Source of the DNA: Dysgonamonadaceae bacterium
GTDB taxonomy: Bacteria; Bacteroidota; Bacteroidia; Bacteroidales; Dysgonomonadaceae
Direction: 5' to 3'
Length of the DNA: 32,824 nucleotides
Assembly (NCBI GenBank): GCA_028708095.1
Contig: JAQVZQ010000006.1
Span: 1 to 32,824, forward strand
In this document: positions 1-32,824 of the stretch, piece after piece
Numbering within the stretch: the stretch's first letter is position 1
How the letters are laid out: every line of letters begins with the position of its first letter
The notes under the pieces: model-generated
Databases searched by the model: none
What the model was told of the DNA's origin: nothing
The model's input: the letters and a program-made list of their open reading frames with translations, nothing else
Made by a program: the position numbers and the translations under genes

Positions 1-462
1 GTTTCATGGTTTCCCGCTTATGGACCTGAACAAAGAGGAGGCACCGCCAATGTAACTGTAATTTTAAGTGATGAACGCATTAGTTCACCTGTCCTCAACA
101 GTTACGATGTTGCCATAATACTGAATAAACCTTCGTTAGAGAAGTTTGAAAAAATGGTAAAGCCAGGCGGAAGTCTGATTTATGATACCTATGGCATTCA
201 AATTCCCCCTACACGCAAGGATATAAATGTATACAAAATAGAGGCAATGGAAGAATCTATGAAAATGGATAACACCAAAGTTTTCAATATGATTGTTATG
301 GGTGGATTATTAAAAGTTTCGCCAATGGTACGATTAGAAAATGTGATTAAAGGGCTGAAGAAATCATTACCCGAACGTCATCATAAACTATTGCCCATGA
401 ACGAAAAAGCTATTCTTAGAGGAATGGAGATAATACAGTTAGTGAGTAAAGCCGTTTCCTGA
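1..462 (+). CDS. 2-oxoacid:ferredoxin oxidoreductase, gamma subunit (partial, 5' end outside window)
   Basis: The frame is open from base 1 to the stop at 462, giving about 153 residues; the first 25-30 residues of a typical ~180-residue gamma subunit lie outside the window. The stretch YGPEQRGGTANVTV followed by SDERISSPV is the signature of the gamma domain of pyruvate/2-oxoglutarate/2-ketoisovalerate:ferredoxin oxidoreductases (PorG/KorC/VorC family). The ATG at 154 is internal and is not the start, because the conserved motif lies upstream of it in the same frame. In Bacteroidales this subunit usually closes an operon with ferredoxin-like, alpha and beta subunits, which would lie to the left. 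The complex oxidatively decarboxylates 2-oxoacids to acyl-CoA and reduces ferredoxin in the cytoplasm. Substrate specificity cannot be decided from this subunit. It converges with rluF, with only 30 bases between the stops. Confidence 0.88.
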   Translation, partial: VSWFPAYGPEQRGGTANVTVILSDERISSPVLNSYDVAIILNKPSLEKFEKMVKPGGSLIYDTYGIQIPPTRKDINVYKIEAMEESMKMDNTKVFNMIVMGGLLKVSPMVRLENVIKGLKKSLPERHHKLLPMNEKAILRGMEIIQLVSKAVS

Positions 463-492
463 TTTTAAAATGGAGGTTTTAAGGTGACAGTT

Positions 493-1509
493 TTATTTTC
501 TCCGCCCACCTTTTCTTCCTTTATTGGATGCACCAGATCTTCCAACAGTCTTACCTCCAGGACGGCTACTTCCTGATCTTCTTCCTTTAAGCTCTCCTCT
601 TTTATTAGCAGACTTTCTATTTTCTGCGCTCTTTGGGTTGGCTCTTGGTGAAACTTTCTTGTGTCTTTCACTCTTAATTGGTGTATCTGAGGGTGCTGTT
701 CTACCTTGCAAACTTCTTGCAATATGCATTGACTTCTCAGCTTCTCTGAGTTCTGGAATCTTTGTCATTTTATGAGGGTCAATAGTCGCCTCAGAATCTT
801 TAATCATTTCTTGGAGTTCAGCAAGTTCTTGAGGTCTCATCTCTCTATAATCTCCCAAAGGAATACCTTTCACATTCAAGTTCATAATGCGAACGCGCTC
901 CAACTTTAACACATCATAGCCAAAATACTCACACATTCTCCTAATCTGTCTGTTCATTCCTTGAGTTAAGGTAATTCTAAAAACAAACTTTGACTCGGCA
1001 TGTATTTTACACTTTCTAGTATTCACACCCAAAATAGGGACACCCGAACTCATCGATTGAATAAAATGTTCTGTAATGGGTTTATCCACTGTTACAACAT
1101 ATTCCTTTTCATGCTGATTACCTGCACGAAGAATTTTATTCACAATATCACCATTACTTGTAAGGATAATTAAGCCTTGCGAGTCTTTGTCAAGTCTACC
1201 AACAGGAAAGATGCGCTCGCCATATTTAATATATTTAATTATGTTATCCTTGTCTGCAGGATCCGTTGTGCTAGTTATTCCCACAGGTTTATTGAAAAGA
1301 ATGTATATTTCATCTTCCTTTGCACGAGGTTCAACCACAATGCCATTAACTTTAACAACATCCATTGGGCCAACACGTTGCCCCAACTCTGCAACCTTAC
1401 CATTCACCAATACATTTTTTGATTCTATAAAAGCATCAGCCTCTCTACGAGAGCATATACCGCTCTCGCTTATATATTTATTTAAACGAATGAAATCTGT
1501 TTCTGTCAT
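493..1509 (-). CDS. rluF: 23S rRNA pseudouridine(2604) synthase RluF
   Basis: This is a 338-residue pseudouridine synthase of the RsuA/RluB/RluE/RluF family. An S4 RNA-binding domain covers about residues 6-62 ([17 protein letters not shown]), followed by the catalytic domain with [10 protein letters not shown], in which D107 is the expected catalytic aspartate. The segments [20 protein letters not shown] and [17 protein letters not shown] closely match my memory of E. coli RluF, which modifies U2604 of 23S rRNA, so RluF is preferred over RluB or RsuA. From about residue 245 to the end the protein carries a long Lys/Arg/Ser/Gly-rich tail (the last 15 residues are nearly all G, R and K). Such low-complexity basic tails are common in this family and probably add nonspecific RNA affinity. 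The start ATG is followed at once by the S4 domain, so it is well supported. Confidence 0.92.
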
Positions 1510-1969
1510 GCTGTAAAGTTATTACATTTTTACAATAAATATAATGTTTATAAGTTTTATGTCTGTAAATATGAAATATTATTAAGTCAGCTTTGTTTTC
1601 ATAAATTTTCGCAACACTAAAGTTTATCAAAATATTTTTTAGTTGACGGATTCAATTTTCAACAGTTAATCGTCCAAACCGCCGCCTAAAAAATATTTTC
1701 ACTTGATTAAAACATATCTTCTGATATGCTTTTAAGTATATTTCATCATTTTATATTTTGCAAAAAAAACAATTATTCCTAAACACATGCCAAAGCAAGC
1801 TTAACTGACGCAAGTGACGGTGTATGAGATCTAGTTTTTTACTTTTTGCAGCAAACAAAGGGGGAGAAACATGACAATCATTTATATGTAAGAACAAAAT
1901 ATAACCCTTTTTGTTAATATTACAATTCATACCGTTAGTTATTAACAAAAAACACCTAACAACTTAGTT
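1510..1969. other. Intergenic region between rluF and the adenine deaminase
   Basis: No coding potential is seen on either strand. The region separates divergent genes, so both promoters should be here, but I find no clean TTTG/TAnnTTTG pair; TACTTTTTG near 1840-1850 is a near miss for the deaminase. The main structure is the long inverted repeat at 1629-1699, listed separately. Confidence 0.5.
1629..1699. repeat. Perfect 14-bp inverted repeat around a structured 43-nt loop
   Basis: AAAATATTTTTTAG at 1629-1642 is exactly complementary to CTAAAAAATATTTT at 1686-1699. The 43-nt interior is not random: it holds a second imperfect inverted pair (GACGGATT near 1645 against AATCGTCC near 1668) around TCAACAGTT. 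The same TCAACAGTT, in the same place inside an inverted repeat, occurs at about 6580. It could be a short palindromic mobile or REP-like element. There is no T-tract pattern typical of a terminator. Confidence 0.6.
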
Positions 1970-2989
1970 ATGACAGAAAATTTAACGCAATATATACGCC
2001 TCATTCCCAAAGCTGAGTTACATCTTCACATTGAAGGATCGCTTGAACCGGAGTTAATGTTTGAAATGGCAAAGAAGAATGGCGTTAAAATAAAATATAG
2101 AAGCATTGAGGAACTACAATCGGCTTACAACTTCAATAATTTGCAAGAATTCCTGGATCTTTATTATGCTGGTGCTGATGTACTTCTTACAGAAAAAAAT
2201 TTCTATGATCTAACGATGGCTTATTTGAAAAAAGCCCACGAAGATAATGTGTTACACACTGAGATTTTTTTTGATCCACAAACCCATACTTCACGAGGTG
2301 TTAAGTTTGAAGCTGTTGTAAATGGGATTACTCGTGCACTTGAAGATGGCAAAAAACAAATGGATATAAGCTCTCAGCTTATAATGTGTTTCTTGCGTCA
2401 CTTAGATGAAAAATCAGCGATGGAAACATTAGATTTTGCTTTAAATCATAAAGATAAGATAATTGCAGTAGGTCTTGATTCATCAGAATTAGGTAATCCT
2501 CCCAATAAATTCGTAAACGTATTCAAACGTGCACAAAAAGAAGGATTCTTAACAGTAGCACATGCTGGAGAAGAAGGTCCCGCATCATATGTGTGGGAGG
2601 CTATTGAGTTACTCAATGTCATGAGGGTAGACCATGGTGTGCGTTCGATAGACGATAAAAAGTTGGTGGAAGAATTAGCAAAAAGACAAATACCACTCAC
2701 AGTGTACCCATTGTCAAATTTGAAATTGAAAGTTGTATCCGACTTAAAGGATCATCCTTTGAAAAAGATGTTGAACAAAAATCTGATGGTATCAATTAAC
2801 TCCGATGACCCGTCCTATTTTGGAGGATATGTTAATCAGAACTATTTGGAGGTGGCAAATGCGTTGAATCTCACAAAAGATGACATTCTTACTTTAGCTA
2901 AAAATTCATTCGAATCATCTTTTCTTAGTAATTCAGAAAAACAACGCTTTTTAAATAAAGTAGAAGTGATGAATCAGAAATTGCGTTAG
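1970..2989 (+). CDS. Adenine deaminase (adenosine deaminase-fold, Pseudomonas/yeast Aah1 type)
   Basis: This 339-residue metal-dependent deaminase belongs to the adenosine/AMP deaminase superfamily. Metal and catalytic motifs are intact: ELHLHIEGS at 16-24 (H18, H20), HAGEEGP at 198-204 (H198, E201), DHG at 221-223 and SDDP at 278-281. Several stretches (NNLQEFLDLYYAGADVL, FFDPQTHT, GLDSSELGNPP) are as in the adenine deaminase branch of the family, where GLDSSE stands where true adenosine deaminases have a different sequence. I therefore expect deamination of adenine to hypoxanthine in purine salvage; databases often label such proteins simply adenosine deaminase. The gene is transcribed alone. 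Its start ATG directly precedes the conserved N-terminus. A small AAGCTTT/AAAGCTT hairpin lies 15-30 bases after the stop. Confidence 0.88.
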   Translation: MTENLTQYIRLIPKAELHLHIEGSLEPELMFEMAKKNGVKIKYRSIEELQSAYNFNNLQEFLDLYYAGADVLLTEKNFYDLTMAYLKKAHEDNVLHTEIFFDPQTHTSRGVKFEAVVNGITRALEDGKKQMDISSQLIMCFLRHLDEKSAMETLDFALNHKDKIIAVGLDSSELGNPPNKFVNVFKRAQKEGFLTVAHAGEEGPASYVWEAIELLNVMRVDHGVRSIDDKKLVEELAKRQIPLTVYPLSNLKLKVVSDLKDHPLKKMLNKNLMVSINSDDPSYFGGYVNQNYLEVANALNLTKDDILTLAKNSFESSFLSNSEKQRFLNKVEVMNQKLR

Positions 2990-3102
2990 TAAAAGTTTAT
3001 TGAAGCTTTATTTAAAAGCTTATATGATAAACAATCAATTTCAAAACTCTCAATATATCACTTAATAAAAAACAAGTTACAGCATTTGACTATCTTTATA
3101 AT

Positions 3103-3136
3103 ACAAAAAACGTTGTGCTCTTTCGAACACAACGTT
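3103..3136 (-). terminator. Intrinsic terminator of the ceramidase-family operon
   Basis: The 9-bp arms AACGTTGTG (3109-3117) and CACAACGTT (3128-3136) are perfectly complementary, with a 10-nt loop. On the minus strand the stem is followed by TTTTTTGTAT, a classic U-tract, 42 bases beyond the stop of the minus-strand gene ending at 3178. On the plus strand the stem is followed by a weaker CCTTTAAT, so it may also help end adenine deaminase transcripts. Confidence 0.85.
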
Positions 3137-3177
3137 CCTTTAATAATTAATATGTTTTTGGCATCTTAATAGTTTTA

Positions 3178-4692
3178 TTATTTCATACTTTCAAACTGCC
3201 TTAACCAAACTTCAACAACTTTATCAGATGCTTCCTTTTCAACCCTACTTGTTCCCAGCCAAGTCTCATATCCACCAAGTTCATGTTCTTCAGGTGTTGG
3301 CAGATATCCTAAGTAACCATTGGCAAGCTCAATTACAAATGTTGTAGTAAAAGGGCTTTTTGCTTTTATATCAAATCCTGTATCCGTAAATGTTTCAAAA
3401 GGTGATGTCGCTACTCCCAAGTCACCAATTCGGAATGTTTGCAGAATAACATTAATCTTATCAGGGACATCATTAAAGTTATTCAAAATTCTTTCAGCAT
3501 ATGTTTTTTCGCGAATATGCAAAGGTTTAACTGACTCGGGTTGATTTAATATCTTTTCTGCACGCTTAATCATCTCTTTGGTAGGCTTACGCATAGTAAG
3601 AGTAAGCTCTTCACTCCTTGCTGACAAAGGCACCCAATCATGAAACTCTATTTTATTGTGTGCCCTGAATACTTCGCGGGCGACATCTTCAGCTACTATT
3701 TTCATTTTTTCATAGGATTTTCTTGGTATAGCAGGACCAGTGCGTCCAAAGTCAACATTATTCACATTTCCCGAAGTTCCATTAGACATTGCTCCTACAA
3801 ATGGAGGATACTGCCTGTCTGCATCTAACAATTCCTGAATACGATCTGCAAATATTGCAAAGTAATCTGCAGAAATATGACCTGTAGGTGTACCCCCCAC
3901 ATAATGCAATCCATAATTTGCATATAAAGCTATGGGTCTACCTTCTGTGGATTGTACTGATATAAATGTAACATCAGGATCTGCTTCACTTGATTGTTCT
4001 GTCTTATTAGTATTTGAAACACCAGGGTTCATCATTACTTTGTCGTACTCACCAAAAGGATTGATTACCGGTTCCTTCAATTTCCAACGACGAACAAAAA
4101 CATGCTCGGGAACTTTACCAACGCCCCATCCTATACGGGCAGGTTCAAGATTGTTAACTGCAATTCTGACTGCATCGGCAAATCGTCTTATAATAAAATT
4201 CTGATATTCATCAAATGAGTCAGCTTTCCACTGTCTGCGCATTTCACCAACTCCCATTGCACTTGTTGCAGAGTGAGTATGTATTGCCGAAATTATAACA
4301 TTGGAAGCTGGGATACCAGTTTCTTCCTCAATAATGCGTTTGGCTTCATTTGTAACATTCTCTTTTATTCCCAAAAGATCGGCAACAATAAAAACCAACT
4401 TTGTAGAACCATCGTCTAATACAAGACATCGAGCATGTAATTCATCGTGTACATGAGTTGCTTCGGGAGTACCCCATTCTCCAATAATACCACCTCCAAG
4501 AGAGGGTGTAATATTACTTGTAGAAGCACCTGCTTTAAACACTTTGCCTTCTTCGGTAGTTGTATTAAAAGAATTGTTATTCGCGTTGATTGATTGAATA
4601 TTAATCGTAAAAAAGAGCAGACTGACAATTCCAGTTAGAATGCTGGATAATTTTAAACGTTTATTTTCTTTCATAATTTTATATTTAAACAT
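3178..4692 (-). CDS. Secreted neutral/alkaline ceramidase-family protein (PF04734), Sec signal
   Basis: This is a protein of up to 504 residues with an N-terminal Sec-type signal (basic KENKRLK, then a hydrophobic stretch to about residue 35), so it is exported. The mature part resembles the N-terminal domain of neutral/alkaline non-lysosomal ceramidases: AGASTSNITPSLGGG at the start, SAIHTHSATSAMG around H138-H140, and NYGLHYVGGTPTG-HISADYF at 259-278, the two His-containing segments expected to bind the active-site metal. The family hydrolyses ceramide to sphingosine and fatty acid, but many bacterial members are uncharacterised and lack the C-terminal domain of the Pseudomonas enzyme, as this one seems to. 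Two starts are possible: ATG at 4692 or, giving a more typical signal peptide, ATG at 4674. It lies 7-25 bases downstream of a paralogue and is surely cotranscribed with it. Confidence 0.82.
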   Translation of the reverse strand: MFKYKIMKENKRLKLSSILTGIVSLLFFTINIQSINANNNSFNTTTEEGKVFKAGASTSNITPSLGGGIIGEWGTPEATHVHDELHARCLVLDDGSTKLVFIVADLLGIKENVTNEAKRIIEEETGIPASNVIISAIHTHSATSAMGVGEMRRQWKADSFDEYQNFIIRRFADAVRIAVNNLEPARIGWGVGKVPEHVFVRRWKLKEPVINPFGEYDKVMMNPGVSNTNKTEQSSEADPDVTFISVQSTEGRPIALYANYGLHYVGGTPTGHISADYFAIFADRIQELLDADRQYPPFVGAMSNGTSGNVNNVDFGRTGPAIPRKSYEKMKIVAEDVAREVFRAHNKIEFHDWVPLSARSEELTLTMRKPTKEMIKRAEKILNQPESVKPLHIREKTYAERILNNFNDVPDKINVILQTFRIGDLGVATSPFETFTDTGFDIKAKSPFTTTFVIELANGYLGYLPTPEEHELGGYETWLGTSRVEKEASDKVVEVWLRQFESMK

Positions 4693-4699
4693 GTATCTT

Positions 4700-6295
4700 C
4701 TATTTCAATTCTGGTTTTACATTTCCGTATGACCATGGTTGTCCAGAATAAGCAGGAGCTTTTAAAAACTCAGGCTCGATCCCTGGAGTCATACTGTGTG
4801 ACAATCCTACACCCGCATCAACAATTTTATTACCCGCTTGTATCTCCAAGTTGCTATACGAGGTAAGTCTGGTTTCATAACCACCGCCACCTTTTCCAAA
4901 TGCTTCAACAGTCGGTACATATCCAACACATCCGTTTGCCAGTTCAACAGGGAACGTGTATTTAAATGGGCTTTTCTTTTTAATATTAAGGCCTAATTGA
5001 CAAAAAAACTCAGCTGGATTAGTAATAAAAACCGCTGGTCCTATTTGTATTGACTGGACTTCAACTTCCTCTTTCGGTTCTTTTTTCAATTTAGCATCCA
5101 ATAAAACAATTTCTTTAGCGAAAATCCATTCTACAGGGCCAACTTCTGCAGGGGTTTTTTTCACCATGTCATAACATTTTTTCACTCTTGACGGGGATGG
5201 AGCACGTCGGTCTAATTCTAATATCTTTATTTTGGAATCTATTGGTATCATTGCTCCCCGCGGCATATTTAAAAGAACCTTTACTGCTTCTGCACCAACC
5301 TGAGCGCCAACAAACCTTGTCCAATCTTCTCCCACTGGCGATTTATAAGGACTAATATTATTTACTTGTGTAATGTCTCCATTTGCACCAGGAACAAAAA
5401 TGACAATACAATCGGGCCCCATTGCGCCACGAATGGTTTGTTCCATATAAAATATCCAATTAGCAGATATTCCTCCAGGATTGGTTGTTGCATGGCAGGC
5501 ATAATTGACAATACAACCTGTGCATTTGCCGTTTTTATCCCATACACCAATAACGCCAACTTCTGGATCAACTGGTCCTGCAGGTTCAATAATATCAGGG
5601 TTACCCTGACCTGGATGTGTTATCGATGTTCCATCTTTCATTCTGAATCTTCGGTTGAAAGCTACTTTATCTTCTATCCCTTTGCCTACACCCATCAATG
5701 ATTCTCCTCGTGAATTATAAGCTTGAAATACAGCATCAACTATTGCATTTTCTACTGTTTCAAGGTACTTTGGATCGGCACACGAAGATTTTTCATAAGC
5801 CAGGGTTTTAACCAATTCATTCGCATGGTCATATTCTCCAGGTTGAATCATTCCGGTGGGTCCAGAAGAGTGTGAATGAGATGCAGCAATTAATATAGCA
5901 TCGCCATTAATCTTACATTTTTGTTCAATTTTCCTCCTTGCTGATAAGACTAAATGCCTTGGTATAAGCAGAGCATCAATACCAACCATGGCAACACTTT
6001 TTATGCCATCGTCAAAAACAACCGCTCTTGCTTTACATGGATCATGCAATGTTTTATGAAAGCGTTTACCATACCCGCCTGGTTCTTCCATACCTATATC
6101 GGGAGTAATGTCGATTTCTGCAAATCCCGAAAGCACATATTTCTTTTCGTCCGACGAATAAGACAAACTTTCAGATTGTCTATCATTTATAGCAGATGCT
6201 GTGAATGGAAATAATCCAGACATCATGGAAACTGCAGTTACTCCTACTGAACTTTTTATAAAATTCCTTCTCGAAATATTGGACTTATTCGACAT
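4700..6295 (-). CDS. Tat-exported neutral/alkaline ceramidase-family protein (PF04734)
   Basis: This 531-residue protein begins with a twin-arginine signal: SRRNFIK at residues 8-14, then a hydrophobic run ending near TASA (residue 35). The mature part is again ceramidase-family: GFAEIDITPDIGMEEPGGYG, AASHSHSSGPTG around residues 138-148 and NYACHATTNPGGISANW about residues 265-281, then VELANGCVGYVPTVEAFGKGGGGYE near the C-terminus, which parallels VIELANGYLGYLPTPEEHELGGYE in its neighbour. The downstream paralogue starts within a few bases, so the two form an operon. Tat export of one paralogue and Sec export of the other suggests that they are not simple redundant copies; Tat use implies folding, perhaps with metal loading, before export. 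True ceramide hydrolysis is family-based inference. A TATATTTG -7-like box lies at 6348-6355 upstream. Confidence 0.82.
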   Translation of the reverse strand: MSNKSNISRRNFIKSSVGVTAVSMMSGLFPFTASAINDRQSESLSYSSDEKKYVLSGFAEIDITPDIGMEEPGGYGKRFHKTLHDPCKARAVVFDDGIKSVAMVGIDALLIPRHLVLSARRKIEQKCKINGDAILIAASHSHSSGPTGMIQPGEYDHANELVKTLAYEKSSCADPKYLETVENAIVDAVFQAYNSRGESLMGVGKGIEDKVAFNRRFRMKDGTSITHPGQGNPDIIEPAGPVDPEVGVIGVWDKNGKCTGCIVNYACHATTNPGGISANWIFYMEQTIRGAMGPDCIVIFVPGANGDITQVNNISPYKSPVGEDWTRFVGAQVGAEAVKVLLNMPRGAMIPIDSKIKILELDRRAPSPSRVKKCYDMVKKTPAEVGPVEWIFAKEIVLLDAKLKKEPKEEVEVQSIQIGPAVFITNPAEFFCQLGLNIKKKSPFKYTFPVELANGCVGYVPTVEAFGKGGGGYETRLTSYSNLEIQAGNKIVDAGVGLSHSMTPGIEPEFLKAPAYSGQPWSYGNVKPELK

Positions 6296-6547
6296 GTTTG
6301 TTAATTTTAAATGATTACTTCAAGGATTCATTTAAATACCTCTATTGCAAATATAATGTATTTTTTATAAATGTTTGGATATTTGCATGCAATAACTTCA
6401 ATGCCCATAAAGAACTATTTTGATAAGTACTATGCAAATGTAATTAGAGACTACTTTACAAACGCCCAATTGCTAAGAATGTTTTTTTATTAAACCTCCT
6501 TACTCAAAGAAAACCCGTTTTTTGCAAACTTCGAAATGCTTGAATCT

Positions 6548-6637
6548 TTTCTAAACATTTCTTCAATGGAAGATTTCATTGTCAACAGTTGAAACTTGAA
6601 TCTTCGACCGAAGATTTGACGAAAAGGTGTTGAAAAT
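6548..6637. repeat. Long imperfect inverted repeat with nested hairpins
   Basis: The left arm CTTTTCTAAACATTTCTTC plus GAAGATTTC pairs imperfectly with the right arm GAATCTTC...GAAGATTTGACGAAAAG. Each arm also folds on itself through TCTTC-nnnn-GAAGA, so the whole can form a branched cruciform. The left arm is nearly the same as the start of the ~420-bp elements at 6833 and 30795, but the centre (with TCAACAGTT) differs from theirs and resembles the element at 1629-1699. Confidence 0.6.
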
Positions 6638-6832
6638 CGAATCTGCCGAGTTTTTTCTGACGAACAACAGCCGAATTTCAAATCTTTGATGGTTTTTCTC
6701 TCAACAGCGAGTTGAATTCAAAATCTTGTGTGAAAAATTTAACAAATAAGAGAGGAAAATCACATTTACTCGAATTTCTCCTTCATTTATCTCTTTAAAA
6801 TTCAATTTACCTGAAACAAAAGCGCATTTATG

Positions 6833-7253
6833 CTTTTCTAAACATTTCTTCTCTGGAAGATTGCGTTTTCATCTCTTGTTCGTCCAATCTTCGACGGAAG
6901 AAATGGTTTTTGCCTCTTTTACAGCATTTTCTCTATAAAATCTACCAGAAAAAGCTCTTGATACGACATTTTCTTACAGTGAATGCAAATTTCAAGCGAT
7001 AAATGCACCATAATCTTTGTAGGATACAAAAATCAACATTTCTCACTCCAGTTTTTTATAGTGGACAATAAAATCGACTCTTGCAACTTGCAACAGCAAT
7101 CTTTTTATGAGTTTGCTATTTTCATTTGTGGAATTTATAATTTTTGGTGGAAAATGTAGTGCAAGGCTTCATTAGGAGCATTTATTACACTACGTTGGCG
7201 CAGAAGATACATCGCTCCTGAACAAATCCTTTTGTGTGGGTTTCTTCAGAAAA
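6833..7253 (+). repeat. Dispersed ~420-bp noncoding element, copy A
   Basis: This sequence aligns end to end, in the same orientation, with 30795-31213, at roughly 80 percent identity by eye with few indels. It starts with a nested inverted repeat (CATTTCTTC-nnnn-GAAGATTG ... CAATCTTC-nnnn-GAAGAAATG) and ends in TGTGTGGGTTTCTTCAG. No open frame is shared by both copies, so it is noncoding. It carries no transposase and no obvious terminal target duplication. It may be a non-autonomous mobile element or a structured RNA. Confidence 0.72.
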
Positions 7254-7414
7254 GCACCCTTCACTTTCTTTACTTCAAAATTTGATTTATCCGTAGTATA
7301 TCTTTCTCTATAATAAATGTGTTTACCCTGCCAACCAGAGCTTGAGTTAAGCAACTTAGCTAATAGTATTCTCTATTAAATCGTTATATCTAGACGTCTT
7401 TACAAATAATTCGA

Positions 7415-9613
7415 TTAAATTGCATCAATTTTTAATACCACACTGCTTCGGCGACTATTAACCACTGGATTAAAACCCACATTCATTAGAAATTCTCCTG
7501 AATAAATCTGTTCCTTATCAATTGGCGTTTGTGAATCATCATACAAGTTGATTTCTGTTAATCGATAAGTTTTGTCTTTATTTAATCCCTGCAATTTAAT
7601 CGGTGAAAGAGAAGGTTCAGCTAAAAATCTCCAATTGGTGAGATAATTAAACATCACACCTTCGGTTTTATCGTCGCTTAAATACATTATCGAAGCAAGA
7701 TCATTTTCGTAAGGGCTTGCTAAGCGATACATGTCACCATGCCATATCACGTCCTTAAATTCATCATAATTTCGAATAGTTTGTTGAGTGAATTTCATAT
7801 CCTTATCGCTGAGTTTATCAACTCGTATATCAAACCCTAATTTACCCATTGAAGCCACATCAATCCGATACTTCAATGGTTTATCGCTCCAGTTGGTTAC
7901 ATGGTTGCACATCGAAATTGCAGGATAATAATACGAATAGTTCCACTGCATAAACACGCGTTCCAGCGGATCGGTATTATCACTTAGCCAGAATTCAGTA
8001 AAATACTTCAATAAATCGTAATCAGATCGTCCTCCGCCTCCTGAACAAAGCATCATCGGCACAGTAGGGTATTTTTCTCTTATTCTTTTCAATACGTTCT
8101 CAAGACCTCTTACATATTCTACATATAGATGTGATTGTGAGATATTATTACGTTCCAAGTATTTTGAATGCCCGTTAAAAATGGGTGCATTACAATCCCA
8201 TTTTATAAATGCAAGCGTAGGATTTACTGTAAACATATCGTCAACTATATTATAAACAAAGTCTTGCACTTCGGGGTTGGTTAAGTCTAGCACTAATTGA
8301 CTCCTAAAATAAATCTCAGGACGATTTTCTTGACGTAATACCCAATCAGGATTATTTTCATAAAGCTCACTCTTTGGATTAACCATTTCGGGTTCAATCC
8401 ATATCCCAAATTTAACACCTTCCTTTTCAGCTTCATGCACTAAATAAGGAATCCCGTCAGGAAGCTTGCTTTTATTTACTTCCCAATCTCCTAAACCAGC
8501 TCTGTCATTATTACGAGGATATTTATTGGCAAACCAACCATCGTCAAGAAGAAACAAATTAACTCCAAGATCTTTAGCTCCAGAAAACAAACTCACTAAT
8601 TCTTCTTGATCAAAATCAAATTGAGTGGCTTCCCAGTTATTGAGTAATGTTAGACGCTCACCTTGCCCATCAAGCAAAGTGTGATTGCGAAGCCATTTTT
8701 GCAAATTCCTGCTACCCTTACCCCTACCCTCAAATGAAATTGTATAAATAAAACGAGGTGTTTCAAAAGGCATGTTTGGCTTAAGTTGATAAGCAGACTG
8801 GTAAGGATTAATACCTGCAACAATGTGCATGTTTTTAAGAACGTCCGTTTCGAACTGAAGAGAGAAGTTTCCATTCCACGCAATTTGTCCCATCAACACA
8901 GTGCCTGTGTTTTCTGTGGCTTGACCGTCCATTGATAACATAAAGTTGGGAGAGGTATGTAGGTTTTCTCTTGTTCCAAGTCTGCTCTCAATAGTATGCA
9001 TTCCTTGACGCAAGTTGGTCACTTCGGGTTGCATCTCTTTTGCCCAAGCACCATTATAACTTGTTAGGTAATAATTTTTATTAAAAAGATAAAGGTTCGC
9101 TGATGCATATTTATTTAAAGTCACATCCCCTTTCTCATTGTGCCTGATGGTTGTCCATTGTTCTATTACATCTTCCTTATTCCATGTTTTGTAGAATAAA
9201 TCAACAAAAAATGGATAAACTGGATCTTTTAATGTAATAGTCGTAAGGGTTGCACCATCTGATGTTTCTGAAACTTTATGACTATCATAAAGCAAATCCA
9301 ATGAATTGTTCCCATCTTCGTGTACAACAGCGATTGCAGGTTCCGTGAAATTGTTGTCTATCCCTGCAACAGCAAATGCATTGTTGTTTGATGCGGCTCC
9401 TTGCGACAGCAACTTAAACATTTTACCAGTTTCTGCATACTCTTGGTCCTTTTTCAAAGATTTACCCGTGTAAATAATTTTGAGTCGTTTATTATTGTCA
9501 GTTTGTAAAACTAATGCTGTATTCTGAGTTAGAATTGGGATCGTTATCTGTTGTGATGATAGCGAAAACGTTAGTGATAATAGCGTGATTAAGAGAGTAA
9601 TTTTCGTTTTCAT
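7415..9613 (-). CDS. Secreted alpha-galactosidase, glycoside hydrolase family 36
   Basis: This 732-residue enzyme has a Sec signal (residues 1 to about 20, ending LSLTFSLSS). Family GH36 features are intact: an N-terminal beta-sandwich region, then the catalytic (beta/alpha)8 barrel from about residue 325 with NNWEATQFDFDQE, LDDGWF (356-361), GIWIEPEMVNP (403-413), FIKWDCN (469-475; D473 is the expected nucleophile), CSGGGGRSDYD and WLSDNTDPLER (542-552; the SDNTD aspartates include the acid/base). The length is normal for GH36. The family removes terminal alpha-galactosyl groups from oligosaccharides or glycolipids. The signal peptide places it in the periplasm or outside. It is transcribed alone on the same strand as the two ceramidase-family genes, 1.1 kb upstream of them, across a repeat region. 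The start ATG directly precedes the signal peptide. Confidence 0.92.
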   Translation of the reverse strand: MKTKITLLITLLSLTFSLSSQQITIPILTQNTALVLQTDNNKRLKIIYTGKSLKKDQEYAETGKMFKLLSQGAASNNNAFAVAGIDNNFTEPAIAVVHEDGNNSLDLLYDSHKVSETSDGATLTTITLKDPVYPFFVDLFYKTWNKEDVIEQWTTIRHNEKGDVTLNKYASANLYLFNKNYYLTSYNGAWAKEMQPEVTNLRQGMHTIESRLGTRENLHTSPNFMLSMDGQATENTGTVLMGQIAWNGNFSLQFETDVLKNMHIVAGINPYQSAYQLKPNMPFETPRFIYTISFEGRGKGSRNLQKWLRNHTLLDGQGERLTLLNNWEATQFDFDQEELVSLFSGAKDLGVNLFLLDDGWFANKYPRNNDRAGLGDWEVNKSKLPDGIPYLVHEAEKEGVKFGIWIEPEMVNPKSELYENNPDWVLRQENRPEIYFRSQLVLDLTNPEVQDFVYNIVDDMFTVNPTLAFIKWDCNAPIFNGHSKYLERNNISQSHLYVEYVRGLENVLKRIREKYPTVPMMLCSGGGGRSDYDLLKYFTEFWLSDNTDPLERVFMQWNYSYYYPAISMCNHVTNWSDKPLKYRIDVASMGKLGFDIRVDKLSDKDMKFTQQTIRNYDEFKDVIWHGDMYRLASPYENDLASIMYLSDDKTEGVMFNYLTNWRFLAEPSLSPIKLQGLNKDKTYRLTEINLYDDSQTPIDKEQIYSGEFLMNVGFNPVVNSRRSSVVLKIDAI

Positions 9614-9924
9614 AATTGTATGTTTTTAAATAAGAGATTTGTATTTTTTCAAAAAAACAAATTGAAATTTACTAAAGAATGAAATTACAAAAAGTTTCCC
9701 AAACAAATACTTTCTTTGATGGAATTTCTTAGGTTCATGACAAATTTAATGTAGTCTTATAAAAAATTGATAAACATGTTTTTCAATGAGCAATGTTCAG
9801 CGTCTTATCAAAACACCTTTTTTTACATATTTTCTCGTATATCAATGCTTAAATTGAAGAAAACAAAATTGTTCTATCGTTGCTCTATATGATAGTACAT
9901 TGTAAGATTCGTATCGACTTCATC
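9614..9924. other. Leader region of the alpha-galactosidase gene
   Basis: No gene is seen. On the minus strand TAAATTTG (9741-9748) matches the -7 box TAnnTTTG about 130 bases upstream of the start codon, but there is no convincing -33 TTTG at the expected distance. The rest is AT-rich with only short imperfect inverted repeats (TGATAA ... TTATCA around 9770-9815). Confidence 0.35.
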
Positions 9925-10358
9925 TTAATTTTCATACAAACCTTTAGCCTTACTCCTGTTAACAATAAAAACACCCATAAAAAACAATGCAATAGCTATT
10001 CACTTTAATGCGCCAAAAGTATCAAACCCCATAATTGTTACCGCAATGGTGGCAACGATGGGTTGAACATTGTTGTACATGCTGGCGACAGTATCTCGTA
10101 AGTTTTTCTTTCCTATCGGCACCATCAGATAGGTGAAAAAAGTGCTTCCCAATACTACAAATGCCATGTCTCTGTAAACATAAAATGGAATAGTTAAATA
10201 ATCGATGTGCAGAAACTCTGATTGACCAAATGGAAGATAAACGATGGAAGCAAAAAGAAACATCCACTTTAAATGTGACAGGAGAGTATTTCTCCACATT
10301 TTTTTTAAAGAACACAAAACAGATTGCATAACTGGTTTGTGCCATAAAGACTAAGAGG
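9925..10358 (-). pseudogene. Decayed C-terminal fragment of a DMT/EamA transporter
   Basis: This segment matches the C-terminal half of the intact EamA transporter at 15662-16582, in the same orientation and with very high nucleotide identity across about 420 bases. It begins in the middle of the gene (MAQTSYAI...), so residues 1 to about 165 are missing. Inside it, a short deletion in the codons for VTLMKW shifts the frame, and a GGA-to-TGA type change stops it after FGALK; after that stop, GVFIVNRSKAKGL is still readable to a TAA at 9925. It is a broken partial duplication that cannot make a transporter. The helicase gene and a small hypothetical gene lie between it and the intact copy. Confidence 0.9.
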
Positions 10359-10490
10359 ATAATTTTTGACTAAGATTTTTTTCAAATTCCACCTCAATAA
10401 TAAACACCCTTGTCTTTGGCTAAGGGTTGGCGATTACATGCTCCCATTGTAGACTTTCACCACCAATCTAAGTATAATGCTAAGCACACC

Positions 10491-10530
10491 AAAAAACCTT
10501 TTCTCTAATGATTTAGTGAAAAGGTTTTTT
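10491..10530 (-). terminator. Bidirectional-type terminator after the SNF2 helicase gene
   Basis: AAAAAACCTTTTC (10491-10503) and GAAAAGGTTTTTT (10518-10530) form a perfect 13-bp stem with a 14-nt loop. The T-rich end of the stem acts as the U-tract on either strand. It lies 37 bases past the helicase stop at 10568, so it most likely ends that minus-strand transcript. Confidence 0.82.
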
Positions 10531-10567
10531 AATTCCCATTATAAGAGTTGTTTTTCAAATCAACCCC

Positions 10568-13500
10568 TTACCCATTTTCTTTTATCAAATCAACAAGTTC
10601 ATTGAGCGACATCTTGGCCGATTGGTCACTACCTTCGAGTAGCGATTCTGCTAAGTTGCGTTTGGTATTGTGCAGTTGGATAATTTTTTCTTCGATGGTG
10701 TTTTCTGCAACAAGTCGGTAAATGGTCACAGGACGCTTTTGACCAATGCGATGTGCTCTGTCGGAGGCTTGATCTTCAACAGCTGGATTCCACCATGGAT
10801 CGAGATGGATTACAAAATCGGCAGCCGTCAAATTAAGTCCCAATCCACCAGCTTTCAAGCTAATAAGAAACAGATCACCTTCACCCTTTTGAAACTTCTC
10901 GACACTGCGTACACGCTCGGGTAACGTGGAAGAACCATCTAAGTATTGGTAATGTATCTTTTTTTCGTCCAATGCTTTACGTACAATGTCAAGATGTTTA
11001 ACAAACTGACTAAAAACCAAAGCCCGATGTTTATTCTCTTTCAACTCATCAATTATTTCAAGAAAAACAGCCAACTTAGATGATTTTATATCAATATTGG
11101 CATCCACCAAAAGAGGGTTGCAACTTGCTTGTCTCAGTTTAGTGATTTCTGCCAAAGCACGTAAATGTTTGGTACCTTGATTGCCCTCGCCCGACTCAAG
11201 GTTAAGCAAAGCTTGGCGACGCAAAGCTTCATAAAAAGCCATCTCGGTGTCGGAAAGTTGCACTTTTTTCACAATCTCTGTTTTGGGAGGCAATTCATCA
11301 AGAACAGCAGATTTTGTGCGTCGGAGTATAAAGGGCTTAATCAGTTTTCGCAACAGTTTTCTTGAATAATCACTGTCAGGTTTAATAAAAGTATCGGTGA
11401 AATGATTTAGATTGCCTAACAGCCCAGGGTTGATAAAATTGAACAAATTCCATATTTCACCTAAATGGTTTTGAAGGGGAGTACCCGTTAGTGCCAAACG
11501 GAACTTCCCTTGTAATTGCATGATGGCTTTTGATGTTTTGGTGGTATTATTTTTAATAATATGCGCCTCATCGAGCACAATGGTTGCAAATTCTTTCTCT
11601 GCAAACATTTTTTCTTCTGATTGTAACAAACCATAAGAGGTAACTAATACATCACCAGAGCTTAATTCATTGATGGTTTGTTCACGGGTTGAATTGCCTA
11701 ACACCTTCACATTAAGAGAAGGAGCAAACCGCTGAGCTTCACTTATCCAATTGCCTATAACTGATACAGGACAAACCACCAAGGCAGGTCCCTCTGAAGC
11801 ACGATGTAAAAGCACCGCCAATGTTTGAATAGTTTTTCCAAGCCCCATATCATCTGCCAAGCAAGCCCCACCTTCAAACTCAGCCAATCGTGTCATCCAT
11901 CTATAACCATCTTCTTGATAGGGACGCAAATCTGCATGAAGAGAGCTGGGTATTTTCACTTCAAGACTTGTAGTCGAGGTGATTCGTTTTCTAAAACTCT
12001 TCCAAGCTTTATCAGATTTTAAGTCAGCCATCTCATCAAAAAGATCGCCCATAGCAATGGAAGCAAACTTATTGAGTTGAAGACCATTCTTCTCATTAGT
12101 TGAAAAAGAGTAAAGCTCCTCCAATCGTTTTTTCAATTCTTGTGAGAGCGCAATAAATTCGCCTTCTTTTAGTTCAATAAAACGATCGTGTCCGTTTTTC
12201 ATCAAACTCATCAATTGTTGGAGAGAGATCACAGTATCCTCATCTACTCTCAACTCCCCTTCCAGCTCAAACCAGTTTGTTTTAGATTTAATGCGCATTT
12301 TCAGATCTGTAAAACTTGCCATTGAACGAATCTTAAATCTCTCACCTTCTGGCCACTCAACCACACATTTATCTTTGTGTAAAGCTAACACATCAAGTAG
12401 GTGCAATGAATCCATTGGATTGTCAAACGCAATGAGATCGACACTCATATCGACACTTTCAAGCATTTGAATATCATTTAAAACTGCATTGGAAAACTCT
12501 ATTTCTTTTGCAAAATCTCGTTTCACCTGCCACTGTTCTCCATTCACATTAGTCATTAATACTTTACCTCCCACACCAGGCTTGGAGTAAGGTGGAATCT
12601 CGTTGAATGGTTTAACAAATAGTTCAGCTTTTAATCCATCTCCAAACGGCAGCAGTTGCACACGAATGCGATTATCAGGATCAACACTCTTCACTGTGAA
12701 ATGGGAGTTAGTAGCTGTAGTAAGCAAATCAGACTGAACTGTAACGTGCTTACTAATTTCGCCCAACAATTGGACTAACTTATCTTTACCTTCTTCGGGT
12801 ACAGCAACTTGTTGAGTAGTAAGAATACTAATGAGCTCCAAAACATTTTTGTCAAGGTTATACACTCTGTAACGTGTATTGGTTTCTTTCATTAAGAAAA
12901 TATTTGAATCATGTTCTTTAATATCAGATTCAATTATAAAGCCTTTTTTCTTCTTTGATACTTTCACCTCGGGCTTGGCTGCTACAAATTCTACTGGCAC
13001 ATCTTTGGTGTTGGCTAAGAATAGATAGGGATGACCGATTAATTCTATAAAAACTTGTTTAGTAAATTCATACCAATCAGAACCATAATATCCTTTGTAG
13101 TAATTGATACATCTGGCAATCCTCAAATCTTTATCAGTCATACCATTTGCTTTACCTTCGTAAAAGTTTTTCATTGCCACATTGCGCCCCGCACTCCACA
13201 CGCCATTTGCATTTCGTGTTTGTAAAATGGGTTTAATATCAAAGTTGTTGGGTTCAAACGTATAAACGATGCGAAATTTGTTTTCTATAGCTACTCCCAC
13301 ATTCGTCTTTTTATTGACACCACCCAATGCGTTAAAAATCAGATTGAGCGATTTTTCCCAACTTTCAACTTTGCTTATTAGAGAAGCTACAGGTTTGTAG
13401 GACATTTTTGAGGCAATTTGCGCATAACATTTCTCTGTCTCGGAGTCTCCAAACCACTCATTAACTACATAAGCAGCCTCATAAGCCATTAAATAATTTC

Positions 13501-14659
13501 CTGCCTGATAAGATTTTTCAATAATATTTATAATATGTCTTTTAATAGATATTGATGGCGTAAGTTCGGCCAAATAAGCAACACCAATTAAAACAAAAGT
13601 GTAAAAATTGGATGAAGACTTTATTTTTTCAAATAATTCACTTGACAAAGAGTCCCTCTCTTTTTTCTTATTTAGAATGTTATACATAACTGCTTTAAAG
13701 AAGTAATTCAAATCGGCACTATCCAACTGATTGTAATTATTCAATATTTTCTGAGCACGAGCAGCAGTTTTTACAGGATCAACACATAATAAAAGTGTTG
13801 TGTAGAAATAGTTTTGATAAACTGACGGAAGATAATGAATGCCTTTATGCACTTTTCTCAAATGCTTAAGCTCCTCATCAAAAAGCTTGAGAGAAGTGTC
13901 AAAATCTCGTTGCATAAGATGATGTATTGCATTTATCGATACAGCGTCTTTTTTATTTATGAAATTGAAAACAAAACCAAAATCTCCTTCATATAACTTG
14001 ATATTAGACATTAAATCTGTTAGGAGAATAGTCTTTTCAGGTGAAAGCAATATTTCAAGTTGAGATCTCAATCTTTCAATATTTTTCAATGGATATAAAT
14101 TGAAAACTGTAACAGATAATTTACTCGAGAAGATTAAGTTAATAATATCACTATCCAACTTGTTGAAATTATTAACATACACGGGATAGTTTACTAAGTC
14201 CATTTCGTTAAACACCCCAACATTGTTTAACAGCTTATCTTTAATCCTTTCAGAGATTTTATTTTCATACAATAATGCGAACAGAAATTCTTTAACTTCG
14301 CTTATTTCTATTGTATTAGTATGTAAAAAATACCTGTTATAATGTCCAATCTTTTTTGCTGTATTCTTTTCATGATTAGTCAAATTAGAATAAACATAGG
14401 TCATAAAAGGGATTGTAACTTTATACTTCTCAAAATATCTGCTATAGCTATCTGAATTCATCTCTAACAATCCAGCATTGAGTGAACTATCCATAATCTC
14501 ACTAATCTGCTGAGAAGTATATTTTGTAAAACCTTTTAAAGTCTCTTTAATATCAGATACTTTATTAAAAGTTCCAGCAACTGCAAAAGCTCTCACAACG
14601 GGCTTTTCGAAGTCTGAGAGTTGGTTGTAAAAATTTAATTTCTCTTCTAATGAATTCAT
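10568..14659 (-). CDS. Large SNF2-family (DEAD/DEAH) ATP-dependent helicase/translocase
   Basis: This 1363-residue protein has a complete SNF2 motor in its C-terminal third: GGACLADDMGLGKT (Walker A, about residues 929-943), LDEAH (about 1028), LTGTPLQN, LVFSQFVKHLDI, the motif-V-like SLKAGGLGLNLT and ASDRAHRIGQ (about 1295-1305), and a C-terminal FIHLDPWW-like segment. SNF2 proteins translocate on double-stranded DNA and remodel bound complexes; bacterial relatives include RapA/HepA and stand-alone Rad54-like enzymes. The first ~480 residues are mostly helical and I recognise no domain; residues ~480-900 look like the accessory region common in bacterial SNF2 proteins. There is no SWIM zinc finger and no nearby nuclease or methyltransferase, so a DISARM-like defence locus is not supported. 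It ends at a strong terminator and appears monocistronic. Confidence 0.9.
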   Translation of the reverse strand: MNSLEEKLNFYNQLSDFEKPVVRAFAVAGTFNKVSDIKETLKGFTKYTSQQISEIMDSSLNAGLLEMNSDSYSRYFEKYKVTIPFMTYVYSNLTNHEKNTAKKIGHYNRYFLHTNTIEISEVKEFLFALLYENKISERIKDKLLNNVGVFNEMDLVNYPVYVNNFNKLDSDIINLIFSSKLSVTVFNLYPLKNIERLRSQLEILLSPEKTILLTDLMSNIKLYEGDFGFVFNFINKKDAVSINAIHHLMQRDFDTSLKLFDEELKHLRKVHKGIHYLPSVYQNYFYTTLLLCVDPVKTAARAQKILNNYNQLDSADLNYFFKAVMYNILNKKKERDSLSSELFEKIKSSSNFYTFVLIGVAYLAELTPSISIKRHIINIIEKSYQAGNYLMAYEAAYVVNEWFGDSETEKCYAQIASKMSYKPVASLISKVESWEKSLNLIFNALGGVNKKTNVGVAIENKFRIVYTFEPNNFDIKPILQTRNANGVWSAGRNVAMKNFYEGKANGMTDKDLRIARCINYYKGYYGSDWYEFTKQVFIELIGHPYLFLANTKDVPVEFVAAKPEVKVSKKKKGFIIESDIKEHDSNIFLMKETNTRYRVYNLDKNVLELISILTTQQVAVPEEGKDKLVQLLGEISKHVTVQSDLLTTATNSHFTVKSVDPDNRIRVQLLPFGDGLKAELFVKPFNEIPPYSKPGVGGKVLMTNVNGEQWQVKRDFAKEIEFSNAVLNDIQMLESVDMSVDLIAFDNPMDSLHLLDVLALHKDKCVVEWPEGERFKIRSMASFTDLKMRIKSKTNWFELEGELRVDEDTVISLQQLMSLMKNGHDRFIELKEGEFIALSQELKKRLEELYSFSTNEKNGLQLNKFASIAMGDLFDEMADLKSDKAWKSFRKRITSTTSLEVKIPSSLHADLRPYQEDGYRWMTRLAEFEGGACLADDMGLGKTIQTLAVLLHRASEGPALVVCPVSVIGNWISEAQRFAPSLNVKVLGNSTREQTINELSSGDVLVTSYGLLQSEEKMFAEKEFATIVLDEAHIIKNNTTKTSKAIMQLQGKFRLALTGTPLQNHLGEIWNLFNFINPGLLGNLNHFTDTFIKPDSDYSRKLLRKLIKPFILRRTKSAVLDELPPKTEIVKKVQLSDTEMAFYEALRRQALLNLESGEGNQGTKHLRALAEITKLRQASCNPLLVDANIDIKSSKLAVFLEIIDELKENKHRALVFSQFVKHLDIVRKALDEKKIHYQYLDGSSTLPERVRSVEKFQKGEGDLFLISLKAGGLGLNLTAADFVIHLDPWWNPAVEDQASDRAHRIGQKRPVTIYRLVAENTIEEKIIQLHNTKRNLAESLLEGSDQSAKMSLNELVDLIKENG

Positions 14660-14900
14660 ATTATTTACTATGTGTGCTCAGTTTTTTATTTCACTCTTAT
14701 TTAAACCAATATTCAAACTGTAAAAGTACTTTTTAATATAGTAAATGACAAACTGGTTGAGAACATAACCTACATAGTTTTTGCAAGAAAACGCCAAATA
14801 CTGTGTTACTCTCGTTTTTGAAACAGCTATAACTAACTATTTATGTTTTTAACTTTGTGTGGAAACAAGGTGTCGAAATCTGATGATATAGTAATCTATT

Positions 14901-15512
14901 TCAAGGAGTTCGCAACGTAGAAGATGTAAAATGATCGTTAATTCTATTTGCTATTCTTTTAAAATAATTCTCATATGTCTCTCCAGGTTCCACAGGAATA
15001 GTTTCAACAGCCAACGAAAAGCTATCAAGTAAATTGTTATACTCATTAAATTTATGTTCCAATATTTTCTCGTCTCCTGTCTCCCAATATTCCCCCTCAT
15101 CTATAAGGTTTAATTCCGAGAAATAGTCTCGCTTATTCAAATAACGAAACAAATCTATTACTATTTTATGCACAGCAGATCCCGCATATTGAGTTTTAGT
15201 AGAGAGCATGTAAAGTAAATCACTCTCAGTTTGATGCTCCGAATTTCCATGGAACTTTAAAAGCATATGACTTGACATTCGATAATTGGATAAGAAACAA
15301 ATAAATATTGTTTCACATTCTGGAGGTGCAAAACTAATCCCATAAATATTTCCGTCATAAGAGTTCTCATCTTTAATATCAGATGGGAATTCCTCGTGAT
15401 ATACTTCGTAGTCCCATTTGAATACTTCTGCAATTTCTTTAACTTCAGTTATTAAATCAGCAAGAATTGCATTTTTGTTGAACTTTCCATTATAATGAAT
15501 GCTTAATCCCAT
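14901..15512 (-). CDS. Hypothetical protein, MGLSIHYNGKF family
   Basis: This 203-residue protein has no signal peptide or membrane segment. Its opening, MGLSIHYNGKF, and the layout of a short strand, an acidic helix (TEVKEIAEVFKWDYEVYHEEFP) and then GISFAPPECETIFICF are familiar from uncharacterised Bacteroidota proteins, but I know no function. Residues 64-95 look like a beta-rich core (ETIFICFLSNYRMSSHMLLKF), and the C-terminal part is helical and acidic. It lies 240 bases upstream of the SNF2 helicase on the same strand, with no clear promoter in between, and downstream of EamA by 150 bases. A -7-like TACCTTTG box lies upstream (15584-15591). Coding is supported by length, composition and a start followed by a family-like N-terminus. 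Confidence 0.7.
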   Translation of the reverse strand: MGLSIHYNGKFNKNAILADLITEVKEIAEVFKWDYEVYHEEFPSDIKDENSYDGNIYGISFAPPECETIFICFLSNYRMSSHMLLKFHGNSEHQTESDLLYMLSTKTQYAGSAVHKIVIDLFRYLNKRDYFSELNLIDEGEYWETGDEKILEHKFNEYNNLLDSFSLAVETIPVEPGETYENYFKRIANRINDHFTSSTLRTP

Positions 15513-15661
15513 GTTGTGTCCTATAAATGTTTTGAGTTATATCTTACTAAACTTTTTAATTAATACAAATCTGTAATTCTAACCAAAGGTAGTCAATCTA
15601 TTTTCTAATACTTGGAAAAATTAAAACAAATGACTGTTATGATATATCTCGAGTGTGGTTT

Positions 15662-16582
15662 TCAAATATTAGGAGACAAACCTTTTGCCTTACTCCTATT
15701 CACAATAAAAACACCCATAAAAACCAATGCAATAGCTATCCCTTTTAGTGGGCCAAAAGTATCAATCCCCATAACTGCTGCTGCAATGGTGGCAACGATA
15801 GGTTGAACATTGTTGTACATGCTGGCGACAGTAGGTCGCAAGTTTTTCTGTCCTATCGGCACCATCAGATAGGTGAAAAATGTGCTTCCCAATACTACAA
15901 ACGCTATGTCTCTGTAAACATAAAATGGAATAGTTGAATAATCGATGTGCAGAAACTCTGATTGACCAAATGGGAGATAAACGATGGAAGCAAAAAGAAA
16001 CATCCACTTCATCAATGTGACAGGAGAGTATTTCTCCACAAATTTTTTAAAGAACACAAAGTAGATTGCATAACTGGTTTGTGCCATAAAGACCAAGAGA
16101 ATTCCCATCAGATTCCTATTGGATGCACTGCTTCCTGCATCTAACTGGGTACTACTCACAATAATCAGAACTGCACCTCCACCTCCAATTATTACACCCA
16201 AAAGCTTTTTGAAAGTAATGGGTTCTTTTAAATAAAATGCAGAAATCACCATGGTGATGATGGGCAAAAAAGTGGTGACAATGGATGCATTGATGGGGGA
16301 AGTCATGGAAACTCCTGTGATGAATATAGCTTGATTAAAGACAATGGCAAAAAGAGAGGCTACAAACATTAGGAATAGATCGCGTGGAGGGACTTTCTCT
16401 CTTTTAACAAAGAAGGAAGCCGTCCAAAATGCTATCGCAGCTCCAGCCAAACGAAACGACACCAAAGATAAATATCCAATGGCACCAAACATCATAATGC
16501 TTTTTGAGAGAGGAGCCATTAACCCCCAAGCAATATTTGCCGTCAGCATGGCAAGATGACCTTTTATCTTTTCACTAATCAT
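15662..16582 (-). CDS. EamA/DMT-superfamily transporter
   Basis: This 306-residue integral membrane protein has about ten hydrophobic segments arranged as two EamA repeats of five: the first starts at GHLAMLTANIAWGLMAPLSKS, the second near NLMGILLVFMAQTSYAIYFVFFKK. PINASIVTTFLPIITMVISAFYLKEPITFKKLLGVIIGGGGAVLI is the typical end of the first repeat, and its equivalent YNNVQPIVATIAAAVMGIDTF occurs in the second. Members export or import small metabolites such as amino acids, nucleotide precursors or drugs; the substrate cannot be told here. A broken partial copy lies at 9925-10358. The stretch upstream contains the alaS terminator, so it has its own promoter. Confidence 0.9.
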   Translation of the reverse strand: MISEKIKGHLAMLTANIAWGLMAPLSKSIMMFGAIGYLSLVSFRLAGAAIAFWTASFFVKREKVPPRDLFLMFVASLFAIVFNQAIFITGVSMTSPINASIVTTFLPIITMVISAFYLKEPITFKKLLGVIIGGGGAVLIIVSSTQLDAGSSASNRNLMGILLVFMAQTSYAIYFVFFKKFVEKYSPVTLMKWMFLFASIVYLPFGQSEFLHIDYSTIPFYVYRDIAFVVLGSTFFTYLMVPIGQKNLRPTVASMYNNVQPIVATIAAAVMGIDTFGPLKGIAIALVFMGVFIVNRSKAKGLSPNI

Positions 16583-16647
16583 TTTTGAGGTTTAGATGAA
16601 TTAGCTTATTCTCAATTCATATAATTTTGCAGAATATATAAACAAAA

Positions 16648-16669
16648 GAGACGTTGCAATGAACGTCTC
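16648..16669 (-). terminator. Intrinsic terminator between alaS and the EamA gene
   Basis: GAGACGTT (16648-16655) and AACGTCTC (16662-16669) form a perfect 8-bp stem with a 6-nt loop. On the minus strand it is followed by TTTTGTTTATAT. It lies about 140 bases beyond the alaS stop and ahead of the EamA gene, and so separates the two transcripts. Confidence 0.75.
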
Positions 16670-16809
16670 ACTTTATTATAACACATAACAAGCCTTACGC
16701 TTGATGGTTTTTAAGTATTTGTCTTGTAAGCGGATATTCTTCACTAATGTTTAGAATAAGAGTAAAGCGCACTTAAGTTGTTAATCACTATGTCATTACA
16801 GACATTTAA

Positions 16810-19431
16810 TTAAAAAGCATTTAGAACTTCACCTACTGCCTGTTGCAATCCATCAGAATTCTTTCCTCCTGCCGTAGCAAAATGAGGTTGACCTCCTCCG
16901 CCCCCTTGAATATGTTTGGCAGCTTGACGAATGATATTCCCAGCGTTTAATCCTTTCTTCACAAGATCATCGCCAATCATTACCGTTAGATTGGGTTTGT
17001 TGTTGGCAATAGTACCAGCAACAAAAAAGAGATTGTCGTTGAACTCACCCTTCAATTGAAATGCAATGTTCTTGATGATATCGGGAGAAACATCAGTAAA
17101 TATAGCGCTGAAAACATTCACACCATCTTTAACTTCTTTGGAGGAAATAAATGATTGTTTGAGACTTTTAGCCTTTTCGAGTTCGAACTCATGAACAGTC
17201 TTTTTCATCTCTTCGTTCTCTGCTATCAAGCGTTGCAATGCTCCTTCAATGTCTTGTGTGTTGTTAAGCAGCTCTCGCATTTGTGACAACATGTCTTCTT
17301 TTTTGTAAATATACTCATCGCATGCCTTGCCAGTAATTGCCTCAATACGTCTGATTCCAGCAGCAATAGCACTCTCGCTCACAATACGAAAAAGTCCAAT
17401 GTGACCTGTTGATGAAATATGTGTACCACCACACAACTCGATGGAAGAGCCAAAACGAATGGTGCGCACTTCCTCATCATATTTCTCACCAAAGAGTGCC
17501 ATGGCACCCATATCTTTAGCAGTTTGAATGGGCACACTGCGGTCTTCTTCTATGGATATATTCTCGCGAATTTTGTTATTAACTAATTGTTCTACTTGAC
17601 GGATCTCCTCGTCATTCATTTTTTGAAAATGAGAAAAGTCGAAACGTAAAACCTGATCGGATACGAATGATCCTTTCTGCTCAACATGTTTGCCCAGCAC
17701 TTCACGCAATGCTTCGTGCATCAAGTGAGTAGCTGTATGGTTGCTTTCTATTGCAGTGCGTCGTTCTTTATTGATATTTAGTGTAAAAGTAGTTGTTATA
17801 TCTTTTGGCAACTTCATCACCAAATGAATAGCAAGGTTGTTTTCTCTTTTTGTATCGAATATCTCAATTTTCTCATCTGAGTCGGTGCATGTCATCCAAC
17901 CACTATCGCCAACTTGCCCACCTTGTTCAGCATAGAAAGGGGTTTGAGAAAACACTAATTGGTAAAACTCTTTGTTCTTTTGCTTCACTTTTCGATAACG
18001 AAGTATTTCGGCATCAGTTTCAGTGAAGTCGTAACCAACAAAGACAGGTTCACCATCATGAACTTTTGTCCAATCGCCAGTTTCAACAGCAGCAGCATTG
18101 CGAGCTCTGTCTTTTTGTTTTTGCATTTCGGCTTTGAAACCCTCGTGATCAACAGTCATTCCATTTTCTCGCAAAATAAGTTCTGTGAGATCTAATGGGA
18201 AACCAAAAGTATCGTTAAGTTGGAATGCAGTAGCACCCTCAAGAGTGAGATTGCCATCTTTTTTATGTTGCTCCATTTGTTTTTCAAGCAATCCAATACC
18301 TGTTTCAAGGGTACGTAAGAATGATTCCTCTTCTTCTTTGATAACTTTCTCAATCAATGTTTTTTGAGCAATCAATTCAGGGTAAGCATCCCCCATCACT
18401 TCAATCAATACGGGTAATAACTGATACATAAACCCCATATGCATATTTAGGAATGTGTATCCATAACGAACTGCGCGTCGCAAGATACGTCGAATAACAT
18501 ATCCTGCTTTTGCATTAGATGGTAGTTGCCCATCAGTAATAGAAAAAGAGATGGTGCGAACGTGATCAGCAATTACACGCATAGCTATGTCCTTCTTCTC
18601 ATCTTTGCCGTAACTGAAACCACTTATTTCTCCAATCTTCTTAATAATGGGTTGGAAAACATCGGTGTCATAATTAGATAGCTTTCCTTGCACAGCCATA
18701 CAAAGCCGCTCAAACCCCATACCTGTATCAATCACTTTTGCAGGTAAGCCATCAAGTGAGCCATCCGCTTTGCGGTTATATTGCATAAATACAAGGTTCC
18801 AAATCTCAATTACTTGTGGGTGATCTTGATTGACAAGTGTTAATGCACATACTTTGTCACGTTCCTCATTGGAACGCAAGTCAATGTGAATTTCCGAACA
18901 CGGCCCACAAGGACCAGTATCTCCCATCTCCCAGAAATTGTCATCTTTGTTTCCATTAATAATTCGGTCGATGGGCAAGTATTTCTCCCAATGAGCTGCT
19001 GCTTCATCATCTCTTTCCAAACCTTCTGATTTATCTCCTTCAAAAATGGTGGCATACAATCGTTCTTTATCCAATTTAAGCACATCGGTCAAATATTCCC
19101 ATGCCCATTCAATAGCTTCTTCTTTAAAATAGTCACCAAACGACCAGTTACCCAGCATCTCAAACATGGTGTGGTGGTAAGTATCGTGTCCCACCTCTTC
19201 CAAGTCATTATGTTTGCCACTCACGCGTAAACATTTTTGAGAGTCAGCAATTCTCGGATATTTAATGGGTGTATTACCAAGAATAACGTCCTTGAATTGA
19301 TTCATTCCTGCATTGGTAAACATAAGGGTTGGATCGTCTTTTATTACCATTGGAGCAGACGGTACAATTCTATGATTTTTCGAAACGAAAAAATCTATAA
19401 ACGATTGGCGTATTTCTTTTGAAGTCATCAT
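16810..19431 (-). CDS. alaS: Alanine--tRNA ligase
   Basis: This is an 873-residue class II synthetase of normal full length. The N-terminus ([37 protein letters not shown]) and the catalytic core with [15 protein letters not shown] and [11 protein letters not shown] are those of AlaRS. The editing domain has [12 protein letters not shown] and the zinc-site segment [13 protein letters not shown], and the C-terminus ends with the DHHA1-like [14 protein letters not shown]. It attaches alanine to tRNA-Ala and hydrolyses mischarged Ser- or Gly-tRNA-Ala. It is transcribed away from merR from a strong consensus promoter (listed separately), with a leader of about 70 bases, and ends at a hairpin terminator at 16648-16669. 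No internal disruption is seen. Confidence 0.98.
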
Positions 19432-19507
19432 ATATTAAAAATAAAAATTCATTGTTGAAAAACAAAAATGATTAGATGTCGACAGTATTCTTTTCATTTT
19501 CGATTTA

Positions 19508-19539
19508 CAAAGATATATATCTAACAAACAGTTTGCAAA
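19508..19539 (-). promoter_or_regulatory. alaS promoter (Bacteroidetes sigma-ABfr type)
   Basis: On the minus strand, TTTG (19536-19539) is followed after exactly 20 bases by TATCTTTG (19508-19515). This is a perfect -33 TTTG / -7 TAnnTTTG pair at the right spacing, about 75 bases upstream of the alaS start. Confidence 0.8.
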
Positions 19540-19563
19540 GTTACTTTAAAAAGTTTATTTTTG
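19532..19563 (+). promoter_or_regulatory. merR-namZ promoter (Bacteroidetes sigma-ABfr type)
   Basis: TTTG at 19532-19535 is followed after 20 bases by TATTTTTG at 19556-19563, a perfect match to -33 TTTG / -7 TAnnTTTG. The expected transcription start lies about 43 bases before the merR ATG. Its -33 box abuts that of the divergent alaS promoter, forming TTTGCAAA. Confidence 0.8.
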
Positions 19564-19612
19564 TTGAGTGTCACACTACAATAATCTTTAATCGTATTTA
19601 GTAATCAACAAT

Positions 19613-20005
19613 ATGGGAAAACGTAAAAGACCTATTAATTTTGAAAGCAAACGACTTTACTACTCCATTAAAGAAGTGGCAGATCATTTTGCTGTAAATA
19701 TATCACTTATAAGATTTTGGGAAAAACAGTTTGAGAACATCAACCCAAAGAGAACCGATAGTGGTACGCGCCAATTTACCAAAGATGATATAATGGAAAT
19801 TGAAATCGTATATAATTTGGTGAAAGATAAAGGTCTCACACTGGAAGGGGCAAGACAAGTGTTGAAAACAAGTAAATCTGAAGAAGAGCGACGCATAGTG
19901 GTAATAAAACGATTGCAAAACTTAAAGAAATCACTTTTATCGTTGAAAGAAGAGTTTGATACGCTTCACGAACAACAGAAATACAAAAAAACTGAAAAGG
20001 AATAA
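19613..20005 (+). CDS. MerR-family transcriptional regulator
   Basis: This 130-residue protein has a MerR-type winged helix at about residues 15-85: LYYSIKEVADHFAVNISLIRFWEKQF (HTH), TDSGTRQFTKDDI (wing) and the helix EIVYNLVKDKGLTLEGARQVL. The C-terminus is a short basic helix (VIKRLQNLKKSLLSLKEEFDTL) that probably dimerises as a coiled coil. There is no cysteine-based effector domain, so it is a short MerR form whose signal is unknown. A basic GKRKRP stretch opens the protein. It diverges from alaS and its stop is 5 bases from the start of the NamZ-family lipoprotein gene, so the two are cotranscribed from the consensus promoter at 19532-19563. Adjacency to alaS is, as far as I recall, common in Bacteroidales. 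Confidence 0.9.
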   Translation: MGKRKRPINFESKRLYYSIKEVADHFAVNISLIRFWEKQFENINPKRTDSGTRQFTKDDIMEIEIVYNLVKDKGLTLEGARQVLKTSKSEEERRIVVIKRLQNLKKSLLSLKEEFDTLHEQQKYKKTEKE

Positions 20006-20010
20006 CAAAG

Positions 20011-21231
20011 ATGAGAAAAATGAGAAAGATACTTTTAATGATGGTTAGCTTCTTCGTATTAATTGCATGCACCTATTCTAAATCGTCAAGCAATAATAAA
20101 GAGGTTACAACTCAAGATTCACCAGACACTACTGTCAAAATGGGTGCTGAATCTACTTCATTGTATTTTCCTTTATTAAAAGGAAAACGAGTGGCAGTTT
20201 TGTCCAATCAAACTGGAATGGTGGGCGATGAGCATTTGGTGGATTTATTAAAACGAAACGATTTTAATGTTGTAGGTATCTTATCTCCCGAACATGGTTT
20301 TAGAGGTACTGCAGATGCTGGTGAGCATGTAAGTAGCTCAGTGGATGAGAAAACAGGCATACCCATCTGGTCTTTGTATGAAGGAAGAACCAGAACGCCC
20401 TCCAATGAAACCATGCAGCAGTTTGATGTGCTGGTTTTTGACCTTCAGGATGTTGGTTTACGCTTTTACACTTACTATGCCACCATGGCTCGAATAATGG
20501 ATGCTTGTGCAGGACACAAAAAAGAGATGGTTGTGTTGGACAGACCTAATCCAAATGGATTTTATGTAGATGGACCCATTTTGGATATGAAACATAAATC
20601 GGGTGTGGGCTGGCTACCTATTCCTGTTGTACATGGCATGACTTTAGGAGAATTGGCATTGATGATAAATGGTGAAAAATGGTTGACTAACAATCGCACT
20701 TGCAAACTCACAGTTGTTCCTTGTAAAGACTACACTCACCAAACACTATACGAGCTTCCCATTTCACCATCACCCAACTTACCTAACATACATTCCATCT
20801 ATCTCTACCCCTCTACTTGCCTTTTCGAAGGCACAGTTGTGAGTTTAGGGCGAGGGACATCTTTCCCATTTGAAGCTTATGGTCATCCAAACTACTCGGG
20901 TTCAGACTTCACGTTCACTCCGCTAAGTGTTCCCGGAGCAAAGAATCCTCCTTTACTTAATCAAAAGTGTTATGGAGTAGATCTTCGCAATGTTTCCAAT
21001 GAATACATTTGGGAGAATGGATTTGACTTGTCTTACGTTATAGATGCTTACAACAACCTTGATATGGGAAGTAAGTTCTTCTCTTCATTCTTTGAAAAAC
21101 TTACAGGCGTTGATTACATTCGTCAAATGATTATGGATGGCAAAACGAATGAAGAGATAAAAGCAATGTGGCAGGATGATGTGGCAAAGTTCAAGGTGCA
21201 AAGGAAACCCTATTTATTGTATAAGGAATAG
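20011..21231 (+). CDS. namZ: DUF1343 / NamZ-family exo-beta-N-acetylmuramidase lipoprotein (GH171)
   Basis: This 406-residue protein has a lipoprotein signal: basic MRKMRK, a hydrophobic run and the lipobox LIAC, with C20 as the lipid-modified residue. The rest is a typical DUF1343 (YbbC/NamZ) domain: GKRVAVLSNQTGMVG, ILSPEHGFRGTADAGE, VFDLQDVGLRFYTYYATM, VVLDRPNPNG and PSPNLPNIHSIYLYPSTCLFEGT. Members release terminal N-acetylmuramic acid from peptidoglycan fragments, which helps cell-wall turnover or recycling in the periplasm; that activity is known for a few members only. The gene begins 5 bases after merR and shares its promoter, so the regulator may act on this operon. The stop is followed, 19 bases on, by a perfect 9-bp hairpin. 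Confidence 0.9.
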   Translation: MRKMRKILLMMVSFFVLIACTYSKSSSNNKEVTTQDSPDTTVKMGAESTSLYFPLLKGKRVAVLSNQTGMVGDEHLVDLLKRNDFNVVGILSPEHGFRGTADAGEHVSSSVDEKTGIPIWSLYEGRTRTPSNETMQQFDVLVFDLQDVGLRFYTYYATMARIMDACAGHKKEMVVLDRPNPNGFYVDGPILDMKHKSGVGWLPIPVVHGMTLGELALMINGEKWLTNNRTCKLTVVPCKDYTHQTLYELPISPSPNLPNIHSIYLYPSTCLFEGTVVSLGRGTSFPFEAYGHPNYSGSDFTFTPLSVPGAKNPPLLNQKCYGVDLRNVSNEYIWENGFDLSYVIDAYNNLDMGSKFFSSFFEKLTGVDYIRQMIMDGKTNEEIKAMWQDDVAKFKVQRKPYLLYKE

Positions 21232-21249
21232 GTCTCTGGATGACAGAGA

Positions 21250-21329
21250 GTATTCTGTCATTGCAACAGAATACACTGTCATTCCGAAACCCCACCCAAT
21301 TTTCATTGGGCAAAAAGAAGGGAATGACA
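21250..21329. repeat. Two adjacent palindromic elements after namZ
   Basis: The first is a perfect 9-bp stem, GTATTCTGT (21250-21258) with ACAGAATAC (21266-21274), loop 7. The second has outer arms TGTCATTCC (21277-21285) and GGAATGACA (21321-21329) and an inner stem CCCAAT/ATTGGG (21295-21310). They could end the merR-namZ transcript, but they lack a T-tract and look more like extragenic palindromes. Confidence 0.6.
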
Positions 21330-21528
21330 TCGAAGTTTGATTTACTGTGAGGCCCGAAGGGCTGATATAATTCAGCCTAGGCTGTCAGTCCTGGGTAACA
21401 GGCAGATAGAAGCAAAAGAGGGCTGGAAGCCTGGCATAAAAATATAAGCACCTAAAGAACAATATATTGCAAAATTATGTCATTAGTACGCAAGGAGGAA
21501 TCTGTTAGAAGAGTAGCACAATGATTAA

Positions 21529-21688
21529 ACAGATCCTTCGCTTTGCTCTGGATGACAGGAGTATTTGAACAGATCCATCACAACGTTCTGGATTACAAGG
21601 ATATTTAGAGATCCTTCGCTTTGCCGTCGGTGAAAGAGATGTTTGAACAGACGCTTCATTACGTTTTTGGATGACATCGACATTAAAA
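21529..21688. repeat. Four degenerate tandem units of about 40 bp
   Basis: The units start near AGATCC at 21531, 21571 and 21609 and AGACGC at 21649. The best-preserved reads AGATCCTTCGCTTTGCTCTG then GATGACAGGAG. In reverse complement this is the common bacterial extragenic repeat whose translation contains PEQSEGS. The units have diverged considerably. Confidence 0.65.
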
Positions 21689-21702
21689 AATCAAACAAAC
21701 AG

Positions 21703-21744
21703 AAAGAATGCATTTTAACAAGATGCATTCTTTTTGTACTTTTG
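21703..21744 (+). promoter_or_regulatory. Hairpin with T-tract overlapping a -7 box before valS
   Basis: AAAGAATGCAT (21703-21713) pairs perfectly with ATGCATTCTTT (21723-21733), followed by TTGT; this is terminator-like on the plus strand. TACTTTTG at 21737-21744, just after it, fits TAnnTTTG and lies 20 bases before the valS ATG. A good -33 TTTG is absent; only TTTT is found near 21713. So the hairpin may insulate valS from upstream transcription while the box starts it. Confidence 0.5.
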
Positions 21745-21764
21745 CAGTTCAATTGTAAATAAAT

Positions 21765-24386
21765 ATGGAAATAGCAAGTAAATACAACCCAATAGAAGTT
21801 GAAGACAAATGGTATGAATATTGGTTACGGAATGGATACTTCCATTCGGAACCTGATGAACGTGAACCTTATTCAATAGTTATTCCTCCACCCAACGTGA
21901 CGGGAATATTACACATGGGTCATATGCTCAACAATACCATTCAAGATACATTGGTGCGACGTGCACGAATGCAAGGAAAAAACGCTTGTTGGGTTCCTGG
22001 TACAGACCATGCCTCTATCGCTACTGAAGCGAAAGTAGTTGCAAAACTTGCTGACGAGGGTATAAAGAAATCAGATTTAACTCGCGAAGAGTTTTTGGAA
22101 CATGCTTGGGAGTGGACACACAAACATGGCGGTATCATATTGGAGCAACTCAAGAAGTTAGGAGCATCGTGTGATTGGGACAGAACTTGCTTCACCATGG
22201 ACGAAATACGCTCCGAAAGCGTATTGAAAGTTTTTGCTGACTTACACAAAAAAGGACTTATCTATCGTGGTGTGCGAATGGTGAACTGGGATCCACAAGC
22301 ACAAACTGCCCTCTCTGACGAGGAGGTAATTCATAAAGAGGTAACTGGTAAGTTGTACTATTTGCGTTATGCAATAGTGGGGGAAGATAATAAGTTTGCT
22401 GTGATAGCAACCACCCGTCCTGAAACAATATTTGGAGATACCGCAGTCTGTATCAATCCTAATGATCCTAAAACTGCACACTTAAAAGGTAAGAAGCTTA
22501 TTGTACCCATTGCCAATCGAGAGGTGGAAGTGATTGAAGATGAATATGTGGATGTGGAGTTTGGTACAGGGTGCTTGAAAGTAACACCAGCACACGATAT
22601 CAACGACTACATGTTGGGAGATAAGTATAAATTGAAATCCATCGATATTTTCAACGATAATGGAACACTTAATGAGCATGGATTGCATTATCAAGACAAA
22701 GATCGTTTTTTGGTTCGCACCCTTATTGAGAAAGAGTTGGAGCAAAAAGGATTGTTAGAAAAAATGGAGAATTACACTAATAATGTAGGTTTCTCTGAAC
22801 GTACTGATGCAGTAATTGAACCCAAGTTATCGATGCAATGGTTCCTGAAAATGGAAGACCTTGCAAAACCTGCCCTTGACGCAGTGATGAATGACACCAT
22901 ACAACTTTATCCTGCTAAGTTTAAAAATACTTATCGCCATTGGATGGAGAATGTGAAAGATTGGTGTGTGTCTCGTCAACTGTGGTGGGGACATCGCATT
23001 CCCGCTTATTACTTGCCTGACGGTGGCTATGTTGTAGCAGAAACTGATGAACAAGCGCTGAAATTAGCAAAAGAAATTGATCCAAAACTACAACTTTCAG
23101 ATTTGAGACAGGATGAAGATTGTCTGGACACTTGGTTCTCATCATGGCTATGGCCCATTTCTGTGTTTGATGGAATAAATAATCCTGACAACGAAGATAT
23201 CAACTACTATTACCCAACCAATGATTTGGTAACTGCCCCTGAGATTCTTTTCTTTTGGGTGGCTCGTATGATTATTGCAGGATATGAATACCGCGATGAG
23301 CGTTGTTTCGAAAATGTGTACCTAACAGGTATTGTTCGCGATAAATTGGGCCGAAAGATGTCCAAATCGTTGGGTAACTCACCCGACCCCATCGAACTAA
23401 TGCAAAAATATGGTGCTGATGGTGTGCGAATGGGTATGCTATTAACATCTGCTGCTGGTAACGACTTACCGTTCGATGAATCACTTTGTGAACAAGGTCG
23501 CAACTTCAACAATAAGATATGGAATGCATTCCGACTTGTAAAAGGTTGGGAAATTGATGATACAATAAAACAACCCAAAGCTGCTAAAATAGCCGTGAAA
23601 TGGTTCGAGAACAAACTTTCACAAACCATTGAAGAGATGGACGACTTGTTCTCAAAGTACCGTTTGTCCGAAGCATTGATGCTATTGTACAAATTGTTTT
23701 GGGATGAATTTTCATCATGGTATTTAGAGTTAATCAAACCTGCTTACCAACAACCCATTGATAGAGAAACTTATGAGGCTACTCTATCCTTCTTCGATTC
23801 TTTGTTGCGATTATTGCACCCATTCATGCCATTTATTACCGAAGAGTTGTGGCAAGCAATTGCTCCTCGCACAGAATGTGAAAGCATCATGATTACAGAA
23901 CTCCCTAAAAGTGAAGAGTATAACAAACAGTTCCTTTCTAACTTCGAAAATACAAAGCATATCATTGCAGGTATTCGCACCATCCGCCTTCAAAAGAATA
24001 TTGCCAACAAAGAAACGCTATCACTTGAAATATTGGGTAACCACGCAAGTGATTATGATACTGCTATCATAAAGATGGGCAACTTAACTGCTATTGATGC
24101 AGTGAATGAAAAATCAACAGGAGCTGCCTCGTTTATGGTGGGAACTACAGAGTTTGCTGTTCCTCTTTCTGAAACTATCGATGTGGAAGCCGAATTGGAA
24201 AAATTACGTGCTGAATTAACTTATCAACAAGGTTTCTTGAAGTCAGTTGAGAAGAAGTTGAGCAACGAACGTTTTGTTCAAAACGCAAGGGCAGAGATTG
24301 TAGAAAATGAACGCAATAAACAGGCTGATGCTGTGAGTAAAATTGCATCGTTGAAGGAGAATATTGGGGCGCTGGAAAGCAAATAA
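21765..24386 (+). CDS. valS: Valine--tRNA ligase
   Basis: This is an 873-residue class I synthetase of normal bacterial length. The HIGH-type motif [13 protein letters not shown] covers residues 41-53, and the KMSKS motif is at 531-535 ([10 protein letters not shown]). The editing (CP1) domain shows [13 protein letters not shown] at 215-227 and [10 protein letters not shown] at 273-282, used to hydrolyse Thr-tRNA-Val. [17 protein letters not shown] at about 400-416 is typical of ValRS/IleRS. A C-terminal coiled-coil tail ([26 protein letters not shown]) is diagnostic for ValRS and binds tRNA. The gene is complete, starts after a promoter-like box, and ends 31 bases before a strong terminator. 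No operon partner is visible. Confidence 0.98.
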
Positions 24387-24416
24387 TTGTCAATATAAAA
24401 TAGAACGTACAAATTG

Positions 24417-24462
24417 AACCCTTCTTTATCGATTAATGATGAAGAAGGGTTTGTTTTTGTTT
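24417..24462 (+). terminator. valS intrinsic terminator
   Basis: AACCCTTCTT (24417-24426) pairs perfectly over 10 bp with AAGAAGGGTT (24442-24451), followed by TGTTTTTGTTT. It starts 31 bases after the valS stop. Confidence 0.9.
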
Positions 24463-24534
24463 CATATAATCATATCAAGCACGTTCTTCAATAAAGGAGT
24501 CACCGTTTCGTAATGTAGTTCGCTTGACATTATT

Positions 24535-25026
24535 TTAGCCTTCTATGTTTTCTGATAATTTATGTAGTTTAGTCTTGTATTTTTGGAGTTCTTTGATTGA
24601 CAATTTGTAAAATCGCATAATTTCATCTATTTCATCTTTACTCCCTCTTTCCAGTATTCGATTAATAACTGCTTTTTTAAACTTTCCCCAGTTGATCGAA
24701 TCAAACTCCACATCCCAAAATAAAGATTTGCGAATGCGCAGAGCTCCTTTATAAAGATTGTGAAGCTCTATCTCTCTCAACTTTTTTATATCATAGTATG
24801 TTTGCAATAAAGCAAGAAAATCCTCTTCGTAACCCATCACTTCAGCGATTCTTAAGGATTGCTCAGTTGTCAGGTTACGCTTTGCGGCAATAATTGCATT
24901 GATTGTTTGATAAGAGATACCTGTTTGATCAGCCAGTTTACACTGAGTGATATTCCTTTTCTTCAACTCTCTACCAATCAACTTTCCTGGATGAATACCT
25001 TGTATTATATCGATATAATTATTCAT
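24535..25026 (-). CDS. Antitoxin-like XRE/HigA-type HTH protein (orphan)
   Basis: This 163-residue protein has an XRE/HigA-type helix-turn-helix at about residues 12-70: HPGKLIGRELKKRNITQCKLADQTGISYQTINAIIAAKRNLT followed by SLRIAEVMGY. The C-terminal part (LFWDVEFDSINWGKFKKAVINRILERGSKDEIDEIMRFY, about 102-142) looks like the domain found in Bacteroidota antitoxins that precede a nucleotidyltransferase-type toxin gene; I believe it corresponds to DUF6922, but this is from memory. No such toxin follows: the next gene downstream is the end of valS on the other strand. So it is an orphan antitoxin or a repurposed regulator. A perfect 8-bp-arm palindrome lies 33 bases upstream of the start (25059-25076), a likely autoregulatory operator. 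Confidence 0.8.
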   Translation of the reverse strand: MNNYIDIIQGIHPGKLIGRELKKRNITQCKLADQTGISYQTINAIIAAKRNLTTEQSLRIAEVMGYEEDFLALLQTYYDIKKLREIELHNLYKGALRIRKSLFWDVEFDSINWGKFKKAVINRILERGSKDEIDEIMRFYKLSIKELQKYKTKLHKLSENIEG

Positions 25027-25058
25027 AGAAATTTACTTTGCTACAAATACAACAATTA

Positions 25059-25076
25059 ATAAACAGACCTGTTTAT
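25059..25076. promoter_or_regulatory. Candidate operator for the HTH gene
   Basis: ATAAACAGACCTGTTTAT is a perfect inverted repeat (8-bp arms, 2-bp centre) 33 bases upstream of the HTH start codon, in the space shared with the divergent kinase gene. A second, smaller palindrome AGCAA-ATA-TTGCT follows at 25084-25096. HigA-type proteins usually repress their own promoter through such sites. Confidence 0.55.
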
Positions 25077-25152
25077 GTTAATAAGCAAATATTGCTCATA
25101 TATTATAAAATTTGAATAGCCAAGACTCCTTTTTTTTAACTAAAAAGATAAG

Positions 25153-25160
25153 TATATTTG
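25153..25160 (+). promoter_or_regulatory. -7 box of the fructosamine-kinase gene
   Basis: TATATTTG fits TAnnTTTG and lies 78 bases upstream of the ATG at 25238. No TTTG is found at the -33 distance, only a T-run at 25129-25136. Confidence 0.4.
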
Positions 25161-25237
25161 TTTTCATATATAAGGCTAAAAGCATGTAAGTATAGAATTC
25201 AAACCAATAAACCAATTTGTTTATCCAAAAACAAATC

Positions 25238-26101
25238 ATGAAACAATTAATATCACATATCACCTTCCTAACCAACAATAAGTTTCACAACATCCAATCC
25301 CTTTCAGGCGGGAGCATATCCTCAGCTTACCTCTTGAAATCAGACTCTGCCAATTACTTCTTGAAAGTAAACTCCAACAATGATGCCTTAGATATGTTTG
25401 TTGCAGAACAAACAGGACTAAAAGCAATAGAAGAAACTCAAACTATTGCTGTGCCGAAGGTGCATATAGTAGACAGTTATCAAGAGAAAGCCTTTTTGTT
25501 AATGGATTATGTAGAAGAGAGTAAACATGCCAGTTCCGATGATTACAAAGCTTTAGGAACACAATTGGCTCAGTTGCACCTCAACCATCATGACACGTTT
25601 GGTTTTTCATCCAACAATTTCATTGGAAGTCTGCCACAATCAAACAGCCAACACTCCAACTGGGAAGAGTTCTATTGGCACGAACGCATTGCTCCGCAAT
25701 TGAAATTGGCTAAGCAAAAGAAGTTGCTTCGAACGAGCGAAATCCCATCAGCACAAACAGCAATCAGCGTTTTCGAAAACTTATTGGGAAAAGTTGCAAA
25801 ACCATCATTAGTACATGGAGATTTGTGGGGTGGCAATTACCTCATTGCAACTGATGGAACTCCCTGCTTAATTGACCCTGCTGTATATTATGGTCATCCG
25901 ATGGTGGATATTGCTATGAGCAAACTCTTTGGTGGATTTGGTAACGAGTTCTACAACTCATATCACGAAGTGATTCCAAAATCTCACAACTATGATGCGC
26001 AAATTGATCTGTATCAACTCTATTTCTTGTTGGTGCACCTCAATCTTTTTGGGAGGAGTTATTATGGGGGTATTGCCACTATATTAAACCGTTACTTTTA
26101 A
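25238..26101 (+). CDS. Fructosamine kinase family protein (FN3K/YniA type)
   Basis: This 287-residue aminoglycoside-phosphotransferase-fold kinase has the family features FNIQSLSGGSISSAYLLKSD (nucleotide loop, about 15-35), YFLKVNSNN (the lysine for ATP), LVHGDLWGGNYL (catalytic aspartate and metal-binding asparagine, about 193-204) and LIDPAVYYGHPMVDIAMSKLFGGF, followed by the typical ending LLVHLNLFGRSYYGGIATILNRYF. The family phosphorylates ketosamines on glycated proteins or small molecules, which destabilises them and reverses glycation. The frame also has a TTG at 25217, but the ATG at 25238 (MKQLISH) is the better start. It diverges from the HTH gene. The 3' end is abrupt and is followed by another coding-like fragment. 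Confidence 0.9.
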   Translation: MKQLISHITFLTNNKFHNIQSLSGGSISSAYLLKSDSANYFLKVNSNNDALDMFVAEQTGLKAIEETQTIAVPKVHIVDSYQEKAFLLMDYVEESKHASSDDYKALGTQLAQLHLNHHDTFGFSSNNFIGSLPQSNSQHSNWEEFYWHERIAPQLKLAKQKKLLRTSEIPSAQTAISVFENLLGKVAKPSLVHGDLWGGNYLIATDGTPCLIDPAVYYGHPMVDIAMSKLFGGFGNEFYNSYHEVIPKSHNYDAQIDLYQLYFLLVHLNLFGRSYYGGIATILNRYF

Positions 26102-26274
26102 ACTACGCTACCAAAATTACCTCCTACAAAGAAAAACATTCTGGATATTCTTATGGTTGGTCTCATATTGAGACTATTCTTTCCAGTTTTCAATTATTAC
26201 CTAATAACCATGTTGAAACCGATATTCATGGTCATGTTGTATCTGCTATGATAATTTCCGCCATTACAAAGTAA
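26101..26274 (+). pseudogene. Coding-like C-terminal remnant, unrecognised
   Basis: Just after the kinase stop, another frame reads 57 codons to a TAA at 26272-26274. The translation (NYATKITSYKEKHSGYSYG, then WSHIETILSSFQLLPNN, then HVETDIHGHVVSAMIISAITK) has the composition of a real, soluble protein tail, unlike the shadow frames around it. There is no start codon in a sensible place, so it looks like the 3' end of a gene whose front was lost when the kinase gene was joined to it. I do not recognise the family. Confidence 0.4.
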
Positions 26275-26314
26275 ATAAAATTCTATATATTCTTTTCCTC
26301 TTAAATCACATAAA

Positions 26315-26829
26315 CTACACTGTAAAAACTATTTCCTCAAAACATTCAATTAAGCTTTTCAGTCCAATTAATATGATACCTCGATACTCATTTTCCATTT
26401 CTAAAAGTGGAGTTTTCTCAGAAAACAGAAGAGTTATTCCTCCAAATAAAGATTTTGATTTCAAGTTTTTTAAGTCAGTAGAAATAAATTCCATGCTTGC
26501 TTTTTGTCCCTGTTCTCCTTCATAATATTTAAGCATGTAAATATTTCTTTCTTGAATTTTCGAAAATTGAGACTCAGAGATTTTCGCTTGGTTTACTTGG
26601 TTATGATTTTTAAAATATTCCCAAATAAGAAAGATCATTCTCATGATTTCTTCTAATTCAAATGCTTTCAAATCGTAGCTGTACCCTAGTAATAACGAAA
26701 TAAGAAAAGGTTGTTTTTTAAATATTAAATCTGATTCTTTATTTACATATTCCTCATCTATCAGCTCAAGCGCTTTATTAATTGTCCAACTCGTAAACTT
26801 TCATTTCTATCCTCTTCTGTTAATATCAT
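26315..26829 (-). pseudogene. Hypothetical gene with a single-base frameshift
   Basis: From the ATG at 26829, MILTEEDRNE reads well, then the frame runs into a stop at 26761-26763. The -1 frame, open from just after a TGA at the same place, continues KFTSWTINKALELIDEEYVNKE and on to the stop at 26315. Joined, the two give one sensible protein of about 172 residues, rich in Glu, Lys and Leu, with no signal peptide. One missing A in a GAAAG run explains the break; it could be a real mutation or a homopolymer error. No slippery heptamer is present, so programmed frameshifting is unlikely here. I do not recognise the family. Only the 118-codon part from 26671 would be called from a TTG, which is not a natural start. 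Confidence 0.6.
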
Positions 26830-26954
26830 TCTATGAAATTCTATGAATCTATATTGTATAATTACTGTTACATTTACATACTTACTATTACAACCTCCTT
26901 TTCTCTCATCTATCTCATATGAAATCCATTATAAAAAAACATCATTAGACACTC

Positions 26955-27107
26955 TCAATAAATATTTAAATCAGGTAACCTCGTTGTCATTTTCACTATT
27001 TCGTTATGTAATTTTTCAATTCTTGATATTACCCAAATTTGTGTTCCGTCCTCATTATGGGATGTAAATGCTTTTTCAAACTCCTTTTTATTCAACCATT
27101 TAGCCAT
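26955..27107 (-). CDS. Small 50-residue protein translationally coupled to the SEC-C gene
   Basis: The ATG at 27105-27107 overlaps the TAA of the SEC-C gene by one base (TAATG), a classic coupling arrangement. The product begins [18 protein letters not shown] and continues EDGTQIWVISRIEKLHNEIVK to a TGA at 26955-26957. It is charged and probably helical with no membrane segment. The overlap and protein-like composition argue that it is real. It may be a truncated form of a longer protein, since 120 gene-free bases follow. I do not recognise it. Confidence 0.55.
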   Translation of the reverse strand: MAKWLNKKEFEKAFTSHNEDGTQIWVISRIEKLHNEIVKMTTRLPDLNIY

Positions 27108-27592
27108 TATCCGCAACACTTTTTATATTTCTTCCCACTACCACATGAGCATGGATCATTTCGACCGATTTTTTTTTCATTTGCAACTGTTGCCTTTTTC
27201 AAATCAGGTAAAAAATGAACTAATGGCACAGGATTACCCTCTATTCCAATTTCAAGATGTCTTTTTTCTTGTGGAATTGCATTAAAATTAACAATCCCTC
27301 CAATCAAATATCTAAGATTTGCGGATCCTCTAATTCCAAGCCTTGCCGCTTGCTCAACTTTATCTGAATCAAAAACCACTACAGGACATGATTCGCAAAA
27401 ATGACTACCTGTCATATTACTCATAAACTCTCCTTCATCTGTATCAGATTTTACTGCAATTATTACAGTACAACCATCCTCAATCAATGGAAATCCACAT
27501 TCTGGACAAGAAGTCAATCCACAATCCTCACTGTAATATCTTCTTCTCCGTATTGATAAATCAAATTTGTTTTTAAAATCCCTAGTTATCAT
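27107..27592 (-). CDS. SEC-C motif zinc-binding protein
   Basis: This 161-residue protein has a C-terminal SEC-C motif, [19 protein letters not shown], which binds zinc as at the C-terminus of SecA but also occurs in many small unrelated proteins. The N-terminal part has a [13 protein letters not shown] cluster at about residues 29-41 and a later [11 protein letters not shown] at about 80-90, so a second metal site of the CxxC...CxxC type is plausible. There is no signal peptide. No function can be assigned; such proteins are frequent in accessory islands. The next gene downstream (50 codons) overlaps its stop by one base. Upstream lies a 180-base stretch with an inverted-repeat structure rather than a clear promoter. 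Confidence 0.82.
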
Positions 27593-27616
27593 ATTTAATT
27601 TATTGAACCATGCTCT

Positions 27617-27666
27617 CGCAGCCTTATTAGCAACTGTTTCGCAAACATTATTAGTTGCGGAATGCG
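27617..27666. repeat. Two-step inverted repeat upstream of the SEC-C gene (attC-like shape)
   Basis: The outer pair CGCA (27617-27620) / TGCG (27663-27666) and inner pair GCAACT (27630-27635) / AGTTGC (27653-27658) are separated by unequal spacers of 9 and 4 bases. Unequal spacing between two stem segments is a feature of integron attC sites, but the consensus GTTRRRY box is absent. The 9-mer TGCGGAATG (27656-27664) recurs in both ~130-bp repeats to the right. Confidence 0.35.
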
Positions 27667-27774
27667 TGGATTTTTAAGTCGAAAAGCACAGTGATTTATT
27701 GTGGGTGATGATACAGTTTATCTGCACCTAAACCGCATTTAATTATATTCTAGTCCGGTTTTCGTTTCCAATTA

Positions 27775-28211
27775 TTATTTGTTTGAAAACCAAGTTCTAT
27801 AATCTTCAACTAATTGAAAATCGGCCAGAGCTTTGTCAATCACTTCCAAGTCACAAAGTGGAAACTCATATTTTTTCCCATTTAGTCTAATTGATGCTAT
27901 TACACCATACATGTCAGCGATGTGAGGCAATGATTTCACCAAAACTTTATCGCCACATTTAATCAACCAATCATCCTCCGAGTCTGAAACAATTGAATGA
28001 ATTGGAAATGTTAATTCGGTATCAAGGTATTCTACCCACTTTTGCAAACATCTCATTTCATAATGTGGATCGATATTATCCAACACTTTTGATATTCTTA
28101 TTCCTTCATTACCAAGCGAAGCCCAGTAGTGATTATCCGACAGTTTCTCTTGAGTCTGCTTTACATTTTCTTTTTTGTCTCTTGGTTTTGTTTTTTCGAA
28201 TTCCTACTCAT
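27775..28211 (-). CDS. CcbP-like (calcium-binding-type) small protein, reading frame broken near the start
   Basis: The core reads HYEMRCLQKWVEYLDTELTF then PIHSIVSDSEDDWLIKCGDKVLVKSLPHIADMYGVIASIRLNGKKYEFPLCDLEVIDKALADFQLVEDYRTWFSNK. The WVEYL...FP, YGVI and YxFPLCDLE pattern is like proteins I recall as the CcbP calcium-binding family. That core frame is open back to 28203 without an ATG; only a GTG at 28086 could serve. An ATG at 28211, overlapping the upstream gene's stop by 8 bases, reads MSRNSKKQNQETKKK and hits a stop at 28161-28163. The -1 frame continues ENVKQTQEKLSDNHYWASLG into the core. The switch lies at A AAA AAG (28170-28176), so either an indel or -1 ribosomal frameshifting joins them. 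Confidence 0.65.
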
Positions 28212-28452
28212 ATAAAGTCATCTTTTGCCAATCCAATCCGTCTCGTTCCGATTGCTCTATGTAAGTTGAGGGCATTTGTCTTAATGATAGCGAGTCCCAT
28301 TCAATCGTAATCAAAATATTCACTTTGTCTGATTTTGTGTCAATATCAACAACTTGTCCTTGCCAACCACCAATATCAAAGTCGTCCAAATCAGGCTCCT
28401 TAACTCCCAGCCTTACAACTACACTATTTCCAATTTTTAAACTATACTTCAT
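28204..28452 (-). CDS. Small hypothetical protein paired with the CcbP-like gene
   Basis: From the ATG at 28452 (MKYSLKIGNSVVVRLGVKEP) the product has 82 residues; a start at 28479 would add nine. The later start is preferred because AAGAGA lies just upstream of it and because the family-like core starts there. The central DFDIGGWQGQVVDIDTKSD followed by ITIEWDSLSLRQMPSTYIEQ and GLDWQKMTLYE suggests a small beta-barrel similar to proteins I have seen next to CcbP-like genes. It is acidic, with no signal peptide or metal cluster. Its stop overlaps the start of the next gene (ATGAGTAG), so the two are translationally coupled and probably work together; what they do is unknown. Confidence 0.72.
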   Translation of the reverse strand: MKYSLKIGNSVVVRLGVKEPDLDDFDIGGWQGQVVDIDTKSDKVNILITIEWDSLSLRQMPSTYIEQSERDGLDWQKMTLYE

Positions 28453-28479
28453 TCTCTTAAATGTGTGATACGGTTTCAA

Positions 28480-28851
28480 TTTGTATGCTTTTTAAACTTC
28501 TCCATAAAGTTTTATTTACTCAAATACAATATTCGTAAACCCAACTCTAATCCACTTTTCATATACTTTCTTCAATTATGCTGAGGAAAGCATTTAAAAA
28601 CCTATCGTTTATTAGTCCTCTGTATTAAATTGGGGTATAAAAATACATCTACATTCTGAAAAAAGCTATATATTGCAACAATAAATCAATTTATTTTGAC
28701 ATGTTGAGTTGTAATTCATGCGGAATGTCAATAAAAACGGCAAGTCTAAATGTAATATCCTGAACTGTAATCACCGCCAGTCAGATTTTCAGTACCTCCA
28801 TAATTATTTACATTCCACGCATTTACTAATTGAATCTGCGAGGTTTGCTCA
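28480..28851. other. Intergenic region holding one copy of a ~130-bp direct repeat
   Basis: No gene is seen. It contains repeat copy R1 (28621-28749), listed separately, and about 100 bases of unassigned sequence before the stop of the TPR gene. No strong promoter for the gene pair at 28452 is recognised. Confidence 0.5.
28621..28749. repeat. Direct repeat R1 with inverted-repeat core
   Basis: This aligns with 29877-30006 at about 80 percent identity overall, with the last 39 bases (28711-28749) identical to 29968-30006. Within it TTGACAT (28696-28702) and ATGTCAA (28725-28731) form inverted arms around a 22-base centre. It lies just 3' of the TPR gene on that gene's strand. Confidence 0.8.
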
Positions 28852-29757
28852 CTAATTCATTTTTCCTCTTTTCAGCATAAACTCATACAACCAACCCATT
28901 GCCCCATCTGTAGTCTCCCAAATTGTCAAAGTTCCTAAAACATACGAAATTGCTTCGTTTTCATCTCCTCTGCCAATAAAGGGAGGCATCTCCAGAGGCA
29001 TTTCTTTTAATCCCAACATATATTCCACTACATGTTTATTGAATTTATATGCTTTCAGCAACTCCTTATCACTTTTAGCTGACTGTCCCATTTTTTTAAA
29101 GTGATACAGTGCATTATTGTAATACCATACAGCGGAATCATCACCTTCGTAGCTTTTTATGAACAACTCATAATCTGATAAATCCTTTTTGTTTAATAAT
29201 AATGTGGATAATAAATACCTGACACCCTGGTTATCGTTGGGATTTAATTCCAGCATTTCCCGATATACTTCGATGGTAGCATTTATTCTATTTTTAGCAT
29301 ACAAACAATCAGCAAGACCTGCTTTAGCTTTCATATAAGGACGGGTTTCAATTAGTCCCCAGAAATGTCCTTTTTCTTCTTCCATGAACTTTTCACCAAG
29401 TGATCGTTCGCCAGCTTCTATTGCTTTTCTGTACAATGCCAATGCTTTGTCAACATCCATTTCCACACTGGCAAGATAGTTATAGGCATCTGCATTATCA
29501 GGATCAAGCTCAAGGGCTTGTTTAATCAATTTCTTCCCTTTGGGAATAGTTTTGTCATAAGCTTCAAGAACTAAATCTTGTGAGCGATCTTTGTCTGTGG
29601 TTGACTCGGGCAAATCATCCAAGTTTTTTCCTTTCATACTTCTAATGAAATCGTTTACTTGATCAATGCTTTCAAATTCTTGGCTCTCAAGTTCCTTTAT
29701 TAATTTTGCTAGAGCCTTTTCTGAATCTAACCTATTACTGTTTTTAATTTTGCTCAT
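28852..29757 (-). CDS. Tetratricopeptide-repeat protein, ST7-like
   Basis: This 301-residue soluble protein has no signal peptide. After a charged N-terminal region, TPR-type helices begin near residue 73: KLIKQALELDPDNADAYNYLASVEMDVDKALALYRKAIEAG, later ATIEVYREMLELNPNDNQGVRYLLSTLLL. Between them lies GHFWGLIETRPYMKAKAGLADCLY, which I associate with ST7-like TPR proteins (PF04184), moderately sure. TPRs mediate protein-protein contacts; no catalytic motif is seen. It is bracketed by two direct repeats (R1 and R2) 1256 bases apart, so it behaves as a one-gene unit. Promoter candidate at 29807-29839. Confidence 0.78.
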   Translation of the reverse strand: MSKIKNSNRLDSEKALAKLIKELESQEFESIDQVNDFIRSMKGKNLDDLPESTTDKDRSQDLVLEAYDKTIPKGKKLIKQALELDPDNADAYNYLASVEMDVDKALALYRKAIEAGERSLGEKFMEEEKGHFWGLIETRPYMKAKAGLADCLYAKNRINATIEVYREMLELNPNDNQGVRYLLSTLLLNKKDLSDYELFIKSYEGDDSAVWYYNNALYHFKKMGQSAKSDKELLKAYKFNKHVVEYMLGLKEMPLEMPPFIGRGDENEAISYVLGTLTIWETTDGAMGWLYEFMLKRGKMN

Positions 29758-29806
29758 TTTGTTTTATTGGGTAGGGTTATTGATATATATTATTTATTTG
29801 ACACCC

Positions 29807-29839
29807 TAAAGATACACCAATCGAAAACAAAAAACCAAA
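29807..29839 (-). promoter_or_regulatory. Candidate promoter of the TPR gene
   Basis: On the minus strand TTTG (29836-29839) precedes TATCTTTA (29807-29814) by 21 bases. The -7 box has one mismatch from TAnnTTTG. It lies about 50 bases upstream of the start codon. Confidence 0.4.
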
Positions 29840-29876
29840 TTTATTAACATCAAAGAAAAACAACCCTATTAAAAGT

Positions 29877-30006
29877 TGTATTAAATTTTGTATTAAAAAA
29901 TACATCTAATTTCTGTAAAAAAAAACTATTGCAATAATTTAATCAATTTATTATTGACAAGTTGTGTGTAATTCATGCGGAATGTCAATAAAAACGGCAA
30001 GTCTAA
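29877..30006. repeat. Direct repeat R2 with inverted-repeat core
   Basis: Second copy of R1, same orientation. Its core has perfect 9-bp arms TTATTGACA (29951-29959) and TGTCAATAA (29983-29991) around 23 bases that include TGCGGAATG. It lies between the TPR gene and the recombinase fragment, the position of an attI-like site if this is a cassette array. Confidence 0.8.
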
Positions 30007-30279
30007 TGGATGAAAATTGATGCAGATCGATACAAAACCAACTCACATTATTTACTCTGTGAAATTGCCTATAAACTTAACTCGCAAAACAAGTCGATTG
30101 TAAACGGGCAAGGGTGTGGATAGTGTATGATCAAGGCACAGAAGTCCACTCTCTAAGTTTGGCAATATGGCATAAAGTGGATTACTAATAAATTACCCTC
30201 AAACCAAAATAAAGTATAAACTGGCTAAACCCGTTCCAAACAAGCACCTTCCTGTCAAGTTACAATTACTCCTGATTAA

Positions 30280-30630
30280 GCTGAAGATAGAGCAGTGATG
30301 TTGTCTAAAACACTGTTAGAGGAACTGCGCACATACTTTACAAAATACAAACCGGTTGTTTATTTAATTGAAGGACAGAATGGTGGAATGTATTCCTCAA
30401 AATCGGTGCAAGTGATTGTAAAGAATTCCGCATCAAAAGCTGGAATTAAAAAGCATGTAACGCCCCATACATTGAGGCATAGCTTTGCAATTCATCTGCT
30501 GGAATCGGGAACGGATATTCGTTTCATTCAACAGTTGCTGGGGCACAGCTCAATAGAAACAACCGAAAAATATATCCATATTTCTGATATCTCTAAACCC
30601 ATAATAAAGAGTCCGTTGGATTTACTTTAA
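30280..30630 (+). pseudogene. C-terminal fragment of a tyrosine recombinase/integrase
   Basis: About 116 codons in frame up to the TAA at 30628-30630. It reads AEDRAVMLSKTLLEELRTYF, then SSKSVQVIVKNSASKAGIKK, then HVTPHTLRHSFAIHLLESGT and LLGHSSIETTEKYIHIS. These are the last part of a phage-integrase-family catalytic domain: box HTLRH (H and second Arg), LGH and the tyrosine in KYIH. The N-terminal core-binding domain and the segment with the first catalytic Arg are missing; a TAA interrupts the frame right before AEDRA. It cannot recombine DNA alone. The ending ISKPIIKSPLDLL resembles Bacteroidota integrases of the IntI/XerD-like group. It is transcribed away from the minus-strand small genes. 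Confidence 0.85.
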
Positions 30631-30794
30631 TTTGGAGAAGCCAATTCCACCTATAACTATTCTGTGTCTATTAGAAAAAACATAAGCAGCACTCTACTGA
30701 ATGTTATTAGTGAGCGACTAAATCATAGGTTCTCGAGTCTCGAACCATTCTCCGTTATTCCCAAGTTTCGAGTCCATCAACAACTACCAAAAAT

Positions 30795-31213
30795 CTTTTC
30801 TAAACATTTCTTCAATGGAAGATTGCGTTTTCATCTCTTGTTCGTCCAATCTTCGACGGAAGAAATGATTTTGGTCTTTCTAATAGCATTTTTTTTATAA
30901 AATCTGTCAGGAAAGACCCTTTATGCGACAATTTTCTACAGTGGATGCAAATTTCAATCGATAAATGTATCCTAATTTATGTAGGATGCAAGAATCAACA
31001 TTACTCTCTCCAGTTTTTTATGGTGGACAACAAAATGGACTCTTGCAACAGCAATGTTTCTGTAAGTTTGCTATTTTAATTTGTTAAATTTATAATCTTT
31101 GGTGGAAAATGTAGTTGTAAAGCTTGATCTGGAGCTTATATTACCCTTCTTCACTGAAGCAGAACGCACAACGCTCCCGCACGAATCCTTTCGTGTGGGT
31201 TTCTTCAGAAAAA
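30795..31213 (+). repeat. Dispersed ~420-bp noncoding element, copy B
   Basis: Same element and orientation as 6833-7253. The front inverted repeat (CATTTCTTC-aatg-GAAGATTG with CAATCTTC-gacg-GAAGAAATG) is complete. At the end, CCCGCACGA and TCGTGTGGG form a 9-bp stem with one G-U pair, followed by TTTCTTC, terminator-like on the plus strand. In copy A that last stem is degraded. Confidence 0.72.
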
Positions 31214-31315
31214 AACTGCAATATTTACTAATGACACGGATGGTCATCCGATTTTTCTAGATTACTTAACTTTGCAGCTCTTTCTTCAGCATTAGCCACA
31301 TTTATTGAAATTGAA

Positions 31316-31432
31316 GATGTGTCTAAAGCCAACCCCTTATTACTAGTGCTCTTATCCGTTGGTTAAAACCAACGGCAATGGATAACCACCTCTGCTGAAA
31401 TCAAGGTCATAGATAAATATCTGCGCCAGCGT
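31316..31432. repeat. Extragenic direct repeat, first copy
   Basis: Aligns with 31747-31864. Each copy carries CCGTTGGTTAAAACCAACGG (here 31356-31375), a near-perfect palindrome with 9-bp arms, followed by GCAATGGA and ending in TATCTGCGCCAGCGT. The pattern resembles REP-like palindromes common in Bacteroidota. Confidence 0.7.
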
Positions 31433-31470
31433 GTGACTTATTTTTTGCGTTACAAACGCCAAACCACGTA

Positions 31471-31492
31471 CCCCTCGTTCGGAAACGAGGGG
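31471..31492. repeat. Perfect hairpin between the repeat copies
   Basis: CCCCTCGTT (31471-31479) and AACGAGGGG (31484-31492) form a 9-bp stem with a 4-nt loop. No T-tract follows, so it is probably part of a repeat element, not a terminator. Confidence 0.55.
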
Positions 31493-31746
31493 GAGAGTGA
31501 GAGATGCGATAAATTGTCGCTTCTACGAACCCATTACCACTTGGTTCTTCACCACTCACCGCTAAAAGCTAACTGCTAGCTAATAGCTAAACATTGACGG
31601 GATTCCTCCCTACGTATCGGAATGACAGGGAAACAAAAAATCTTATTTGTATTTTCCTCAACCTTAGTAACTTGGAATATACCAGCAACACTAACCTTAT
31701 TAGCTTATTTGTTGCGTTGAAAAAGCCGAGTAATCTGCGAGCGGCG

Positions 31747-31864
31747 GATGTGGTTAAAGCCAACCCCCAATTATTAGACCTCTTTATCCGTTGGTTAAAA
31801 CCAACGGCAATGGACAACCACCACTGCTGACATCAAGAGCACGGATATATATCTGCGCCAGCGT
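31747..31864. repeat. Extragenic direct repeat, second copy
   Basis: Second copy of 31316-31432, with its palindrome at 31788-31807. About 315 bases separate the two copies. Confidence 0.7.
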
Positions 31865-31925
31865 CTAGTGTTCTAAGCCCCAGCATCTAGGTTGGAGCTA
31901 AAAACAGTGAATGATACGGGATAAA

Positions 31926-32824
31926 TTACTGACTATTGCAATAGATTGGCTCTCGTTGCAGCAGTTTTTCAGGATCTAATAGTTTATTGTTCTTTTTAAA
32001 CACATTGTTTTGCAGTACAACACTACAAGTAGGAACAAGTCGAGCATCCCTTTTCTTGATAGCTGTTATATATACTTCTGATGGATAATGCTCATTGACA
32101 ATACTTTCTGCGGCATTGTCAACTTCATTCTCATCCTCTATACTAACTGTTTCCTCCTGTTTGACAGCAGATTTTTTCTTGCTGCTGGCCTCTCTCACAT
32201 AAATGGATCTTTGATACATCTTGGAGAGTTGATTCAAGTTATTAATCAATGGAGTGAAGTCAGCAACACTCGCTGCTTCATTTTCTGCCAAGTCAGCGTT
32301 AGAAATTGCACTCATCAACTGCTCCACCTCTATCACCTTAAAAAGATTGTCTATAATAGTAAACAGACTCTTAATGATGCTTTTACTGGATGTCTTTGAA
32401 CGTTGCGAAAGCAACTCTACTCTTCGTTTTTGTGCATCAATATACTTCTTGTATGCCACTTTAACAGTAGCCATTTCATCCAACAAGTTGAACTCATTTA
32501 GTGTATTTGCAAAATCAACATTATTCTCTTGTAAATCGAGAAATCCAGCTATCTTTTGGTTCAACTCTTTGTCATTTCTGCATTTGTCTAAATACCTAAG
32601 GTGCTTATTGATAGCATTTTCGATGACATGCAAATCCAACTCACGGTTGGCATTGGCAACCATTTTCACATTAAGTTTAAATGCGCTGATTATTAGTTTC
32701 ATGTCGCTTTTCAACCTATCCACTTTCAATCTTTGGGTGTCAACGCCATAGCTCAAGCGAAGCGTTTCTATGTCAAACTCTTTAGCGAACAATACATTAA
32801 ACATTTTTCCGATTGATGCAGATT
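31926..32824 (-). CDS. Hypothetical helical protein (partial, 5' end outside window)
   Basis: The frame is open from the window edge to the stop at 31926. An ATG at 32804 is internal or a possible start, but the frame continues upstream as SASIGK without a stop, so the gene is probably cut by the window. The visible ~298 residues are mostly alpha-helical, rich in Lys, Asn, Glu and Leu, with likely coiled coil (AYKKYIDAQKRRVELLSQRSKTSSKS), no signal peptide, and an acidic low-complexity part near VKQEETVSIEDENEVDNAAES. It may belong to the DUF6261-like proteins of Bacteroidales, but I cannot confirm this. The C-terminal 90 residues (VYITAIKKRDARLVPTCSVV) seem to be an add-on. No neighbour on the same strand gives a hint. 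Confidence 0.7.
   Translation of the reverse strand, partial: SASIGKMFNVLFAKEFDIETLRLSYGVDTQRLKVDRLKSDMKLIISAFKLNVKMVANANRELDLHVIENAINKHLRYLDKCRNDKELNQKIAGFLDLQENNVDFANTLNEFNLLDEMATVKVAYKKYIDAQKRRVELLSQRSKTSSKSIIKSLFTIIDNLFKVIEVEQLMSAISNADLAENEAASVADFTPLINNLNQLSKMYQRSIYVREASSKKKSAVKQEETVSIEDENEVDNAAESIVNEHYPSEVYITAIKKRDARLVPTCSVVLQNNVFKKNNKLLDPEKLLQREPIYCNSQ

Follow-up and report, generated by a model that had tools for sequence, protein, structure and literature searches.

Insertion sequences of the IS1634 family and their non-autonomous derivatives have terminal inverted repeats and can be flanked by long target duplications of variable length (PMC2266710). Autonomous members of the family are 1.5–2 kb in size. 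Only some members of the family produce long repeats: most make repeats of 5–6 bp whereas those of IS1634 and IS1549 vary from 8 to 514 bp, and the available part of the 2008 review that gives these values offers no mechanistic model for long, variable target duplications (PMC2266710). A second kind of repeat is represented by the GTAG- or CGTC-tagged REPs, REPINs and BIMEs, intergenic sequences of high copy number in which palindromes are paired in inverted orientation and stems vary while pairing is kept, the CGTC-type REPs having no dedicated transposase in the available part of their description (PMC3733652). Within the Bacteroidales, BrickBuilt (approximately 19 copies) and other MITEs of Porphyromonas gingivalis are also intergenic, and BrickBuilt has insertion-sequence-like ends around an unrelated repetitive interior (PMC4596501, in the part available). 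Our search of the literature on such elements, hairpin repeats of the Bacteroidales included, returned no description, most subscription journals being outside its coverage.

The window analysed here is the 32 824-nucleotide stretch of contig JAQVZQ010000006.1 from a Dysgonamonadaceae bacterium (assembly GCA_028708095.1; genome G000 hereafter). Two sequences within it, at 6833–7253 (copy 1) and 30795–31213 (copy 2), appear to be degraded copies of a mobile DNA element that is non-coding and present many times in the genome. This element resembles the IS1634 family in its terminal inverted repeats and long, variable duplications but, unlike the insertion sequences, it has no transposase gene and its interior is unrelated to theirs. 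It shares with REPs, REPINs and BIMEs the inverted pairing of palindromes, intergenic position, high copy number and variable but paired stems, and differs from them in that a conserved middle connects two double hairpins and that, in this genome, transposon ends are present as well. BrickBuilt is the nearest analogue in overall design, but its ends are of IS5 type with short or no duplications, its interior consists of 23-nt tandem repeats with no double hairpins, and it is limited to Porphyromonas, as far as the available part of the source describes it (PMC4596501).

A first-pass annotation made from the letters of the window had claimed that the two sequences align over their whole length in the same orientation, and so they do (82% identity over 418 of 419 nt, E = 1.8e-119, blastn). 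Its count of two copies was far too low: the genome-wide search of G000 (3.76 Mb in 454 contigs, 92% complete) yielded 25 copies covering at least 291 of the 419 nt, plus shorter fragments; the copies other than the window's own are 76–91% identical to it. The activity of the element is probably old, because these copies have diverged by 9–24% from the window copy. The limits proposed for the element also had to be moved, since copy 1 has an extra double hairpin 287 bp upstream (6546–6625) and the homology of copy 2 runs from about 30726 to 31403. Judging from the better copies, the full-length form is a 0.94–1.28 kb element with terminal inverted repeats, of which the 419-bp sequence is the interior; lengths between the ends were, within a base or so, 944 (C266), 951 (C341), 1041 (C247), 1139 (C234), 1266 (C125) and 1277 bp (C334). 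The interior of this form contains two direct repeats of the double hairpin, 287 bp apart. A solo 3′ module, or its terminal hairpin alone, was seen at C52, C111, C175, C255, C192, C208, C165, C243 and C209. By eye, an insertion in Bacteroidales bacterium STCSWMC_213 (L148) and its flank are the same as at C266 of G000.

Neither window copy has two recognisable ends (Table 1). With the full-length element of C334 as blastn query, positions 222–328 matched 30726–30833 and positions 576–1174 matched 30795–31403; the stretch between the two repeats is lost from copy 2, and its left and right modules have one fused hairpin in common. The segment 30795–30833 matches both internal repeats, and the same fused form is present in C448 and C73 (blastn). 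It is this fusion of the internal repeats, and nothing else, that places a double hairpin at the start of copy 2. The opening double hairpin described for both copies is real (none of 200 dinucleotide shuffles was as good in either case), while the closing hairpin stands in copy 2 and has degenerated in copy 1, where 112 of 200 shuffles equal it (z 0.21). The additional upstream double hairpin of copy 1 reached a z of only −1.72, 11 of 200 shuffles being as good. The further family hairpin at 1624–1702 has unrelated, A+T-rich stem arms with the same kind of loop, and its outer arm is paired at 14 of 14 positions.

Table 1. Features of the hairpin element and its relatives in the 32 824-nucleotide window.
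Feature	Position	Strand	Evidence
Further family hairpin	1624–1702	+	Covariance model R1, 40.6 bits, E 1.1e-5; fold z −3.39
Core of the element (copy 1), lacking both outer modules	6546–7253	+	blastn, query 287–985 at 6543–7253
First double hairpin of copy 1	6547–6625	+	R1, 75.2 bits, E 1.7e-13
Second double hairpin of copy 1	6834–6912	+	R1, 75.3 bits, E 1.6e-13; z −4.55
Probable decayed left terminal inverted repeat of copy 2 (tentative)	30696–30729	+	By-eye comparison with left-end consensus TCTGACTTGTCCATTTTAGTGCGACAAAATCATAGG
Copy 2, deletion derivative with left module joined to right module via a fused double hairpin	30726–31403	+	blastn
Double hairpin of copy 2	30796–30874	+	R1, 82.9 bits, E 3.1e-15; z −3.65
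Terminal hairpin CCCGCACGAATCCTTTCGTGTGGG, followed by TTTCTTC	31176–31199	+	z −4.06; solo module copies elsewhere in the genome
Small hairpin CCGTTGGTTAAAACCAACGG of the right module	31356–31375	+	Sequence; common to full-length copies
Separate copy of the small hairpin module (GGCTTTAGCCACAT...)	31747–31810	+	blastn, E 1.9e-5

The small hairpin module GGCTTTAGCCACAT... also lies inside full-length elements. As a standalone unit (GGCTTTAGCCACAT...ATGTGGCTAAAGCC and CCGTCGGTTAAAACCGACGG) it occurs in genomes G045 and G098, at loci that include L094, L095 and L100, and neither of these genomes gave a double-hairpin match. Directly upstream of copy 2, at 30295–30630, lies what appears to be a truncated tyrosine recombinase, of which the C-terminal part remains (Phage_integrase, E 1.4e-22). 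A tyrosine-recombinase element was considered and set aside, the fragment being upstream of copy 2 alone among the two window copies; for an integron attC-like site, too, this truncated gene was the one recombinase seen beside copy 2. Elsewhere in the window, the frames at 10000–10345, judged from their translations, are similar to the C-terminal portion of the EamA-like transporter encoded at 15662–16582 and form a duplicated, broken fragment. A coding element is unlikely. The 420-bp part contains no frame of at least 120 aa, and the longest frames of the copies (mean 78) lie near composition controls (mean 66, 95th percentile 102). The claim that no open frame is shared needs a slight correction, since the consensus holds a 108-codon frame open from codon 4, with no start near its beginning, and a weak third-position excess remains (variation of 0.098 against about 0.07 at the other positions).

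The terminal inverted repeats of the better copies have the form CCTGACTTGTCC...GGACAAGTCAGG, the left end reading (C/T)CTGACTTGTCC and the right end GGACAAGTCAGG. With up to 6 mismatches of 29 allowed, 14 of the 25 copies showed a left end, and C334 makes 15; the candidate left end of copy 2 was missed by a mismatch scan that allowed 6 of 29. An exact-pattern scan of the contig collection found the end motif in 76 stretches, nearly all of them from Bacteroidota. Where both ends were present they lay approximately 1.6 kb apart and enclosed an open frame of about 500 aa, and the frame tested matched the IS1634 transposase model (NF033559, transpos_IS1634, E = 1.5e-91) as well as PF01609. The ends CCTGACTTGTCC.TTTTAGTGCG are common to the hairpin elements and to elements coding for NF033559-type transposases. 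Perfect duplications abutting these ends were found in 4 of the 16 elements elsewhere that had usable flanks (29, 35, 112 and 227 bp), the other 12 having no duplication that reached 85% identity without gaps; no mispaired flank control (0 of 240) reached 12 bp. A 518-bp element in Bacteroidales bacterium STCSWMC_95 (L154, 1267–1785, + strand) has the same ends and a perfect 227-bp duplication.

Flank matches were also found at the hairpin elements themselves, where five of the six with both ends defined exceeded all 42 mispaired controls, or six of seven tested elements when C206 is included. Matches abutting the ends measured 24 (C341), 37 (C206), about 50 (C247) and about 57 nt (C125), and two further ones lay 9 and 51 nt off the right end; C334 has both ends and no flank match. 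The C206 element (7534–7794, L077) is 261 bp long, with the same IS1634-type ends, an unrelated interior and a 37-bp duplication. Long duplications are also made by IS1182. As a source of the ends, IS1182 was rejected, the sole complete IS1182-type gene, at C152, having other ends. Because of the shared ends, the long duplications and the flank matches, we regard the element in this genome as a non-autonomous passenger of IS1634-type ends. The earlier suggestion of a non-autonomous mobile element therefore stands, on the strength of the shared ends, the long target duplications and an interior with no transposase.

A search of G000 with the transposase query gave a single match, a partial relic at C423, and none inside any copy of the element. 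Further genes were picked up with the IS1634 family model, at C321, C264, C289, C433 and C60, the last two (loci L085 and L088) weakly. No paired end motif within 3 mismatches of CCTGACTTGTCC was found by the genes at C321, C264 and C423, and the gene at C289 is without matching ends. An autonomous partner with the same ends was thus not found in this assembly, which is weak evidence because the assembly is 92% complete and in 454 contigs; with such fragmentation, a multi-copy insertion sequence could be lost at contig ends.

The interior has a wider distribution than these ends. With the C247 element as query, pieces were found in 5 of 101 genomes of the family, and two genomes of the same genus, G097 and G099, again have paired double hairpins separated by a related middle segment, the core being two double hairpins approximately 245–287 bp apart. 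With 46 candidates scored per genome, the covariance model gave at least 46 matches in G000, at least 43 in G097 and at least 46 in G099, both strands of a palindrome sometimes being counted, together with one place in G050, of another genus; among the matches listed, 4 of the 101 family genomes were represented and G098 had none. Across 393 genomes of the order, the one genome with a hairpin among the matches listed was that of the window itself, a weak result given the strict filters and the 12 candidates scored per genome. In the congener DNA (20 regions of G099 and 19 of G097; 99 610 bases) we found one near-match to the IS1634 ends, and no flank duplication at the 11 of 39 loci with visible ends, these ends being uncertain. 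At one congener locus (L105, about 655–767) there are three palindromic boxes with two spacers, which suggests that units may be added.

Stem families differ even inside a single genome. Stems of CTACC and CCCC type occur in G097 and of CCACG and CTACG type in G099, and an A+T-rich type is found in G000 (window 1624–1702, C448 and C79). In a MAFFT alignment of 16 hairpins with a 32-pair structure, 45 cells carried double changes, compared with 6–12 when the structure was slid and 30.1 (sd 4.8) after shuffling, and the covariation score was 0.230 against 0.073–0.095 slid; for pairs carrying a double change and for further pair types, two of five measures used, the values were no higher than after shuffling. 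Fused hairpins (L001, L013 and L023) were left out of the two-hairpin alignment, and the second hairpin of L105, with its three boxes, out of alignment A2. The check for compensatory changes that the first-pass annotation had proposed was hence positive. The paired double hairpins of the core make up a family at the level of the genus, in which stems change sequence and stay paired. This core is older or wider in the genus than the IS1634 ends, and in the congeners some agent has multiplied it. A larger transposon around the sequence had been named as what would reduce it to a fragment; it is indeed the interior of a larger element here, but the core occurs in congeners without those ends.

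One candidate for such an agent is a RAYT (Y1) transposase that moves the hairpins, as REP dimers of the GTAG or CGTC superfamily, in single-stranded form. The palindromic boxes do lie in inverted pairs around a spacer of 20-odd nt, and Y1 proteins are present in all four members of the genus examined. In a set of 107 distinct, non-overlapping hairpins (A3, thinned from the best 150 of 224 model matches), 105 lay outside frames of at least 120 aa and 26 had CGTC just before the second box. The same count speaks against this origin, since the tag, counted as CGTC alone, is not conserved, and there is no adjoining RAYT: no hairpin scored E ≤ 0.1 at any of the 11 Y1_Tnp loci in the four genomes, the single weak match having E 0.96, G098 has a Y1 protein but no hairpin among the matches listed, and paired double hairpins with a conserved middle of approximately 170–210 bp exceed the size described for REPINs. 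We consider a REP/REPIN-type origin rather unlikely. Equally doubtful, in our estimate, is an unrecognised mobile system of hairpin DNA, belonging to a single Bacteroidales genus, which would use the double hairpin as its unit of recognition and replication, a unit that would also hitch-hike inside the ends of an ordinary IS1634 transposon. If that were so, the enzyme would read the loop, the junction and the shape, so that stems could drift freely while pairing, as in the forms CTTC/GAAG, CCCC/GGGG, CCACG/CGTGG, CTACC/GGTAG and the A+T-rich form.

A structured RNA family, in which the double hairpins would be transcribed and act as RNA with mobility secondary, had been put forward in the first-pass annotation and now looks improbable. 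Stable folds and compensated stem changes fit it, as do the low divergence of the hairpins (0.009 and 0.039 for the first 80 nt; 0.071–0.154 elsewhere, the last 15 nt excepted) and the gene neighbourhoods (49 tandem, 20 convergent and 5 divergent among 74 with both neighbours in view). Compensated changes in palindromes can also arise by template switching during replication. They do not separate RNA from palindromic DNA, because the latter explains them equally well. Among imperfect pairs at the 14 core pairs (at least 75% Watson–Crick), G–U (50) was in no excess over A–C (42; p = 0.47; per genome 4/2, 18/12 and 27/28), and over all 29 pairs A–C exceeded G–U (215 against 144), mainly at internal-loop columns. 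There is no sign of strand-specific RNA, because the two mispairs are equally frequent, although the cells are not independent and the comparison is therefore a lack of evidence for RNA and not its disproof. Furthermore, the model matches both strands at many sites, no Rfam match was obtained, and the copies are numerous and dispersed. Most likely, the hairpins act as DNA rather than RNA. A classical MITE, i.e. a simple internal-deletion derivative of one IS1634-family insertion sequence, would account for the shared ends and long duplications but is very unlikely, as the transposase query matches inside no copy and homologues of the interior occur in congener elements that lack these ends.

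We thus favour, as the probable explanation, a non-autonomous element of 0.94–1.28 kb whose IS1634-type ends are moved in trans and whose core belongs to a genus-level double-hairpin family acting as DNA. An IS1634-family transposase supplied in trans would bind the terminal inverted repeats CCTGACTTGTCC.TTTTAGTGCG and insert the element elsewhere, leaving a long target duplication of variable length; we infer both the enzyme and the transposition event, because the assembly has no such gene between matching ends. The shortened form arises when the two hairpin repeats fuse and the stretch between them is deleted, as has happened in copy 2. The hairpins themselves may serve, by analogy with REP and other hairpin-recognising systems, as a cruciform or single-strand substrate for some enzyme.

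What this locus presents is a hairpin repeat riding inside IS1634-type transposon ends. Stems of different sequence and the same shape form a natural series in at least three related genomes, and this series would allow a test of which kind of molecule and enzyme keeps them paired.
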